A DNA stretch of 64,000 bases, taken from positions 992,001 through 1,056,000 of the forward strand of contig NZ_CP015698.1 in assembly GCF_002163715.1 (NCBI RefSeq), in the 5' to 3' direction. Every line of letters begins with the position of its first letter. The first letter of the stretch is position 1. A program made the translations under genes and the position numbers. The notes under the pieces are model-generated. The model was not told where the DNA came from. It worked only from the letters and a program-made list of their open reading frames with translations, and did no database searches. Origin of the DNA: Curvibacter sp. AEP1-3 (GTDB lineage: Bacteria > Pseudomonadota > Gammaproteobacteria > Burkholderiales > Burkholderiaceae_C). Positions 1-64,000 of the stretch are shown piece after piece.

Positions 1-1
1 G

Positions 2-433
2 TTGAGCTATGAAAACCCCGTCGCGCTCTTCGTCTGCGTGATCCTTGCCGAGATCTGGCGAGCAACGTCGATCGTGCTGGTCATCTTGGTAGCGGGCGTC
101 CAGTTGATACCCAAGGAGTACAACGAAGCTGCAGAGGTATTCGGTGCGAGTCCATGGACACGCTTTGTCAAGATCACGCTACCGCTCCTCAAACCCAGCA
201 TGCAAAGTGCTTTGATCTTGAGAACGGTACTTGCCTTTGAAGTCTTCGCTGTGGTGTATGCCCTGGCAGGGCGCGACCTGCCTGTATTGGTGGGCGAGGC
301 CTACAACTGGCAAGGCGCTTACCAGAACACCCATGTGGCTTCAGCCTACGCAGTGTTCATCCTGGGCGTCTCAATTCTGTCTACGCTGGTGTACCTGCGC
401 GTTCTGCGTGTACGCCGTGAAACATTGGCATAA
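2..433 (+). CDS. sugar ABC transporter permease, C-terminal part (cut by window edge)
   Basis: This is the C-terminal half of an inner-membrane permease of the MalF/UgpA type (binding-protein-dependent transport family). The EAA loop that docks on the ATPase is visible around residues 42-62 (EAAEVFGASPWTRFVKITLP). Hydrophobic helices lie before and after it. The reading frame is open to the window edge and the protein is only 143 residues against about 300 for the family, so the true start is upstream; the TTG at base 2 is not a credible start. The stop is two bases before the next permease start, so both belong to one operon with the ATPase and glycosidase genes downstream. The substrate is probably a sugar or glycoside, inferred from that context. 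Confidence 0.85.
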   Translation: MSYENPVALFVCVILAEIWRATSIVLVILVAGVQLIPKEYNEAAEVFGASPWTRFVKITLPLLKPSMQSALILRTVLAFEVFAVVYALAGRDLPVLVGEAYNWQGAYQNTHVASAYAVFILGVSILSTLVYLRVLRVRRETLA

Positions 434-435
434 GC

Positions 436-1239
436 ATGCAGAACACCTCCCGATTTGTCACTGTCTCCGCCTTGCTGCTATCCGTCTGCTGGCTGGTGCC
501 CATCGTTCTGATCGGATTGAGCGCATTCGTGCCGCGCGAAGCAGTCAGCGCGTGGCCCAAGAGCTTCATTCCTGAAGCTTTTTCGCTGGACACCATGCGC
601 TTCTTTCTGAACTACGCAGGTGTCTGGCAGGCTGTGATGAGTAGCGTCTTGGTAGCCGCGCTGACCATGTTGTTTGCGGTGATTCTGGGTGCTCCCGCAG
701 GTTACGCCCTTGCGCGATACGACTTCACGGGGCAAACGGCATACCGCCTTCTGGTCGTGATGACACGAGCCTTCCCATTGGCCATTCTCGCTTTGCCTTT
801 GGTTACCCGCTTCATTAGCGTCGGCTTGTATGACACCCATTTGGGCGTGGCGTTGGTTCACACCGCTTTGGCTCTTCCCTTCTCCATTCTTGTGTCTTCC
901 AGTCTCTTTATGGGTATCCCGCGAGAACTTGAAGAGGCTGCGTGGACGCTTGGATGCAGTCGATTGCAAGCGTTCATGAAGATCGTTTTGCCCTTGGCAC
1001 TACCAGGTATGGCTGCGACCATGATCTTCAGCTTTGTAATTTCCTGGAATGAAGTGTTTGCAGCGAGTGTCCTTACGCTGAACAACCGGACCCTGACTGC
1101 TTTCCTGTTCGCCAGTCTCGAGGAGAGCCCTCTTCACTTCCGTTTTGCAGGTGGCTTCTTTTTAATTTTGCCTTCGCTGCTCTTCATCTTCGTGGTACGC
1201 AAGTATCTGTTCTCCATGTGGGGCATCAGCAACCGCTGA
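436..1239 (+). CDS. sugar ABC transporter permease (MalG/UgpE type)
   Basis: The 267-residue protein is the second inner-membrane permease of a carbohydrate ABC importer. It has an N-terminal helix (residues about 8-30), several further membrane segments and a clear EAA loop near residues 160-180 (ELEEAAWTLGCSRLQAFMKI). Length and layout match MalG-type subunits. The ATG at 436 follows the preceding stop by two bases, indicating translational coupling. It should pair with the upstream permease and the ATPase at 1255. No periplasmic binding protein is in view; it is presumably upstream of the window. Confidence 0.9.
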   Translation: MQNTSRFVTVSALLLSVCWLVPIVLIGLSAFVPREAVSAWPKSFIPEAFSLDTMRFFLNYAGVWQAVMSSVLVAALTMLFAVILGAPAGYALARYDFTGQTAYRLLVVMTRAFPLAILALPLVTRFISVGLYDTHLGVALVHTALALPFSILVSSSLFMGIPRELEEAAWTLGCSRLQAFMKIVLPLALPGMAATMIFSFVISWNEVFAASVLTLNNRTLTAFLFASLEESPLHFRFAGGFFLILPSLLFIFVVRKYLFSMWGISNR

Positions 1240-1254
1240 GTACAAAGGAACACT

Positions 1255-2271
1255 ATGTCTTCCATCTCCATCCGATCTATCCGCAAAGAATTCAAGGGCC
1301 ATCAGGCGCTCAAGTCGATCAGTCTGGAAGTGCGCGATCAAGAGTTCTGTGTGCTACTCGGACCATCCGGCTGTGGCAAAACGACATTGATGCGCATCAT
1401 TGCCGGGCTGGAAACCAAAACCAGTGGCGATGTGTTTATCGGTGATCGCTGCATGAACGGGCTGCCACCTCGCAAACGGAATATCGCAATGGTTTTTCAG
1501 AACTATGCCGTCTTTCCGCATATGACCATTCGTGAAAACATAGGCTTTGGTCTTCGAATGAAAAACGCATCCGCTGAAAGGTTGGAGACCCAGGTTCAGC
1601 GTGCAGCGAGCTTGATGCACATAGAGCACTTGCTGGACCGCTACGCAGGCCAGTTATCCGGGGGTCAACGTCAGCGGGTCGCCGTGGCACGGGCCCTCGC
1701 AGTAGAGCCAGATGTGCTGCTGATGGACGAGCCCTTGAGCAACCTGGACGCCCTGTTGCGTCTTGAGATGCGTAGTGAGCTTAAAGGCCTGCTGCGAGAT
1801 ATCAAGACCACCACCATTTATGTCACCCATGATCAAACCGAGGCGATGAGTCTTGCAGATCGCATAGCGGTCATGAATGGCGGTGAAATTGTTCAATATG
1901 ACTCGCCACCGGTGGTGTACGACCACCCTGCTGATCAATTTGTGGGGGGATTCATTGGTAATCCGCCTATGAACTTCATTACCGATAGCTCAGTGCAAGA
2001 AGCCCTGGGTTGCATGGCGCCATCGCCTGGCCTGACACTGGGTCTGCGGCCCGAGTCGATGGACCTGGTGGACCGCGGTGGCTTGCAAGTGAGAGCCAGG
2101 GTGGTCGAGATGCTGGGGGCATCCCAGCAGATCAACACGTTTGTTGGGGCAGATCTCTTGCGCATCAGTACCGCAGCTCAGCCCACCGTCATGGCCTCTG
2201 ACGCTCTGCAAGTAATAGCAAAACCCGGCGCTGCTCGCTGGTATGACAGTCACAAGAAGCTTGTAGCCTGA
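1255..2271 (+). CDS. carbohydrate ABC transporter ATP-binding protein (UgpC/MalK type)
   Basis: The 338-residue cytoplasmic ATPase energises the importer formed with the two upstream permeases. Visible motifs are Walker A GPSGCGKTT (residues about 37-45), Q-loop MVFQNYAVFP, signature LSGGQRQR, Walker B LLMDEPLSNLD and the switch histidine in YVTHDQTEA. The C-terminal third (after about residue 235) is the TOBE-type regulatory domain, with the typical GLRPESMDL segment. The length is slightly short for the roughly 360-residue family. It starts 15 bases after the permease stop, with a purine-rich AAAGGAAC upstream. Sugar class is inferred from family and neighbours; the exact ligand is not determinable. 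Confidence 0.92.
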   Translation: MSSISIRSIRKEFKGHQALKSISLEVRDQEFCVLLGPSGCGKTTLMRIIAGLETKTSGDVFIGDRCMNGLPPRKRNIAMVFQNYAVFPHMTIRENIGFGLRMKNASAERLETQVQRAASLMHIEHLLDRYAGQLSGGQRQRVAVARALAVEPDVLLMDEPLSNLDALLRLEMRSELKGLLRDIKTTTIYVTHDQTEAMSLADRIAVMNGGEIVQYDSPPVVYDHPADQFVGGFIGNPPMNFITDSSVQEALGCMAPSPGLTLGLRPESMDLVDRGGLQVRARVVEMLGASQQINTFVGADLLRISTAAQPTVMASDALQVIAKPGAARWYDSHKKLVA

Positions 2272-2286
2272 ACAAGGAATTCATTG

Positions 2287-3612
2287 ATGCAATCACACGA
2301 GCAACTTCAAACAGTCGCGCGCGAAACACTGCGCAAAAATGATCGCGGTGGCTACACACTGCCCACACAAGGTTTGTATCCATTCCAATGGAATTGGGAT
2401 GCCGGGATCACTGCTTTGGGATGGATGACATTCGACCCCGCACGGGCTTGGCGTGAATACGAAACGCTTTTTAGTGGTCAGTGGGGGCCTGACCACTTTG
2501 GTGGCGCCAATGACGGCTTTCTGGCCCAGATTACCTTTCACCAGGACAGTGACACTTATTTCCCCGGGCCCGACCAGTGGGGTACCGACAGCCTTGCGAT
2601 ACGGACAAGTTCAATCAGTCAGCCCCCACTGCACGCGACTATGTTGCGTTGGATGTGGAAGCAAGCGGTTCGAACCAGTGAGCGAGACAAGACCCTCGCC
2701 CCGCAGAGGGACATGGCAGAAGCTTGTCTGCAAGACTTGTTGCCCAAAGTGATCGCGCACCACCGTTGGTGGTACCGGTGCCGCGATCCGCAGGGTACCG
2801 GCCTGGTGGTGAACATTCATCCTTGGGAAACCGGGATGGACAACTCTCCGGCGTGGGATGACCCGCAGTCCGCAGTGCTCCCCACCCAGCGACCCTATGT
2901 ACGCAAAGACTTGAACCATGTGGACGCTTCCATGCGCCCCCCGAAAGTCTTTTACGACCGCATGGTGAGCCTCATGGACTTCAATAGTGCGTGTGGCTTT
3001 GATCCCAAGCGCATCTTTGCGGAATGCCCATATCGGGTGAATGACATCGGGATCATCAGCATTCTTCAGCGGTCCAGCATTGATCTGGTGGCCTTATGCC
3101 AGGAGTTCGGCTTGCAAGACTCCGCAACGGAAATGCAACAGCATGTGGACCGCACTCAAGTTGCAGTGGAATCACTATGGTCTGAGCGCTGGCAGCAATA
3201 TGTATCCCGCAATGCACGAACGGGAGCACTTTTGGATGTGCCGACTTCCGCAGGCCTGATGGCGGCATATGCCGGGTTCCAGAAAGATTGCGCCGACACG
3301 GTCGACTCATGGTTGGACGAAACCCTCTACGGCATCCCGTCGACCCGTAGTACCTATATTGGATTCGAGCCTCTTCGTTATTGGCGTGGACCCATCTGGC
3401 AGCACATCAATATGTTGATCGCCGTGGGATTGGCCGATCAAGGTCACGTGGAACTTGCTGACCGTATACGGGTTGATTCAGAGATATTGCTGCGTCAACA
3501 AGGCTTCCATGAGTATTACGACCCCACCAACGGCAGAGGTTTGGGTGGAGGAGAGTTTTCATGGACTGCTGCGACCTACCTCTATTGGATTGAACCCAAC
3601 GCATCACGCTGA
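2287..3612 (+). CDS. MGH1-like (GH63-related) glycoside hydrolase
   Basis: The 441-residue protein matches the mannosylglycerate hydrolase/trehalase-like (alpha,alpha)6-barrel family. Recognisable parts are the N-terminal WNWDAGITALGW segment, GMDNSPAWDDP near residue 182, where the family places its catalytic acid Asp, and the C-terminal GGGEFSWTAATYLYW with the presumed catalytic Glu. Known members hydrolyse mannosylglycerate, glucosylglycerate or related alpha-glycosides. The ATG at 2287 was chosen over the TTG at 2284. No signal peptide is seen, so hydrolysis is cytoplasmic, after uptake by the upstream ABC importer. The exact substrate is inference; a compatible solute or other small glycoside is plausible. 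Confidence 0.8.
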   Translation: MQSHEQLQTVARETLRKNDRGGYTLPTQGLYPFQWNWDAGITALGWMTFDPARAWREYETLFSGQWGPDHFGGANDGFLAQITFHQDSDTYFPGPDQWGTDSLAIRTSSISQPPLHATMLRWMWKQAVRTSERDKTLAPQRDMAEACLQDLLPKVIAHHRWWYRCRDPQGTGLVVNIHPWETGMDNSPAWDDPQSAVLPTQRPYVRKDLNHVDASMRPPKVFYDRMVSLMDFNSACGFDPKRIFAECPYRVNDIGIISILQRSSIDLVALCQEFGLQDSATEMQQHVDRTQVAVESLWSERWQQYVSRNARTGALLDVPTSAGLMAAYAGFQKDCADTVDSWLDETLYGIPSTRSTYIGFEPLRYWRGPIWQHINMLIAVGLADQGHVELADRIRVDSEILLRQQGFHEYYDPTNGRGLGGGEFSWTAATYLYWIEPNASR

Positions 3613-3664
3613 AGTCCTTGTCTTCAGTCGACATTTCTACCGAATACAACATTCGTCTTAAAAA

Positions 3665-4045
3665 ATGACTCCGCAAAGTACTACCCAGCAACGTACAGAA
3701 ACGGTTGAACGCACCATGCGCCCTTGGGGGTGGTACGAAACAGTATCTGAAGTGACCGGCAACAAAATCAAGCGAATTCAGGTCGCCCCGGGACAACAGT
3801 TGAGCCTCCAAAAACACAGTCAGCGCGCTGAACACTGGGTTGTCACTAAGGGCACCGCTCGAATCACCTTGGGTGACAAAGAGTTTGATCTAACGCCGGG
3901 TCAACACTGCGACATAGCTATGGGGCAGGTACATCGTCTGGCCAACCAAAGCGATGAAACAGTCGAGATTGTGGAAGTTCAGTTCGGCAGCTATCTCGGT
4001 GAGGACGACATCGTTCGCTTGGAAGACCACTACGGTCGGGTTTGA
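3665..4045 (+). CDS. mannose-6-phosphate isomerase type II-like cupin protein
   Basis: The 126-residue single-domain cupin resembles the C-terminal phosphomannose isomerase domain of bifunctional ManC/AlgA proteins. RPWGWYETV near residue 18, KRIQVAPGQQLSLQKHSQRAEHW (metal-binding His and Glu region) and VHRLAN are the typical motifs. No nucleotidyltransferase domain is attached, so it is a stand-alone cupin, probably an aldose/ketose sugar-phosphate isomerase. It lies 52 bases behind the glycosidase gene on the same strand, which suggests that a hexose released there is channelled through it. Isomerase activity is inferred; such small cupins are sometimes only annotated as cupin-domain proteins. 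Confidence 0.75.
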   Translation: MTPQSTTQQRTETVERTMRPWGWYETVSEVTGNKIKRIQVAPGQQLSLQKHSQRAEHWVVTKGTARITLGDKEFDLTPGQHCDIAMGQVHRLANQSDETVEIVEVQFGSYLGEDDIVRLEDHYGRV

Positions 4046-4058
4046 CTATTTCAAACCC

Positions 4059-4340
4059 TCAGTGTTCGGAACTTCGCCCTATCGCCCTGAGGCACCAGCG
4101 GAAAATCGCTCTCAAGGCCAACCATAAAGTGCCCAGCGCCATCGGTAAAAAGATAAGCAAAAGATCAATTCGGATATTGCACTCGCCAGAACAGAGTACC
4201 CGCGCAAGCATGAGGTACTCGTACAGCGCGTAGGCCAACCAAACCAGGGCCCAGACCGCCAGGTGGCGCTCACGGTGGACGTACCAAGCGAAGCCAAAAG
4301 CCAGCGCTATTGCCAGTGCGAGAACTACAGCCTGTATCAC
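4059..4340 (-). CDS. small membrane protein, unknown function
   Basis: I do not recognise this 93-residue protein. It has three hydrophobic segments (about residues 3-19, 28-46 and 59-80), so it is probably a small polytopic inner-membrane protein. The start is a GTG overlapping the stop of the upstream SSB-like gene (GTGA), which argues that it is really translated by coupling and is the third gene of the lipocalin-SSB-membrane protein operon. It converges with the cupin gene, with 13 bases between the stops. Confidence 0.55.
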   Translation of the reverse strand: MIQAVVLALAIALAFGFAWYVHRERHLAVWALVWLAYALYEYLMLARVLCSGECNIRIDLLLIFLPMALGTLWLALRAIFRWCLRAIGRSSEH

Positions 4341-4681
4341 CGCGCATCTATCTGCGGTACAGCAAGCGCGTGCTGTTTACGTGCCGCGTGGTAGGAGGTA
4401 AGCACCTGCGTGGCCACCAGGTCCAGTGCGGGGCGCGTATTGCCTTGTTTATCGGTCCACACCTTGGGTGTCAGTGCCCCTGCCAATGCGACAGCATCGC
4501 CATCGTCCAAGGCCATCAACGCGGCACTGGCCTCAGCGGCGAAGGTAATCACGTTCACGATCAAGGTTTCGCCATCGCCTGCGGTGGCTTTGACTTTGGC
4601 CAGTGCGAAGCTGCTGCCGTTTTTGCCCTGACGGATTTCAGCCAATCCCACCAAGTGCCCTGCAATCAGTCCATCGATCAT
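4337..4681 (-). CDS. SSB-like single-stranded DNA-binding protein (OB fold)
   Basis: The 114-residue protein looks like a short SSB-family OB-fold protein: MIDGLIAGHLVG start, FALAKVKA, ETLIVNVITF and the strongly conserved stretch VALAGALTPKVWTDKQG followed by DLVATQVLT. It lacks the acidic DDDIPF-type tail of housekeeping SSB, so it is an accessory SSB of the type often seen near mobile or accessory DNA in Burkholderiales. The ATG at 4681 was chosen over the in-frame GTG at 4687 because an AGGAG lies five bases before the ATG. It sits between a lipocalin gene and a small membrane protein gene, with overlaps or near-overlaps on both sides. Confidence 0.72.
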   Translation of the reverse strand: MIDGLIAGHLVGLAEIRQGKNGSSFALAKVKATAGDGETLIVNVITFAAEASAALMALDDGDAVALAGALTPKVWTDKQGNTRPALDLVATQVLTSYHAARKQHALAVPQIDAR

Positions 4682-4683
4682 GC

Positions 4684-5232
4684 TCACTCCTGCGGGCTGG
4701 GTTCCAAACGCTTCAAATCGAAACCTTGCTGGGCCAGGCGCGCGAGCAAGGCTTCGTAAGCCACTGGTTCAACTTTGGGGGTGCGCGACAGAACCCACAA
4801 ATACTCGCGCTGCGGCTCGCTGACGGCGACCAGCTGGTACTGCGGGTCCAGATCGATGACCCAGTAGTTCCCCCACACCATAGGCAAAAACGACAACCAT
4901 GCTGGGGCAAAACGCACCAGTAGTTTGGGGGAGGTGGCGGGGCCGACTTGTCGGGCGGCACCCAGCGCCTCGGTGATCTGGCCATCCGCCATGATGCAGC
5001 GATTGAGCACTTGCACACTGCCGTCCGGCCGGGCCTCGTATTCCGCACGGGTGTTGCGAGCGCACTTCTTTTGAAAGCTGTTGGGGTACTTGGCAATCTC
5101 GTACCAGGTACCCATATAACGGGGCACATCCAGCGTCGCGATGGTCTGCAGGGCTGGCTGTTCGGCATGGACCCAGGCAGAGCAAGCAGCCCACAACGCA
5201 CCAAAGCACAGCATTAGAAGTTTGTTTTTCAT
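4684..5232 (-). CDS. lipocalin family (Blc-like) protein
   Basis: The 182-residue bacterial lipocalin has the hallmark GTWYEIAKYPNSFQKKC near residues 39-55, MVWGNYWVIDLDPQY and a final WVLSRTP strand. Lipocalins of this type bind lipids or fatty acids in the periplasm or at the outer membrane and are linked to envelope stress. The N-terminus (MKNKLLMLCFGALWAACSAWVHA) is a cleavable signal. A Cys at its end could suggest a lipobox, but the fit is poor, so it may be a soluble periplasmic protein rather than a lipoprotein. The ATG at 5232 is preferred because it starts the signal; the longer frame from 5253 adds a non-signal extension. Confidence 0.9.
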   Translation of the reverse strand: MKNKLLMLCFGALWAACSAWVHAEQPALQTIATLDVPRYMGTWYEIAKYPNSFQKKCARNTRAEYEARPDGSVQVLNRCIMADGQITEALGAARQVGPATSPKLLVRFAPAWLSFLPMVWGNYWVIDLDPQYQLVAVSEPQREYLWVLSRTPKVEPVAYEALLARLAQQGFDLKRLEPSPQE

Positions 5233-5283
5233 GGCGGCAGTATGCACTGGCACGTAAGCCTTGCCGTGCGGTGGCGCACGGCT

Positions 5284-5643
5284 TTACAAGGCGTATTCCT
5301 TGAGCTGCTCCATGCTCACCCGCTCTAGCGCCTTGGCGTGCGTGGCCTCCAAGTGCACCGGCGGCGCCACGCCGGCCTGCAAGGCCTCCAGCCAACGGTT
5401 CACACAGAGACACCAACGATCACCGGGACGGAGACCCACAAAGCGATACTCCGGCCGGGGGGTAACAAGGTCATTTCCACGCTGCAGCGAATAGGCGAGA
5501 AAGTCCGCCGTCACCTTGGCGCACACCACGTGGGTGCCGTGGTCAAGCGCATCGGTATTGCAGCACCCGTCACGGAAGTAGCCGGTGAGAGGGTCGTACG
5601 AGCAGGCCTGCAAAGCAGTGCCTAAAACATTGAGTGCGGGCAT
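5284..5643 (-). CDS. DUF2237 family protein
   Basis: The 119-residue protein carries the DUF2237 signature from end to end: NVLGTALQACSYDPLTGYFRDGCC, then DHGTHVVCA, FLAYSLQRGNDL, PGDRWCLCV and a final HLEATHAKALE. The conserved cysteines (DGCC, VVCA, WCLC) suggest metal or redox chemistry, but the family has no assigned function known to me. The reading frame is open far upstream, but homology begins at the ATG at 5643, which I take as the start. It is divergent from the Cys-rich small protein gene at 5777. Confidence 0.88.
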   Translation of the reverse strand: MPALNVLGTALQACSYDPLTGYFRDGCCNTDALDHGTHVVCAKVTADFLAYSLQRGNDLVTPRPEYRFVGLRPGDRWCLCVNRWLEALQAGVAPPVHLEATHAKALERVSMEQLKEYAL

Positions 5644-5776
5644 GGTGAACTGGCTTTCTGTAGTCAGGGAAAAGGCCCCGAGGCACACGGGCGGAGCTGA
5701 TTCCAGCAAAATCTGGGCAACGGATGCTGCCACAGCGGCAAGCGCCTTTGTTTCAAACGGATATTCAGGACGCGCC

Positions 5777-5953
5777 ATGGAAGAAGACGAACGCTGCTGC
5801 GGTACCGGCACCTGCATCATTAACGCGGAAGGCCTGTGCTGGTGTGGCCAGCAATGGAACGGAACCGTGATGTGCCGCCCGGCCGCCGAAGGTGGGAAAG
5901 CTGTGACCGCCCATCCGGAGGATGCGGAAGATGTGACGAGAGATGCGCCATGA
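5777..5953 (+). CDS. cysteine-rich small protein (58 aa), unknown function
   Basis: The ATG at 5777 opens a 58-residue protein whose first half is rich in cysteine: RCCGTGTCI, GLCWCGQQWNG and VMCRP. Such spacing (CC-x4-C, CxC, C) suggests metal or Fe-S binding. Its stop overlaps the start of the DUF3429 gene (ATGA at 5950-5953), so translation is coupled and the gene is credible despite its size. The longer open frame from 5585 runs antisense over DUF2237 and is not believed. Function unknown. Confidence 0.65.
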   Translation: MEEDERCCGTGTCIINAEGLCWCGQQWNGTVMCRPAAEGGKAVTAHPEDAEDVTRDAP

Positions 5954-6408
5954 ATGCACCATTTACACCGCCCCCCACAGGAACTCCTCTGCCCCGCTGG
6001 GCAGCCCGACTGGGATACGCCGGACTGATCCCGTTTGTGGCACTGGCTGCAGCAGCGTGGCTGGCTCCGGCCGCGCATCGTGCGCAGGCGGCTTTTGCCT
6101 TGTTGGCCTACGGCGCCACTATCGCGAGCTTTCTGGGCGCTATCCACTGGGGCCTGGCGATGCGCGGGCCACTTACACCTCAACCCGGGCCCTTCGTGTG
6201 GGGCGTGTTTCCCAGTCTGGTGGCTTGGGTCGCTTTGCTGCTGCCCCTGTCCCAAGGACTGGTGACCATGGCGCTGTTGCTGGGCATATGCCTGTCGGTA
6301 GACCGGCGCAGCTACCCGGCCTACGGCTTGGGCGATTGGCTGAGCATGCGCTTGCACCTCACGGTGGTAGCTGCGCTGTGCATGTTGGCCGGGAGCATGG
6401 CTGCATGA
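5950..6408 (+). CDS. DUF3429 family membrane protein
   Basis: The 152-residue integral membrane protein belongs to the DUF3429 type: LGYAGLIPFVALAAAAWL at the N-terminus, the conserved loop ASFLGAIHWGLAM after the second helix, then FPSLVAWVALLLP and a last pair of helices. Five hydrophobic segments are visible. No enzymatic function is known for the family. Start and stop overlap both neighbours (ATGA junctions at 5950 and 6405), so the three genes form a tight operon. Confidence 0.85.
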   Translation: MNAPFTPPPTGTPLPRWAARLGYAGLIPFVALAAAAWLAPAAHRAQAAFALLAYGATIASFLGAIHWGLAMRGPLTPQPGPFVWGVFPSLVAWVALLLPLSQGLVTMALLLGICLSVDRRSYPAYGLGDWLSMRLHLTVVAALCMLAGSMAA

Positions 6409-6653
6409 CGCTCACAGACGCTGATGTGTCGCGCATTGTCGAAATGGCCTGGGAAGACCGTACGCCATTTGAATCCATCGAAATGCAATTCGGTTTGAAT
6501 GAATCCGGTGTCATCGCGCTGATGCGTTCACACATGAAGGCCAGCTCCTTCCGTATGTGGCGCAAACGCATGGCAGGACGGGTTACCAAACACCGCGCCC
6601 TACGCTCACCCGAGGTGCAGCGGCACCGGGCCAGTCACACCCGGCAGGCATAA
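6405..6653 (+). CDS. TIGR03643 family protein
   Basis: The 82-residue basic protein fits the TIGR03643 family: IVEMAWEDRTPFESIEMQFG, then ESGVIALMR and SSFRMWRKRMAGRVTKH. The central helices resemble a sigma/HTH-like fold with a basic tail, but I do not know a tested function. Its start overlaps the DUF3429 stop. The gene ends at the stem-loop shared with the convergent fpr gene. Confidence 0.82.
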   Translation: MTLTDADVSRIVEMAWEDRTPFESIEMQFGLNESGVIALMRSHMKASSFRMWRKRMAGRVTKHRALRSPEVQRHRASHTRQA

Positions 6654-6680
6654 AAAAAGGCCTGCAGGCAGGCCTTTCCA
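6651..6680 (-). terminator. Rho-independent terminator of fpr
   Basis: A perfect 9-bp stem (6656-6664 with 6669-6677, AAAGGCCTG/CAGGCCTTT) has a 4-base loop. Read on the minus strand it is followed by a run of seven T, so it serves fpr; read on the plus strand the T run is only the three inside the stem. Confidence 0.85.
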
Positions 6681-6710
6681 TGACGAGGCGGCTCCTGAGA
6701 GCCTCTGAAT

Positions 6711-7487
6711 TTACTGTTCCACGAATGCGCGCTCCACCACGTAGTCGCCTGGTGTGGTGGTGTTGCCTTCCTTGAAGCCCTTGGCGTCCAGGATTTCGCG
6801 CATGTCTTTGTTCAGACCTGGGCTGCCGCAGATCATGATGCGGTCGGTGGCCGGGTCCAGCGGGGGGAGGCCCAAGTCTTCAGGCAGCTTGCCGGACTCG
6901 ATCAGGGTGGTGATACGGCCCTGATGCTCAAACGCCTCACGGGTCACCGTGGGGTAGTACAGCATCTGGTTCGTGACCATCTCGCCCAGGAATTCGTGCT
7001 TGGGCAACTCGTTCTTGAAATAGTCGTAGTACGCCAGTTCATTCACCTCGCGCACGCCGTGGACCACGATGACTTTTTCAAACTTCTCGTACGTCTCGGG
7101 GTCCCGCGCCACGCTCAAGAACGGGGCCAAGCCGGTGCCGCTGCCCAGGAGGTACAGGTTTTTGCCGGGCAAGAGGTAATCAATCAGCAAGGTGCCGGTG
7201 GGCTTGCGGCCCACCACAATCTTGTCGCCCACCTTGATGTGCTGGAGCTTGGAAGTCAAAGGACCGTCCTGCACCTTGATGCTCAAGAATTCCAGGTGTT
7301 CTTCGTAGTTGGCGCTGACAATGGAATACGCGCGCAGCAGCGGCTTGCCGTTGTCTTGCATCAAGCCAATCATGGTGAAGTGACCGTTGGAAAAGCGCAG
7401 CGCAGGGTCACGCGTGGTGGTGAAGCTGAACAAACGGTCTGTCCAGTGGTGTACGCTTAAAACTGTTTCTTCCAGAAATGCACTCAT
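6711..7487 (-). CDS. fpr: ferredoxin--NADP(+) reductase
   Basis: The 258-residue FAD enzyme moves electrons between NADPH and ferredoxin/flavodoxin in the cytoplasm. The FAD-binding RAYSIVSA motif (about residues 53-60), the NADP-binding GSGTGLAPFLS (about 116-126) and CGSPGLNKDM near the C-terminus are all present. It ends in ERAFVEQ, so there is no aromatic C-terminal residue of the plant kind; this is the bacterial subclass. Length is exactly usual for bacterial Fpr. It is divergent from the thioredoxin-like gene, and the 121-base gap holds a small inverted repeat. Confidence 0.96.
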   Translation of the reverse strand: MSAFLEETVLSVHHWTDRLFSFTTTRDPALRFSNGHFTMIGLMQDNGKPLLRAYSIVSANYEEHLEFLSIKVQDGPLTSKLQHIKVGDKIVVGRKPTGTLLIDYLLPGKNLYLLGSGTGLAPFLSVARDPETYEKFEKVIVVHGVREVNELAYYDYFKNELPKHEFLGEMVTNQMLYYPTVTREAFEHQGRITTLIESGKLPEDLGLPPLDPATDRIMICGSPGLNKDMREILDAKGFKEGNTTTPGDYVVERAFVEQ

Positions 7488-7540
7488 GGGGGCCTTGCTT
7501 GAGGGTCAGACTGTGGAGCACCGCACAGGCCATAAAGACC

Positions 7541-7555
7541 TAGGGCGAAACCCTA
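7541..7555. promoter_or_regulatory. inverted repeat in fpr/thioredoxin-like intergenic region
   Basis: TAGGG-N5-CCCTA is a perfect inverted repeat 54 bases before fpr. A second 10-base palindrome, ATATCGATAT, is at 7588-7597, just before the divergent gene. Either could be an operator; no known regulator consensus was recognised. Confidence 0.3.
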
Positions 7556-7608
7556 TATTGTAAAACTTCATACCCCTGAAGCCCGTTATATCGATATTGA
7601 TTTGAGTC

Positions 7609-7977
7609 ATGAGCCAGCACTTGTCTACTCCCGCTGAATCCGCCACCGCTCCGCTGCTGGTTGCCTGCCTGTGTGCCCAATGGTGCGGCACTTGCAAGGA
7701 CTACCAGCCCCTGTTCACCGCGCTGCAGGCCGAATTCCCCGGCGCGCGCATGCACTGGGTGGATGTGGAAGATGAATCCGATCTGGTGGACCCGATTGAG
7801 GTGGAAAACTTCCCCACACTGTTGATTGCACAAGGCAGCAGGGCCACCTTTTTTGGAACCGTGACGCCCCACCTGGAGACGCTGCGCCGCCTGATCCAAT
7901 CCAGTGCGGCCGAAGGAGCGCCTGCGGTGCGGGACGCCGAAGTACAAGCTCTGGTTCAGCGCTTGGGAGTGCGTTGA
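7609..7977 (+). CDS. thioredoxin family protein
   Basis: The 122-residue thioredoxin-fold protein has redox motif WCGTC (residues about 24-28) rather than the classic WCGPC, and the cis-proline loop ENFPTLLIA. There is no signal peptide, so it acts in the cytoplasm. The second half ends in a helix-rich tail typical of small Burkholderiales thioredoxin-like proteins. Its 3' end overlaps the convergent TlpA-like gene by 22 bases. Partner proteins are unknown. Confidence 0.85.
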   Translation: MSQHLSTPAESATAPLLVACLCAQWCGTCKDYQPLFTALQAEFPGARMHWVDVEDESDLVDPIEVENFPTLLIAQGSRATFFGTVTPHLETLRRLIQSSAAEGAPAVRDAEVQALVQRLGVR

Positions 7978-8519
7978 GTCACTGCTTTCAGCAAGGGGCG
8001 CCACAGGGCCTCGCCCTCAGAACCAGCCCAATCCAGCGCCCCTCGAACCACACTGCGGACTAGGCCTGTTGAGTCCACCAACACTGTAGACGGGTAAATC
8101 TTGATACCCCAAACGCGAGCAGTGTCGCCTAGTGGGTCGCGCAGTACGGGCAGGGTCAGTCCGGTGAACTGCACAAAGCGCGCTATTGCCTCGGGGCTTT
8201 CCTTGAGATTGATGGTCAGCACGACCAACTGCGCTTTCTCCCGCTCGGCCAACGCTTGCAGCGAGGGCATTTCGGCCCGGCAGGGTTCACACCAACTGGC
8301 CCAAAAGTTAATCAACACGGCCTTGCCCTGCAGCGCCTGAAGTGACACCGCTTGCCCGGTCATATCCGTCGCGGGAAACGCTGGCGCCGCGCGACCGCGA
8401 GGCCACGGCTGGAGGTCAAAGCCTGGGCTGGAAGATTCTGAGGCAGCCCGGGCCGCGGGCTTCCACAATGCCGCGAGAGCAGCCAGTGCGTGACGTCGAT
8501 TCCAAATTGATTCAGGCAT
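7956..8519 (-). CDS. TlpA/ResA-like thiol-disulfide oxidoreductase
   Basis: The 187-residue redoxin has a WASWCEPCRAEMP active site (CxxC) and the partner segment IYPSTVLVDSTG with the cis-Pro. An N-terminal NRRHALAALAAL segment followed by a hydrophobic run suggests export (Tat-like) or membrane anchoring, so periplasmic disulfide chemistry, such as cytochrome c maturation, is likely. ATG 8519 was chosen because the 19 residues gained by starting at 8576 would be encoded by an intergenic repeat copy. It is convergent with and overlaps the thioredoxin-like gene. Confidence 0.87.
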   Translation of the reverse strand: MPESIWNRRHALAALAALWKPAARAASESSSPGFDLQPWPRGRAAPAFPATDMTGQAVSLQALQGKAVLINFWASWCEPCRAEMPSLQALAEREKAQLVVLTINLKESPEAIARFVQFTGLTLPVLRDPLGDTARVWGIKIYPSTVLVDSTGLVRSVVRGALDWAGSEGEALWRPLLKAVTQRTPKR

Positions 8520-8520
8520 A

Positions 8521-8578
8521 AAAAGAGCTGCTGACGCCCATGGAATAAGCGCGAGCAGCTCCTGTATTGATAGCAACT
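8521..8578 (-). repeat. dispersed intergenic repeat, copy A
   Basis: Read on the minus strand this copy has the pattern GCTATCAA-N5-GAGCTGCTCGCGC-TTATTCCATGGGCG, shared with copies at 25262, 55711 and 59884. It fills the gap between the TlpA-like start and the alaS stop. Confidence 0.7.
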
Positions 8579-8598
8579 ATGAGGTTAATGCTCTGCCA

Positions 8599-11250
8599 TC
8601 ACAGCTTGGCACTTACCCAGGCTTGCACACTGGCCAGCGCGCCGGCCAGCTTGGCAGGCTCTGTGCCACCGGCCATGGCCATGTCGGCCTTGCCGCCGCC
8701 CTTGCCACCTACTTGGCTTGCGACAAAGTTGGCCAGCTCACCGGCTTTGACCTTAGCTGTCGTGTCGTTGGTCACGCCGGCTGCGATCTGCACCTTGTCG
8801 CCATCGACAGCGCCCAGCACGATGACAGCAGTCTTGAGCTTGTCCTTGAGCTTGTCCATGGTGTCGCGCAAGGTCTTGGCGTCCGCGCCTTCGAGCTTGG
8901 CGGCCAGCACCTTCACGCCGTTCACGTCTACCGCGCTGCTCACCAGCTCGTCGCCCTGCGCGGAAGCCAACTTGCCCTTGAGTGCTGCAACTTCTTTCTC
9001 CAGCGCCTTGACCTGGTCCACCATCTGGCCCAGGCGGTTGCCCAACTCAGCCACGGGTGTTTTGAGCGTTGCCGCAGCTGCGCCCACCGTGTCTTCCAGG
9101 TCCTGAAGATAGTGCAGTGCGTTGGCACCTGTCACCGCCTCAATGCGGCGCACGCCAGCGGCCACACCGCCTTCGCCCACCACCTTGAACAAGCCGATGT
9201 CTCCAGTGGCATGCACGTGGGTGCCGCCGCAGAGCTCGCGGCTGGAGCCGATGTCGAGCACGCGTACGGTTTCACCGTATTTCTCTCCGAACAACATCAT
9301 GGCGCCGGTCTTCTGGGCAGACTCAATGTCCATCACGCGCGCTTGCGCTGCGGCATTGGCCAGCACTTCGGCGTTCACTTTTGCTTCAATCTGGCGAATT
9401 TGCTCGGCTGTCACAGGCGCGTTGTGTGCAAAGTCAAAACGGGTGCGCTCGGCATTCACCAATGAACCCTTTTGCTGCACATGCTCGCCCAGCACTTCAC
9501 GCAGGGCTTTGTGCATCAGGTGAGTGGCGCTGTGGTTGCGAACCGTGGCGGCACGCTTGGCGGCGTCCACATGAGCAGTCACGGCATCGCCCACGCGCAA
9601 AACGCCGGTCTTCAGTGTGCCGTGGTGGCCGAACACATCGGCCTTGATCTTCTGGGTGTCGCCCACTTCAAACAGGCCGGCATCCGAGAACACCGCGCCC
9701 TCATCGCCCACCTGGCCGCCGCTCTCGGCGTAGAACGGTGTGGTGTCCAGCACCAGCACGCCGTCTTGACCGGCCTTCAGCTCGCTAACCGCCGTACCAT
9801 CAGCGTAAAGCGCTACGATTTTTGCAGCTTGGGTCAAATGCTCGTAACCTACAAAAGTGTTGCCTGCGCCGGAGTACTCCAGCGCCTTGTCCATCTTGAA
9901 CTTGCCCGCTGCACGGCCCTTGGCCTTTTGCTGCTCCATGGCGGCGGCAAAACCGGCGCTGTCGACTTCTACACCGTTTTCGCGGCACACGTCGGCCGAC
10001 AAATCGAGCGGGAAACCATAGGTGTCGTGCAACTTGAAGGCCACCTCACCGGGCAGCACTTTCACACCGCCAGCCAAGGCTTCGTCCAGGATCTGCATGC
10101 CGGTGGCCAGGGTTTCGAAGAATCGCTCTTCTTCGACGCGCAGCACTTCGGTGATACGAGCCTCCTGTGATGCCATGTTGGGGTATGCCGCGCCCATGAC
10201 CTGCACCAGGTCTTTGACCAGCTTGTGGAAGAACGGTGTCTTCTGGCCCAGCTTGTAGCCATGGCGGATGGCGCGGCGCACGATGCGGCGCTGCACGTAG
10301 CCACGGCCTTCGTTACTCGGGATCACACCGTCACTCACCAGGAACGCAGTGGCGCGGATGTGGTCGGCAATCACGCGCAGAGACTTGTTTGTAAGGTCCG
10401 TGCATCCGGTTTCGCGGGAAGCGGCTTTGATCAGCGCGTCGAACAAGTCTATTTCATAGTTGCTGTGCACGTGCTGCAGGATGGCAGCCAGGCGCTCCAG
10501 GCCCATGCCGGTGTCCACGCAGGGTGCGGGCAGTGGGGTCACGGCACCGGTCTCGTCCATGTTGAACTGCATGAACACGTTGTTCCAGATCTCGATGAAA
10601 CGGTCGCCGTCTTCGTCAGGGCTGCCGGGCGGGCCGCCGGGAATGTGGGCACCGTGGTCGTAGAAAATTTCCGAGCAGGGGCCGCAGGGGCCGGTGTCGG
10701 CCATCATCCAGAAGTTATCGCTCTTGTAGCGGCCACCCTTGTTATCGCCGATGCGGATGATGCGTCCCTCTTGCTTTACGCGCTCAGGGGTCCAGCCAGC
10801 CTTGACGAAGATGTCTTCCCAAATGGAGTAGGCCTCGTCGTCTTCCTGGTAGACGGTGGCGTACAGCCTTTCCGCGGGCAACTTGTAGACGGTGGTCAGC
10901 AGTTCCCAAGCCCAGTTCAGGCTTTCCTTCTTGAAGTAGTCGCCGAAGCTCCAGTTGCCTAGCATCTCGAAGAAGGTGTGGTGGCGGGCGGTATAGCCCA
11001 CGTTTTCCAGATCGTTGTGCTTGCCACCGGCACGCAGGCAGGCTTGCACGGAGGCCGCACGCACATAGTTGCGCTTGTCTGTGCCCAGAAACACATCCTT
11101 GAACTGCACCATGCCCGAGTTGGTGAACATCAGGGTGGGGTCATTGCCCGGTACCAGCGGACTGGACGCCACGACGGTATGCCCCTTGGAGGCAAAGAAG
11201 TCGAGGAAGGTTTTGCGAATGTCGGCAACACTCATTACGGGCTGGGTCAT
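8599..11250 (-). CDS. alaS: alanyl-tRNA synthetase
   Basis: The 883-residue cytoplasmic enzyme charges tRNA-Ala and edits Ser/Gly mischarging. The class II catalytic core occupies the first 240 residues or so ([33 protein letters not shown]). The editing domain has HSATHLMH near residue 570 and the zinc-ligand segment [13 protein letters not shown]. The C-terminal [15 protein letters not shown] of the C-Ala domain is present. Full usual length with no damage. The start at 11250 gives [15 protein letters not shown]; the second Met is an alternative start. It is divergent from the GntR gene. Confidence 0.98.
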
Positions 11251-11384
11251 GACGGAATTTCTTCGAGTGGTGGATCAATAGAACCCACTATTATCGCCGC
11301 CCCCGCAGATGGACCGGCCGCTCCAGAGCCGTTCCATTAGCTGCGGGTTTATCCCAATAGGACTCCGACTGGCACACAACTAAC

Positions 11385-12164
11385 ATGTCAGTCATGAATC
11401 AAGTGGTAAACAGCCCTGTCGACGACTCGCTGAGCCAGCGTGCCAAGGCTTACCAAGGTTTCACGCGACAGGTGTTTGAGGGAACCATCCGTGCCGGGCA
11501 GTTTGTGTCGCAACGCGAATTGATGACCTTGCTGGATATGCCCTTGGGCGCGGTGCGCGAGATGATTCCCCGCCTGGAAGCTGCTGGCCTTGTCAAAACT
11601 GTGCCGCAACGCGGTCTGCAGATTGCCCATGTGGACCTGCGACTGATCCGCAATGCGTTTCAGGTGCGCTCCATGATCGAACGGGAGGCATTGCTGCATT
11701 TCGTGCACACCGCAACCGATGCCGAACTGGAAGCCATTGAAGCCAGCCACCACCGGATATTGGCCCGTGCCGCGGCGCCCGATGCATTGCAAGACGCCAC
11801 CCTGCTGGACGAAGCCCAAGCGCTGGACTGGGGCCTGCATGACCGCATGGTGGACGCACTGGGTAACGACATCATTTCCGACCAGTACCGGGTCAACAGC
11901 TTGCGGGTACGACTGATCAAGCTCGAACAAAGCGTGATTACCCCGGGCCGCCTCATTCCAGCCATGCAGGAGCACTTGCGCTTTATCGAAGCGCTACGAG
12001 CGCGGGATGGCGCCAAAGCCGCCACCCTATTGGAGGAACACATCAGTAGCGCCCGCAACCGGGTCATGCATGCCCCACTGGAACAAGTGCGCAATGAATG
12101 GGGCGTCAGCTCCACCCCCCACATCGACCCGATTCCCACCGACAACATCAGGAGACACGTTTGA
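11385..12164 (+). CDS. GntR family transcriptional regulator (FCD subfamily)
   Basis: The 259-residue regulator has an N-terminal winged HTH (about residues 22-85, with SQRELMTLLDMPLGAVREMIPRL as recognition region) and a C-terminal all-helical FCD ligand domain. In the latter, acidic and His residues (HDRMVDALGN, HLRFIEALRARD, LLEEHI) are the usual metal/ligand shell. It most likely controls the sugar-acid cluster that follows, because its stop overlaps the next start (TTGA at 12161). ATG 11394 is an alternative start. Confidence 0.92.
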   Translation: MSVMNQVVNSPVDDSLSQRAKAYQGFTRQVFEGTIRAGQFVSQRELMTLLDMPLGAVREMIPRLEAAGLVKTVPQRGLQIAHVDLRLIRNAFQVRSMIEREALLHFVHTATDAELEAIEASHHRILARAAAPDALQDATLLDEAQALDWGLHDRMVDALGNDIISDQYRVNSLRVRLIKLEQSVITPGRLIPAMQEHLRFIEALRARDGAKAATLLEEHISSARNRVMHAPLEQVRNEWGVSSTPHIDPIPTDNIRRHV

Positions 12165-13075
12165 ACCCCGATATCCACGGCCTTTGGCCCGCGCTTTTGC
12201 TGCCCGTCACCGACGACGGCACGCTAGATACCCCACGTGCCTTGGCCCATGCACAACGCATGCTCGAGGCAGGTTGCGATGGCGTGACCCTTTTCGGTAC
12301 GACGGGTGAAGGCCCGGCATTCACGATGGCTGAGCGCAAAGGCCTGCTGGAGGCCATGTTGGCCCACGGCATCCGTCCCGACCAGATCATTGTGACCACC
12401 ACCGCGTTGGCGCTGGGCGATGCCATCGAACTGGGCCGTCACGCCAGCGGCTTGGGCGTGCACCGTCAGATGCTGATGCCGCCCTTTTTCTTCAATCAAC
12501 CCAAAGACGCCGGCATCATCGAGGCCGTGTCCCAGGTGGTGCGAGGCATAGGCGACGATGGTTTGAAACTGCTGCTCTACCACTTCCCTTTCATGAGCAC
12601 CTTCGGCTTCTCGCACGCCGCCATTGCAGAACTGGTGCGCCGCCACCCCGGACAGGTGATGGGCGTGAAAGACAGCAGTGGAGACCTCGAGCACTCACTC
12701 GCCTTAGCCCGTGCTTTCCCGGATTTGTCCATTCTGGTCGGGGCGGAGCCCCATGTGGCACCGGTCATGTGCCAAGGTGGATCGGGCTCCATCAATGGCC
12801 TGTCCAACATTGCGCCGCGCCTGATGAAGCGGGTGATGAGCGCACCCGACAAGGTCAGCCAAGCGGATGAACAACTCATTCTTGATTTGCTCAAACTGCT
12901 ATCCGTCAAGCCCGGCATGCCCTTTGTGGGCGTCTACAAAGCCATGCTTGCAGAGCAGTCTGGCGACGATGCGTGGCTGACCATGCGCGCCCCTTTGAGC
13001 CCCTTGGATAACACCGAGTTACAAACCGTTCGCAGCGGTTATCGTGCACTGGGTGCCACATTGAGCCACCTGTAA
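12161..13075 (+). CDS. dihydrodipicolinate synthase family (DapA-like) lyase/aldolase
   Basis: This TIM-barrel class I aldolase of 304 residues has GTTGEGPAFTMAER (the substrate carboxylate loop), the tyrosine in LLYHFPF and the Schiff-base lysine in MGVKDSSGD. In this setting (TRAP transporter, FAH hydrolase) it is more likely a 2-keto-3-deoxy sugar acid aldolase or dehydratase than lysine-pathway DapA. The TTG at 12161 is chosen as start: it is preceded by AGGAGACACG at a proper distance, overlaps the regulator stop, and the protein then begins where homology begins. Confidence 0.88.
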   Translation: MNPDIHGLWPALLLPVTDDGTLDTPRALAHAQRMLEAGCDGVTLFGTTGEGPAFTMAERKGLLEAMLAHGIRPDQIIVTTTALALGDAIELGRHASGLGVHRQMLMPPFFFNQPKDAGIIEAVSQVVRGIGDDGLKLLLYHFPFMSTFGFSHAAIAELVRRHPGQVMGVKDSSGDLEHSLALARAFPDLSILVGAEPHVAPVMCQGGSGSINGLSNIAPRLMKRVMSAPDKVSQADEQLILDLLKLLSVKPGMPFVGVYKAMLAEQSGDDAWLTMRAPLSPLDNTELQTVRSGYRALGATLSHL

Positions 13076-13102
13076 ACACCAACAACACGAGGAGACAATA
13101 CC

Positions 13103-14113
13103 ATGACCACTACCCGACTGAATCGCCGCACTCTGCTGGGCGCCGCTGCCGCAATGGGCGCTGCCGCGCTGCCCGCATTGCCGGCCATGGCACAGACCAA
13201 GACCGTGCTGCGCATCTCCACCCCCGCAGTGCCCGACGACTGGCACGCCAAGATGTGGACCGTGTTCAAGGAACAACTCGAAAAAACGGCCCCCGGCGAG
13301 TTCGATGTCCAGATCAACCTGAACGCCACCCTGTTCAAGCAAGGCACCGAGCCTGCCGCCATGGCCCGTGGCAACCTGGAGCTGTCCAGCATTTCGGCCT
13401 TTGACATTGCCAAACTCGTGCCCGAGTTCTCCATCTTCACCGCCGGCTACGTGGTGCGCGATCCGGACCAGCAACAAAAGATATTCAACGGCCCCATTGG
13501 TGCGGAGCTGTTCAAGGCCGTGTCTGAAAAAATGGAAGTCACACCGCTGGCCACCGTCTATTTGGGCACCCGTCAGGTCAATCTGCGCGAAGCCAAGCCG
13601 GTCAAAACACCTGCAGACTTGAAAGGCGTGAAGCTTCGCATGCCCGGCTCCAAGGAGTGGTTGTTCCTGGGCGAAGCACTGGGTGCCACCGCCACACCGC
13701 TGGCATTCGGCGAGGTGTACATGGGACTCAAGACCGGCACCATCGACGGCCAGGACAATCCCCTGCCCTCGGTACGCGCTGCCAAGTTTTACGAAGTCAC
13801 CAAACAAATCGTGTTGACCAGCCACCTGGTAGACGGCATCTTTATCGCCATCTCCAACAAGAGCTTCAATGCACTGACGCCCGCGCAAAAGCAAAAGGTG
13901 ACAGCAGCCGCTCAAGCTGCAGCTGCTTACAACAACGAGAACCGCATCAAGGAAGAAGGCCAGCTCGTCGAATTCTTCAAGAAGGAAGGCCTGCAGGTAT
14001 CGACTCCTGATGTGGATGCATTCCGCAAGTCCGTGCAAGCCACCTACCAGGCGTCTGACTACGCCAAAGTGTGGCCCAAGGGTTTGCTCGATCGCATCAA
14101 CGCGACGAAGTAA
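13103..14113 (+). CDS. TRAP transporter solute-binding protein (DctP family)
   Basis: The 336-residue periplasmic receptor has a Tat-style leader (TTRLNRRTLLGAAAAMG, ending ALPAMAQ) and DctP-family motifs: VKLRMPGSKEW and LAFGEVYMGLKTGTIDGQDN. It captures an organic or sugar acid and hands it to the two membrane subunits encoded next. A good GAGGAGA Shine-Dalgarno precedes the ATG. The ligand is inferred from the aldolase and FAH neighbours. Confidence 0.93.
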   Translation: MTTTRLNRRTLLGAAAAMGAAALPALPAMAQTKTVLRISTPAVPDDWHAKMWTVFKEQLEKTAPGEFDVQINLNATLFKQGTEPAAMARGNLELSSISAFDIAKLVPEFSIFTAGYVVRDPDQQQKIFNGPIGAELFKAVSEKMEVTPLATVYLGTRQVNLREAKPVKTPADLKGVKLRMPGSKEWLFLGEALGATATPLAFGEVYMGLKTGTIDGQDNPLPSVRAAKFYEVTKQIVLTSHLVDGIFIAISNKSFNALTPAQKQKVTAAAQAAAAYNNENRIKEEGQLVEFFKKEGLQVSTPDVDAFRKSVQATYQASDYAKVWPKGLLDRINATK

Positions 14114-14127
14114 GCGACGACTGAACC

Positions 14128-14607
14128 ATGTTGCGTCGATTGCAACAGGCCGCCAACCTTCTGGGCGGCGGCCTTTTCCTGACCCTGTTCATCGTTTTCA
14201 TCATCCAGATCACGGCGCGTTTCGGTTTCAACAAGCCCCTGCCGTGGACCGATGAAGCCGCGGTGATTCTGTATGTGTGGGTGATTCTTTGGGGTGCCGC
14301 GGCCGTGGTGCCCGAGCGCGAACATGTAGTGTTTGATTTGCTGTGGAACAGCGTCAACTACCGTAGCCGCCAGGTCATGCGCATTGCAGGCAGCCTGCTG
14401 ATTGGCGGCTTGTCTGCTGCAGCCATTCCTGCCAGCTGGGACTATGTGCACTTCATGGCGCGCGAAGGCTCGCCGGTGTTGGGCGTTTCTTTCATGTGGA
14501 TTTTTATGCCCTTTGTATTCCTGCTGATCGCTTTGGTCATCCGCAGTGCATGGGCCATCTGGAACGCGGTGCGCGGCATCGGTCTGGAAGCGGAGTTGCG
14601 CATATGA
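14128..14607 (+). CDS. TRAP transporter small permease (DctQ family)
   Basis: The 159-residue four-helix membrane subunit has FIVFIIQITARFGF in the first helix, the family motif WTDEAAVILYVWVILWGAA, and a REHVVFDLL loop. It bridges the receptor and the large permease. Its stop overlaps the start of the large permease (ATGA at 14604). Confidence 0.9.
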   Translation: MLRRLQQAANLLGGGLFLTLFIVFIIQITARFGFNKPLPWTDEAAVILYVWVILWGAAAVVPEREHVVFDLLWNSVNYRSRQVMRIAGSLLIGGLSAAAIPASWDYVHFMAREGSPVLGVSFMWIFMPFVFLLIALVIRSAWAIWNAVRGIGLEAELRI

Positions 14608-15902
14608 CAACCGGACTGTGGGTACTGGTGGCTATTCTTTTGGTCGGCTTGCTGTTGCGCATGCCCATCGGCTTCTCCATGTTGGCAGCAGGCATCGGCT
14701 ATTTGATTGCCAAGGGCCAGGACGTAGGTCTGGTAGCCGAGCAAGTGGGCAACGGCCTGTACAACAGCTACGTGCTCCTGGCCGTACCGCTTTTTGTATT
14801 CGCCGCCAACATCATGAATGCCGGCACTGTGAGCGAGCGCATTTTTGACTTTTGCCGAATCCTGGTCGGCCGCATGCGGGGAGGCTTGGCACAAGTCGAC
14901 ATTCTTGTGAGCGTGATCTTTTCAGGTATGAGCGGAAGTGCGATTGCAGATGCTGCCGGCCCCGGCCTGGTCACCATCCGCCAGATGCTCAAAAAGCCGG
15001 AATACACCCGCGGGTTTGCCGGTGCCGTCGTGGTGGCCAGCGCAACACTGGGGCCCATTATCCCGCCCTCCATCCCCATGGTGATTTATGCGCTGGTGTC
15101 CGGTGCGTCGGTCGGCGCCTTGTTTTTGGGCGGTGTAGTGCCCGGCTTTCTGATGGCTGGCCTGATGATGTTTGTGGTGCACATCATCGCGGTGAAACGC
15201 AACATGCCGCGTGACGAACCGGTGCCCCGTTCTGAATGGGCCGGGCTAATTTTCCGCGGTGCGTTGCCGCTATCCATGCCCATAGTCCTGCTAGGCGGCA
15301 TTTACTCAGGAGCTTTTACGCCTACTGAAGCTGCGGCAGTGGCTGCTTTGCATGCACTCATCCTCGCCGCCGTGGTGTTCCGAGCGCTCACTTGGCGCAG
15401 CTTCTGGGGTGTGGTGATGGAGTCCGCACGCGGCAGCGCAGTCATCACCCTTATCCTTGCCGGCTCATTCATGCTGAACTACGCCTTCACCGCCGAGGGC
15501 GTGCCCCAAAGCATGGCGATGTGGGTCGACAGCATGCACCTGTCCAAAATCCAGTTCCTCTTGCTGGTGAACGTCATGTTTCTGGTGTTGGGCTGTTTTC
15601 TGGATGTGTCCGTCTTGCTCTTGGTCTTCGTGCCCATGCTGCTGCCGGCTGCCAAATTGCTCGGGGTGGACCTGGTGCACTTCGGTGTGCTGGTGGTCCT
15701 GAACATGATGATCGGCTTGATCCACCCCCCCTTCGGCATGTTGCTGTTTGTCACCAAGGCACTCACCGGGATTCCTATCGGCGAGATGATGAAGGAAGGC
15801 TGGCCCTTCCTGGTCATGCTGCTCTGCCTGCTGCTGGCCATGACTTGCTTTCCCCAGATCGTTCTGTGGCTACCGCAGACCATGGGCTACGTGACCCGAT
15901 AG
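14604..15902 (+). CDS. TRAP transporter large permease (DctM family)
   Basis: The 432-residue protein has about 12 membrane segments and forms the Na+-coupled translocation channel. Characteristic stretches are LLRMPIGFSMLAAGIGYL, the loop FSGMSGSAIADAAGPG, GPIIPPSIPMVIYA, AFTPTEAAAVAALHA and LIHPPFGMLLF. The ATG at 14604 overlapping the DctQ stop is preferred to the longer frame from 14496, which would run inside DctQ. Confidence 0.94.
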   Translation: MTTGLWVLVAILLVGLLLRMPIGFSMLAAGIGYLIAKGQDVGLVAEQVGNGLYNSYVLLAVPLFVFAANIMNAGTVSERIFDFCRILVGRMRGGLAQVDILVSVIFSGMSGSAIADAAGPGLVTIRQMLKKPEYTRGFAGAVVVASATLGPIIPPSIPMVIYALVSGASVGALFLGGVVPGFLMAGLMMFVVHIIAVKRNMPRDEPVPRSEWAGLIFRGALPLSMPIVLLGGIYSGAFTPTEAAAVAALHALILAAVVFRALTWRSFWGVVMESARGSAVITLILAGSFMLNYAFTAEGVPQSMAMWVDSMHLSKIQFLLLVNVMFLVLGCFLDVSVLLLVFVPMLLPAAKLLGVDLVHFGVLVVLNMMIGLIHPPFGMLLFVTKALTGIPIGEMMKEGWPFLVMLLCLLLAMTCFPQIVLWLPQTMGYVTR

Positions 15903-15908
15903 GCCTCT

Positions 15909-17078
15909 ATGCAACTCACTCCTGACAACACCCTGCCGGCCGATGCCGGCCACGCAACCCTGTTGGGCCGTATCTGGCGGCCTGAACTACAAGGCCCCAG
16001 CGTGGTTACGGTACGCGATGGCATGGTGATCGACATCAGCAGCATCTATCCCACAGCCCGTGATGTATGCGAAACCGCCGATCCGGCCCGCGCCCTGCGC
16101 GCAGCCCATGGGGAAACTGTTTGCAGTGTGCAAAGCCTGCTGGCCAACAGCAGCGCTGCCAGCAGGGACGCTGCCTTACCGTGGCTGTTGGCCCCCTGTG
16201 ATCTGCAAGCCATCAAGGCAGCCGGGGTGACGTTTGCCACGTCCATGCTGGAACGGGTGATTGAAGAGAAAGCCAGAGGCAACCCGGCGGCGGCGAGCGC
16301 CATACGCACTGAAATCCAGTCACTGATCGGCGACGACCTATCCAAACTCAAGCCCGGTTCGGAACAGGCCATGGCACTCAAACAAGTGCTGATTACACAA
16401 GGTGCCTGGAGCCAGTACCTCGAAGTCGGCATCGGCCCTGATGCAGAGATTTTTACGAAAGCACCGGTACTGGCCGCTGTGGGCTGCGGGGACGACGCGG
16501 GCTTGCACCCCGCATCACACTGGAATAACCCCGAACCGGAAGTCGTACTCACTGTTAACTCGCGCGGCGAAGTCGTGGGTGCCACGCTGGGCAACGACGT
16601 GAACCTGCGTGATGTAGAAGGCCGCTCAGCACTTTTGCTGGGTAAAGCCAAGGACAACAACGCTTCGGCGTCGGTAGGGCCCTTCATTCGCTTGTTTGAC
16701 GAGAAATTCACCATCAACGACGTGCGCAGCGCTGAACTGACATTGCGTGTGGAAGGCGCTGACGGTTTTGTGATGGATGGCTATTCATCCATGGCACGCA
16801 TCAGCCGTGACCCGCTGGACCTTGCCGCCCAGCTGATAGGCCCGCATCACCAATACCCGGATGGAGCCATGCTGTTTTTGGGTACTTTGTTTGCGCCTGT
16901 GCAGGACCGGGATGCCCCGGGCGGCGGCTTTACCCACAAACTGGACGATGTGGTCACCATCCACAGCGCCAAACTGGGGACCCTGCGCAACCGCATGCGG
17001 CACTGCGACCAGTGCCCACCCTGGACATTCAGCGCATCGCATTTGATGCGTAACTTGGCAAAGAGGGGCTTGCTGTAA
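15909..17078 (+). CDS. fumarylacetoacetate hydrolase (FAH) family protein
   Basis: The 389-residue protein has a C-terminal FAH fold: GVTFATSMLERV, then HWNNPEPEVVLTVNSRG with the metal-binding Glu pair, and the conserved GNDVNLRDVEGRS loop. It is longer than the roughly 280-residue bacterial FAH proteins; the extra N-terminal part (about 90 residues) is a substrate-domain-like extension. Inferred role: hydrolysis or dehydration of a 2-keto-3-deoxy acid or diketo acid formed from the TRAP substrate, in the same operon six bases after the permease. The exact reaction is not assigned. Confidence 0.82.
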   Translation: MQLTPDNTLPADAGHATLLGRIWRPELQGPSVVTVRDGMVIDISSIYPTARDVCETADPARALRAAHGETVCSVQSLLANSSAASRDAALPWLLAPCDLQAIKAAGVTFATSMLERVIEEKARGNPAAASAIRTEIQSLIGDDLSKLKPGSEQAMALKQVLITQGAWSQYLEVGIGPDAEIFTKAPVLAAVGCGDDAGLHPASHWNNPEPEVVLTVNSRGEVVGATLGNDVNLRDVEGRSALLLGKAKDNNASASVGPFIRLFDEKFTINDVRSAELTLRVEGADGFVMDGYSSMARISRDPLDLAAQLIGPHHQYPDGAMLFLGTLFAPVQDRDAPGGGFTHKLDDVVTIHSAKLGTLRNRMRHCDQCPPWTFSASHLMRNLAKRGLL

Positions 17079-17090
17079 GCGCCGCGCGCC

Positions 17091-18509
17091 TCAGGCGTGT
17101 TCGGCGCTTTGCCCCACCAGGATCCGCTGGTCCAGAAAGCGCCACAGGCGCTCGTCCGAGCTAAACGCCACATTGAAGCGCAACCATCCGGTAGGCCGAG
17201 GCTCCACCAGGAACAACTGGCCGGGCCCCAACATGATACCTTCCTGAGTCGCTGACTGCGACAGGACGGCGCTGTCCGCGATGTCAGGGTGCCTTGCCCA
17301 CAGGTACATGCCGGCCTCAGGCTCATGAAAGATCTCAAAACCCAGACCCAGCAGCCTGCGACTGACTTGGCGGTGTGCTTCACCCAAGCGGTCCCGCAGC
17401 GACTTCAGGTGCTTGCGCCAGCGGCCATCCGTAATCGCGCCGAAGGTAATCCGCTCGGCAATATCGGAAGACGTCAGTCCTGCAATCATCTTCAGCTGCA
17501 CGAATTGCGCTGACAGATCAGGCCGGGCCAACAAGTAACCCACACGCAGGTTGGGCGAAATTGTTTTTGAGTAACTGCCCACGTAAACCACGCGACGCAA
17601 TTGGTCCAGACTGGCCAGCGTGGTGCGCGAAGTCGCATCCATGTCGGCATAAATGTCGTTTTCGACCAGAACAAAATCGTGCAGCTCCGCCAGTTGCAAC
17701 AAGCGGTGCAGTTGCGCCACCGAAGCAACCGAGCAGGTAGGACTCTGCAAACGGGGTTGGGTGAAGAAGGCCTTGGGCTTGCGGGTTGCCAGAATGGCCT
17801 CCAAAGCAGCGAGGTCGTAGCCCACGCCCGTGCGCGGCACGCCGACCACGTCCACGCCCCAGAAGCGCAACATAAACAAGAGATTGGGGTAGCCCGGATC
17901 GTCTACCAGTACGGTGTCGCCCGGCTTGAGCAGGCAGCGCGCCACCAGATCCAGCCCTTGGCTGGAGCCATGCGTCAACAACACCTGGCCGGCGTCTGCC
18001 GAAATCTGATGTTCGGCCAATGACTCCGCAATGATCATGCGCAAGGCCATGTGGCCATAGGGCAGGCCATAGCCGTCCAATTCAGAGCCATCGCTGGAGA
18101 GCTGGCGCATGCTGCGGCGCACGGCATCACCGAATAACCAATCATGCGGCAACCAGCCGCAACCGGGCTTTAACGGCAGGTTCCGGTTCTCGAAAATCTG
18201 CTTGAGGTACCAGCTTGCATCAAAACGGGGCGTTTCCACTTCGCGGGCTGGTGCCCCGACGCTGCCGCCCTCCTCACGCCGCTTTACAAAAAAGCCGGAA
18301 TGGGCCCGCGAGACCAGCCATCCCTGGGCGACCAAACGGTCATAGGCCTCGACCACCGTAAACACGCTGACGTTGTGCGCCACCGCAAATGCGCGGATGG
18401 AAGGCAGCTTGCTACCGGGCTTGAGCACCTGCCCCGCAATCAGCCCGCGCAGTCCGTCCACGATCTGGCTTACCAGGGGGGTAGCAATGTCGGGACTGAG
18501 TGTGAGCAT
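17091..18509 (-). CDS. MocR/GabR-like GntR-type regulator with aminotransferase domain
   Basis: The 472-residue protein joins an N-terminal winged HTH (KLPSIRAFAVAHNVSVFTVVE, about residues 33-53) to a class I/II aminotransferase-fold domain with PLP lysine in VGSYSKTISPNLRVGYL and the Asp/Tyr region VDDPGYPNLLFML. MocR regulators sense PLP and an amine or GABA. It is divergent from gabT, the classical arrangement for GabR, so it probably activates gabT and perhaps the transporter. ATG 18509 starts the HTH properly; the longer frame begins 15 codons earlier without support. Confidence 0.9.
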   Translation of the reverse strand: MLTLSPDIATPLVSQIVDGLRGLIAGQVLKPGSKLPSIRAFAVAHNVSVFTVVEAYDRLVAQGWLVSRAHSGFFVKRREEGGSVGAPAREVETPRFDASWYLKQIFENRNLPLKPGCGWLPHDWLFGDAVRRSMRQLSSDGSELDGYGLPYGHMALRMIIAESLAEHQISADAGQVLLTHGSSQGLDLVARCLLKPGDTVLVDDPGYPNLLFMLRFWGVDVVGVPRTGVGYDLAALEAILATRKPKAFFTQPRLQSPTCSVASVAQLHRLLQLAELHDFVLVENDIYADMDATSRTTLASLDQLRRVVYVGSYSKTISPNLRVGYLLARPDLSAQFVQLKMIAGLTSSDIAERITFGAITDGRWRKHLKSLRDRLGEAHRQVSRRLLGLGFEIFHEPEAGMYLWARHPDIADSAVLSQSATQEGIMLGPGQLFLVEPRPTGWLRFNVAFSSDERLWRFLDQRILVGQSAEHA

Positions 18510-18682
18510 GGCGCGATCGTAAAGCAGACAACAGGTGGTCAAAAAACGCACCAATTTAGGGAAACTCTGTACAGGATTTTAGACCTGCACAGTGTCTCGA
18601 AACTTTCATCATTGTGTACATGGTTGTTTGTGGACCGGGTTCCTATAGTTCTGCCACCCGTTCAACAACACCGGACTATCTT
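18510..18682. promoter_or_regulatory. divergent gabR-like/gabT control region
   Basis: The 173-base gap holds CTGTACAG at 18567, CTGCACAG at 18585 (an 18-base phase) and a further TGTACA at 18615. MocR proteins bind direct repeats, so these are candidate binding sites. No convincing -35/-10 pair was picked out. Confidence 0.35.
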
Positions 18683-19975
18683 ATGCAAGCCGATCGCCAA
18701 GTTCTCAATGCCGCCCTGTATGCCCGCCGCCAATCCGCCGTTGCCCGCGGCGTCGGTCAGGCCCACGAGATTTTCATCAAGAACGCCCGCAACTCCGAGT
18801 TCTGGGATGTGGAAGGTCGCCGCTTCATCGACTTCGCCGGCGGTATTGCGGTGCTCAACACCGGCCACCTGCACCCCCAGGTGATTGAGGCCGTCAAGGC
18901 CCAGCTCGACCTGTACACCCATACCTGCTTTCAAGTGGTGGCATATGAGCCCTATGTGGAAGTCTGCGAACGTCTCAATGCCATGGCCCCTGGCAACTTT
19001 GCCAAGAAGAGCCTGCTGCTGACCACCGGCGCCGAAGCGGTGGAAAACGCCATCAAAATCGCCCGCGCTCACACCAAGCGCCCTGGAGTGATCGCCTTCA
19101 CCGGTGGCTACCACGGCCGCACCAATTTCACGCTGGGCCTCACTGGCAAAGTGGCGCCTTACAAGTTGGGCTTCGGCCCCTTCCCCGGCGAAGTGTTCCA
19201 CGCCCTGTTCCCGAATGAACTGCATGGCGTGAGCGTGGCGGATGCCCTGCATTCTGTGGAGTTGATCTTCAAGAATGACATCGAAGCAGAACGCGTCGCT
19301 GCCTTCATCGTCGAACCGGTGCAGGGTGAAGGCGGTTTCTACGTGGCCCCTCCCGAGTTCATCTCCGGCCTCAAGGCCATGGCCGACAAGTACGGTATTT
19401 TGTTGATTGCCGACGAAGTGCAAACCGGGGCGGGCCGCACCGGCACTTGGTTCGCATGCGAACAATGGCCTGTGGCTCCTGATTTGATTACCACAGCCAA
19501 ATCGCTGGCAGGTGGATTCCCCTTGTCCGGTGTGGTCGGCCGTGCTGATGTGATTGACGCACCTGCGGCAGGTGGCTTGGGCGGTACTTATGCCGGCAGC
19601 CCCGTGGCTTGCGCAGCCGCACTGGCCGTGATGAAGGCCTTTGAAGAAGAAAAACTCCTGCAACGCAGTCAAGACATGGGCGCCTTCCTGGTTGAAAAGC
19701 TCAAGGCCATCGCCACCAAGGTACCTGCCATCGGTGATGTACGCGGCATGGGCGCCATGGTCGCCATCGAGTTGTTTGAAGGTGGTGATGTGCACCGCCC
19801 AGACGCGGTGTTGACCAAGAAAGTAGTCACAGAGGCTGCTCGACGCGGGCTGATTCTGCTGTCCTGCGGTACCTACGGCAACGTCATCCGCATCCTGGTG
19901 CCATTGACCGCGCCCGACGCGCTGCTGGAAGAAGGCTTGGCCATTCTGGCAGACAGCTTCGCCGCCGTGGCCTGA
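18683..19975 (+). CDS. gabT: 4-aminobutyrate--2-oxoglutarate aminotransferase
   Basis: The 430-residue class III PLP aminotransferase converts GABA and 2-oxoglutarate to succinate semialdehyde and glutamate. Motifs seen are FAGGIAVLNTGHLHP, TTGAEAVENAIKIAR, GGYHGRTNFTLGLTG, the PLP-contacting IADEVQTGAGRTG, and the Schiff-base lysine in TTAKSLAGGFPLSG. ATG 18683 was chosen because family homology starts there. GabD at 25342 and the MocR regulator next door support the GABA role; related diamine or omega-amino acid activity is possible. Confidence 0.93.
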   Translation: MQADRQVLNAALYARRQSAVARGVGQAHEIFIKNARNSEFWDVEGRRFIDFAGGIAVLNTGHLHPQVIEAVKAQLDLYTHTCFQVVAYEPYVEVCERLNAMAPGNFAKKSLLLTTGAEAVENAIKIARAHTKRPGVIAFTGGYHGRTNFTLGLTGKVAPYKLGFGPFPGEVFHALFPNELHGVSVADALHSVELIFKNDIEAERVAAFIVEPVQGEGGFYVAPPEFISGLKAMADKYGILLIADEVQTGAGRTGTWFACEQWPVAPDLITTAKSLAGGFPLSGVVGRADVIDAPAAGGLGGTYAGSPVACAAALAVMKAFEEEKLLQRSQDMGAFLVEKLKAIATKVPAIGDVRGMGAMVAIELFEGGDVHRPDAVLTKKVVTEAARRGLILLSCGTYGNVIRILVPLTAPDALLEEGLAILADSFAAVA

Positions 19976-20007
19976 TCGCCTTTTTGAATCTGCTTTTCGA
20001 AGAACAC

Positions 20008-21102
20008 ATGTCCTCTACTGAACCCTTGGTGCGCTTTAGCGGCGTGCAAAAAACGTACGACGGCGAACAGCTGGTGGTGCGGGAGCTGAACCTCGATATC
20101 CAGCGCGGTGAATTCCTGAGCCTGCTCGGACCCTCGGGCTCGGGCAAGACCACCACCCTGATGATGCTGGCCGGGTTCGAGTCCCCCACAGCAGGCGACA
20201 TCCTGCTCGACGGCAAGCAGATCACGCGCACCCCGCCGAACAAGCGCAACTTCGGCATGGTGTTCCAGAACTACGCACTGTTCCCCCACATGACGGTGGC
20301 ACAGAACGTGGCCTACCCGCTCACCGTGCGCAAAGTGCCTAAAGACGAGCAAGAAAAGCGGGTGCAAAAGGCCTTGGACATGGTGCGACTGACCGGCATG
20401 GGCGAGCGCCTGCCCACCCGCCTCTCCGGCGGCCAGCAGCAACGCGTGGCACTGGCGCGCGCACTGGTGTTCGAGCCCCAACTGGTGCTCATGGACGAGC
20501 CCTTGGGCGCGCTGGACAAGCAGTTGCGCGAACACATGCAGCTCGAACTCAAAGAGTTACACCGTCAGCTGGGTGTGACCTTTGTGTACGTCACCCATGA
20601 CCAGGGCGAAGCCCTGACCATGAGCGACCGTGTGGCGGTGTTCAACGAAGGTGTGATCCAGCAACTGGCAGATGCCCAAAGCCTGTACGAAGCCCCCAGC
20701 AACCGCTTTGTGGCCGGTTTTGTGGGGGACAGTACGGTGCTTCGCGGCACATTGGGTGGCACTGCAGATGCCCCCTGCATAGTCCTGGGCCAAGGCCAGA
20801 CGCTGCCCGGTATCAATGTCAATAACGCCGTTGCAGGCGCCATGGTGGAAGCCTGTGTGCGACCCGAGCGGATTGCGCTGCACGTACAGGCGCCCGCTGC
20901 ACTGAACACCGTCGCCGCCCAAGTGGCCGGCATTGTGTATTACGGCGACCACGTGCGCTTGCTGTGCTCAATGGGTGCCGGACAGGCACAAGCCACCGTG
21001 AAGCTGCCGCTCACCCACGCATGTGCTCTTACTCCACCCGCCATGGGCAGCACGGTGCACCTTGAGTTCCCGACTCCCTTTACGCGCATTTACGCGCTCT
21101 GA
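20008..21102 (+). CDS. polyamine-type ABC transporter ATP-binding protein (PotA family)
   Basis: The 364-residue ATPase has Walker A GPSGSGKTT, Q-loop FGMVFQNYALFPHMT, signature LSGGQQQR, Walker B LVLMDEPLGALD and H-loop YVTHDQGEALTMSDR, plus a C-terminal TOBE domain (VEACVRPERIAL). It drives the importer encoded by the next three genes. ATG 20008 is used; an in-frame TTG at 19984 is possible. The polyamine or related cationic substrate is inferred from family and the ureohydrolase neighbour. Confidence 0.9.
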   Translation: MSSTEPLVRFSGVQKTYDGEQLVVRELNLDIQRGEFLSLLGPSGSGKTTTLMMLAGFESPTAGDILLDGKQITRTPPNKRNFGMVFQNYALFPHMTVAQNVAYPLTVRKVPKDEQEKRVQKALDMVRLTGMGERLPTRLSGGQQQRVALARALVFEPQLVLMDEPLGALDKQLREHMQLELKELHRQLGVTFVYVTHDQGEALTMSDRVAVFNEGVIQQLADAQSLYEAPSNRFVAGFVGDSTVLRGTLGGTADAPCIVLGQGQTLPGINVNNAVAGAMVEACVRPERIALHVQAPAALNTVAAQVAGIVYYGDHVRLLCSMGAGQAQATVKLPLTHACALTPPAMGSTVHLEFPTPFTRIYAL

Positions 21103-21146
21103 AGTTTTTCCCCCGTCCCTTCCTCAACCCTTAAGGAAATCTCTCC

Positions 21147-22178
21147 ATGAAAAAAAGCCTGATCGCTGCTGCGTCTATTGCTGCCTGCTTTGCGATGAAT
21201 GTCCACGCCCAAGATGCCATTACCGTGGTGAACTTCGGTGGTGCCAATGCGAACGCCCAGAAAGTCGCGTACTACGAGCCCGTTGCCAAAGAAGGCGTCA
21301 AGGTCACCGCAGTGGAATACAACGGCGAGCAAGCCAAGATCAAGGCCATGGTGGAAACCAAGAACGTGACCTGGGACGTGGTGGAAGTCGAATCTCCTGA
21401 CGTAGCCCGCGGCTGCGACGAAGGCCTGTTCGAAAAGCTGGACTACAGCAAGATTGCCCCCAAAGCTGACCTACTGCCCTCCGCTGTGAGCGAGTGTGGT
21501 GTGGGTGTGTTTGTGTGGTCCACCGTGATGGCCTACAACGGCGACAAGCTCAAAAAAGCCCCTACCAGCTGGGCAGACTTCTTTGACACCAACAAGATCC
21601 CTGGCAAGCGCGGCATGCGCAAAGGCGCCCGCTACAACCTCGAGTTCGCTTTGCTGGCCGACGGTGTGAAGCCCGCAGACGTCTACAAGGTTCTGGCCAC
21701 CAAAGACGGTGCAGAACGCGCCTTCAAGAAATTGACCGCCCTCAAGCCCAACATCCAGTGGTGGGAAGCCGGCGCCCAGGCACCCCAGTTCCTGGTGGCT
21801 GGCGATGTGGTCTTGTCCACCGTGTACAACGGCCGTATTGACGCCGCCAACCGCGAAGGCCGCAACCTGCAAATCTACTGGCCCGGTGGCATTTATGACC
21901 TGGACTACTGGGTTATCCCCAAGGGCACTGCCAAGAAAGACGCCGCCTACAAGTTCCTGAACTTCGCCATGAAGCCGGAGAACCAGGCTGTGTACGCCCA
22001 GAACATCGCTTACGGCCCGACCAACAAGAAGGCTCTGGCCAAGCTCAGCGCCAAGGTCTTGGGTGACCTGCCTACTTCCGAAAAGAACGCCAAGGAAGCT
22101 TTGCAGTTCAACACCACCTTCTGGGCTGACCAAGGCGAAGCCCTGGAAAAGCGCTTTGCTGCCTGGGCCACCCAGTAA
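21147..22178 (+). CDS. polyamine-type ABC transporter substrate-binding protein
   Basis: The 343-residue periplasmic receptor of the PotD/spermidine-putrescine class has a Sec signal (MKKSLIAAASIAACFAMNVHA, cleavage before QDA), then TVVNFGGANANAQKVAYYEP, and the domain-crossing PTSWADFFDTNKIPGKRGM typical of PotD-like proteins. WPGGIYDLDYWVIPKGT forms part of the ligand cleft. GGAAAT lies upstream of the ATG. It is expressed between its ATPase and the two permeases. The ligand may be putrescine, agmatine or 4-guanidinobutyrate. Confidence 0.9.
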   Translation: MKKSLIAAASIAACFAMNVHAQDAITVVNFGGANANAQKVAYYEPVAKEGVKVTAVEYNGEQAKIKAMVETKNVTWDVVEVESPDVARGCDEGLFEKLDYSKIAPKADLLPSAVSECGVGVFVWSTVMAYNGDKLKKAPTSWADFFDTNKIPGKRGMRKGARYNLEFALLADGVKPADVYKVLATKDGAERAFKKLTALKPNIQWWEAGAQAPQFLVAGDVVLSTVYNGRIDAANREGRNLQIYWPGGIYDLDYWVIPKGTAKKDAAYKFLNFAMKPENQAVYAQNIAYGPTNKKALAKLSAKVLGDLPTSEKNAKEALQFNTTFWADQGEALEKRFAAWATQ

Positions 22179-22205
22179 TCCGTAGACCGTCAGGAGCCTG
22201 AACCC

Positions 22206-23447
22206 ATGTCCATGCAAGCCAGTGCCATCCAGCCCCCGGGCGATCTCCGTGCGGCACTCTCCCGTGCGGAGTCCCGCCGCAAATGGCGGGCATTCAGCCT
22301 GACACTGCCCTTGCTGGTGTTTTTGCTCCTGACCCTGCTGGTTCCCATTGCAGCGCTCCTGATGCGCGCGGTGGAAAACCCCGAAGTCGCCAAGGCCCTG
22401 CCCACCACGGTAGAAGCCTTGGCAGGTTGGGACCGCACGTCCCAACCCCAAGCTGCGGCCTACGCAGCCTTGGTTCAAGATTTATCGCACCTGCCGGACA
22501 CAGCAGATGCCGGCGCTCTGGCGCGCCGCCTGAACACCGAAGCGCCCGGGGCACGCTCGCTGATCATGGGTGCCTACAAGGCCCTGCCCATCGAAGGTGA
22601 TGCTGAATCCGTCCGCCAGCAGTTGCTGGACAAAGACGCCCGCTGGGCCGAGCCGGAGTTCTGGCAGGCTATTGCCAAAAACGGCTCTCGCTGGACGCCC
22701 GACTACTTGCTGGCCTCGGTGGACCTGAAGCGTGATGCCAACGGCCACATCGAACGCATGCCCGAAGAGCAGCGTGCTTACAGCGGCATTCTGGTACGGA
22801 CCTTCCAGATCAGCTTTATCGTGACCCTGCTGTGCCTGGTGCTGGCATACCCGCTGGCCTACTGGCTCTCCACCTTGCCGGAGCGCAAAGCCAACGTGCT
22901 GATGATTCTGGTGCTGGTGCCTTTCTGGACCTCCATCCTTGTTCGGGTGGCGGCGTGGATCGTGTTGCTGCAGTCCGAAGGTCTGGTCAACGGTGCGCTG
23001 CTGGGCATCGGTGTGATCAGCGAACCATTGGCGCTCCTGTTCAACCGTACCGGCGTCATCATTTCCATGGTGCACATCCTGCTGCCCTTCATGATTTTGC
23101 CGCTATACAGCGTGATGAAGAGCGTGCCACCCACCTATGTGCGTGCTGCTGTGTCGCTGGGCAGTGCTCCGCTGGCTGCATTTGTGCGGGTTTATGTGCC
23201 GCAAACCTTTCCCGGTGTGGGTGCCGGCGCACTGCTGGTGTTCATTCTGGCCATTGGCTACTACATCACGCCGGCGCTGCTGGGTGGTGCAGATGACCAG
23301 ATGCTGAGCTACTACATCGCCCGCTACACCAACGTTGAAGTCAACTGGGGCATGGCCTGCGCCTTGGGTGCCCTGCTGCTGGCCACCACACTGGTGCTCT
23401 ATGGCGTGTACCGCCGCATCGGGAAATCCGACCTGGCTTTGGCATAA
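22206..23447 (+). CDS. polyamine-type ABC transporter permease (PotB type)
   Basis: This 413-residue inner-membrane permease is longer than the usual 280-310 because of an insertion of about 140 residues (about 60-195) between the first helix (TLPLLVFLLLTLLVPIAALLM) and the transport core; that loop is polar and presumably periplasmic. The core contains the EAA-like loop VRAAVSLGSAPLAAFVRVYVPQ. It pairs with the PotC-like gene 11 bases downstream. Confidence 0.9.
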   Translation: MSMQASAIQPPGDLRAALSRAESRRKWRAFSLTLPLLVFLLLTLLVPIAALLMRAVENPEVAKALPTTVEALAGWDRTSQPQAAAYAALVQDLSHLPDTADAGALARRLNTEAPGARSLIMGAYKALPIEGDAESVRQQLLDKDARWAEPEFWQAIAKNGSRWTPDYLLASVDLKRDANGHIERMPEEQRAYSGILVRTFQISFIVTLLCLVLAYPLAYWLSTLPERKANVLMILVLVPFWTSILVRVAAWIVLLQSEGLVNGALLGIGVISEPLALLFNRTGVIISMVHILLPFMILPLYSVMKSVPPTYVRAAVSLGSAPLAAFVRVYVPQTFPGVGAGALLVFILAIGYYITPALLGGADDQMLSYYIARYTNVEVNWGMACALGALLLATTLVLYGVYRRIGKSDLALA

Positions 23448-23458
23448 GAAAGACACCC

Positions 23459-24277
23459 ATGTTCAAACTGCCCGAATTTCCCCTCTACTTCACGCTGGCC
23501 GACAAGGCCGGTTGGTGGCTGTTGCGAATTGTGTGTGTGCTGGTGCTGGGCTACTTGCTTGCGCCCATCCTGGCCATCATTCCGCTGTCGTTTTCCAGCA
23601 GCTCATTCCTGACCTACCCCATCCCCGGCTGGTCGACCAAGTGGTACAGCCACTTGTTCACCGCGCCCGAGTGGTCTAACGCCATGCGCAACAGCTTCAT
23701 CGTGGCGCCCGCCGCTACGGTGATTGCGACGGTCTTGGGCACCTTGGCTGCCGTGGGCCTGACCCGCACCGAATTTCGTTTCAAGGGCCTGCTGATGGCA
23801 TTCCTGATCGCCCCCATGGTGGTGCCGGTGATCGTGATCGGCGTAGCCACCTACCTGTATTTCGCCCCCTTGGGTCTGAGCGACAGCTATGTGGGCCTGA
23901 TTGCCGTGCACGCTGCCATGGGCGCCCCCTTTGTGCTGACCACCGTGCTCGCCACCCTGGCCAACTTCAACCACAACCTGGTGCGCGCCTCGCTGAGCCT
24001 TGGCGAGACACCGTTCAACACCTTCATGCGGGTCACCCTGCCGGTGATTGCCCCGGGTGTGATTTCGGGTGCGCTGTTCGCCTTTGCCACCTCGTTTGAC
24101 GAAGTGGTGGTGACCCTGTTCTTGGCTGGCGCCGAGCAGACCACCCTGCCGCGCCAGATGTTCACCGGCATCCGCGAAAACATCTCGCCCACGATTGCAG
24201 CGGTGGCCACCTTGTTGATCCTGTTCACCACCACCATGTTGCTGGTGCTGGAGTGGCTGCGCGGCCGCAAAGCCTGA
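23459..24277 (+). CDS. polyamine-type ABC transporter permease (PotC type)
   Basis: The 272-residue inner-membrane permease has six hydrophobic segments, the PotC-like FSSSSFLTYPIPGWSTKWY near the N-terminus and an EAA loop (VRASLSLGETPFNTFMRVTL). It completes the importer begun at 20008. The agmatinase-like gene follows 19 bases after its stop. Confidence 0.92.
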   Translation: MFKLPEFPLYFTLADKAGWWLLRIVCVLVLGYLLAPILAIIPLSFSSSSFLTYPIPGWSTKWYSHLFTAPEWSNAMRNSFIVAPAATVIATVLGTLAAVGLTRTEFRFKGLLMAFLIAPMVVPVIVIGVATYLYFAPLGLSDSYVGLIAVHAAMGAPFVLTTVLATLANFNHNLVRASLSLGETPFNTFMRVTLPVIAPGVISGALFAFATSFDEVVVTLFLAGAEQTTLPRQMFTGIRENISPTIAAVATLLILFTTTMLLVLEWLRGRKA

Positions 24278-24296
24278 CCCTGAACCCCGCTCCCCT

Positions 24297-25241
24297 ATGG
24301 ATTTGAACCAACCTCTCTCCGGCAATGCCATGCCGCGCTTCGGCGGCATCGCCAGCATGATGCGCCTGCCGGTCGCCACATCCGCCCAGGGGCTGGATGC
24401 TGCTTTCATCGGTGTGCCGCTGGACATAGGTACCAGCCACCGCCCGGGTGCGCGTTTCGGCCCCCGCCAGATCCGCGCGGAATCCTGCCTGCTGCGCCCC
24501 TACAACATGGCCACCGGTGCTGCGCCGTTTGATGCCCTGCAAGTGGCTGATCTGGGCGATGTGCCCATCAACACCTACTCGTTGTTGAAGTCTGTCGACA
24601 TCATCACCGCCTATTACGCCGAGGTGCTGGGCCACGGCTGCATACCGCTTACTCTGGGCGGTGACCACACCATTGCACTACCCATTCTGCGGGCCATGGC
24701 CGCCCAACACGGCCCGGTGGCGATGGTGCATGTGGATGCGCATGCCGACGTGAATGAAGACATGTTCGGCGAGCGCATTGCGCACGGCACTCCCTTCCGC
24801 CGCGCTGTGGAAGAGGGCCTGCTCGATTGCAGCAAGGTCACCCAGATCGGGTTGCGCGGCACCGGCTACGCGGCCGATGATTTCGATTGGCCGCGCCGCC
24901 AAGGCTTTACGCTGGTACCCGCCCACGAGGTGTGGCACCAGTCCTTGGCCCCCGTGATGGAGCAGGTGCGCCAGCGGGTGGGCAACACCCCCTGCTACCT
25001 GAGCTTTGACATTGACGGTATTGACCCTGCCTACGCCGGCGGTACCGGGACGCCTGAAATCGGTGGACTGACCGTGCCGCAGGCGCTAGAGATCATCCGG
25101 GGTTGCCGTGGGCTTAATATCGTTGGGGCAGACTTGGTGGAGGTATCACCGCCCTACGACACCACGGGCAATACCGCCTTGCTAGGGGCCAACCTGTTGT
25201 ACGAGATGCTGTGTGTGCTGCCCGGGGTGCCGGTGCGCTGA
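24297..25241 (+). CDS. speB: agmatinase/ureohydrolase family enzyme
   Basis: The 314-residue Mn-dependent ureohydrolase has all metal motifs: GGDHT, the paired aspartates in VHVDAHADV and FDIDGIDP. Agmatinase would cut agmatine to putrescine and urea. Neighbours encode GABA aminotransferase and succinate semialdehyde dehydrogenase but no putrescine-degrading enzyme, so 4-guanidinobutyrase, giving GABA and urea directly, is an equally good fit. The family alone cannot separate these substrates. It lies in the transporter operon. Confidence 0.88.
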   Translation: MDLNQPLSGNAMPRFGGIASMMRLPVATSAQGLDAAFIGVPLDIGTSHRPGARFGPRQIRAESCLLRPYNMATGAAPFDALQVADLGDVPINTYSLLKSVDIITAYYAEVLGHGCIPLTLGGDHTIALPILRAMAAQHGPVAMVHVDAHADVNEDMFGERIAHGTPFRRAVEEGLLDCSKVTQIGLRGTGYAADDFDWPRRQGFTLVPAHEVWHQSLAPVMEQVRQRVGNTPCYLSFDIDGIDPAYAGGTGTPEIGGLTVPQALEIIRGCRGLNIVGADLVEVSPPYDTTGNTALLGANLLYEMLCVLPGVPVR

Positions 25242-25261
25242 CGGCCGGCTACACACCTGAA

Positions 25262-25320
25262 TTTGCTACGTTTTTCATAGCTGCTTGCGCATATTCCACG
25301 GGCGCTGGCAGCCAGTTTTG
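25262..25320 (+). repeat. dispersed intergenic repeat, copy B
   Basis: Between the ureohydrolase and gabD genes: TTGCTACG-N5-CATAGCTGCTTGCGC-ATATTCCACGGGCGCTGG, the same pattern as copies at 8521 (opposite strand), 55711 and 59884 (opposite strand). It interrupts what is otherwise one operon and lies just before the gabD ribosome-binding site. Confidence 0.75.
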
Positions 25321-25341
25321 TTTGTATATTGAGGAGACACC

Positions 25342-26814
25342 ATGTCCACATCGCCGCTTTCCCTCTTGAAAGACCCCAGCCTGCTCCAGACAGACGCACT
25401 CATCAATGGCCAGTGGGTGACTGGCGCCAGCCGCTTTGCGGTGACCGATCCGTCCAACGGCCAGCACTTGGCCGATGTGGCCAACCTCGGTGCCGCAGAC
25501 GCGGAAGCCGCCATCGCCGCTGCCAACGCCGCCTGGCCCGCCTGGAAAAGCAAGACCGCCAAAGAGCGCAGCATCATCCTGCGCAAGTGGTTTGATTTGC
25601 TGATGGCCAACCAGGAAGACCTGGCCCGCATCATGACCGCCGAGCAAGGCAAGCCATTTGCCGAGGCCAAGGGCGAGATTGCCTATGGCGCCAGCTTTGT
25701 GGAATGGTTCGCCGAAGAAGCCAAGCGCGTCAACGGCGAGACCCTGCCCCAGTTCGACAACAACCGCCGCCTCATGGTCATCAAGCAGCCCATCGGCGTG
25801 TGTGCAGCCATCACGCCTTGGAACTTCCCACTGGCCATGATCACCCGCAAGGTGGCGCCCGCCTTGGCTGCCGGTTGCCCGGTCATCATCAAGCCCGCGG
25901 AACTCACCCCGCTGACTGCGCTGGCAGCCGCCGAGTTGGCCATCCGCGCCGGCATTCCGGCCGGTGTGCTCAACATGATCACCGCCGACAGCGATCAGTC
26001 CATTGCCGTGGGCAAGGTCATTTGCGCCAGCGACGTGGTGCGCCATCTGAGCTTCACCGGTTCCACCGAAGTGGGCCGCATCCTGATGGCGCAAAGCGCG
26101 CCCACGGTCAAAAAGCTGTCGCTGGAGTTGGGTGGTAATGCGCCCTTCATCGTGTTCGACGACGCCGATGTGGACTCTGCGGTCGAAGGCGCTCTGGCCA
26201 GCAAGTACCGCAACGCCGGCCAGACCTGCGTGTGCGCCAACCGCTTCTATGTGCAGGCCGGCGTGTACGACCAGTTCGTGGCCAAGTTCAGCGCCAAAGT
26301 AAAGGCCATGAAGGTCGGCAACGGCTTTGAAGATGGCGTGGTGCAAGGCCCGCTGATCGAGGATGCCGCCATCGAGAAGGTCAAACGCCACGTAGCAGAC
26401 GCAGTGGCCAAAGGCGGCAAAGTGGAAACCGGCGGTAACGCCCTGCAAGGCCAGTTCTTCGAGCCTACCGTGGTCTCCGGCGCTACTGCTGACATGCTTT
26501 GCGCCCGCGAAGAAACCTTCGGCCCCTTTGCCCCGGTGTTCAAATTTCAATCCGAGCAAGAAGCCATTGACGCAGCCAACGCCACCGAATTCGGCCTGGC
26601 CAGCTACTTCTACAGCCGCGACATCGGCCGCATCTACCGCGTAGGCGAGGCGCTGGAGTACGGCATGGTGGGCGTGAACGTAGGCATTCTGGCGACCGAG
26701 CACGTGCCGTTCGGCGGTGTCAAACAATCGGGCCTCGGCCGCGAGGGCTCGCACTTCGGCATGGATGACTACATCGAGGTCAAGTACCTCTGCTTGGGCG
26801 ACATCCTGAAATAA
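25342..26814 (+). CDS. gabD: NAD(P)-dependent succinate-semialdehyde dehydrogenase
   Basis: The 490-residue aldehyde dehydrogenase has ITPWNFPLAMITRKVAPALA (cofactor binding), LELGGNAPFIVFDDADVD with the catalytic Glu, and NAGQTCVCANR with the catalytic Cys. The sequence closely follows GabD. It oxidises succinate semialdehyde from GabT to succinate. A GAGGAGAC ribosome-binding site precedes the ATG, and a strong terminator follows at 26835, directly used as an intron landing site. Confidence 0.94.
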   Translation: MSTSPLSLLKDPSLLQTDALINGQWVTGASRFAVTDPSNGQHLADVANLGAADAEAAIAAANAAWPAWKSKTAKERSIILRKWFDLLMANQEDLARIMTAEQGKPFAEAKGEIAYGASFVEWFAEEAKRVNGETLPQFDNNRRLMVIKQPIGVCAAITPWNFPLAMITRKVAPALAAGCPVIIKPAELTPLTALAAAELAIRAGIPAGVLNMITADSDQSIAVGKVICASDVVRHLSFTGSTEVGRILMAQSAPTVKKLSLELGGNAPFIVFDDADVDSAVEGALASKYRNAGQTCVCANRFYVQAGVYDQFVAKFSAKVKAMKVGNGFEDGVVQGPLIEDAAIEKVKRHVADAVAKGGKVETGGNALQGQFFEPTVVSGATADMLCAREETFGPFAPVFKFQSEQEAIDAANATEFGLASYFYSRDIGRIYRVGEALEYGMVGVNVGILATEHVPFGGVKQSGLGREGSHFGMDDYIEVKYLCLGDILK

Positions 26815-26834
26815 GCCTGCACCCGCATGCCTGG

Positions 26835-26861
26835 AAAGCCGGCTTGGGCCGGCTTTTTTTT
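26835..26861 (+). terminator. Rho-independent terminator of gabD, group IIC intron target
   Basis: A 9-bp perfect stem (26835-26843 with 26848-26856, AAAGCCGGC/GCCGGCTTT) has a TTGG loop and eight T. Only CG separates the T run from the intron's first bases GTGCG. Confidence 0.93.
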
Positions 26862-26863
26862 CG

Positions 26864-28765
26864 GTGCGTCCGGCAGGACGCTCTCACTAGGAGGTGAAAG
26901 ACCTCTACTCGCCCTGCAAGGGGAAGGGTTAGCCAATGGCAAGGGCTTCGCGGGCGACTGCGAGTCTGAAGGAAGCCGGATGGCAAAGCGCTGGTTCGAC
27001 GAACAGGAAGCGGATATGAGGCGCCACAGGGGGGTAAGGAGTCCGAAATCTCTGAAGCCCAAAACTTGCACGGAACTCTGTGGCGTAGATCCGACGGACA
27101 TAAGCGTGAAAGTGGGTGCGTAATACCCGGAGAGATCTGAGTGTGGTGCCCGTAAGGGCTACCGGCCATCGAAAGGTGACGGGAGGCTCGCTCAGAAGTC
27201 AGCAGAGGGCATAGTAGGTGCAACCCAAGGTGATGAGCCACAAGAGGCGGCACCGAAGGCCCGAACAAGTGGAAACGAGAGTAGGAACGAAGTCACTCGA
27301 TGCCAATCGATGAAGCAGAAGCCCTCGCAAGAGGGGCCCACAGCGAAGGAACCGGACGGAATCTGGGGAGTGCGCACGTGGGTGCTGAGGTGGGTACGGC
27401 GTACGTCGAGCAACCGAAATCGGAGAGAGACCGGCTCATGAGCCGAGTCGTGGATCGCGACAACATGCAGCTCGCTTACAGCCGAGTCATGAAGAATCGC
27501 GGCGCACCCGGCATTGACGGAATGCGCTGTGAAGACCTCAAGACGTGGCTCAAAGTGAACTGGTCGCAAGTAAAGAAGTCGTTACTGGATGGAACCTACC
27601 GCCCCCAAGCGGTACGTCGGGTGGACATACCCAAGCCGCAAGGCGGGGTACGCACGCTCGGAGTGCCCACGGTGGTGGACAGGCTGATTCAGCAGGCGCT
27701 ACATCAGGCGATGCAACCCCTGTTTGAACCTACCTTCTCGCAAAGCAGCTACGGCTTCAGACCGGGGAAAAGTGCGAAGCAGGCGGTAAGCAAAGCGGCA
27801 GAGTACATCCGTGGCGGCAAGCGCTGGGTGGTGGACATGGACCTGGAGAAATTCTTCGACCGTGTCAACCACGACGTGCTGATGGCGCGGGTGGCACGCC
27901 AGGTACAGGACAAAACCGTCCTGAGCCTGATACGCAGGTTTCTGGAGGCCGGGATGATGGCCAACGGGGTAGAGACACCACGGTACGAGGGTACACCGCA
28001 AGGCGGCCCCCTGTCACCACTACTGTCCAACATCCTGTTGACTGATTTAGACCGGGAGCTAGAGGCACGCAAGCTGCTGTTTTGCAGGTATGCGGATGAC
28101 TGCAACATCTACGTGAGCAGTCAGCGGGCGGGCCAACGCATCATGGAGGGCATAAAGAGGTTTCTTGCAAACCGGCTCAAGCTCACTGTGAACGAGACCA
28201 AAAGTGCGGTTGAGCGGCCATGGAAACGCAAGTTTCTGGGATACAGCGTGACAGCACAACGAGCCAGCAAAATCCGAATAGCCAAGGAAAGCACGCAACG
28301 CCTGATGCACGCCGTGCGCACATACTGTGCACAGGGACGGGGCAGGCCACTGCCCCAGACCATCGAAAAGCTAAATCCGGTTTTACGGGGATGGATGAAC
28401 TACTTCAGCCTGACCCAGAGCCACAAGCCCATCGAAGCACTGGATATGTGGGTACGTAGACGGCTACGCGCCCTGATGTGGAGGCAATGGAAAAGGACAA
28501 AGACGCGGGAATCCAAAATGCTCGCACTCGGGCTCGATGCCCAGCGGGCATGGAAGTCCAGCGTCAATGGCCATGGTCCATGGTGGAACGCCGGTGCCAA
28601 ACACCTGCGCCAAGCTCTCCCGACGAAATACTTCACGCAACTCGGGCTGGTCTCGCTGGTGGCAACCCACCAGCACCTCCAGCGTCCTACTTGAACCGCC
28701 GTATGCGGAACCGCACGTACGGTGGTGTGAGAGGGCTGAGGGGGTAACCCCTCACCCTACTCGAT
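26864..28765 (+). mobile_element. group II intron (IIC-type), copy 1
   Basis: This is a 1902-base retroelement starting GTGCG and ending CTACTCGAT; both ends were fixed by comparing the three copies and their different flanks. The RNA part before the ORF folds into domain I-IV-like hairpins. Domain V lies at about 28695-28726 (ACCGCCGTA pairing with TACGGTGGT, with a CGC triad at 28697-28699 as in IIC introns), and the domain VI hairpin follows (GAGGGG/CCCCTC). Insertion is immediately behind the gabD terminator, typical of class C. It encodes the reverse transcriptase at 27300. Confidence 0.93.
27300..28694 (+). CDS. ltrA: group II intron reverse transcriptase/maturase (copy 1)
   Basis: The 464-residue intron-encoded protein has fingers-palm RT blocks: RGAPGIDGM, SSYGFRPGKSAKQAV, VVDMDLEKFFDRVNHD (catalytic Asp), GTPQGGPLSPLLSNILL and the YADD catalytic box. 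The maturase X domain follows (LNPVLRGWMNYF). The protein ends soon after a short DNA-binding tail (WWNAGAKHLRQALP) and has no HNH endonuclease domain, as in class C. It appears intact and is identical to the proteins at 33820 and 35722. It promotes splicing and retrohoming of its own intron. Confidence 0.97.
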   Translation: MPIDEAEALARGAHSEGTGRNLGSAHVGAEVGTAYVEQPKSERDRLMSRVVDRDNMQLAYSRVMKNRGAPGIDGMRCEDLKTWLKVNWSQVKKSLLDGTYRPQAVRRVDIPKPQGGVRTLGVPTVVDRLIQQALHQAMQPLFEPTFSQSSYGFRPGKSAKQAVSKAAEYIRGGKRWVVDMDLEKFFDRVNHDVLMARVARQVQDKTVLSLIRRFLEAGMMANGVETPRYEGTPQGGPLSPLLSNILLTDLDRELEARKLLFCRYADDCNIYVSSQRAGQRIMEGIKRFLANRLKLTVNETKSAVERPWKRKFLGYSVTAQRASKIRIAKESTQRLMHAVRTYCAQGRGRPLPQTIEKLNPVLRGWMNYFSLTQSHKPIEALDMWVRRRLRALMWRQWKRTKTRESKMLALGLDAQRAWKSSVNGHGPWWNAGAKHLRQALPTKYFTQLGLVSLVATHQHLQRPT

Positions 28766-28794
28766 CCCATTCCATTGCCCATGCAATATCAGCC

Positions 28795-28823
28795 TTGACA
28801 ATATTTGCTTAGGCAACTAATAT
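28795..28823 (+). promoter_or_regulatory. sigma70 promoter of marR with embedded MarR-type operator
   Basis: TTGACA (28795-28800), exactly 17 bases, then TAATAT (28818-28823): an almost perfect promoter. Its spacer carries TTGC-N4-GCAA at 28805-28816, a typical MarR-family half-site pair, so the regulator can block its own promoter. The ATG at 28831 is only seven bases after the -10 box, implying a leaderless or nearly leaderless mRNA, unless translation starts further in. Confidence 0.8.
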
Positions 28824-28830
28824 TCGGGCT

Positions 28831-29340
28831 ATGCAACACATTGCCCCTTCGTTTTACCGCCCCGACAGTTACCGGCCGGAAGACAGCGTCGGTTACCTGA
28901 TGCGCAGCATCCTCTCGCACGTGGCCCAGTCGGTGGAGCATCAGCTCGCCCACACCGACCTGACCAACGCGCAGTGGATTCCGCTCTTCAAGCTTTACAA
29001 CAAGCAGGCCTCGACAGTGGCCGAACTAGCCCGCGCCTGCGAGCTCGACAACGGCGCCACCACCCGCCTGCTGGACCGCATGGAGGCCAAAGGCCTGGTC
29101 CAGCGCGTGCGCTCCGAGCAAGACCGCCGGGTGGTCAACATCCAGCTCACCCCTGCCGGCACGCAAGCCGCAGCCGACATCCCCAAGGTGCTGTGCGAGG
29201 TGCAAAACACCCACCTCGAAGGTTTCAGCACTGAAGAGTTCGAGAACCTCAAGGGCTACCTGCGCCGCATTCTGGATAACGCCCAACGCATCAAGGCAGC
29301 CAACAACGCCGCTGCCGACACCCCCTCTACCGACCGCTAA
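28831..29340 (+). CDS. MarR family transcriptional regulator
   Basis: The 169-residue winged-HTH repressor has a DNA-binding segment STVAELARACELDNGATTRLLDRM and wing region VQRVRSEQDRRVVNIQLT, both canonical for MarR/EmrR proteins. It is the first gene of the efflux operon, with the next gene eight bases on, so it is probably an autoregulator relieved by a pump substrate. There is no Shine-Dalgarno before the ATG (the promoter lies there), consistent with a leaderless start. Confidence 0.94.
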   Translation: MQHIAPSFYRPDSYRPEDSVGYLMRSILSHVAQSVEHQLAHTDLTNAQWIPLFKLYNKQASTVAELARACELDNGATTRLLDRMEAKGLVQRVRSEQDRRVVNIQLTPAGTQAAADIPKVLCEVQNTHLEGFSTEEFENLKGYLRRILDNAQRIKAANNAAADTPSTDR

Positions 29341-29347
29341 GCACCCC

Positions 29348-30847
29348 ATGCAAGACACCATCTTCTCCACTTCACAAGCACTGCGCTGGAGCCGTTTTGC
29401 GCTCAGCGCGGTGGCCATTGCGTCTTTGAGCGCGTGTGCCAACTTCTCGGGCATCTTTTCCCAGGCCAAGCCGGTTGCTGCGCAGCAAGCCGGCTTGTCC
29501 ACCCAAGCCATTCCTGCGGACAGCGTGGCGCTGGACAGCCAGTGGTGGAAAGCCTACGGCGATAAGCAACTCAACCAGCTGGTCGCCCAAGCCCTGGCCA
29601 ACAACCCCAACCTGCGCGTGGCCCAGGCACGTGTGCAGCGCGTGCAAGCAGGAATCGATAACGCCAATGCCGCCAGCGCGCCGCAATTGAACGCCGGGCT
29701 GGATGCCACCCACCAGCTCTACACCCGCAACGGCCTGGTGCCCGCGCCGATCGCCGGCAGCGAGCGCGAGATTGCCACGCTGCAAGCCACTGGCAGCTGG
29801 GAGCTGGACCTGTTCGGCAAGAACCGCGCTGCGCTGGATGCCGCGATGGGCCAAAGCCGCGCTGCTCAAGCCGACGCCCAGGCCGCCCGCATGATGCTGG
29901 CCAGCAATGTGGCACGCAGCTACTTCCAGTGGCTGCGGGTGCAGGGCCAGCTTGAAGTTGCTCAGCGCACCCTCGCCCAGCGCCAGCAAACCCAACAACT
30001 CGTGAAAGACCGCCTGCAAGCCGGCCTGGACACCCAACTCGAGCTCCAACAAAGCGAGAGCGCCCTGCCCGATGCCCGCTTCCAGATCGAGGCCCTCAAA
30101 GAGCAGGAAGCCCTGCTCACCAACGCCCTCGCCGCCTTGACCGGACAACAAAATGGAGGCTTGGCGCTCACCAACCGTGCGCCGGCAGCTATCAATTCCG
30201 TAGCAGCTGCACAAACCAAGGTACAAGCCGTGCCCATGGACTTGTTGGGCCGGCGTGCCGACGTGGTCGCCGCCCGCTGGCGCGTCGAAGCTGCGACCCG
30301 CGATGTGGACAACGCCAAAACCCTGTTCTACCCCAACATCAACCTGACCGCGTTTGCCGGCTTCTCAAGCATAGGCTTTGACAAGCTGGTGCAAAGCAGC
30401 AGCGCCCAATGGGGCGTGGGTCCGGCCATCCGCCTGCCACTGTTTGAAGGTGGCCGCCTGCGCGCCAACCTCAAAGGCAAGGCTGCGGATCTAGATGCCG
30501 CCATTGAGACCTACAACGCCGCTGTGGCGGACGCCGTGCGCGATGTTGCCGACCAGCTGGCATCCACCCAATCGATTGAACGCCAGCAGGCCGAACAAAA
30601 AGCCGCGCAGCGATCCGCCGAAAGCGCCTACGCCATTGCCGTGCAACGCTACGAGGCAGGCTTGGGCAACTACCTGAACGTGCTCAACGCCGAGACCGCC
30701 GTGCTGGCCCAGCGCAAGTTGGCCGTAGACCTGGCGGCCCGCAGCGTAGACACCCAGATCCAGCTGATCCGCGCACTGGGTGGCGGCTTTACCGACACCG
30801 ACACCACCTCGGCCGCCGCACCGACGAGCGACACCGTAGTCCGCTAA
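29348..30847 (+). CDS. efflux outer membrane lipoprotein (OprM/NodT family)
   Basis: The 499-residue outer-membrane channel of TolC-like RND/MFS pumps has a signal ending in a lipobox LSAC with Cys at about residue 28, then the two OEP repeats: WWKAYGDKQLNQLVAQALANN, ATGSWELDLFGKNRAALDAA and DLLGRRADVVAARWRVEAATRDV in the second repeat. It works with the HlyD-type adaptor and the MFS pump next in the operon. A short linker near residues 276-290 may derive from the dispersed repeat. Confidence 0.94.
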   Translation: MQDTIFSTSQALRWSRFALSAVAIASLSACANFSGIFSQAKPVAAQQAGLSTQAIPADSVALDSQWWKAYGDKQLNQLVAQALANNPNLRVAQARVQRVQAGIDNANAASAPQLNAGLDATHQLYTRNGLVPAPIAGSEREIATLQATGSWELDLFGKNRAALDAAMGQSRAAQADAQAARMMLASNVARSYFQWLRVQGQLEVAQRTLAQRQQTQQLVKDRLQAGLDTQLELQQSESALPDARFQIEALKEQEALLTNALAALTGQQNGGLALTNRAPAAINSVAAAQTKVQAVPMDLLGRRADVVAARWRVEAATRDVDNAKTLFYPNINLTAFAGFSSIGFDKLVQSSSAQWGVGPAIRLPLFEGGRLRANLKGKAADLDAAIETYNAAVADAVRDVADQLASTQSIERQQAEQKAAQRSAESAYAIAVQRYEAGLGNYLNVLNAETAVLAQRKLAVDLAARSVDTQIQLIRALGGGFTDTDTTSAAAPTSDTVVR

Positions 30848-30900
30848 GCATTGACCACGGCCCCACCTAACTCGCACTGAACCAGATTGAAAGAAACACC

Positions 30901-32166
30901 ATGAGCACTTCTTCCACCTCCACTGTTACCCCTACCGTTGCTCCATCCGGCAATCCCGCTCGCAAAAAAGCCCTGACTGTTCTCTCCATCGTCGTACTGC
31001 TGGGCTTGGCCTATGGCGGTTTTGAATACTACGGCGCGCGCCATTCCGAAGAAACCGACAACGCTTATGTACAGGGCAACGTGATCCAGATCACCCCCCA
31101 AGTGGGCGGCACCGTCACCGCCATCCTGGCCGACGACACCGACTTCGTGAAAGCCGGCCAGGCGCTGGTGAAGCTGGACCCGGCCGATGCCAAAGTCGCG
31201 CTGGACCAAGCCGAGGCCAACCTGGCGCAAGCGGTGCGTCAAGTCCGCACCCTGTATGCCAACAACGGCACGCTGTCCGCCCAGGTCACGCTACGTGAGT
31301 CCGACATCGCCCGCGCGCAAACGGACATTGCCCGTGCGACCGACGACCTGAACCGCCGCCAGGCACTGGCAGGCAACGGTGCAGTGTCCAAGGAAGAACT
31401 CAACCACGCCAAGTCACAACTCACCACCGCGCAGAACGCACTGTCCGCCGCCCAGGCGGGTGTGGCTGCTGCGCGTGAGCAGCTCTCCAGCAACCAGACT
31501 CTGACCGAAGGCACCAATGTAGAAGGTCACCCCAGCGTGGTTGCCGCATCCGCCAAAGTGCGCGAGGCCTTTCTGGCGCTGCACCGCGCTGAGCTGCCCG
31601 CGCCCGTGGACGGCTACGTAGCCAAGCGCACCGTGCAGCTGGGCCAGCGCGTCGCCGCCGGTGCCCCGCTGATGGCCATCATCCCGCTCAACCAACTCTG
31701 GGTGGATGCCAACTTCAAGGAAGTGCAGCTGCGCAACATCCGCATCGGCCAGCCGGTCAAGCTCACCGCTGATCTCTACGGCAAAAAGATGGAATACAAC
31801 GGCACGGTAGCTGGCTTGGGTGCCGGCACCGGTGCGGCCTTCTCGCTGCTGCCCGCCCAGAACGCCACCGGCAACTGGATCAAGGTCGTGCAGCGCGTGC
31901 CGGTGCGGGTAGCGCTGGATGCTGAGCAACTGGCCCAGAACCCGTTGCGCGTGGGCCTGTCCATGGAAGCCACAGTGGACGTGACAGACCAAAGCGGCAA
32001 GTCATTGGCCGATGCACCGCGCACGGCTTCTGCGACCCAAACCGATGTGTACACCGTGCTCGACCAGCAGGCTAGCGACGAAGTGCGCAAGGTGATCGCT
32101 GCCAACCTCGGCCGCGGTGCCAAAACCAATGCCCACGCGACTGCCAAAACCGCCTCAGGTGTGTAA
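30901..32166 (+). CDS. HlyD/EmrA-type membrane fusion protein of a drug efflux pump
   Basis: This 421-residue periplasmic adaptor has one N-terminal anchor helix (about residues 26-40), the motif EETDNAYVQGNVIQITPQVGG at the start of the lipoyl domain, a long alpha-hairpin coiled coil (about 105-205) rich in A, Q and R, and a second half-lipoyl segment RAELPAPVDGYVAKRTVQLGQ. It links the MFS transporter to the outer-membrane channel. A spacer of 53 bases separates it from the channel gene. Confidence 0.94.
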   Translation: MSTSSTSTVTPTVAPSGNPARKKALTVLSIVVLLGLAYGGFEYYGARHSEETDNAYVQGNVIQITPQVGGTVTAILADDTDFVKAGQALVKLDPADAKVALDQAEANLAQAVRQVRTLYANNGTLSAQVTLRESDIARAQTDIARATDDLNRRQALAGNGAVSKEELNHAKSQLTTAQNALSAAQAGVAAAREQLSSNQTLTEGTNVEGHPSVVAASAKVREAFLALHRAELPAPVDGYVAKRTVQLGQRVAAGAPLMAIIPLNQLWVDANFKEVQLRNIRIGQPVKLTADLYGKKMEYNGTVAGLGAGTGAAFSLLPAQNATGNWIKVVQRVPVRVALDAEQLAQNPLRVGLSMEATVDVTDQSGKSLADAPRTASATQTDVYTVLDQQASDEVRKVIAANLGRGAKTNAHATAKTASGV

Positions 32167-32172
32167 AGACCT

Positions 32173-33732
32173 ATGAGCGCTCCCGCCTACGCTGCGCCGG
32201 CCCCCTTGCAGGGATCGGCGCGTCTGTGGGGCACGATTGCCTTGTCAGCCGCCACGTTCATGAACGTGCTGGACTCGTCGATTGCCAACGTGTCTCTGCC
32301 CGCCATTGCCGGCGATCTCGGTGTCAGCTCTAACCAGGGCACCTGGGTCATCACCAGCTTCGGTGTGGCCAACGCCATTGCCCTGCCCCTGACGGGCTGG
32401 TTGTCCCAGCGCTTCGGCCAGGTGCGGCTGTTCGTTACCAGCGTGCTGCTGTTTGTGCTCTCCAGCTGGTTGTGCGGCATTGCCCCTAACATGCCCTTCC
32501 TAATCGGTGCCCGCGCGTTGCAGGGCTTTGTTGCGGGCCCCATGATGCCGCTGGCGCAGACCCTGCTGCTCTCCAGCTACCCGCCGGCCCTCGCGGGTCT
32601 CGCCATGGCACTCTGGGCCATGACCACGCTCGTAGCCCCTGTGATGGGTCCACTGTTGGGCGGCTGGATCACGGACAACGCGCATTGGGGATGGATCTTT
32701 TTCATCAACGTGCCCATCGGTTTCATTGCAGGCTTCATCACTTGGACCATCTTTCACAAGCGCGAGACGCCTACCCGCAAGCTGCCGATAGACACGGTCG
32801 GTTTGGCACTGCTGGTGATTGGTGTGACCGCCATCCAGCTCATGTTGGACCGCGGCAAGGAGCTGGACTGGTTCCACTCAGAAGAGATCATCATCATGAC
32901 CGTGGTGTCGGTGATTGCGTTTGCCTTTTTGATTGCCTGGGAACTGACCGATGACCACCCGGTGGTGGACTTGAAGCTCTTCAAGGTGCGCAACTTCCTG
33001 ACCGGCACGGTGGCCATGTCGATTGCCTACGGGCTGTTCATGGGCAACATCGTGTTGCTGCCGTTGTGGCTGCAAAGCTTTATGGGCTATACGGCTACCC
33101 AGGCCGGCATGCTGATGGCACCGGTAGGTCTGTTTGCGATCATTTTGTCCCCCATCATCGGCAAGAATATCGCCAAGTTCGATACCCGCCGCCTGGCTAC
33201 CGTGGCCTTTCTGGTGTTTGCACTGGTGCTCTGGATGCGCTCGCATTTCAGCACGCTGTCGGACTTCAACACGATGATGATTCCGACGCTGATCCAGGGC
33301 ATTGCGCTGGCGCTGTTTTTCATTCCGCTCACCAGCATCATTCTGGGTGGATTGCCGGGTGACAAGATTGCATCCGCCTCGGGCCTGAGCAGCTTCTGCC
33401 GGGTGCTGTTCGGTTCTTTCGGTACGTCGATCTCGGTCACCGTGTGGCAGGACCGTACCGCACTGCACCACGCGCAGCTCACCGAGATGATCAACCGGGG
33501 CAGCACCGCCTCGAACAGTGCCCTGGCAGGCCTGAACGCTGCGGGCCTGAGTGCAGAGCAAGCCTTCAGCCAGATCAACCGCATGATCGATCAGCAAGCA
33601 GCAACGCTGGCTGCAAACGACGTGTTTTACGCATCGGCCGTGATCTTCGTGTTGCTGATCCCGCTGGTATGGCTCTCACGCCCGGCCCGTAGCGGTGCAG
33701 GGGCCTCCGAGGCAGCCGCCGGAGCGCATTGA
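32173..33732 (+). CDS. DHA2 family (EmrB-type) MFS drug efflux transporter
   Basis: The 519-residue, 14-helix proton antiporter of the major facilitator superfamily has helix 1 FMNVLDSSIANVSLPAIAGDL (motif D1-like), WVITSFGVANAIALPLTGWLSQRFG (motif A) and the GPLLGGWITDNAHWGWIFFINVPIG signature of the DHA2 group. It exports hydrophobic drugs or toxic metabolites across both membranes with the adaptor and channel. It is the last gene of the marR operon, and its stop is 16 bases from an intron copy. Confidence 0.95.
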   Translation: MSAPAYAAPAPLQGSARLWGTIALSAATFMNVLDSSIANVSLPAIAGDLGVSSNQGTWVITSFGVANAIALPLTGWLSQRFGQVRLFVTSVLLFVLSSWLCGIAPNMPFLIGARALQGFVAGPMMPLAQTLLLSSYPPALAGLAMALWAMTTLVAPVMGPLLGGWITDNAHWGWIFFINVPIGFIAGFITWTIFHKRETPTRKLPIDTVGLALLVIGVTAIQLMLDRGKELDWFHSEEIIIMTVVSVIAFAFLIAWELTDDHPVVDLKLFKVRNFLTGTVAMSIAYGLFMGNIVLLPLWLQSFMGYTATQAGMLMAPVGLFAIILSPIIGKNIAKFDTRRLATVAFLVFALVLWMRSHFSTLSDFNTMMIPTLIQGIALALFFIPLTSIILGGLPGDKIASASGLSSFCRVLFGSFGTSISVTVWQDRTALHHAQLTEMINRGSTASNSALAGLNAAGLSAEQAFSQINRMIDQQAATLAANDVFYASAVIFVLLIPLVWLSRPARSGAGASEAAAGAH

Positions 33733-33748
33733 TAAAGCAACAGTCAGA

Positions 33749-35650
33749 ATCGAGTAGGGTGAGGGGTTACCCCCTCAGCCCTCTCACACCACCGTACGTG
33801 CGGTTCCGCATACGGCGGTTCAAGTAGGACGCTGGAGGTGCTGGTGGGTTGCCACCAGCGAGACCAGCCCGAGTTGCGTGAAGTATTTCGTCGGGAGAGC
33901 TTGGCGCAGGTGTTTGGCACCGGCGTTCCACCATGGACCATGGCCATTGACGCTGGACTTCCATGCCCGCTGGGCATCGAGCCCGAGTGCGAGCATTTTG
34001 GATTCCCGCGTCTTTGTCCTTTTCCATTGCCTCCACATCAGGGCGCGTAGCCGTCTACGTACCCACATATCCAGTGCTTCGATGGGCTTGTGGCTCTGGG
34101 TCAGGCTGAAGTAGTTCATCCATCCCCGTAAAACCGGATTTAGCTTTTCGATGGTCTGGGGCAGTGGCCTGCCCCGTCCCTGTGCACAGTATGTGCGCAC
34201 GGCGTGCATCAGGCGTTGCGTGCTTTCCTTGGCTATTCGGATTTTGCTGGCTCGTTGTGCTGTCACGCTGTATCCCAGAAACTTGCGTTTCCATGGCCGC
34301 TCAACCGCACTTTTGGTCTCGTTCACAGTGAGCTTGAGCCGGTTTGCAAGAAACCTCTTTATGCCCTCCATGATGCGTTGGCCCGCCCGCTGACTGCTCA
34401 CGTAGATGTTGCAGTCATCCGCATACCTGCAAAACAGCAGCTTGCGTGCCTCTAGCTCCCGGTCTAAATCAGTCAACAGGATGTTGGACAGTAGTGGTGA
34501 CAGGGGGCCGCCTTGCGGTGTACCCTCGTACCGTGGTGTCTCTACCCCGTTGGCCATCATCCCGGCCTCCAGAAACCTGCGTATCAGGCTCAGGACGGTT
34601 TTGTCCTGTACCTGGCGTGCCACCCGCGCCATCAGCACGTCGTGGTTGACACGGTCGAAGAATTTCTCCAGGTCCATGTCCACCACCCAGCGCTTGCCGC
34701 CACGGATGTACTCTGCCGCTTTGCTTACCGCCTGCTTCGCACTTTTCCCCGGTCTGAAGCCGTAGCTGCTTTGCGAGAAGGTAGGTTCAAACAGGGGTTG
34801 CATCGCCTGATGTAGCGCCTGCTGAATCAGCCTGTCCACCACCGTGGGCACTCCGAGCGTGCGTACCCCGCCTTGCGGCTTGGGTATGTCCACCCGACGT
34901 ACCGCTTGGGGGCGGTAGGTTCCATCCAGTAACGACTTCTTTACTTGCGACCAGTTCACTTTGAGCCACGTCTTGAGGTCTTCACAGCGCATTCCGTCAA
35001 TGCCGGGTGCGCCGCGATTCTTCATGACTCGGCTGTAAGCGAGCTGCATGTTGTCGCGATCCACGACTCGGCTCATGAGCCGGTCTCTCTCCGATTTCGG
35101 TTGCTCGACGTACGCCGTACCCACCTCAGCACCCACGTGCGCACTCCCCAGATTCCGTCCGGTTCCTTCGCTGTGGGCCCCTCTTGCGAGGGCTTCTGCT
35201 TCATCGATTGGCATCGAGTGACTTCGTTCCTACTCTCGTTTCCACTTGTTCGGGCCTTCGGTGCCGCCTCTTGTGGCTCATCACCTTGGGTTGCACCTAC
35301 TATGCCCTCTGCTGACTTCTGAGCGAGCCTCCCGTCACCTTTCGATGGCCGGTAGCCCTTACGGGCACCACACTCAGATCTCTCCGGGTATTACGCACCC
35401 ACTTTCACGCTTATGTCCGTCGGATCTACGCCACAGAGTTCCGTGCAAGTTTTGGGCTTCAGAGATTTCGGACTCCTTACCCCCCTGTGGCGCCTCATAT
35501 CCGCTTCCTGTTCGTCGAACCAGCGCTTTGCCATCCGGCTTCCTTCAGACTCGCAGTCGCCCGCGAAGCCCTTGCCATTGGCTAACCCTTCCCCTTGCAG
35601 GGCGAGTAGAGGTCTTTCACCTCCTAGTGAGAGCGTCCTGCCGGACGCAC
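33749..35650 (-). mobile_element. group II intron (IIC-type), copy 2 (tandem, distal)
   Basis: This 1902-base copy on the minus strand has its 5' end at 35650 and 3' end at 33749 and is apparently identical to copy 1. Its 5' end directly abuts the 3' end of copy 3 with no base between. The 3' flank begins TCTGACTG, close to the end of the efflux operon. It was probably the first arrival at this terminator; copy 3 then inserted at the same exon junction. It encodes the reverse transcriptase at 33820. Confidence 0.93.
33820..35214 (-). CDS. ltrA: group II intron reverse transcriptase/maturase (copy 2)
   Basis: Identical in all 464 residues to the protein at 27300: RT palm with YADD, GTPQGGPLSPLLSN, maturase domain with RGWMNYF, no endonuclease domain. 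Intact, so probably active. Read against the direction of the neighbouring efflux operon. Confidence 0.96.
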   Translation of the reverse strand: MPIDEAEALARGAHSEGTGRNLGSAHVGAEVGTAYVEQPKSERDRLMSRVVDRDNMQLAYSRVMKNRGAPGIDGMRCEDLKTWLKVNWSQVKKSLLDGTYRPQAVRRVDIPKPQGGVRTLGVPTVVDRLIQQALHQAMQPLFEPTFSQSSYGFRPGKSAKQAVSKAAEYIRGGKRWVVDMDLEKFFDRVNHDVLMARVARQVQDKTVLSLIRRFLEAGMMANGVETPRYEGTPQGGPLSPLLSNILLTDLDRELEARKLLFCRYADDCNIYVSSQRAGQRIMEGIKRFLANRLKLTVNETKSAVERPWKRKFLGYSVTAQRASKIRIAKESTQRLMHAVRTYCAQGRGRPLPQTIEKLNPVLRGWMNYFSLTQSHKPIEALDMWVRRRLRALMWRQWKRTKTRESKMLALGLDAQRAWKSSVNGHGPWWNAGAKHLRQALPTKYFTQLGLVSLVATHQHLQRPT

Positions 35651-37552
35651 ATCGAGTAGGGTGAGGGGTTACCCCCTCAGCCCTCTCACACCACCGTACG
35701 TGCGGTTCCGCATACGGCGGTTCAAGTAGGACGCTGGAGGTGCTGGTGGGTTGCCACCAGCGAGACCAGCCCGAGTTGCGTGAAGTATTTCGTCGGGAGA
35801 GCTTGGCGCAGGTGTTTGGCACCGGCGTTCCACCATGGACCATGGCCATTGACGCTGGACTTCCATGCCCGCTGGGCATCGAGCCCGAGTGCGAGCATTT
35901 TGGATTCCCGCGTCTTTGTCCTTTTCCATTGCCTCCACATCAGGGCGCGTAGCCGTCTACGTACCCACATATCCAGTGCTTCGATGGGCTTGTGGCTCTG
36001 GGTCAGGCTGAAGTAGTTCATCCATCCCCGTAAAACCGGATTTAGCTTTTCGATGGTCTGGGGCAGTGGCCTGCCCCGTCCCTGTGCACAGTATGTGCGC
36101 ACGGCGTGCATCAGGCGTTGCGTGCTTTCCTTGGCTATTCGGATTTTGCTGGCTCGTTGTGCTGTCACGCTGTATCCCAGAAACTTGCGTTTCCATGGCC
36201 GCTCAACCGCACTTTTGGTCTCGTTCACAGTGAGCTTGAGCCGGTTTGCAAGAAACCTCTTTATGCCCTCCATGATGCGTTGGCCCGCCCGCTGACTGCT
36301 CACGTAGATGTTGCAGTCATCCGCATACCTGCAAAACAGCAGCTTGCGTGCCTCTAGCTCCCGGTCTAAATCAGTCAACAGGATGTTGGACAGTAGTGGT
36401 GACAGGGGGCCGCCTTGCGGTGTACCCTCGTACCGTGGTGTCTCTACCCCGTTGGCCATCATCCCGGCCTCCAGAAACCTGCGTATCAGGCTCAGGACGG
36501 TTTTGTCCTGTACCTGGCGTGCCACCCGCGCCATCAGCACGTCGTGGTTGACACGGTCGAAGAATTTCTCCAGGTCCATGTCCACCACCCAGCGCTTGCC
36601 GCCACGGATGTACTCTGCCGCTTTGCTTACCGCCTGCTTCGCACTTTTCCCCGGTCTGAAGCCGTAGCTGCTTTGCGAGAAGGTAGGTTCAAACAGGGGT
36701 TGCATCGCCTGATGTAGCGCCTGCTGAATCAGCCTGTCCACCACCGTGGGCACTCCGAGCGTGCGTACCCCGCCTTGCGGCTTGGGTATGTCCACCCGAC
36801 GTACCGCTTGGGGGCGGTAGGTTCCATCCAGTAACGACTTCTTTACTTGCGACCAGTTCACTTTGAGCCACGTCTTGAGGTCTTCACAGCGCATTCCGTC
36901 AATGCCGGGTGCGCCGCGATTCTTCATGACTCGGCTGTAAGCGAGCTGCATGTTGTCGCGATCCACGACTCGGCTCATGAGCCGGTCTCTCTCCGATTTC
37001 GGTTGCTCGACGTACGCCGTACCCACCTCAGCACCCACGTGCGCACTCCCCAGATTCCGTCCGGTTCCTTCGCTGTGGGCCCCTCTTGCGAGGGCTTCTG
37101 CTTCATCGATTGGCATCGAGTGACTTCGTTCCTACTCTCGTTTCCACTTGTTCGGGCCTTCGGTGCCGCCTCTTGTGGCTCATCACCTTGGGTTGCACCT
37201 ACTATGCCCTCTGCTGACTTCTGAGCGAGCCTCCCGTCACCTTTCGATGGCCGGTAGCCCTTACGGGCACCACACTCAGATCTCTCCGGGTATTACGCAC
37301 CCACTTTCACGCTTATGTCCGTCGGATCTACGCCACAGAGTTCCGTGCAAGTTTTGGGCTTCAGAGATTTCGGACTCCTTACCCCCCTGTGGCGCCTCAT
37401 ATCCGCTTCCTGTTCGTCGAACCAGCGCTTTGCCATCCGGCTTCCTTCAGACTCGCAGTCGCCCGCGAAGCCCTTGCCATTGGCTAACCCTTCCCCTTGC
37501 AGGGCGAGTAGAGGTCTTTCACCTCCTAGTGAGAGCGTCCTGCCGGACGCAC
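35651..37552 (-). mobile_element. group II intron (IIC-type), copy 3 (tandem, proximal)
   Basis: A 1902-base minus-strand copy with 5' end at 37552 and 3' end at 35651. Its upstream exon reads T9-CG, the end of the terminator stem-loop at 37555-37586, matching the T8-CG upstream of copy 1. Its 3' exon is copy 2 itself. Domain V is in the mirror position to copy 1. It encodes the reverse transcriptase at 35722. Confidence 0.93.
35722..37116 (-). CDS. ltrA: group II intron reverse transcriptase/maturase (copy 3)
   Basis: The third identical 464-residue intron-encoded reverse transcriptase/maturase, with YADD box and maturase domain intact and no endonuclease. It is head to tail with copy 2; both are transcribed leftwards from the terminator-proximal side. 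Confidence 0.96.
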   Translation of the reverse strand: MPIDEAEALARGAHSEGTGRNLGSAHVGAEVGTAYVEQPKSERDRLMSRVVDRDNMQLAYSRVMKNRGAPGIDGMRCEDLKTWLKVNWSQVKKSLLDGTYRPQAVRRVDIPKPQGGVRTLGVPTVVDRLIQQALHQAMQPLFEPTFSQSSYGFRPGKSAKQAVSKAAEYIRGGKRWVVDMDLEKFFDRVNHDVLMARVARQVQDKTVLSLIRRFLEAGMMANGVETPRYEGTPQGGPLSPLLSNILLTDLDRELEARKLLFCRYADDCNIYVSSQRAGQRIMEGIKRFLANRLKLTVNETKSAVERPWKRKFLGYSVTAQRASKIRIAKESTQRLMHAVRTYCAQGRGRPLPQTIEKLNPVLRGWMNYFSLTQSHKPIEALDMWVRRRLRALMWRQWKRTKTRESKMLALGLDAQRAWKSSVNGHGPWWNAGAKHLRQALPTKYFTQLGLVSLVATHQHLQRPT

Positions 37553-37554
37553 CG

Positions 37555-37586
37555 AAAAAAAAACGGGGCCGAGGCCCCGTTTTTTT
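37555..37586 (-). terminator. bidirectional Rho-independent terminator, target of tandem introns
   Basis: CGGGGCC-GA-GGCCCCG (37564-37579) is flanked by nine A on one side and seven T on the other, so it works on both strands. For the minus-strand membrane protein gene (37602) it is the natural terminator. The intron follows its T run after CG. Confidence 0.92.
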
Positions 37587-37601
37587 GCTGTAGCAATCTG
37601 A

Positions 37602-38090
37602 TCAGCTCAGCTCAGGCCCTTGCGGGTTGCTGGCGCGCGCATTGCGGTTTACGCCGTTGTTCACCGACCATGGAATGGAAGGTGCCCGGTCCAAAGGCGC
37701 AACCTTGGTCAACAGGGCCTGCCAGAAGAAGCCGCTTTGGATAGCGATCACGGCAAACAACATGTAGCTCTGCGAGCTGGAGGCCAGCCAAAGGTTGTAC
37801 ACCGGCATGAACACAAACGGAGACACCAGCAAAGGCAAACCAATGCGCAATGCCTGCATGGACTCCAGCCCCTTGCCCAGGTTGAACAAATCCCAGTAGT
37901 AGTTGGTAAACATGCCCATCACCATCCAGCAGCCCAAATGCCACGCATAGACAATGGCGTGGTTGCGCACCAGGAGCGCAATCCAGGGTTGGGAGGTTTC
38001 ATCCGCATTCACGATGAGAACCATGAAAGCCCCCGTGGTCGCGAAGACCACGAAGTAGATGAACATCAGAAATTTAAGCGCTCTGGACAT
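37602..38090 (-). CDS. four-helix membrane protein, unknown function
   Basis: I do not recognise a named family. The 162-residue protein has four hydrophobic segments (about residues 5-27, 43-65, 82-104 and 111-131) and a polar, Asn/Pro-rich C-terminal tail. WHLGCWMVMGMFTNYYWDLFNLGKG, between helices two and three, is a distinctive conserved-looking stretch. ATG 38090 is chosen over the GTG at 38111 because GGGGAA lies just before the ATG. It is downstream of scoB-scoA on the other side of a 53-base gap, same strand, and may be co-transcribed with them. Confidence 0.7.
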   Translation of the reverse strand: MSRALKFLMFIYFVVFATTGAFMVLIVNADETSQPWIALLVRNHAIVYAWHLGCWMVMGMFTNYYWDLFNLGKGLESMQALRIGLPLLVSPFVFMPVYNLWLASSSQSYMLFAVIAIQSGFFWQALLTKVAPLDRAPSIPWSVNNGVNRNARASNPQGPELS

Positions 38091-38143
38091 GTTTTCCCCG
38101 GGGTTTGACACTGCGCAGCATCTTACCCGCTAGAACCCCCGGC

Positions 38144-38782
38144 TTAGAGCAGGGTAACACCCGTTTTAGACTGCACAGCCTCGCGGGTGACGCCGGGAGC
38201 CAACTCCACCAGCTTCAGCCCTTCAGGGGTGATGTCCATGACAGCCAGGTCCGTGATGATGCGGTCCACTACACCCACGCCGGTCAAGGGCAAGGTGCAG
38301 CTGGGCAGGATCTTCAGGTCCTCGGTGCCATCTTTCTTCTTGGCCACGTGCTCCATGAGCACGATCACACGCTTCACGCCGGCGACCAAGTCCATCGCGC
38401 CGCCCATGCCCTTGACCATCTTGCCGGGAATCATCCAGTTCGCGAGATCGCCCTTTTCGCTCACTTGCATGGCGCCCAAAATGGACAGATTGATCTTGCC
38501 GCCGCGGATCATGGCAAAGCTCTGGTCCGAACCGAAGATGCTGCTGCCCTTGATGGTGGTTACCGTTTGTTTACCGGCATTGATCAGGTCAGCGTCCACC
38601 TCGTCTTCGGTCGGAAACGGGCCTATGCCCAGCATGCCGTTTTCGCTCTGCAGCCACACCTCTTTGTCTGCTGGCACATGGTTGGCCACCAAGGTAGGAA
38701 TGCCGATACCGAGGTTCACATAAAACCCGTCTTCCAACTCATGGGCCGCACGGGCAGCCATTTGGTCTTGATTCCAGCTCAT
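38144..38782 (-). CDS. scoB: succinyl-CoA:3-ketoacid CoA-transferase subunit B
   Basis: The 212-residue beta subunit carries the catalytic glutamate in [12 protein letters not shown] (about residues 46-57) and the [11 protein letters not shown] motif. The enzyme moves CoA from succinyl-CoA to acetoacetate (or another 3-oxo acid). It forms a heteromer with ScoA, encoded two bases upstream. The sequence resembles ScoB more than the PcaJ form for 3-oxoadipate, but protocatechuate genes elsewhere in the window leave that activity possible. Confidence 0.92.
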
Positions 38783-38784
38783 GT

Positions 38785-39492
38785 TCAGACTCCTGCTTTC
38801 TCTGTGATCGTGCGTTTTTCAATCCGCTTCTCGGGCGAAGCATTCAGGACGATGCGGTGCACGTAAATGCCCGGCAGATGCACATGGTCCGGGGCGATAG
38901 CGCCGGTCTCCACAATCTCTTCGACCTCTACCACGCAAACTTTGCCTGCCATAGCGACGGCGGGGTTGAAGTTGCGCGCGGTGAAGCGGAACTGCAGGTT
39001 GCCAGACTTGTCGGCACGATGGGCTTTGACCAGCGACACATCCGGCACCAAGGAGCGTTCCATCACATAGGTTTCGCCATCAAACTCACGCAGCTCTTTG
39101 CCCTCTGCCACCATGGTGCCCACACCGGTCTTGGTAAAGAAAGCGGGAATGCCCGCACCACCGGCGCGCAGCTTCTCAGCCAAGGTACCTTGGGGGGTGA
39201 ATTCCAACTCCAGCTCGCCGGCCAGGTACTGGCGCTCGAATTCCTTGTTCTCACCCACGTAGCTGGAAATCATTTTCTTGATCTGGCGGGTCTCCAGCAG
39301 TTTGCCCAGACCAAAACCGTCCACACCAGCGTTGTTGGAAATGGCGGTCAGGTTCTTGGCGCCGCTGTCGCGCAGGGCGTCAATCAAAGCCTCCGGAATG
39401 CCGCACAGGCCGAAACCTCCCACGCCCAGTAACTGGCCGTCCTGAATGATGCCTTCAAGCGCCGCGGCGGCGCTGGGGTAAATCTTGTTCAC
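38785..39492 (-). CDS. scoA: succinyl-CoA:3-ketoacid CoA-transferase subunit A
   Basis: The 235-residue alpha subunit has [18 protein letters not shown] (CoA-site glycine motif), [18 protein letters not shown] and the C-terminal [12 protein letters not shown] with PEKRIEKRT, which match ScoA. The start is a GTG at 39492 with AGGAG nine bases upstream. It is first gene of scoAB and divergent from the PAS-LuxR regulator; the gap has a strong palindrome. Confidence 0.92.
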
Positions 39493-39537
39493 TGCGCGTA
39501 TCTCCTATATGGATAGAAACAACATGGCCGCTACGAT

Positions 39538-39559
39538 ACTACGTAACCGCATACGTAGT
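39538..39559. promoter_or_regulatory. palindrome ACTACGTA-N6-TACGTAGT, candidate operator
   Basis: A perfect 8-bp inverted repeat lies 45 bases before scoA and 33 bases before the divergent PAS-LuxR gene. Its size and symmetry fit a dimeric LuxR/NarL-type binding site, so the neighbouring regulator is the first candidate to bind it. Confidence 0.65.
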
Positions 39560-39592
39560 TCTCCGTAAAGCCTTTCCCTCACTGCAAACCGC

Positions 39593-40147
39593 ATGGATAT
39601 TGACTACCGCCAAGCCTTTGACCTCGCGCCCGTCGGGCTGGCGCTGTCCCGCAACCGCACCATGATCGATTGCAACCAGCAACTCTGCGACATGTTCGGC
39701 GCCGGTAAAGACCAGTTGGTCGGCCAGTCCTTCCAGGTGCTGTACCCCAGCGCGGACGAATTCGAGCGCCTCGGCGCGCGCATGGCCCCTTTGCTGAATC
39801 GCAATGGAACCTACGCAGATGACCGGATCATGAAACGGCTGGACGGCCGCTTCAAGGGCGAAACCTTCTGGTGCCACGTGAGCGGCAGGGCCCTGAACCC
39901 CAGCGCCCCGCACGAGGCCGGCATCTGGACTTTCGAGGACCTGAGCGCCCTGCGTCCGGTGCGCGCGGAACTCACCCCCCGGGAGCGGGAAGTTGCGGCC
40001 TACCTCATGCAGGGTCAGACCTCCAAGCAGATCGGCAAAACGCTGGAGATCAGCCACCGCACCGTGGAAATCTACCGCGCACGACTGATGCGCAAGTACA
40101 AGGCTTCAACCACGGCAGACCTGGTGCACAAGCTCATGTCCGGCTAA
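39593..40147 (+). CDS. PAS domain LuxR-family transcriptional regulator
   Basis: The 184-residue protein has an N-terminal PAS domain (about residues 1-115: FDLAPVGLALSRNRTMIDCN, then the FWCHVSGRAL strand) and a C-terminal LuxR HTH (about 122-180: LTPREREVAAYLMQGQTSKQIGKTLEISHRTVE). No receiver domain is present, so it probably senses a small molecule or redox state directly. It is divergent from scoAB across a 100-base gap with a palindrome; regulation of scoAB is likely. The PAS ligand is unknown. Confidence 0.88.
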   Translation: MDIDYRQAFDLAPVGLALSRNRTMIDCNQQLCDMFGAGKDQLVGQSFQVLYPSADEFERLGARMAPLLNRNGTYADDRIMKRLDGRFKGETFWCHVSGRALNPSAPHEAGIWTFEDLSALRPVRAELTPREREVAAYLMQGQTSKQIGKTLEISHRTVEIYRARLMRKYKASTTADLVHKLMSG

Positions 40148-40179
40148 AAACCTGAAAATTCCCTAAATTCGTATCGAAA

Positions 40180-40206
40180 TGGTGCATTTTTCATATCGAT
40201 GCACCA
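40180..40206. promoter_or_regulatory. inverted repeat TGGTGCAT-N11-ATGCACCA
   Basis: A perfect 8-bp inverted repeat between the PAS-LuxR gene and the first chemoreceptor gene. It could be an operator or the foot of a terminator, but no T run follows. The half-sites recall NtrC sites, though in the opposite arrangement. Confidence 0.4.
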
Positions 40207-40340
40207 AAATGCAGCGCACAAGCAGCTCATAGACCACCAAGGCGGAGCTGTGCACCTATTGCTAACGGGAGGCGGCGACCGGCGGATATCCGTTGGATCA
40301 TCGGGCATGCTGCTCCTTTGTTTGTAGGGAGAACGTGCAT

Positions 40341-41939
40341 ATGAAAGCCTGGAAAATTGCGACCCGCCTTCAGTGGATCATCGGCATCCTGGGATGCCTG
40401 CTACTTGGCATCGGGGGCCTCGGCCTCCAGGGCCTGGCTGCATCCAATGATTCACTGAAAACCGTCTATGAAGATCGCGTCATTGCACTGGGCCAACTAG
40501 GCGAAGTCTCGCGGCTATTGCAACGCAACCGCATCGTCCTCATGGACAGTGTGATGAACCCCGAGGCTGTGCACACGACCGGCCAGATTGCCGAGTTCGA
40601 CCGCAACACCTCACACATCGGCACAACCTGGCAGGCGTACGAGGCGACCTACCTGACCCCGGAAGAAACTGCGTTGGCCAAAGAGTTTTCAGCGCTCTAT
40701 CGTTCATTGTTGGACCAGGCCTTACGCCCCATGCGCAACGCCCTTGCCGACCGGGACCATGGCAAGGCACTCATGGTCTACAACGACCAAGTGGTCCGCC
40801 AGATGGCCCCTGTCATGGAAAAAATTGAGCAGCTCAACGGAATCCAGTACGCGGTTTCGAAACAGGAATACGAATCCGGTGTGGCCTACTTCGCTTGGAT
40901 ACGAGTAGTCTGCCTGACGGCTATCTTGGGTGGTCTGCTGATTGCCATAGCGCTGGGTTATTTCATGATCCGGACGCTCCACCGGCAACTCGGTGGTGAG
41001 CCCGCAGAGGTCCTGTCCATCACCAATGCCGTGGCACAGGGTGACTTGACAACCCGCATCACAGTGCCCGCCCACGCCCCGGATAGCGTGATGGCCGGCA
41101 TGGCCCGTATGCAGGACGCCTTGCAAATGATGGTCGGGACGGTGCGGGAGGGCTCGGAGAGCGTTGCAAGCGGCAGCACACAAATCGCAAGTGGCAGCGG
41201 CGACCTGTCGTCGCGCACAGAGAGACAGGCCAGCGCCCTGGAGCAAACCGCCGCCTCCATGGAGCAGCTCAGTGCCACCGTACGACAGAACGCAGACAGC
41301 GCCCGCGAGGCTTACCGTCTGGCGCATGTTGCTTCCGGCATCGCGCGCAAAGGTGGCGAGGTGGTGGCGCAAGTCGTGCAGACCATGCAAGGCATAGACC
41401 AGTCGTCGAAGCGCATTGCAGACATCATCGGTGTCATTGACGGCATCGCTTTCCAGACCAATATCCTGGCCCTCAATGCAGCTGTGGAGGCGGCCCGCGC
41501 AGGGGAACAAGGTCGCGGCTTTGCCGTGGTGGCCAGTGAAGTACGCTCGCTTGCAGGACGCAGCGCCGAAGCTGCCAAGGAAATCAAGGGCTTGATTTCA
41601 ACCAGTGTGGACAGGGTATGCACCGGCAGCGACCAGGCGCAACAAGCTGGAACCACCATGCATGACGTGGTGCAGGCCATACAACAGGTAGCCGATCTGA
41701 TGGACTCCATCAGTGCAGCCAGCTCGGAACAGGCCTCCGGGGTGTCCCAGATTGGAGAGGCCGTCGTTCATATGGACCAAACCACCCAGCAAAACGCTGC
41801 CTTGGTAGAAGAAATGTCTGCAGCAGCGGCCAGTCTGCGGGCACGCGCCCAGGAACTGGTCCAAAGCGTCGCAGCATTCCGCATTCATAAGGGCACCTTC
41901 AAGGCAAGACTGATGGTCGAAGACGCACACATGCTTTAA
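40341..41939 (+). CDS. methyl-accepting chemotaxis protein
   Basis: The 532-residue transmembrane chemoreceptor has TM1 near residues 9-31 (WIIGILGCLLLGIGGLGLQGL), a periplasmic four-helix-bundle sensor of about 155 residues, TM2 near 190-213, a HAMP domain, and the cytoplasmic signalling hairpin with [31 protein letters not shown]. The C-terminus lacks the CheR-docking pentapeptide. ATG 40341, with TTTGTAGGGAGAAC upstream, was chosen over the longer frame from 40293. Ligand unknown. Confidence 0.94.
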   Translation: MKAWKIATRLQWIIGILGCLLLGIGGLGLQGLAASNDSLKTVYEDRVIALGQLGEVSRLLQRNRIVLMDSVMNPEAVHTTGQIAEFDRNTSHIGTTWQAYEATYLTPEETALAKEFSALYRSLLDQALRPMRNALADRDHGKALMVYNDQVVRQMAPVMEKIEQLNGIQYAVSKQEYESGVAYFAWIRVVCLTAILGGLLIAIALGYFMIRTLHRQLGGEPAEVLSITNAVAQGDLTTRITVPAHAPDSVMAGMARMQDALQMMVGTVREGSESVASGSTQIASGSGDLSSRTERQASALEQTAASMEQLSATVRQNADSAREAYRLAHVASGIARKGGEVVAQVVQTMQGIDQSSKRIADIIGVIDGIAFQTNILALNAAVEAARAGEQGRGFAVVASEVRSLAGRSAEAAKEIKGLISTSVDRVCTGSDQAQQAGTTMHDVVQAIQQVADLMDSISAASSEQASGVSQIGEAVVHMDQTTQQNAALVEEMSAAAASLRARAQELVQSVAAFRIHKGTFKARLMVEDAHML

Positions 41940-42362
41940 GACTGGAGTAGGAACCCACGCGCTGTCCAGTGCGCAGAAAGCACTTGTTCGTCCTGCGGGC
42001 TGGCAGTGACGTGCCTCAGGAACTACTTTTAAGCGCCCCGTCCGGTTAACGAAAAATTGGACGCGGCGATGCACTGGGTCCAATGCAGTCCAGAGCATTA
42101 GGGCACGCGCTTTGCCCCTCACCGAGGCCTAGGTTCGGTACCAGGAACTACCGGATCCCGCTACCGGCCAGAAAGAAGTGCACTCATTCGTACACGGTTA
42201 CAAAAAGTTTCACTTTTTGAAAGGGTTTGCATAGATTGTCAAATTGACATTCATGCGCAACCTTGACCGTATGGGGGCTCAAATCCTAAGCTCCCTTAGT
42301 TCGTTCGATTGACTTAGTAATTCACACAACCCCATGGCGAAGTCATTTGTCGTTGATGACGC
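41940..42362. other. 423-base non-coding gap between chemoreceptor and AraC genes
   Basis: I find no credible gene here. It holds three inverted repeats: ATTGGAC-N15-GTCCAAT at 42056-42084, CAAAAAGT-N3-ACTTTTTG at 42201-42219 and TGTCAA-A-TTGACA at 42237-42249. The rest is unremarkable and lower in GC near the AraC start. Confidence 0.6.
42201..42249. promoter_or_regulatory. pair of palindromes upstream of AraC gene
   Basis: An 8-bp hairpin (42201-42219) is followed 17 bases later by the 13-base palindrome TGTCAA-A-TTGACA. Both lie 114-162 bases before the AraC start and could be regulator sites or part of its promoter; a TTGACA hexamer is within the second. Confidence 0.4.
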
Positions 42363-43331
42363 ATGGACGCTTTCATAGGCACCGATACAAAAAAATATAT
42401 GGAGACCCATTCAAACCGTAGCTCCAGAAACTTTGCCATCGAGCTGGGCCTGGCCGATCGTGGTTGGTTCATGTACAGCCCCGGCTTGGAAGACGCAGTT
42501 TGTGAATTGAACAAGACCAAGGTGTCCGATATGGAGATCACTGAGGTCCGGATCGGTCCGTCGATAGGGAGATTTGACCCCCAGGCGTCTTGCGAGTCAT
42601 TTATTGCCATCAGCTACTTCGCCGAAGGTATGGACACTCTGGAGACGCCTATGGGACGACTGCATATCGCGTCAGGGGACTGCGTGATCTGGCACAGCGG
42701 CAGTCCCTGCGTATTCAACGTGCAAGAACCCATCCGCATGTTGAATATCTCTTTCAAAGAAAAGCACCTTAGGAACCAAATCATCAACATTCCTGAAGTG
42801 GCTGGTATGCATTTCAAACCGGGGGACCCGTTTGGAAAGATGCTCGGAGGCTTTCTGGAAGGCTTGCTGGCGGAATGGCGGGGATTCTCAGACGCTGACC
42901 TCGTGCTGGCACTCCTTGCGGCCCGCAACCTGATGGTCAAAGCTATTTTGAAAAGGAAAAGTGAGCAACTCCAGGATCCTGACGCCGGCAAGCTGCAACG
43001 TGCCATGCGCCTGATCGACCAGCGCCTCTATGACCCTGAGCTAAAGCCACAAGATTTGGCAGACGCCATGCACATGTCTTTGCGCAGTCTTTACTTGATC
43101 TTCTCAAAATCAAATCTCACTGTCGTCGGATACATACGCGACCGGCGGCTTGACGATTGCCGGCACGTGCTCGCAGGGCAGCGTTCCGATCTGAACATGA
43201 ATCAGCTGGCTCTGAGCCGGGGATTCAATGATCTTTCCACCTTCAGCCGGGCATTCAAAAGAAAGTTTGGAATGTCTCCGATTGAATACAGAAAGTGGCT
43301 ATCGCAAACCTTGAACAGCCCCAATCCATAG
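42363..43331 (+). CDS. AraC family transcriptional regulator
   Basis: The 322-residue regulator has an N-terminal cupin-like domain (about residues 40-190; GRLHIASGDCVIWHSGSP) and a C-terminal double HTH: LKPQDLADAMHMSLRSLYLIFSKS and MNQLALSRGFNDLSTFSRAFKRKFGMSP, the family hallmark. It is of the AraC-binding-like type often found beside uptake or catabolic genes. The alternative start is the Met at 42399. Its stop is two bases before the start of the next gene, an unknown two-TM protein, so both are co-transcribed. Confidence 0.93.
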   Translation: MDAFIGTDTKKYMETHSNRSSRNFAIELGLADRGWFMYSPGLEDAVCELNKTKVSDMEITEVRIGPSIGRFDPQASCESFIAISYFAEGMDTLETPMGRLHIASGDCVIWHSGSPCVFNVQEPIRMLNISFKEKHLRNQIINIPEVAGMHFKPGDPFGKMLGGFLEGLLAEWRGFSDADLVLALLAARNLMVKAILKRKSEQLQDPDAGKLQRAMRLIDQRLYDPELKPQDLADAMHMSLRSLYLIFSKSNLTVVGYIRDRRLDDCRHVLAGQRSDLNMNQLALSRGFNDLSTFSRAFKRKFGMSPIEYRKWLSQTLNSPNP

Positions 43332-43333
43332 CC

Positions 43334-43930
43334 ATGCACACATGGACCCTAATCACCTTCGTCGCCTTTGCGACGACAGCAATCTATCTGCTGGCACTGG
43401 GCACCGATTGGTTGCTTGAAAAAAGATTCAGAAAAGTACTCTTTCTGATGCGCAGAAAAGAGAACTTTGAGCGCCACGCCTGCCACATCCATGAATGCAT
43501 TCTGACCTTCCAGTTTCTCGAAAACCTTCTTTTGATGCACACCACTGCGGGAGTGCGAAGAAACATTGAAATCGAGGTCAACCAGCGGTGGGACTCCATT
43601 GCCAATGTGATCCGAAGTTTCCACTCTGACCCTGTGCTACAGGACCTGTGCGTTAGCTTGGTGGAGTACAAAAAGCAGCAGCAGGAAGTCTTTCTCCATG
43701 CGTTCTCCAGCGATTCCGGATGCGTTACCCAAGCCCAAGCGCATTCGGTCAGCACAGATGCCCACAAAGTTATCAATCTACTGGCAGTCGCTGGCAGGCA
43801 AAAAACGCACGAAACTTTTCATGCCGTCTGTATGCAGTTTTCGCCGCTCTATTGGCCCTTGGCCTGCATTCCTCTGGTGGTGATCACCTATCTGGGAGTC
43901 GAGCTACTCAAGAGCTACCAGATTACCTGA
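43334..43930 (+). CDS. two-TM membrane protein with helical cytosolic domain, unknown
   Basis: I do not recognise this 198-residue protein. It has one helix at residues about 5-25 and a second at about 170-190, with a helix-rich soluble part of about 140 residues between, rich in His, Gln and charged residues. The positively charged [13 protein letters not shown] after the first helix places that part in the cytosol. It sits between an AraC regulator (two bases upstream) and a chemoreceptor (73 bases downstream), so a role in sensing or signalling is plausible but unproven. ATG 43334 is used because the earlier in-frame start at 43295 lies inside the AraC gene. Confidence 0.65.
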
Positions 43931-43965
43931 GGCGAAGTCCACCACCTGGTGGGAACCCCTTCGCC
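43931..43965 (+). promoter_or_regulatory. stem-loop between two-TM gene and chemoreceptor
   Basis: GGCGAAG (43931-43937) pairs with CTTCGCC (43959-43965), and inside it CCACCA pairs with TGGTGG around a 2-base loop. No T run follows, so it is not a classic terminator; a processing or attenuation hairpin is possible. Confidence 0.4.
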
Positions 43966-44003
43966 GCTCGACTGGCCCCTCCTCATTTCAATCGAGATTA
44001 CTC

Positions 44004-45605
44004 ATGAAGACTGCTTCCGTTCGTACAATGCTGGGTGGTGCTTTCGCGCTGCTACTTGTTATCTCCATCGCCATTTCAGGCTTTGCGCTAAGCGCACTGG
44101 CAAATGCCAATATGCGCTTCGAGGAGTACATCCAGGGAGTCCATGCACGAGCGAATCTGGCAGCACAGGTTCGTCAAGACATCGACAAACGTGCCATCGC
44201 AGCGCGCAATCTTGTCCTGGTCACCACACCGGAAGATATGGAGATTGAGAAAGCCATCGTGAGCACGGCCCATCGCGACGTAGCATTGCATTTGGAGAAG
44301 CTCAAGGAACTTTCCAGAGACTCCAATGGTGAGGACAAACGGCTGATATCGGAAATGGATCGGGTCGAGCAGGCCTATGGACCGGTGGCGCTGAACATTG
44401 TTGAGCTCGCTCTGGCCAAAAAGAACGATGAGGCCATTGCGAAAATGAACAAAGACTGCCGCCCCCTGCTGGCCGCCCTGGTCAAGGTATCGGACGCCTA
44501 TGCCAAGCAAGCAGCGCAGCAAGCATTCGAACAAGTTCAGCAGGCTGAAAACGCTTACTCCAATCAACGCAATGCACTTCTCCTTGCCTGTGGACTTGCC
44601 TCGCTTTTTGCAATGGTCGCTGGCACACTGATTACCCGGCACTTGATCAAATCGTTGGGCGCTGAGCCCCACGATTTGGGTGCGCTGGCAAACCGGGTTG
44701 CCGATGGTGACCTGGCCTCAACGGTGGCGCTGAACCCGGGTGACTCGTCAAGCGTCGTAGCTTCCATGGCCAGAATGCAGTCGTCATTGCGTCAAGTGGT
44801 GGCATCCGTAAGAGAGAACTCCGAACAGGTCTCAACGGCTTCGACACAAATAGCCCAAGGCAATCAGGATCTGAGCACCCGTACGGAAAACCAGGCCAGC
44901 GCGTTGGAAGAAACCGCTGCCTCCATGGAAGAGCTCAATTCCACGGTTCGCAAAAACGCAGAAGCCGCCCTTCAAGCCAATGCACTTGCCATCAACGCAA
45001 GCGACATCGCGGCAAAAGGTGGGACCATCGTCAATCAAGTCGTGGGCACCATGAAGGGCATCAATGAATCCTCCAGAAAAATCAGCGACATCATTGGCGT
45101 CATCGATGGGATTGCTTTTCAAACCAATATCCTCGCGCTCAACGCCGCGGTAGAGGCCGCTCGTGCGGGGGAACACGGGCGAGGCTTTGCGGTGGTCGCT
45201 TCCGAAGTTCGGAGTCTGGCGGGCAGGTCGGCCAACGCCGCCAAAGAGATCAAGGCGTTGATCGACGCCAGTGTGGAACGCGTCGAATCAGGAACCGCAC
45301 TGGTGGACGAGGCCGGCGTCATCATGTCGGACGTAGTGGCGTCCATCCAACGTGTCACCACTCTGATGGGGGAAATCAGTACCGCCAGTGCAGAACAAAG
45401 TACCGGCGTTGCCCATGTAGCCGAGGCGGTCAACCACATGGAAAAAGCAACCCAACAGAACGCCGCATTGGTTGAAGAAATGGCCGCCGCTGCGAGCAGC
45501 TTGAAGGCCCAGGCCTATGATCTTGTGAACGTCGTTTCCAGGTTCAAGCTCGGTGACGGCCACACCCACAGGCACGTCACCCCGATGAAAGCGCTGCCTC
45601 GCTAA
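44004..45605 (+). CDS. methyl-accepting chemotaxis protein
   Basis: The 533-residue chemoreceptor has TM1 at residues about 9-31, a four-helix-bundle sensor to about 188, TM2 ([19 protein letters not shown]), HAMP, and a signalling domain with [31 protein letters not shown]. Its signalling hairpin closely follows the receptor at 40341, but the sensor is different, so the two detect different ligands. No CheR-docking pentapeptide is visible at the C-terminus. Confidence 0.94.
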
Positions 45606-45606
45606 T

Positions 45607-46083
45607 TCAGTGTGACGAGGGCGGTGCTTCAGCACTGGTTGGAAGTAACCGCGCAAGCAACTCCGCCCTCTCCATCTCCAACACCTCCATCCGTTGTTCG
45701 GCCAGCCCCAGCTGCAACAAAGCCGCCTGAAGCTCGGCTTCCAACCGATGCACTTCAGCGGCTAGCGTGTCTGCAGCCGCAGTGACCTTTTCTCGGGTGG
45801 CATCACGGGTGACAGACAGACCTGCAGTGACGCTATCGAGCCACGCAAGAATCTGGACCCGGGTGGTGTCTTTATGCAGCGGCGTCTGTAGAGTAGCTTT
45901 TTTGACATCCGCCCGACGACACAACTCACTTTGGGTCACTCTGCCGTGGTTGAAGGGGTACACGCCCTGGTGGTTTGCTATATCGGCCTCAATCTCTGCC
46001 ATTGCCTTGCGTAGGCGCGCCAATGCTGCTTCGGTACGCGGATTAGCTTTATCAGTGCTCGGAAGAAAGGTGGACGAAGTCAT
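45607..46083 (-). CDS. HTH and coiled-coil protein, unknown
   Basis: This 158-residue protein has a probable HTH around residues 49-72 (VTQSELCRRADVKKATLQTP) and a long C-terminal coiled coil rich in Ala, Glu and Leu (about 95-150), the layout of small DNA-binding accessory proteins. No family is recognised with confidence. Its stop is one base from the chemoreceptor stop on the other strand. Confidence 0.6.
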   Translation of the reverse strand: MTSSTFLPSTDKANPRTEAALARLRKAMAEIEADIANHQGVYPFNHGRVTQSELCRRADVKKATLQTPLHKDTTRVQILAWLDSVTAGLSVTRDATREKVTAAADTLAAEVHRLEAELQAALLQLGLAEQRMEVLEMERAELLARLLPTSAEAPPSSH

Positions 46084-46115
46084 GAAAATACAAAACGGCA
46101 GTAAACACGCTGAGC

Positions 46116-46901
46116 TTACTTCGCCTTCAGGCTTTCGCCGGGGCTATAGCTGATGATGTCTCTTAACATTTTGTCCACTTCGCCATTGCGCCGTACCTCC
46201 GTTAAAGCCTTGGCTAATCGGACCGCGCAAGGTGTGTCCCTCATACTGGGGGACACCCACAGCTTGACCTTACGTTGCTCAAGAACAATAGGTGAAGCAA
46301 ATGTTTCAAACCTTAGACTGGCGGAACCCATCGCTGAAATGAAGTTCTCGCGCACACCAATGGCTGCATCCAAGCGGCCTTTGGACAGCATTTCCAATTG
46401 GTTGATGGGGCTGGTAACGGGGATTTTCTTTATCCGCGGGTCGCGATCAAAAGCTTCGTGGTAAGTCGGGCCCCGCAGCACTCCGACAGTTTTGCCGACC
46501 AGGTCGTCCAAGCTGCGCAGCTTGCTGCCATTGGGAAGCCACACTTCTATTTGCAGTCGGGTTACTTCACCCACCTCCACCGCACCCGCGTTCAAGTCCG
46601 CGCGATCCAGCATGATGGTCGCCTGCGCTACGTTGCGAGTGACTTCTGTCACTGCACGGGGAATGGGTGTCAAACGTTGCTCCAACGGGCAGGCACTCAG
46701 GTCAGACAAGCGTTTGAAAAGGCTCACATACACACCCACCGGTTGCCCCTCTGGCCCTATATGCCCCCAAGGCGCGATGTCGATGACATCTGCCAACATA
46801 GGTTTGCCTGACCCTTCCGGTTTGACACGATCCTGAGCAGATGCAAGGGCCGACAGACCCAGCAACACAGCGGTCAGCCAAGGGAGCCTTCGTTGGTTCA
46901 T
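46116..46901 (-). CDS. periplasmic solute-binding protein (amino-acid ABC/PBP2 type)
   Basis: This 261-residue protein has a Sec signal (MNQRRLPWLTAVLLGLSALASA) and a type-2 periplasmic-binding fold: DLVGKTVGVLRGPTYHEAF, then INQLEMLSKGRLDAAIG and a final helix KALTEVRRNGEVDKMLRD. No permease or ATPase genes are adjacent, so it may be an orphan receptor, possibly one that feeds a chemoreceptor. Ligand unknown. It is divergent from the small protein at 46971. Confidence 0.8.
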   Translation of the reverse strand: MNQRRLPWLTAVLLGLSALASAQDRVKPEGSGKPMLADVIDIAPWGHIGPEGQPVGVYVSLFKRLSDLSACPLEQRLTPIPRAVTEVTRNVAQATIMLDRADLNAGAVEVGEVTRLQIEVWLPNGSKLRSLDDLVGKTVGVLRGPTYHEAFDRDPRIKKIPVTSPINQLEMLSKGRLDAAIGVRENFISAMGSASLRFETFASPIVLEQRKVKLWVSPSMRDTPCAVRLAKALTEVRRNGEVDKMLRDIISYSPGESLKAK

Positions 46902-46970
46902 GAAGTCATATTACCCACCAGAACGCTCCTGGAGTGAAGCTAGACTTCACTGCATCAATAAAGGCACACC

Positions 46971-47237
46971 ATGACCACCCGATTCACCCCAGCCCCTTTT
47001 GAAACCGACGCGTGGACCGCCCTGAAGCAACTGGGAGACACCGCAGTGTCCACCGGGGGCATGCAGGCCTTGCTGCAAATGTTCATCAGCGTGGTCACTT
47101 CCGCCGAGGAAGTAGCGCGGGTTAGCGAGGAGGCCGGCCACCCGGAGTCCATGACCACCCAGGTCATTTCGGAGTGGGTCAGCACCCAGTACGTGCCGGA
47201 CATGCAGGCCCAGCTGCAGACGCCCGGCGCGGCTTAA
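46971..47237 (+). CDS. small conserved-looking hypothetical protein
   Basis: The 88-residue acidic, largely helical protein has no signal peptide or membrane segment, and I recognise no family. An in-frame ATG follows an A/C-rich leader with no strong Shine-Dalgarno. It overlaps the convergent IclR gene by four bases at its 3' end. The reading frame is plausible but weakly supported. Confidence 0.5.
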   Translation: MTTRFTPAPFETDAWTALKQLGDTAVSTGGMQALLQMFISVVTSAEEVARVSEEAGHPESMTTQVISEWVSTQYVPDMQAQLQTPGAA

Positions 47238-48040
47238 ATCAGGTTGCGCATGGCGCGAGCGGTTTCTTGCAATACCGGCAGGACACGGCGCACCGCATCA
47301 TCCGTACTCTCGTTACCCATGGGCATGGTGACGTTGAGCGCGCCCATCAAGGCCCCATGGCGGTCAATCAAAGGCACTGCCACGCCGCGGTAGTTCATTT
47401 CGAGTTGCTGCTCTGAGACAGCCCAGCCCTGCTGCCGTATGCGGGCCAGCTCCACGCGCATGCGATCTTTGCTGGCAATGGTGTGCGAGGTGTAGGCCTT
47501 GAACTGCCGGGTTTGCAACCAGTCCTCCAACCAAGCCGGGTCGCGCATCGCAAGAATCAGCATGCCCGCAGACGTCACCTGCGCCTGTACCCGGGAACCC
47601 AACACATAGCCGGTACTCATGGGGCGGTTGCTGCCGTTGCGGGCGATGTAGACGATCTCATCCCCGTCAAGCACGCTCACATACGCTATCTCCTGAGTAC
47701 CCGCAGTCACCCTCTGCAAGAAGGGTTGCACCACTCGGGGCAAACGGGCCGACTCCAGGTAGGACTGACCGATACGCAGCACCCGCGGCGTCAGCCAGAA
47801 CAACTTGCCGTCGCTCGCGACATAGCCCAGGTACTGCAAGGTCAGCAGATAGCGCCGGGCGGCGGTGCGGGTCATGCCACAGCGCTCGCCGGCCTGGCTG
47901 GCCGTCATGCGTTGGTGGGCGTCATCGAAGGCCTCAATCAGGCCCAAGCCTTTTTCCAGACCGGCAATCCAATCCTTTTTGTCCAGGGCGGGGGCGTCAA
48001 TCCCCACTACAGGCGGGCGCAGGGCAAGTTCGGTAGTCAT
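47234..48040 (-). CDS. IclR family regulator (PcaR/PcaU/PobR-like)
   Basis: The 268-residue regulator has an N-terminal winged HTH (about residues 40-72, MTASQAGERCGMTRTAARRYLL) and a C-terminal effector domain with YVSVLDGDEIVYIAR and VQAQVTSAGMLILA. The length and the start with an acidic leader fit the PcaR/PcaU/PobR subgroup of aromatic-acid activators. It is divergent from the Liv-type transporter and aromatic genes, with a PcaR-like site between, so it is probably their activator. Confidence 0.92.
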   Translation of the reverse strand: MTTELALRPPVVGIDAPALDKKDWIAGLEKGLGLIEAFDDAHQRMTASQAGERCGMTRTAARRYLLTLQYLGYVASDGKLFWLTPRVLRIGQSYLESARLPRVVQPFLQRVTAGTQEIAYVSVLDGDEIVYIARNGSNRPMSTGYVLGSRVQAQVTSAGMLILAMRDPAWLEDWLQTRQFKAYTSHTIASKDRMRVELARIRQQGWAVSEQQLEMNYRGVAVPLIDRHGALMGALNVTMPMGNESTDDAVRRVLPVLQETARAMRNLI

Positions 48041-48097
48041 GGGCGCTGATTCTGGAGGTCTGAAAAACGGTGTCAGCCTAGTGCTTACCCGTAAAAT

Positions 48098-48112
48098 GAA
48101 CGATTATCGATC
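48098..48112. promoter_or_regulatory. PcaR-like operator
   Basis: Read on the minus strand, GATCGATAATCGTTC shares the core TCGATAATCG with the PcaR box known from memory for Pseudomonas pca genes (GTTCGATAATCGCAC). It lies between the IclR gene and the transporter gene. Confidence 0.6.
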
Positions 48113-48261
48113 TTTTGAGTACGACAAACGCTCAATCTGGCGATTCTTCGCTTTCATTCACACAAGCGAATAGCTAAAGTCCGCTTCGAACCGCACCATT
48201 CGTACGACTAGCGAACAGACGGTCTACCCCCACCCGAACGCCATAACAGGAGACAGACACC

Positions 48262-49461
48262 ATGCAAAAACGGAACACTCTCAAATTGATAGCTGCCTGC
48301 GCAATGCTAATGGGCGCTAGCAGCGCTTTCAGCCAAGAAGTGATCAAGATCGCCAATATCGTCGAGCTGTCTGGTGGTGGCGCATCCGCCGGCACCAACT
48401 TCAAAAATGGTGTGGAACTGGCCGTGAAAGAAATCAACGCCTCCGGCGGCATCCTGGGCAAGAAGATCCAGACCATCACCTCTGACACCCAGTCCAACCC
48501 AGGTGTGGCCAAGGGCCTGACCCAGAAGGCAGTGGACGATGACGTGTTCGCCATCTTCGGCCCCGTGTTCTCCGGCTCCATCATGGTGTCCATGGCCGAA
48601 AGCCGCAAAGCGGAGATCCCCAACTTCACCGGCGGCGAGGCAGCCAGCATCACCACCCAAGGCAACCCCTACATCTTCCGCACCAGCTTCACCCAAGCGA
48701 CTGCCATGCCCAAAGTGGCCCGCTACATGAGCGATCAGGCCAAGCTCAAGAACATCGCCATCATTTACGTGAACAACGATTTTGGCAAAGGCGGCCTGGA
48801 CATGATTAAAAAGGCGCTGGCCAACTCCAGCACCAAGATCGCAGCCGAAATCTCGACCGATGCGGGCCAGGTGGACTTCTCTGCCGCAGTGCTCAAGGCC
48901 AAGCAGAGCAATGCCGACGGCGTGTTTGTGTACACCAACGAAGAAGAGTCCGCCCGTGCCCTGCGCGAACTGCGCAAGCAAGGCTGGAACAAGCCCATCG
49001 TCGGTGAAACCACCCTCACCGGCCAGAAGGTCATTGAGCTGGCCGGCGAAGCCGCCAACGGCGCCGTCGCTCACGTGGGCCTGACGGTGGATGCCCCCAT
49101 CCCCGCCGTGCGTGCCTTCCGCGCCAAGTTCGAACGGGAGTACAAATACATCTCCGACCACAACGGCATGAAGGGCTACTCCGGCATCTACACCCTGAAG
49201 GCCGCGATTGAGAAAGTCGGCAAGCTGGACCGCAAGGCCGTAGCCAACGCGCTGCACAGCCTGGTGGTGACCACCGACAAGGAGCCCGGCATCCTGATGA
49301 ACGTGGCCTTTGACCAGAACGGCGATCTGGACCGCGAAAGCTTTTTGGTGGAGGTGAAAAACGGCCAGCAAGTGGTGGTGGCGACCCTGCCCCCGCTGAA
49401 CCCCATCGTCGTGAACAAACCCGCAGCCGCTGCCAAGCCCGCTGCACCGGCCAAGAAGTAA
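48262..49461 (+). CDS. branched-chain-type ABC transporter substrate-binding protein
   Basis: The 399-residue type-1 periplasmic receptor has a Sec signal (about 24 residues, ending SSAFSQ) and the LivJ-type EVIKIANIVELSGGGASAGTNFKNG start. It binds an amino acid or aromatic/shikimate-type acid; the context favours the latter. The signal is encoded partly by a sequence closely like the dispersed repeat, at 48281-48330. A GGAGAC ribosome-binding site precedes the ATG. A low-complexity PAAAAKPAAPAKK tail ends the protein. Confidence 0.92.
   Translation: MQKRNTLKLIAACAMLMGASSAFSQEVIKIANIVELSGGGASAGTNFKNGVELAVKEINASGGILGKKIQTITSDTQSNPGVAKGLTQKAVDDDVFAIFGPVFSGSIMVSMAESRKAEIPNFTGGEAASITTQGNPYIFRTSFTQATAMPKVARYMSDQAKLKNIAIIYVNNDFGKGGLDMIKKALANSSTKIAAEISTDAGQVDFSAAVLKAKQSNADGVFVYTNEEESARALRELRKQGWNKPIVGETTLTGQKVIELAGEAANGAVAHVGLTVDAPIPAVRAFRAKFEREYKYISDHNGMKGYSGIYTLKAAIEKVGKLDRKAVANALHSLVVTTDKEPGILMNVAFDQNGDLDRESFLVEVKNGQQVVVATLPPLNPIVVNKPAAAAKPAAPAKK
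48281..48330 (+). repeat. repeat-derived segment within the binding-protein signal sequence
   Basis: AAATTGATAGCTGCCTGCGCA, then TGGGCGCTAG nine bases on, matches the 5' part and the GGGCGC box of the dispersed repeat in phase and spacing, but is read as codons 7-23 of the signal peptide. Confidence 0.5.
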
Positions 49462-49580
49462 TGGCCTGAAGCCCCCTGCTCGCTCTGGCACAGACACCCG
49501 AGCGGACCAGGCGGGCTTTCTCTTCAGGGGGCTGGCGAACCACCAGTTCCCCGGCTGGCACCGCGCCCCAAGGACTCCGA

Positions 49581-50456
49581 ATGACCGACTTTCTCCAACT
49601 CTTCTTCAGTGGAATGGCCACCGGCGCCATCTACTCGCTGGCAGCCCTCGGCTTTACGCTTTTGTGGCAGGCCAGCGGCACCATCAACTTCGCCCAGGGC
49701 GAGTTCGTGATGCTGCCCGCTTTCATGATGCTGGGCTTCATGAGCATAGGCGCACCCCTGGCGGTGAGCTTCGCCATGACGGTCGTGTTGGCCGTGTTGC
49801 TGCTGGGCTGGGTGTTCAAACGCGGCTTGGTCGACCCCTTGTTCAAGTTCGGCATGATGCCCATCGTGGTGGCCACCATCGGCCTGTCCATTGCCATGCG
49901 CAACGGGCTGCGCGCCGGCTACAGCGCCGAAGCCCACCCTTTCCCCAGCCTGTTTGCAGACAAGCTCTTCAACATCGCCGGTGTGACCATTACCTTGGCG
50001 GATGTGGGTACCTTTGCGGTAGCGCTGATCCTCGTCTTTGTGGTGCAAGCTTTCATGACCAAGACGGTCACCGGCCGGGCCATGCAGGCGGTGGCGCAAA
50101 ACACCGAAAGCGCTTCGGTTCTGGGCATCAACGTACCCCGCATGATTTTTTACGCCTTTGCCATCAATGCCGTGCTGGCTGTCGCGGCCGCGCTCTTAGT
50201 CACGCCCACCTACCTTGCCAAGTTCGACATGGGTGAGTCCCTGGGCAACAAGGCTTTCTTCGCAGCCATCATCGGCGGCTTCAACAACTCACGGGGCGCG
50301 CTGTTGGGCGGGCTCATCGTCGGCGTGTGCGAGAACCTGGCCGCCGCCTACATCTCCCCCGCGTACAAAGATGCGGTGGCACTCGTGATCTTTATGGTGG
50401 TGATTTTGTTCAAGCCGCAAGGGCTCTTGGGCAAAAAAGTGGAACGCAAAGTCTGA
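49581..50456 (+). CDS. livH: branched-chain amino acid-type ABC transporter permease (LivH)
   Basis: The 291-residue inner-membrane permease has about eight membrane helices and the LivH-type segments FTLLWQASGTINFAQGEFVMLPAF and GRAMQAVAQNTESASVLGINV. It works with LivM and the two ATPases downstream. GC-rich leader, no other feature. Confidence 0.94.
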   Translation: MTDFLQLFFSGMATGAIYSLAALGFTLLWQASGTINFAQGEFVMLPAFMMLGFMSIGAPLAVSFAMTVVLAVLLLGWVFKRGLVDPLFKFGMMPIVVATIGLSIAMRNGLRAGYSAEAHPFPSLFADKLFNIAGVTITLADVGTFAVALILVFVVQAFMTKTVTGRAMQAVAQNTESASVLGINVPRMIFYAFAINAVLAVAAALLVTPTYLAKFDMGESLGNKAFFAAIIGGFNNSRGALLGGLIVGVCENLAAAYISPAYKDAVALVIFMVVILFKPQGLLGKKVERKV

Positions 50457-50475
50457 GTACCACCGGAACACCCTC

Positions 50476-51459
50476 ATGAAAAAAATTACTCTCATTTTGA
50501 TAGCAGCTTGCGCAATACTGCTGCTCGCTGCACCGCCTTTTCTTAAAAACTACGGCGTGTACCTGCTCTCTTACTGGCTGGTGTTTGTCATCGCCACCAT
50601 GGGCCTGAACCTCACCGTCGGTTACGCGGGCCAGAAGTCACTGGGGCATGCGGCTTTCTTCGGCATAGGCGCCTACACCGTGGCCATTCTGATGAAAGCG
50701 GGCTTCAGCTTCTGGCTGGGCTTGCCTGCTGCCGCGCTGATTTGCTTTATTGTGGGCATCGCACTGGGCTTTCCGGCATTGCGGGTGCAGACGATTTACC
50801 TCGCCTTTGCCACGCTGGGCTTTAACACGGCCGTCTGGCTGGTGATGCGCAATGAAGAGTGGCTGACCGGCGGCACCTTTGGCATCAACAACATCGCCCG
50901 ACCTTCTCTTTTCGGCTATTCCCTGGAAGGCAACCTCGCGTACTACTACTTTGTGCTGGGCACCGCCGTCGTTCTGGGTGCCCTGCAATGGGGCCTGCTG
51001 CGCAGCCCCTGGGGCAAGGCATTTACCGCGTTGCGGGACAACCCCATACGCGCCGAAAGCCTGGGTATCAACACCCGCAGCTACACGCTGCTGAGCTTTG
51101 CCATTGGCGCCGTCTATGCGGGCATTGCCGGTGCGCTGTTTGCTTCGCTGGTGCAGTTCATCGAACCCGCGCCCTTCACGGTGGGCGCGTCCATCATGAT
51201 GTACCTGATGGTGGTGGTCGGTGGTCCCGGCTACTTCCTGGGCCCGCTGCTGGGTTCTGCCGTCGGCGTCATCCTGCCCGAATGGCTGCGCTTTGCGCAG
51301 GCCTGGTACCTCTTTGTGTTCGGCTCTGCGGTGGTGTTGCTGATGATCTGGTTGCCGGATGGACTGCTGAGCATTCCCGACCGCATCAAGGCCAAACGCC
51401 AGGCCCGTGAAGCCAGCGCCGCCCGTGCCGCTGCCGCCCAACAACAGGGAGCCCGATGA
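50476..51459 (+). CDS. livM: branched-chain amino acid-type ABC transporter permease (LivM)
   Basis: The 327-residue permease has LNLTVGYAGQKSLGHAAFFGIGAY and ALRDNPIRAESLGINTRSYTL, typical of LivM. The first helix (MKKITLILIAACAILLLAAPP) is encoded by a stretch resembling the dispersed repeat. An Ala-rich C-terminal tail follows the last helix. Its stop overlaps the LivG start (ATGA at 51456). Confidence 0.94.
   Translation: MKKITLILIAACAILLLAAPPFLKNYGVYLLSYWLVFVIATMGLNLTVGYAGQKSLGHAAFFGIGAYTVAILMKAGFSFWLGLPAAALICFIVGIALGFPALRVQTIYLAFATLGFNTAVWLVMRNEEWLTGGTFGINNIARPSLFGYSLEGNLAYYYFVLGTAVVLGALQWGLLRSPWGKAFTALRDNPIRAESLGINTRSYTLLSFAIGAVYAGIAGALFASLVQFIEPAPFTVGASIMMYLMVVVGGPGYFLGPLLGSAVGVILPEWLRFAQAWYLFVFGSAVVLLMIWLPDGLLSIPDRIKAKRQAREASAARAAAAQQQGAR
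50489..50516 (+). repeat. repeat-like segment in first codons of livM
   Basis: TTTTGATAGCAGCTTGCGCA here agrees with the repeat box TTGATAGCTGCTTGCGCA apart from one base, but the downstream GGGCGC box is not clear. It encodes part of the first membrane helix. Confidence 0.4.
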
Positions 51460-52217
51460 TGAGCCAACCCGTGCTTAAAGTTACCAACATCAAAAAGGCC
51501 TACGGCGCCATTCAGGCCGTCGGCGGTGTGTCCTTCGAAGTCATGCCTGGAGAAATCTTCGGCGTGATCGGGCCCAACGGCTCGGGCAAGACCACCCTGT
51601 TCAACAGCATGCTGGGCCAGATCACGCCGGATGAAGGCAAGATCGAACTCAACGGCCAGGACGTTACCCACGCCGGTCCGCTGGAACTTAACCGCCGCGG
51701 TGTGGGCCGCACCTTCCAGACCTTGCAGGTCTTCGGCAAGATGACCGTGCGCGACAACCTGATCGTCGCCGCGCAGGAGCACCAAGGCTCCATGCTCAGC
51801 CGCATGTTCGCCCCGTCCGACTCCGGATTGGGCGCCAAGGCCGATGCGCTGATCGACCAGTTCCGCATCCGCCATGTGGCCGACAAAAAGGCGGGCGAAC
51901 TGTCCTACGGCCAGCAAAAGCTGGTGGACATTGCCATGGCCTTCATGAGCGAGCCCGATCTGGTGCTGCTGGACGAACCTTGCGCCGGCGTGAACCCCAG
52001 CCTGGTCGGTGGCATCAGCACTCTACTGAAAGAGCTCAACCAGAACCCGAAGTTCGGCAAGAAGAGCTCTTTTGTAGTGATCGAGCACAACATGGACTTT
52101 GTGATGGACCTGTGCCACCGCATCATGGTGATGGTGGAGGGCCAGGTGCTGGCCATCGGCACCCCCGAAGAAATCCGCAACAACAAACAAGTCCTTGACG
52201 CTTACCTCGGGAGCTGA
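51456..52217 (+). CDS. livG: branched-chain amino acid-type ABC transporter ATPase (LivG)
   Basis: The 253-residue ATPase has GPNGSGKTT (Walker A), the LivG-type GRTFQTLQVFGKMTVRDNLIV, signature LSYGQQKLVDIA and Walker B VLLDEPCAGVNPS. It drives the importer with LivF. Start overlaps the LivM stop. Confidence 0.95.
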   Translation: MMSQPVLKVTNIKKAYGAIQAVGGVSFEVMPGEIFGVIGPNGSGKTTLFNSMLGQITPDEGKIELNGQDVTHAGPLELNRRGVGRTFQTLQVFGKMTVRDNLIVAAQEHQGSMLSRMFAPSDSGLGAKADALIDQFRIRHVADKKAGELSYGQQKLVDIAMAFMSEPDLVLLDEPCAGVNPSLVGGISTLLKELNQNPKFGKKSSFVVIEHNMDFVMDLCHRIMVMVEGQVLAIGTPEEIRNNKQVLDAYLGS

Positions 52218-52220
52218 CGC

Positions 52221-52973
52221 ATGACCACAGACAACTGCATTGAATTCAAAGACGTGGTGGCCGGCTACAAGGATTTCATGATCCTGAACAACCTGTCCTT
52301 CAAGGCCAAGCGCGGCACCATCACCCTGTTACTCGGGCCCAACGGCGCAGGCAAATCCACGGTACTCAAAGCACTGTTTGGTTTGCTCAAACCACGCCAG
52401 GGCGACATCCTGCTCGACGGCGTGAGCGTGGCGGGCGCAAGCCAAAAGCAACTGCTCGCCCAAGGCATTGCCTTTGTGCCCCAGGGCCGCAACCTGTTCG
52501 GTCAGCTCAGCGTGTTTGAGAACCTGGAGCTGGGTGGTATCACCTTGGGCATGAAGACGACCCAAGAGCGCATTCCGGAAGTGTTTGAGTTCTTTCCCCG
52601 CGTGAGCCAGCGCCTACATTCACCGGCTTCCGCACTCTCAGGCGGGGAGCAAAAGCAGCTGGAAATCGGCCGCGCCCTGCTCTTGCGCCCCAAGGTCATT
52701 TTGATTGACGAGCCCTCTATCGGCCTTTCGCCCATGGTGGTGGCAGACGTGTTCAAGCTCTTGCGCAAGCTCGCCGACCAGGGCACCACGGTGCTGATGG
52801 TGGAGCAAAACGTGAAAAGTGCACTCAAGATTTCAGACGAAGCCATTGCCCTCGAATCCGGTCGTCTGGTGCTGCAAAAGCCGGCATCAGAGTTGCTGGC
52901 GGACCCGCATATTGAGCGCCTGTTTCTGGGTGGGGCACACACCGGCGCGGCCACCAGCCCCGCGACTGCTTGA
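52221..52973 (+). CDS. livF: branched-chain amino acid-type ABC transporter ATPase (LivF)
   Basis: The 250-residue ATPase has GPNGAGKST (Walker A), GIAFVPQGRNLFGQLSV, signature LSGGEQKQLEIGRA and ILIDEPSIGLSP. Completes the Liv-type importer. A small gap of three bases separates it from LivG. Confidence 0.95.
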   Translation: MTTDNCIEFKDVVAGYKDFMILNNLSFKAKRGTITLLLGPNGAGKSTVLKALFGLLKPRQGDILLDGVSVAGASQKQLLAQGIAFVPQGRNLFGQLSVFENLELGGITLGMKTTQERIPEVFEFFPRVSQRLHSPASALSGGEQKQLEIGRALLLRPKVILIDEPSIGLSPMVVADVFKLLRKLADQGTTVLMVEQNVKSALKISDEAIALESGRLVLQKPASELLADPHIERLFLGGAHTGAATSPATA

Positions 52974-53011
52974 GCCCATTTGTATTTCTTTTTTGACGAC
53001 CGGGAGATCCC

Positions 53012-53896
53012 ATGGCCAACACCCCACGCCCCAGCGGCGCAGACCGCGAACACATTGACGAAGGCCCCAACCCCTTGGGTCTGGAAGGCATTGAGTTCAT
53101 CGAGTACGCCACCTCCAAGCCACAGGCGCTGGGCCAGGTGCTGGAGGCCATGGGATTCCGCCCCATCGCCCGCCACCGCTCGCGCGAAGTGCTGCTCTAC
53201 CGCCAAGGGGATATCAACGTCATCGTCAACGCCCACGGCCGGGGTGCTGCGCTGACTGAAAAGCCGGTGATCGCCGCTATCGCCCTGCGGGTGCAAGATG
53301 CGTCTGCCGCCTACAAGCGGGCACTGGCCCGCGGTGCCTGGGCCGTGCCAGTGCAAGTCGAAGTGATGGAGCTGCATATTCCCGCGGTGCATGGGGTGGG
53401 CAACAGCCGCATTTACTTTGTAGACCGGCACCGTGAGTTCTCGATTTACGACGTGGACTTCACACCCGTACCTGCAGTCGACAAGAACCCGCCGGCCATC
53501 ACCGGCCTGCACTTCTTCGGTGTGGTGCAGTACATCGGCAATGACCGCAGCGATGACTGGACCGAGTTTTACAGCGCCCTCTTCGGCTTTACCGCCCTGG
53601 AGCCCGAGACCCGCTTCGGCATCCTGCCCAAGGGGCGCATTCTGCAAAGCCCGTGCAAAACCTTTTTCCTGCAACTCATTGAGCCCGAGCCCGGTGTGTT
53701 GGATGTGGAAGACGACGAGTGCTTCCAGCGCGTGGGCCTGGGCACACCGGATGTGCAAGCCACCGTGGCAGCCTTGCGCCAGCGCGGTGTGGACTTTGTG
53801 CCCAGCAAAGACCCGGCGCAAGACAGCAAGGGCGCGCTCACCCGCCCCACCATGGGCAATGCCATGTTTGAGCTGGTTCACCACACTCGGGGCTGA
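53012..53896 (+). CDS. HPPD-like VOC superfamily protein (QuiC1 C-terminal-like)
   Basis: The 294-residue protein has the two-repeat VOC fold of 4-hydroxyphenylpyruvate dioxygenase: LGLEGIEFIEYATSKP, then ITGLHFFGVVQYIGNDRSDDW (first metal His) and MGNAMFELVHH with the last metal Glu. The position of the second metal His (usually QHIAL) reads QRVGL here, so the classical 2-His-1-Glu site is incomplete. It is shorter than HPPD (about 350). In some Pseudomonas proteins this fold is fused behind a dehydroshikimate dehydratase (QuiC1); here it is a separate gene just before such a dehydratase. True HPPD activity is unlikely. Confidence 0.75.
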   Translation: MANTPRPSGADREHIDEGPNPLGLEGIEFIEYATSKPQALGQVLEAMGFRPIARHRSREVLLYRQGDINVIVNAHGRGAALTEKPVIAAIALRVQDASAAYKRALARGAWAVPVQVEVMELHIPAVHGVGNSRIYFVDRHREFSIYDVDFTPVPAVDKNPPAITGLHFFGVVQYIGNDRSDDWTEFYSALFGFTALEPETRFGILPKGRILQSPCKTFFLQLIEPEPGVLDVEDDECFQRVGLGTPDVQATVAALRQRGVDFVPSKDPAQDSKGALTRPTMGNAMFELVHHTRG

Positions 53897-53901
53897 ACAC
53901 C

Positions 53902-54804
53902 ATGAGCCAATTTGAAGGCAAATTTGACGACTTCGGGATGGACACCATCACGCTGGCCGGGCCCCTGAAGGCCAAGCTGGACGCCATGAAGGCGGCTGGC
54001 TTTACCCAGGTGATGCTGCTGGCCCGTGATCTGGTCGGCCACCCCGATGGCTGGCGCGCAGCAGTGCAAGAGGTCAAAGACAGCGGCTTGCGGGTGACCG
54101 GTTTTCAGGTGCTGCGTGACTTTGAAGGCCTCTCCGGCCACCTGCACGATTACAAGGTCGACATCGCCAAAAGCATGATGGAAATGTGCGCGGCCCTGGA
54201 CTGCCGCGTCATGCTGGCCTGCTCCAGCACCTCCACCCACGCCACCGGCGACACGGACAAGCTGGTGCAGGACCTGCGCAAGCTGGCCATGCTGGCGATT
54301 CCGATGAACATCAAAATCGCGTTCGAAGCGCTGTCCTGGGGCCGCAACGTGAATGAGTTCCCCCAGGCGTGGGACCTCATTACCCAGGCCGACATGCCCA
54401 ACCTGGGCTTGGGCTTTGACTCCTTCCACCTGTTTGCGACCAAGACCCCGTTGGACGAGCTGGAGATCCTGGACCCCAGCAAGATCTTTCTGGTGCAGCT
54501 GGCGGACTTCATGTGGAATGAAATCAAAACAGTCGAGGAGCGCATCACCACGGCGCGCACCTTCCGCGTGTTCCCGGGTGAAGGTGTGCACAGCGACGCG
54601 CTCGCCGAGCTGGTGCTCAAACTGCACCAGCTGGGATATCGCGGTGACTACAGCTTTGAGGTGTTCAACGACGACTACCAGCAAATGCCGCTGGAAACCG
54701 TGGCCGCCCGCGCGCGCCGCGCAGCCCTGTGGCTGGGCGAAGACGTGCTGCGCCGCTCGGTGCCGCTGCCCAACCAGATGCGCCTGCGCCAGGCCCGCGC
54801 CTGA
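53902..54804 (+). CDS. sugar-phosphate isomerase/epimerase family, probable 3-dehydroshikimate dehydratase
   Basis: The 300-residue TIM barrel of the AP-endonuclease-2 type has metal-ligand candidates in IKIAFEALSWG (Glu), LGLGFDSFHL (Asp/His), IFLVQLADF (Gln) and GDYSFEVFNDDY (Glu). It matches the dehydratase half of QuiC1-like enzymes that turn 3-dehydroshikimate into protocatechuate. Context supports this: an IclR-type regulator, VOC partner gene five bases upstream, a PcaB-like gene downstream and pcaC nearby. A sugar epimerase cannot be excluded from sequence alone. Confidence 0.8.
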   Translation: MSQFEGKFDDFGMDTITLAGPLKAKLDAMKAAGFTQVMLLARDLVGHPDGWRAAVQEVKDSGLRVTGFQVLRDFEGLSGHLHDYKVDIAKSMMEMCAALDCRVMLACSSTSTHATGDTDKLVQDLRKLAMLAIPMNIKIAFEALSWGRNVNEFPQAWDLITQADMPNLGLGFDSFHLFATKTPLDELEILDPSKIFLVQLADFMWNEIKTVEERITTARTFRVFPGEGVHSDALAELVLKLHQLGYRGDYSFEVFNDDYQQMPLETVAARARRAALWLGEDVLRRSVPLPNQMRLRQARA

Positions 54805-54826
54805 CAACACTTGAGACTCGCCCGCC

Positions 54827-55723
54827 ATGAGCAGTGTGTTTGACGACTTTTTGTATGCCCCCGAAGTGCTGGAGTCCTTCGGGGCCCAGCGCTTTGTGGC
54901 GGCCATGCTGCGGGTGGAAGCTGCGTTGGCGCAGGCCCAGGCCGACCACGGGTTGATTCCTGCCGAGGCTGCAGTCTCCATCGTCGGCACCTGCAAGGTA
55001 GAGCTGTTTGACGCCCCGAAGATCGTGCGCGACAGCGCCAGCACCGGTAGCCTGGCGCAACCCCTGGTAAAGAGCTTGCGCGAGACCGTGGGCTTGTTCA
55101 ACCCGGCGGCAGTCCCTTTTGTGCATTTCGGTTGCACCAAACAAGACCTGGTGGACACCACCATGGCGCTCATGACCCGCCAAGTCCTGGCGGTGACGCG
55201 CGGCTATGTGCAGGACTGCATAGGCCATCTCGAACGCAAAGGTGACATGCCGCTTGCAGCGGCCCCGTTGCGGCGGGCCTTGCAGCGCCTGGCACACAGC
55301 AGCGCAGACGCACTGGCCGTACAACTGGGCGGGACCATGGCCAGCTTGGAAACGCCGGGAACCGCTATCCAGACCCAAGTGGCCAAGACCCTGGAACTCA
55401 GCGTACCTGGCTTTCCCTGGGATACCCAACGCGATGCATGGTTGGCTCTGGGTTGTGATGTAGCGCTGTTGGTCGGCAGCTTGGGCACTCTGGCCCGGAG
55501 CATGGTGCGGGGCGAGGAACAAGAAGAACCCGCCGCAGGCTGTCTGGTCGCGCTGGCAATGGCACGTCGCGCACCCCAACGGGCTGCGGGGCTGTTGACC
55601 TCCATGCCCCACGCCCATGAGCGTGGTCTGGGTTTCTGGCAGGCGGACCAGAGCGACTGGACCCAGCTGCTGATGTCAGCCCATGCAGCCTCTTGGGGCA
55701 TGGCACAGACGCTACAAAAATAG
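54827..55723 (+). CDS. PcaB-like (fumarase superfamily) protein, shortened and probably inactive
   Basis: The 298-residue protein aligns with 3-carboxy-cis,cis-muconate cycloisomerase at its N-terminus (FVHFGCTKQDLVDTTMALM) and near the end (CLVALAMARRAPQRAAGLL, HERGLGFW). Normal PcaB is about 450 residues. Missing here are the middle catalytic segment with the TxxQHA motif and the GSSxMPxKxNP loop; the C-terminal region is cut short. The frame is clean, so the losses look like in-frame deletions rather than a frameshift. Its last codons and stop lie in a dispersed repeat copy. Muconate cyclisation is doubtful; a decaying or repurposed gene is likely. Confidence 0.7.
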   Translation: MSSVFDDFLYAPEVLESFGAQRFVAAMLRVEAALAQAQADHGLIPAEAAVSIVGTCKVELFDAPKIVRDSASTGSLAQPLVKSLRETVGLFNPAAVPFVHFGCTKQDLVDTTMALMTRQVLAVTRGYVQDCIGHLERKGDMPLAAAPLRRALQRLAHSSADALAVQLGGTMASLETPGTAIQTQVAKTLELSVPGFPWDTQRDAWLALGCDVALLVGSLGTLARSMVRGEEQEEPAAGCLVALAMARRAPQRAAGLLTSMPHAHERGLGFWQADQSDWTQLLMSAHAASWGMAQTLQK

Positions 55724-55765
55724 TAGCTACTCGCGCATATTCCACGGGCGCCAAGGCCCTGCTTC
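55711..55765 (+). repeat. dispersed intergenic repeat, copy C
   Basis: GCTACAAAAATAGTAGCTAC, then TCGCGCATATTCCACGGGCG: the same pattern as copies at 8521, 25262 and 59884. It begins within the PcaB-like gene and provides its stop codon (TAG at 55721-55723). Confidence 0.72.
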
Positions 55766-55814
55766 ACCCATAACCTTCCATTTGTCCGGAGGCATCCGTG
55801 GATCAGGCGGGTGC

Positions 55815-55830
55815 CATTCATGTACGAATG
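55815..55830. promoter_or_regulatory. inverted repeat CATTC-N6-GAATG before the BLUF-like gene
   Basis: A perfect 5-bp inverted repeat lies 78 bases before the BLUF-like start. It could be a regulator site; no matching consensus was recognised. Confidence 0.25.
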
Positions 55831-55908
55831 AGTGTGTTCCAGTGACGTCCCCTGTTTTCTACAGTGCCTCTATAGCTATTCCGCAAGAAAAAATAGAGGT
55901 AAACGCGA

Positions 55909-56319
55909 ATGGCCTATGCCCGCTGGATTTTCAAAGGTTCGTTGGTGGATGAATATGGGATAGCCCTGCCGCCGGTGGTGCAGGCAGCGTATGGATCGGG
56001 TTATGGACAGGACTTGTACGGAATCACTTTGTTTGCCAATGGGCATGTGATGCAAATGCTGGAGGGGGATAACGTCGCGCTGCAAGCGGCAGCGCGCAAC
56101 CTGCGCGACATGAGCAAGCTCTTTGGCATGGAGCCCCTGCTGCATGAACCGATTGAGGCTCCTGCGACCAAGACGGTCTCCGTCGGCTTGAGCAGGTATG
56201 TCGATTTGATCTCTGAACATTTGCCTCCGAATGTGCAAGTGTTCAACCTCTGTGAAGAGGAAATATGTCAGAGGACGGAGCCCGGCGCAGCGCGCGATTT
56301 TTTGCTCGGTTTTATTTAG
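55909..56319 (+). CDS. BLUF-like domain protein with altered flavin site
   Basis: The 136-residue protein resembles a BLUF photoreceptor fold: YGITLFANGHVMQMLEGDNVAL matches the strand with the conserved Gln (in HVMQMLEG). But the usual N-terminal Tyr aligns with Phe (RWIFKGS) and the usual Asn before the ITG strand aligns with Gln. Photocycle function is therefore doubtful; the fold may serve another sensory purpose. AGAGGTAA precedes the ATG. The XRE-type gene follows on the same strand. Confidence 0.55.
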   Translation: MAYARWIFKGSLVDEYGIALPPVVQAAYGSGYGQDLYGITLFANGHVMQMLEGDNVALQAAARNLRDMSKLFGMEPLLHEPIEAPATKTVSVGLSRYVDLISEHLPPNVQVFNLCEEEICQRTEPGAARDFLLGFI

Positions 56320-56398
56320 CCACGGGGCGCGCCAGCGTACTGACGGGCTTGCACGAGGGAAAGACGATGGTGTCTTTGGAAGCAATTGCTCCACCACC

Positions 56399-56701
56399 AT
56401 GTCCCGCGCCCCCACCGTCGTCGCTTGTGCGAATGAATGTGTTTGCAAGAAAACGCATTCCTCGGACACTGCGTCGGTGACAAAAAATAAGATCAATTAC
56501 AAACGCATCGTCGGGCAACGTATTAAGGGGTTAAGGCAGGAAGCTGAGTTGTCTCAGGAGATTCTGTCGGAGCGATGCGGGATTTACCGTACGTATCTGA
56601 GCCGTATCGAATCCGGCTCCGCCAACCCCACCCTGCTGGTTTTAGTGGCACTCGCCGACTCGCTGGGCGTTCAGCCCGCCGAGCTACTGTCCAACGACTA
56701 A
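56399..56701 (+). CDS. XRE family HTH transcriptional regulator
   Basis: The C-terminal part is a clear Cro/C1-type HTH: YKRIVGQRIKGLRQEAELSQE, then YRTYLSRIESGSANPTLLVL, ending with AELLSND. The gene is about 100 residues from the ATG at 56399, or about 75 residues if the GTG at 56477 is used; neither has a good Shine-Dalgarno, so the start is uncertain. It follows the BLUF-like gene, and a paired regulatory role is conceivable. Confidence 0.75.
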   Translation: MSRAPTVVACANECVCKKTHSSDTASVTKNKINYKRIVGQRIKGLRQEAELSQEILSERCGIYRTYLSRIESGSANPTLLVLVALADSLGVQPAELLSND

Positions 56702-56723
56702 TTCTCTGTGCCGCGAGCGCGGG

Positions 56724-57128
56724 TCACTTCTGCGCGCTCACCACCTCATTCGCAGAGCGGAAGGCCTCCACCGCAGCAGGCACACCGCAGTACACCGTGG
56801 CGTGCAAGAGCACCTCCTGAATTTCTTCCACCGTGGCACCGTTGTTCAGTGCGCCGCGCACATGGCCTTTGAGTTCGTTTTGCTTGCCTAGTGCTGTGAG
56901 CATGGCAACCGTAATCAGGCTGCGCGTCTTGCGGTCCAGCCCCGGTCGTTGCCACACATCGCCCCATGCCGCACGGGTAATGTGCTCTTGCAGCGGTGCA
57001 GTGAAAGTGTTCACCCCGGCAAATGCAGCATCCACAAACGCATCTCCCATCACCTCCCGCCGCGTGGCCAGGCCACGGGCAAAGGCTTCCGGGTTGCTGG
57101 TCTCAACGGCTTGGTTCGGTTCGGTCAT
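56724..57128 (-). CDS. pcaC: 4-carboxymuconolactone decarboxylase
   Basis: The 134-residue CMD-family protein has the CMD core LITVAMLTALGKQNELKGHVRGALNNGAT and the EIQEVLLHATVYCGVPAA segment. It decarboxylates 4-carboxymuconolactone in the protocatechuate branch of the beta-ketoadipate pathway. It agrees with the dehydroshikimate dehydratase and IclR regulator in this region. A short candidate micro-ORF lies 27 bases upstream on the same strand. Confidence 0.92.
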   Translation of the reverse strand: MTEPNQAVETSNPEAFARGLATRREVMGDAFVDAAFAGVNTFTAPLQEHITRAAWGDVWQRPGLDRKTRSLITVAMLTALGKQNELKGHVRGALNNGATVEEIQEVLLHATVYCGVPAAVEAFRSANEVVSAQK

Positions 57129-57155
57129 GGCTGGCTCTCAAGGAAAAGCCCCATG

Positions 57156-57248
57156 TTAGCCCGCGTGCCACTGTCCCAGGTGCGACAAGAGCACGATCAA
57201 GCCCATTCCATTGATAACGATGCCGGCGCTGGTTTTGAGGTGTTTCAT
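57156..57248 (-). CDS. 30-residue hydrophobic microprotein candidate
   Basis: An in-frame ORF of 30 residues is preceded by AGGAGT nine bases before the ATG at 57248, ends in TAA, and has one hydrophobic stretch (AGIVINGMGLIVLLSHLG). It is too short for normal ORF detection. It lies just upstream of pcaC on the same strand, so it may be a leader or membrane peptide. Support is the ribosome-binding site and position only. Confidence 0.35.
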   Translation of the reverse strand: MKHLKTSAGIVINGMGLIVLLSHLGQWHAG

Positions 57249-57403
57249 GCGGGTTCACTCCTGAGTTCGGGTTCAAGGTTTCTGCGGTGGTGAGCAGACG
57301 CCTGCCGCAGTAGGATGAATGGTAGGGAGCCGCTGCGCTGCTGTAAAAGCAATAAAAAGCATGACGGCCATAGCCACAATCAAAAACCGACCCGGGAAGA
57401 CCC

Positions 57404-57988
57404 ATGACCAGCCCCTCCACACGCTACCCCCTGCCCGACCTCAACACCCTGCCTGAGGACTTGAAAGTCAAAATTCTGGAGGTGCAGGAAAAGTCCGGCT
57501 TCATCCCCAATGTTTTCCTGGCGTTCGCCCGCCGCCCCGCCGAGTGGCGCGCCTTCTTTGCCTACCACGACGCCCTCATGCTGCGCGAAGGCAGCAGCCT
57601 CACCAAGGGCGAGCGCGAAATGATCATCACCACCACCAGCGCGGCCAACCACTGCCTCTACTGCGTGGTGGCGCACGGCGCCATCCTGCGCATTTATGAA
57701 AAGAAGCCTTTGGTGGCAGACCAGGTCGCCATCAATTACCGCAAGGCCGACATCACGCCCCGCCAGCGCGCCATGCTGGACTTTGCGATGAAGGTCTGTC
57801 TGGAGAGCCATGCTGTGGAAGACGCAGACTTCACCGCCCTGCACGCGCATGGCTTTGACGATGAAGACATCTGGGACATTGCAGGCATCACCGCCTTCTT
57901 CGGCCTGTCCAACCGCATGGCCAACGTAACCGGCATGCTGCCCAATCCGGAGTTCTACCTGCTGGGTCGCGTACCCAAGGCCAAATAA
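57404..57988 (+). CDS. peroxidase-related enzyme (CMD/AhpD-like family)
   Basis: The 194-residue protein has the AhpD-like CxxC site in AANHCLYCVVAHGAILR, and ALMLREGSSLTKGEREMI and FFGLSNRMANVTGMLPNPEFY, typical of the peroxidase-related CMD branch. It probably reduces peroxides with a thiol donor in the cytoplasm. It is divergent from the micro-ORF and pcaC, so it probably has its own promoter. Confidence 0.88.
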   Translation: MTSPSTRYPLPDLNTLPEDLKVKILEVQEKSGFIPNVFLAFARRPAEWRAFFAYHDALMLREGSSLTKGEREMIITTTSAANHCLYCVVAHGAILRIYEKKPLVADQVAINYRKADITPRQRAMLDFAMKVCLESHAVEDADFTALHAHGFDDEDIWDIAGITAFFGLSNRMANVTGMLPNPEFYLLGRVPKAK

Positions 57989-58013
57989 ATTGTCTTGCTC
58001 CGCCAGAGGCCTT

Positions 58014-59870
58014 ATGCCCACTCGCCACCAAACTCTTAATGCGCTTACCTCTCTGGCAGCGGTCGCGCTACTTGCCGCCTGTGCAGCCCGTCCGACACCT
58101 GCCCCCCTGAACTACGTCGCCCCACCCGCTCAGCCCGAAGCGGCTACGGGCAACACGGCCAAACCCGGCTGGGCCACGCGCACCTACGCGGTTGCCGCCG
58201 CCAACCCCTTGGCCACCGATGCGGGCCGCCAGGTGCTGGCCGCAGGCGGCAGTGCCGTGGATGCTGCCATTGCCGTTCAAATGGTGTTGGCACTGGTGGA
58301 GCCACAAAGCAGTGGCATCGGGGGCGGTGCATTCCTGTTGCACTTCGACGGCAAAACCACCCAAGCCTTTGATGGCCGGGAAACGGCCCCAGCTGCCGCA
58401 ACTCCTGCCCTGTTTTTGGACGATAAAGGCCAGCCGATGAAGTTCACAGACGCGGTGGTGGGCGGCCGCTCCGTGGGCGTACCGGGTGCAGTAGCCATGC
58501 TGGCACAGGCCCACGCACAACACGGCAAGCTGCCTTGGGCTAGCCTGTTCCAACCGGCCATCACCCTGGCCACGCAAGGCTTTGCGGTCAGCCCGCGCAT
58601 GGCGGCTTTGCTGGCTGCAGAACCGCATCTGAAAAAAGACCCGGTGGCCGCGGCCTACTTCTATGACGCGGCCGGCAAACCCTGGCCTGCGGGGCATGTG
58701 CTGCGCAACCCGGAGTTGGCTGCAGTGCTGCAAGGCATTGCGGACCGTGGCCCGTCTGCCCTGCTGCAGGGCGAGGTAGGCCAAGCTATCGCCCGCAAGG
58801 TGCAAGGCCACCCCTCCAACCCCGGCAGCCTGAGCACGCAAGACCTGGCCGCTTACCGCCCGGTGGTGCGCGAGCCGCTTTGTTTTGACTACCGGACAAC
58901 GAATGCCGCGGCCCCGGGGCGCGAAGTCCGCATCTGCGGCATGCCGCCACCCAGCTCGGGCGCCATTGCGATCGGCCAGATCCTGCGCATGCTGGACAGC
59001 ACCCCCGCTTCCACCCTGCCACTTGCCCAAGGGCTGCCTACGGCGGATTGGTTGCACCTCTACACCGAAGCTGCACGACTGGCCTTTGCCGATCGTGCGC
59101 AGTACCTGGGCGACCCCGCCTTTGTGCAAGCTCCCGGTGGCACTTGGACCAGCTTGCTGAACCCCGCTTATCTGCGCAACCGCGCTGCACTGATCGACAG
59201 CAGCCCGCAAGGCAAGAGCATGCAAATGGCTCTGCCCGGCCAGCCCGCGGGTACCCCGCTGAGCTACGCCCCCATGCCGGACCAGATCGAATACGGCACA
59301 TCGCACATCTCGGTGGTGGATGCTTACGGCAACGCCGTGGCCATGACCACCACGATTGAAGATGCTTGGGGTTCTCGCCAGATGGTCAACCGCCGGGTAG
59401 GTCTTGCCGGCGGGTTCCTGCTCAACAACCAGCTCACCGACTTCAGTTTCAGCCCCACAGGTACCGACGGCCGGCCCGTGGCGAACCGGGTAGAGCCGGG
59501 CAAGCGGCCACGCTCCAGCATGTCGCCCACCTTGGTGTTCGACAAAGCCAGCGGCAAGCTGCTGATGAGCGGCGGCAGCCCGGGCGGCGCGCTCATCATC
59601 CACTTCACCGCCAAAACCTTGTATGCCAAGCTCCATTGGGGCCTGAACGCCCAGCAGGCCATAGACCTGCCCAACTTCGGCTCGCTCAACGGCCCCACCC
59701 TGCTGGAGGCAGGCCGCTTTGATGCCGCCACGGTGCAAGCCCTGAAAACCCGCGGCCACACGGTGCTGGAGGTGCCCATGCCCAGCGGCCTGCAGGCTAT
59801 TGAACGCACCGCCGAGGGCTATTTCGGCGGGGCCGACCCGAGGCGTGAAGGAATTGTGTTGGGTGACTGA
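58014..59870 (+). CDS. ggt: gamma-glutamyltransferase
   Basis: The 618-residue periplasmic Ntn-hydrolase has a signal ending in a lipobox-like LLAAC (Cys at about residue 24), so it is probably anchored as a lipoprotein. It has AAGGSAVDAAIAVQMVLALVEPQSSGIGGGAF near the N-terminus and the autocleavage Thr in the DQIEYGTSHISVVDAYGN segment (start of the small subunit). It cleaves glutathione and transfers gamma-glutamyl groups. ATG 58014 is used because the longer frame from 57990 adds a non-signal extension. Confidence 0.93.
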   Translation: MPTRHQTLNALTSLAAVALLAACAARPTPAPLNYVAPPAQPEAATGNTAKPGWATRTYAVAAANPLATDAGRQVLAAGGSAVDAAIAVQMVLALVEPQSSGIGGGAFLLHFDGKTTQAFDGRETAPAAATPALFLDDKGQPMKFTDAVVGGRSVGVPGAVAMLAQAHAQHGKLPWASLFQPAITLATQGFAVSPRMAALLAAEPHLKKDPVAAAYFYDAAGKPWPAGHVLRNPELAAVLQGIADRGPSALLQGEVGQAIARKVQGHPSNPGSLSTQDLAAYRPVVREPLCFDYRTTNAAAPGREVRICGMPPPSSGAIAIGQILRMLDSTPASTLPLAQGLPTADWLHLYTEAARLAFADRAQYLGDPAFVQAPGGTWTSLLNPAYLRNRAALIDSSPQGKSMQMALPGQPAGTPLSYAPMPDQIEYGTSHISVVDAYGNAVAMTTTIEDAWGSRQMVNRRVGLAGGFLLNNQLTDFSFSPTGTDGRPVANRVEPGKRPRSSMSPTLVFDKASGKLLMSGGSPGGALIIHFTAKTLYAKLHWGLNAQQAIDLPNFGSLNGPTLLEAGRFDAATVQALKTRGHTVLEVPMPSGLQAIERTAEGYFGGADPRREGIVLGD

Positions 59871-59883
59871 GCCTTCAATCCCC

Positions 59884-59947
59884 TATGAAATCAGGCTCTG
59901 GCGCTCGTGGAATATGCGCGAGCAGCTTCTGAATTGATAGCAAAAAC
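59884..59947 (-). repeat. dispersed intergenic repeat, copy D
   Basis: Read on the minus strand: TTTTTGCTATCAATTCAG, AAGCTGCTCGCGC, ATATTCCACGAGCGCC. Same family as copies at 8521, 25262 and 55711. It lies between ggt and dnaG. Confidence 0.75.
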
Positions 59948-60006
59948 GTCGGTCTAACACACCCGGGACGAGGCGCCGACATGGCGTACCTCCCTACAAT
60001 CGCTCC

Positions 60007-62022
60007 ATGGCCATCCCCCAAAGCTTCATCCAGGAACTGCTCGCGCGTGCAGACGTGGTGGAGATCGTGGGCCGCTATGTACAGCTCAAAAAGGGCGGTG
60101 CCAACTTCATGGGCCTGTGCCCGTTTCACGGGGAAAAGTCGCCCTCGTTCACGGTGAGCCCGGCCAAACAGTTCTACCACTGCTTCGGCTGCGGCAAGAA
60201 CGGCAATGCCATCGGCTTCCTGATGGACCACGCCGGCATGACCTTTATTGAAGCGGTCAAAGACCTGGCCGGCCAATTCGGCATGGTGGTGCCTGAAGAA
60301 GAAGGCAGCCCCCACGACCGCGCCCGCGCCCAGGCCCAGCGCGAGAAGCAGAACACCCTGACCAGCGTGCTGGAAAAAGCCTGCGACGCCTACAAGCGTG
60401 GCCTCAAGGAGTCGCCCAGGGCGATTGAGTATTTCAAGGGCCGCGGCCTCTCCGGCGAAGTGGCCAAGCAGTTCGGGCTGGGCTATGCCCCCGAAGGCTG
60501 GCGCAATCTGGCAAGCATCTTCCCCGAATACACCGACCCGCTGTTGGTGGAAAGCGGCCTGGTCATCCTGCACGAGGCCGAAAACGGCGCTGATGAAAAG
60601 CGATACGACCGCTTCCGGGACCGCGTGATGTTCCCCATACGCAACATCAAGGGCGAGTGCATAGGCTTTGGCGGGCGCGTGCTGGGCGATGAAAAGCCCA
60701 AGTACCTCAACTCACCCGAAACCCCGGTCTTCAGCAAAGGGCGTGAGCTCTATGGATTGTTTGAAGCCCGCAGATCCTTGCGCGAGCACGGCTATGTGCT
60801 GGTGACCGAGGGCTACATGGACGTGGTGGCGCTGGCCCAACTGGGCTTTCCGAATGCCGTGGCCACGCTGGGCACGGCGTGCACCAACGACCATGTGCAA
60901 AAGCTGTTCCGCTTCACAGACGCTGTAGTGTTCAGCTTTGACGGTGATGCCGCAGGCCGGCGCGCCGCCCGCAAGGCGCTGGATGGCGCACTGCCCTTTG
61001 CGTCCGATGTGCGCAGCATCAAGTTTTTGTTCCTGCCTGCCGAGCACGACCCAGACAGCTTCATCCGCGCCTACGGCAAAGAGGCCTTTGCCGACTACGT
61101 GGCCAAGGCCACGCCCCTGAGCCGCTTTTTGGTGGAGTCCGCCCAGGACGGCTGCGATCTGAGCACTGCCGAAGGCCGGGCCCGGATGGCCAGCAACGCC
61201 AAGCCTCTGTGGAACCAGCTGCCTGATGGCGCGCTCAAGCTCCAGTTGCTCAGCGAGATCGCCCAACTGGTGCAACTGGGCAGCACCGAGTTGGGTGCGC
61301 TGTGGGCCCATGGTGCGGCCAAACCTGCGGCGGCAGAAGCACCGCGGCGCAAACGAGAAGCCGCCCCCGCAGCGGAGTTCGGCCCGGACGGCGAGCACTT
61401 TGCTTATGACGAACCTGCTGAGTTTTCAGAGCCCTGGATTCCACAAGAAGAATGGAAAAAGAAAACCGAGTGGAAAAAAGAAGGCTGGACACCCCGTGGC
61501 AGGGGCGACGGCAATTGGGAAGGCAAGTGGTCCGGTAAAGGGAGCAAGTTCGGCAATCGCGAAGCGCGCTCCGCTGGCCCGCTGGCCAAGCTGGACAGCC
61601 GGCCAGACCTGGCCGCCCGCATTCTGCTCAACCACAGCGAGTTGTGGGACATTCTTTCCAGCGAAGACCACGGCCTGCTCTGCGAGCTGCCGGCACCCCA
61701 TGGCGAGCTGTTCACTTGGTTGGAAAGCCAGTTGCACGAACATGGCCCGGTATCGCGCGGCACCCTGAAAGAAGAAATCGTGGGGCACCCGGCCGAAGAC
61801 CTGGTGCAGCGTCTCACCGCCGGCCCCGTGTTGGCCTCGGAGCCCTTGAGCGAGTCCGGCCCCGAGTTGCGTGACCTGCTCAACCGCATGCTGCTGGACC
61901 GCCTGGATGCCCAGATGCGCACACTCGCCACCGACCCGGCCAACCTAGGGCAGCTACGGGTGCTCATGGACCGCAAGAAGGAACTGGTCAAGCTGCTGCA
62001 ACCCACCGCCGCTGACAGTTAA
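60007..62022 (+). CDS. dnaG: DNA primase
   Basis: The 671-residue primase makes RNA primers for the replication fork. It has the CHC2 zinc finger (CPFHGEKSPSF, then YHCFGCGKNG), the Toprim core (VTEGYMDVVAL and FDGDAAGRRAAR), and a C-terminal DnaB-binding domain. Between about residues 445 and 525 there is an unusual Lys/Trp/Gly/Glu-rich low-complexity linker (EEWKKKTEWKKEGW and similar) before the C-terminal domain. Length is somewhat above the usual 580-660. It opens the dnaG-rpoD pair. Confidence 0.97.
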   Translation: MAIPQSFIQELLARADVVEIVGRYVQLKKGGANFMGLCPFHGEKSPSFTVSPAKQFYHCFGCGKNGNAIGFLMDHAGMTFIEAVKDLAGQFGMVVPEEEGSPHDRARAQAQREKQNTLTSVLEKACDAYKRGLKESPRAIEYFKGRGLSGEVAKQFGLGYAPEGWRNLASIFPEYTDPLLVESGLVILHEAENGADEKRYDRFRDRVMFPIRNIKGECIGFGGRVLGDEKPKYLNSPETPVFSKGRELYGLFEARRSLREHGYVLVTEGYMDVVALAQLGFPNAVATLGTACTNDHVQKLFRFTDAVVFSFDGDAAGRRAARKALDGALPFASDVRSIKFLFLPAEHDPDSFIRAYGKEAFADYVAKATPLSRFLVESAQDGCDLSTAEGRARMASNAKPLWNQLPDGALKLQLLSEIAQLVQLGSTELGALWAHGAAKPAAAEAPRRKREAAPAAEFGPDGEHFAYDEPAEFSEPWIPQEEWKKKTEWKKEGWTPRGRGDGNWEGKWSGKGSKFGNREARSAGPLAKLDSRPDLAARILLNHSELWDILSSEDHGLLCELPAPHGELFTWLESQLHEHGPVSRGTLKEEIVGHPAEDLVQRLTAGPVLASEPLSESGPELRDLLNRMLLDRLDAQMRTLATDPANLGQLRVLMDRKKELVKLLQPTAADS

Positions 62023-62028
62023 GCAGCG

Positions 62029-62829
62029 CTAGCGGGTGATCTTCGGCAGGTATTTCTGCCGCAGCTGGTTGTAGCGCCCGTCCGCCTTGGACTTGAGCAA
62101 GGCCTGATCCAGGCGCTTGGCAATCTCCGGCGAAATACCGGGATTCAAACCGAACCAATAGGCTGCCGAATCATCCAGCACCAAAGCGGGTACCAGCAAG
62201 GCGGGATCCACGCCGGCGTTTTTGGCATTGTGCGCCGCAGCCCAGTCCAGCGACACCAGTAAGTCAAACCGTTTGGCGATGAACTTGCGCATGTTTGCCT
62301 CGTCATTCACACCCAGCTCCAATCCGCCGCCGGCCGCATCCGTGGCGGGAATGGGCGCAAAACCCTGCTTTTCCAGCAACTTGGTGGACGCGGACTCAAG
62401 GGTTGAGCCAATCCGGTAGGGCCGCGCATCATCCAATGTTTTGAGCACGATGTCATTGCGGTCTGCCCAGCGGTACAGCACCACACGGCGCGGACTGATG
62501 GGCCCCACCCACCGGAACAAACTCTCCCGTTCGGGTGTGCGGACCATGGAGTAAATCAGGGTGTCACTCTGCCGCAGGGCACGGTCATAGGCACGGGCCC
62601 ATGGCAGGGCTTGCTTGCGAACGGTTATGCCGGCGTCCGCTGCAATCATGTCCAGCAACTCACTGGAAAAACCCGTGACCTTGCCGTCCACTTCCATATT
62701 CAGTGGCGGCAATTGCTCGGTGAGCGCCGTCAGTTCCACCGGCGGACCTGCGGATTGCGCCCCACCGGCCACGCCCACCAGGCAGGCCAACAAGGCGCCG
62801 CGCAGGCATTGGGTCCATCTGTTTTTCAT
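62029..62829 (-). CDS. periplasmic solute-binding protein (amino-acid ABC/PBP2 type)
   Basis: This 266-residue protein has a Sec signal (MKNRWTQCLRGALLACLVGVAGG, cleavage near AQSA) and a type-2 binding fold: ELTALTEQLPPLNMEVDGKVTG, FSSELLDMIAADAGI and the typical RPYRIGSTLESASTKLLEK. No transporter partner is adjacent. It lies on the opposite strand between dnaG and rpoD, so it interrupts the usual macromolecular-synthesis pair. Ligand unknown. Confidence 0.8.
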   Translation of the reverse strand: MKNRWTQCLRGALLACLVGVAGGAQSAGPPVELTALTEQLPPLNMEVDGKVTGFSSELLDMIAADAGITVRKQALPWARAYDRALRQSDTLIYSMVRTPERESLFRWVGPISPRRVVLYRWADRNDIVLKTLDDARPYRIGSTLESASTKLLEKQGFAPIPATDAAGGGLELGVNDEANMRKFIAKRFDLLVSLDWAAAHNAKNAGVDPALLVPALVLDDSAAYWFGLNPGISPEIAKRLDQALLKSKADGRYNQLRQKYLPKITR

Positions 62830-63093
62830 CCAACGACTCTTTATTTTTGAATCACAACTATAATGTCAGATTGTTTCGGCAAGAGCGACAGCAGCACCTC
62901 CGGGCCAGGCCACCGTGAAACTCCACTCACAAACGGCCACCTTACCGCAAGGACTGCACTCCAAATGATCGCCCTCCCATCTTGCCAACGGGGAATCTGA
63001 TTCCCTGCCTTGCCACTACTTCGCATTTTGTGCGTAACGTAGCCGGCACCTGTCCTGTCGTTTGTTAGTTTTTTGTTGACCTGAGGTTTCTGC

Positions 63094-64000
63094 ATGCCCG
63101 CTTCAAAATCCGCCAAGCCTGTTCAGTCTGCCAGCAAGGCCGCCGCCAAAACCGAAAAGAAAGCTCCCGCAGTGACCGCACCGAAATCCAAAGCCGCCCA
63201 ATTGAAAGAAGCCGCAGACGCGCTGCTCGCCGCAGCAGAAGCGCCCGCCAAAAAGAAAGCCGGCCGGCCGGCCAAAGCAGCCGCAGACGAATCTGCCGCT
63301 CCTGCCAAAGCCACTACCGGCGCCAAGCGCGGCCGCAAGCCCAAGGCAGCGGCTGCCGAGCCCAGCGGTGACGACATGGACATGTCGGATATTGAAGCGG
63401 ATTTGGTGGGTGAGCCCGAACCTGCAGCCGCGCCCGGCGAAAAGGTCAAGCCCCTGCGGATGAAGATCAGCAAGGCGAAAGAACGCGCCTTGATGAAGGA
63501 ATTCGGTCTGGACGAGACCGTCTTGTCCGAAGAAGACATGGCCAAGCGCCGCGCGCGCCTGAAGGCCCTGATTACCCTGGGCAAGACCCGTGGCTACCTG
63601 ACCCACGGCGAAATCTCTGACCACTTGCCCGACAAGTTGGTGGATGCCGAAACCCTGGAAGTCGTGATCTCCATGTTGAACGACATGGGCGTGGCGGTGT
63701 ACGAGCAGACCCCGGATGCGGAAACCCTGCTGCTGAACAACAACGTCTCCACCGCCGCAACGGTGGAAGAAGCGGAAGAAGAAGCTGAAGCTGCCCTGTC
63801 CACCGTGGACTCGGAATTCGGCCGCACCACCGACCCCGTGCGCATGTACATGCGCGAGATGGGTACCGTGGAACTGCTGACCCGCGAAGGCGAAATTGAA
63901 ATTGCCAAGCGCATCGAAGGCGGCTTGATGGACATGATGGAGGCGATCTCCGCATCGCCCGCCACCATCGCCGAAATCCTGCGCCTGGGCGAAGAAATCC
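63094..64000 (+). CDS. rpoD: RNA polymerase sigma factor RpoD, N-terminal part (cut by window edge)
   Basis: The frame is open to the window edge, so only the first 302 residues are seen. It begins with a long Lys/Ala/Pro-rich extension (AKSAKPVQSASK, AKKKAGRPAKAAADE) as in other betaproteobacterial RpoD proteins. Then come region 1.1 (LKALITLGKTRGYLTHGEISDHL) and region 1.2 (DPVRMYMREMGTVELLTREGEIEIAKRIEGG), which are diagnostic. It is the primary sigma factor, with its own promoter because the solute-binding gene before it runs the other way. Confidence 0.96.
   Translation, partial: MPASKSAKPVQSASKAAAKTEKKAPAVTAPKSKAAQLKEAADALLAAAEAPAKKKAGRPAKAAADESAAPAKATTGAKRGRKPKAAAAEPSGDDMDMSDIEADLVGEPEPAAAPGEKVKPLRMKISKAKERALMKEFGLDETVLSEEDMAKRRARLKALITLGKTRGYLTHGEISDHLPDKLVDAETLEVVISMLNDMGVAVYEQTPDAETLLLNNNVSTAATVEEAEEEAEAALSTVDSEFGRTTDPVRMYMREMGTVELLTREGEIEIAKRIEGGLMDMMEAISASPATIAEILRLGEEI

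Follow-up and report, generated by a model that had tools for sequence, protein, structure and literature searches.

Two identical group IIC introns abutting behind one terminator in Curvibacter sp. AEP1-3, a probable case of repeated retrohoming at an occupied site

Most site-specific introns destroy their own target on insertion, so that a site holds one copy. A 64,000-nucleotide stretch of the Curvibacter sp. AEP1-3 genome (the window) raises the question of how two complete introns could come to share a single site. By direct reading, two group IIC introns abut on its minus strand with 0 nt between them (33749-35650 and 35651-37552), and along that strand the order is terminator (37586-37553), intron (37552-35651), intron (35650-33749) and then TCTGACTG... 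(Table 1). Both members are 1902 nt long and identical base by base to each other and, over the same 1902 nt, to a plus-strand copy (26864-28765); an identity of 1.9 kb is not a matter of chance. The upstream copy ends with ...CCCTACTCGAT at 35651 and the downstream copy starts with GTGCGTCC... at 35650. The initial annotation, whose copy 3 is the upstream member and copy 2 the downstream one, had claimed a junction without spacer, and this holds: the coordinates agree, the ends are precise, and neither exon nor any other base lies between CTCGAT and GTGCG. The terminator in the 5' exon folds at -19.4 kcal/mol. It is not listed by a terminator scan of the window (2 sites found versus 4.6 in shuffles), which probably missed it since the T tract is paired to an A tract and so was taken for stem.

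Table 1. Features of the intron pair and related copies (window positions, except for the last row)
Feature	Position	Strand	Remarks
Group IIC intron, upstream (proximal) copy	35651..37552	-	1902 nt; 5' junction TTTTTTTTTCG^GTGCG
Group IIC intron, downstream (distal) copy	33749..35650	-	1902 nt; 3' junction CTCGAT^TCTGACTG
Zero-nucleotide intron/intron junction	35650..35651	-	...CTCGAT^GTGCG...; 4 mismatch-free places in the genome
RT/maturase ORF, upstream copy	35722..37116	-	464 aa
RT/maturase ORF, downstream copy	33820..35214	-	464 aa; TIGR04416, RVT_1 and GIIM matches
5' exon: terminator hairpin, T tract and IBS1 (...TTTTCG)	37553..37586	-	intron's target
Start of 3' exon, TCTGACTGTTGC...	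33724..33748	-	tail side of the convergent MFS transporter gene
MFS transporter gene, convergent	32173-33732		
Proposed EBS1 (CGAAA), upstream copy	37368..37372	-	loop position; pairing with 7 exons
Proposed EBS1 (CGAAA), downstream copy	35466..35470	-	loop position; pairing with 7 exons
Single copy of this intron, behind a different terminator	26864..28765	+	ORF 27300-28694
Doublet sites in the genome	C1:215643-219446, 1025749-1029552, 2736780-2740583, 3353564-3357367		

The assignment of the element to group IIC (bacterial class C) rests on several features. Each copy scores above the gathering threshold for three Rfam families (group-II-D1D4-3, group-II-D1D4-1 and Intron_gpII, the latter covering domain V/VI), so that the ribozyme domains of a group II intron, domain V/VI included, are found in each. 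Each also carries an open 464-aa RT/maturase frame, and YADD lies at residue 264 of both minus-strand products; in the encoded protein (IEP), Pfam recognizes RVT_1 and GIIM only, alongside a TIGR04416 match, and the absence of an HNH endonuclease domain is judged from this Pfam list. The D1-D4 and DV/VI matches, the size and composition of this endonuclease-less IEP and the position behind a hairpin and T tract are all as in group IIC introns, which insert behind intrinsic terminators according to the available portions of several reports (PMC4424553, PMC3522654, PMC3898094, PMC7161350); the short EBS1/IBS1 pairing proposed below would be a further likeness. Indeed, all seven 5' exons of the intron in this genome consist of a hairpin and a T tract immediately ahead of the insertion point, the hairpins folding at -12.9 to -21.9 kcal/mol, values given without a shuffle control. 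What sets this genome apart from the single IIC insertions described in the accessible text of such reports is that copies are stacked spacer-free at one terminator, four times.

The genome (4.38 Mb, 2 contigs) contains 13 matches to the intron, namely 11 full copies at 100% identity and 2 fragments, and the 11 identical copies suggest recent activity. They occupy seven sites, of which four hold an exact doublet with zero spacer, two a single copy behind a terminator, and one, an odd site, a further copy. At this odd site (C1:2456164-2458550), positions 1-350 of the intron are followed by N, TTTTTCG, a full intron, C and intron positions 1777-1902, an arrangement that looks like a gap-filling scar and that one relative (L133) spans without insert. 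This scar, with its N and its duplicated partial copies, lends some substance to the concern, raised in the initial annotation, of an assembly error, in which a repeat contig would have been placed twice at single-intron sites; furthermore, all copies being 100% identical, reads could have been mixed up between sites. The four doublets nevertheless show none of the scar's marks, as their flanks are distinct, their junctions exact, and they contain no N, partial copy, stray exon base or extra nucleotide. Directly after the hairpin and T tract, six of the seven 5' exons terminate in CG or TTTG and the seventh in ACG, so a G is common to all; contigs of a collapsed repeat that had been joined should carry this G, and the doublet junctions do not. 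Since independent finished sequences, examined below, also hold such pairs, an assembly error appears improbable, and the concern is weakened by the exactness of the doublets and their distinct flanks while being kept alive by the scarred site.

Comparison with relatives, whose loci were aligned to the joined flanks of each doublet, reveals what was added at these sites. In relatives, the uninterrupted window site, ...GGCCCCGTTTTTTTCG^TCTGACTGTTGC..., has the 5' exon continuous with the 3' exon and fixes both outer boundaries of the doublet. The joined flanks are spanned at the window site in 6/6 loci aligned (6 of 11 relatives' loci read), at C1:3353564 in 2/4, at C1:2736780 in 4/4 and at C1:215643 in 2/4, the alignment of the remaining loci at C1:3353564 and C1:215643 being one-sided or in parts only. 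In one relative, G005, a single contig, all four doublet sites are uninterrupted (for instance GGGCCTCGGCCCCGTTTTTTTCG^TCTGACTGTTGC at the window site), so the check suggested at the outset, for the same terminator without intron in related genomes, did yield an empty site. Two complete introns and nothing else were therefore added per site. T-tract length is variable, and at one window-site locus (L115) the aligner moves the junction by 3 nt. Tandem duplication by recombination, which would repeat flanking sequence with the element and which the initial annotation had already disfavored, was rejected: no flank is repeated, no exon base separates the copies, and the site is uninterrupted in relatives. 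A genus search with the intron (103 genomes, 3 candidates scored per genome) gave a match in 10/103 genomes, the own genome included; the other matches are incomplete or diverged, the best reaching 83% over 1131 nt, and no sister copy of the window doublet was found among these 103. When the exact junction was sought with up to 3 mismatches in 399 genomes of the family and 369 of the class (overlapping sets), no genome but the own one had it, and 0 matches were obtained in viral_contigs.

We consider it probable that the window pair is a real head-to-tail doublet of an active-looking IIC intron, produced by two retrohoming events at one terminator. The first copy would have reverse-spliced into DNA just behind the hairpin and IBS1, leaving both intact, as the IIC target is almost entirely 5' of the insertion point. 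A second RNP would then have reused this hairpin and IBS1, inserting directly behind the 5' exon and ahead of the resident's nucleotide 1; the newcomer would be the upstream copy (35651-37552) and the resident would have become its 3' exon. We infer this order and number of insertion events for the window, where the order is unreadable because both copies are identical. As described in the available text of three papers (PMC3522654, PMC7161350, PMC3898094), the IIC target comprises a hairpin and IBS1 upstream of the insertion point and only one base (IBS3) downstream. Such a target would survive insertion, and re-homing would place a newcomer upstream of the resident. The native 3' exons start with C or T in 7/7 cases versus a G at the doublet junction. 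This off-type base for the supposed IBS3 seems to be tolerated, judging by the Clostridiaceae genome examined below, in which 2/17 native sites have G as first base of the 3' exon.

On the intron side, a hairpin loop of the window intron displays the sequence CGAAA, which we propose, in name and place, as EBS1 on the model of the general IIC architecture. It pairs in register 5/5 with six 5' exons and 4/5 with one, and 1/5 with the intron's own 3' end, which is a poor target in this register. Free-duplex energies do not separate native exons, one of which has +0.3 kcal/mol, from the intron end UACUCGAU, which reaches -2.7 kcal/mol when paired out of register (TTTTTTCG: -3.1 kcal/mol), and the proposed EBS1 hairpin folds no better than shuffles (z -0.33). 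This out-of-register pairing and a hairpin near the intron 3' end could speak for a second copy having landed downstream, with the resident's 3' end (domain VI hairpin and CTCGAT) as target. Such a landing is very improbable considering the 1/5 pairing in register, and in the two informative cases described below the resident (plasmid series) or the privately changed copy (Clostridiaceae) is the downstream one; no series was found in which a newcomer lies downstream of its resident. Insertion upstream of the resident would also have consequences for the RNA. The upstream copy has the true 5' exon on one side and a 3' G on the other, while the 5' neighbor of the downstream copy is the upstream copy's 3' end. 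The upstream copy could thus splice first, restoring the true 5' exon for the downstream one, which would not be readily excised as long as the upstream one is present because its 5' neighbor (ACUCGAU) pairs 1/5 with EBS1. Removal in steps, with the upstream copy going first, is expected; removal of both introns as one unit may also occur.

A series of plasmids documents, for related elements, an order of arrival such as is unreadable in the window. In pHD6515-VIM, an intron X (1920 nt) lies directly upstream of a different intron, Y. At this backbone site, neither pHN39-SIM nor the plasmid of S. rhizophila GA1 (Stenotrophomonas) carries an intron, and p716811-VIM has an empty site in a diverged form; pKF715B holds Y alone, the two Y introns being identical over 1877 nt (4/6 other records from the backbone-site search were opened: H137, H138, H139 and H141). 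The succession of empty site, Y alone and X with Y indicates that Y came first and that X arrived upstream of it. In pHD6515-VIM, Y starts at its second nucleotide after X, and the 5' exon of X is TTTTTTTTGG, as against TTTTTTTTCG in pKF715B. This would be most simply explained by the loss of one C and the insertion of X behind the first G of Y, a reading in which a 1-nt change beside the T tract has to be assumed. EBS1 and IBS1 change together in intron X, which is preceded by TTTTGG, pairing 5/5 with its own EBS1 (CCAAA), so the landing register appears to be set by IBS1 and not by the edge of Y. The series shows that a resident intron does not bar a second one from landing upstream of it. 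Two X copies abut with zero spacer on a P. kurunegalensis plasmid; they are identical over 1920 nt, and no other X copy was found on it. The plasmid junction search had returned 10 records with at least 80% coverage, of which H41, H42, H45 and H46 were opened and H43, H44 and H47-H50 were not; H41 and H45 hold pairs, H42 and H46 single ORF-less introns. For locus L090, the terminator of the one relative (L101) is not followed by an intron; the 3' side of L101 is unaligned, and it was thus excluded from the empty sites.

Doublets are therefore seen on two Pseudomonas plasmids and, in addition, on a complete Clostridiaceae chromosome. A junction scan of 84,980 species, each represented by a single genome, yielded 26 stretches, sorted partly by eye. 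In four, intron sequence clearly flanks the junction on either side (L042, L046, L058, L065), the two units of L042 being identical; three show an intron end and then a longer stretch resembling an intron start (L043, L059, L061), and three a domain V/VI match with no more than 13-20 nt of intron start behind it (L055, L057, L060). Two lie too close to a contig end for a call (L047, L064), three are ambiguous (L049, L051, L054), and 11 have no intron sign and are taken as chance. One of the four stretches flanked by intron on either side belongs to the complete chromosome of Clostridiaceae 14S0207 (G103), where 18 copies are full or nearly so and two of these abut. These two differ at 4 positions: the upstream member has the sub-lineage mark G743A and no private change, the downstream member T1141C and two private changes. 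Among 17 copies (the 1921-nt copy L082 left out), 86/136 pairs are closer than the abutting one, the median being 3 differences. Being no closer than the median and bearing different sub-lineage marks, its members stem from different source copies, and, from these changes, the upstream one looks younger. The pre-insertion state of this doublet was not found, a genus search of 3 genomes matching only G103 itself. The claim of the initial annotation that the newcomer is the upstream copy is accordingly supported in related elements, by the plasmid series and the Clostridiaceae doublet, while the window itself, with its identical copies, is silent on this point.

Four doublets among 11 insertions are far beyond what equal-chance re-hitting yields. 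A strict scan counted 19 targets in 121,082 bases, or 7 in 58,294 for the window only, a figure also given because 5/6 of the sampled stretches had been chosen for holding the intron; this extrapolates to 524-685 usable terminators in the genome. A looser first count (129 in 121,082 bases) was rejected as too loose and replaced by the strict scan. In simulations with equal targets, 11 insertions gave four doublets in 0 of 200,000 runs at 400 targets, in 1 in 100,000 at 200 targets and in 0.19% at 50 targets. Such an excess means that occupied sites or a few hot sites are strongly preferred, that doublets form in one step, or that some of them are artefacts.

In a one-step formation, the RT would copy a first intron RNA to its 5' end and jump to the 3' end of a second RNA, or would use a dimeric or circular intron RNA. 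One event per doublet would account for four doublets at seven sites without repeated hits and for the identity of their members; likewise, the only X copies of the P. kurunegalensis plasmid form an identical pair, and the two units of L042 are alike. The required activities have published precedents: group II RTs switch end to end (PMC3898094), Ll.LtrB forms perfect intron circles (PMC6248898) and, in vitro, template jumping of LtrA between intron RNAs gives head-to-tail intron cDNA, often seamless (PMC3280974). That system differs from the present one in that the switching is described in vitro with Ll.LtrB, with no genomic doublet mentioned in the text available, while the doublets reported here are genomic. 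Part of the in vitro jumps add extra nucleotides, according to the same partial source (PMC3280974), and none is present at the four junctions. Triplets would also be expected, and none was seen. Moreover, one event cannot account for the X-Y pair, given the sister plasmid with Y alone, and is hard to fit with the two sub-lineages of the G103 pair. We therefore deem a one-event origin unlikely, and a combined scheme, in which the intron family inserts as dimers in single events, its RT passing seamlessly between intron RNAs in target-primed synthesis or copying an intron circle, and re-homing at occupied terminators adds the mixed pairs, rather unlikely. If dimer insertion proved true, doublets would be a regular product of retrohoming.

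Two successive retrohoming events, the reading that we favor, place these doublets beside the known twintrons, nested group II introns described, in the portions available, for T. elongatus and M. acetivorans, the latter with a 'perpetual homing site' (PMC4424553, PMC2882425). In both situations one group II intron serves another as landing place. In twintrons, however, the newcomer lies inside the resident, while here it abuts the resident's first nucleotide and leaves the resident whole (whole save its first nucleotide in L089); in the window neither copy lies inside the other, both being complete at 1902 nt each. The open-licence PMC literature gave nested twintrons and single IIC insertions, and no account of zero-spacer IIC stacking was found within it, the founding IIC papers lying outside that scope.

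Group IIC introns appear to escape the one-copy-per-site brake, as their target lies upstream of the insertion point and survives. Terminators would then be reusable docking points at which stacks of identical or different introns are allowed and, should dimers be inserted as such, IIC introns would be without target immunity and could build arrays. The finding raises the questions of whether stacks are spliced stepwise, whether a buried copy is still mobile, and whether repeated homing or RT jumping in cells accounts for the excess of doublets.

At one intron site of the Curvibacter sp. AEP1-3 genome (G000), a full intron copy is flanked on one side by intron positions 1-350 followed by N and TTTTTCG, and on the other by C followed by intron positions 1777-1902; this arrangement is likely an assembly scar from gap filling. 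A stretch of 45-60 nt lying just upstream of the doublet at C1:215643 of the same genome gave 15-40 matches per genome in four genomes of relatives and resembles a dispersed palindromic repeat. The top match by identity (96%), locus L107 on contig C129 of genome G020, lies on a contig that stops within the terminator of the matched site. This contig end looks like the start of a repeat at that terminator, and an intron at this site in G020 is possible.

Features noted and their coordinates
Feature	Location	Strand
Full intron copy between partial copies	G000 C1:2456164-2458550 (loci L005, L012, L013, L035)	
Recurring 45-60-nt stretch	L037, about 30-90 nt upstream of intron, C1:215643 doublet	minus
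Intron 3' end / short intron start / reversed terminator	L060, about 2213-2340	
Intron 3' end / short intron start / reversed terminator	L047, first 100 nt	minus
ORF-less IIC intron	L091, about 4430-5115	
ORF-less IIC intron	L092, about 4430-5115	
Clostridiaceae intron copy with internal deletion	G103 C1:2099380-2100993	
IIC intron with interrupted RT gene	L061, 1766-4350	

In L060 and L047, two of the stretches from the intron-intron junction scan, nothing more than the palindromic first 20 nt of an intron (GTGCGCCCGGCAGGGCGCAC) comes after the intron 3' end, and a terminator in reversed orientation stands next. This structure could be the remnant of an earlier tandem inverted through the palindromic hairpin. 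Pseudomonas and Aeromonas plasmids carry ORF-less IIC introns (L091, L092). One copy of the Clostridiaceae intron in G103 lacks positions 867-1172. In L061, also from the scan, a second group II intron, ending at about 3685, splits the RT gene of the IIC intron near the YADD region, and an intron-like start lies directly 3' of the interrupted element. The arrangement is nested and stacked simultaneously.
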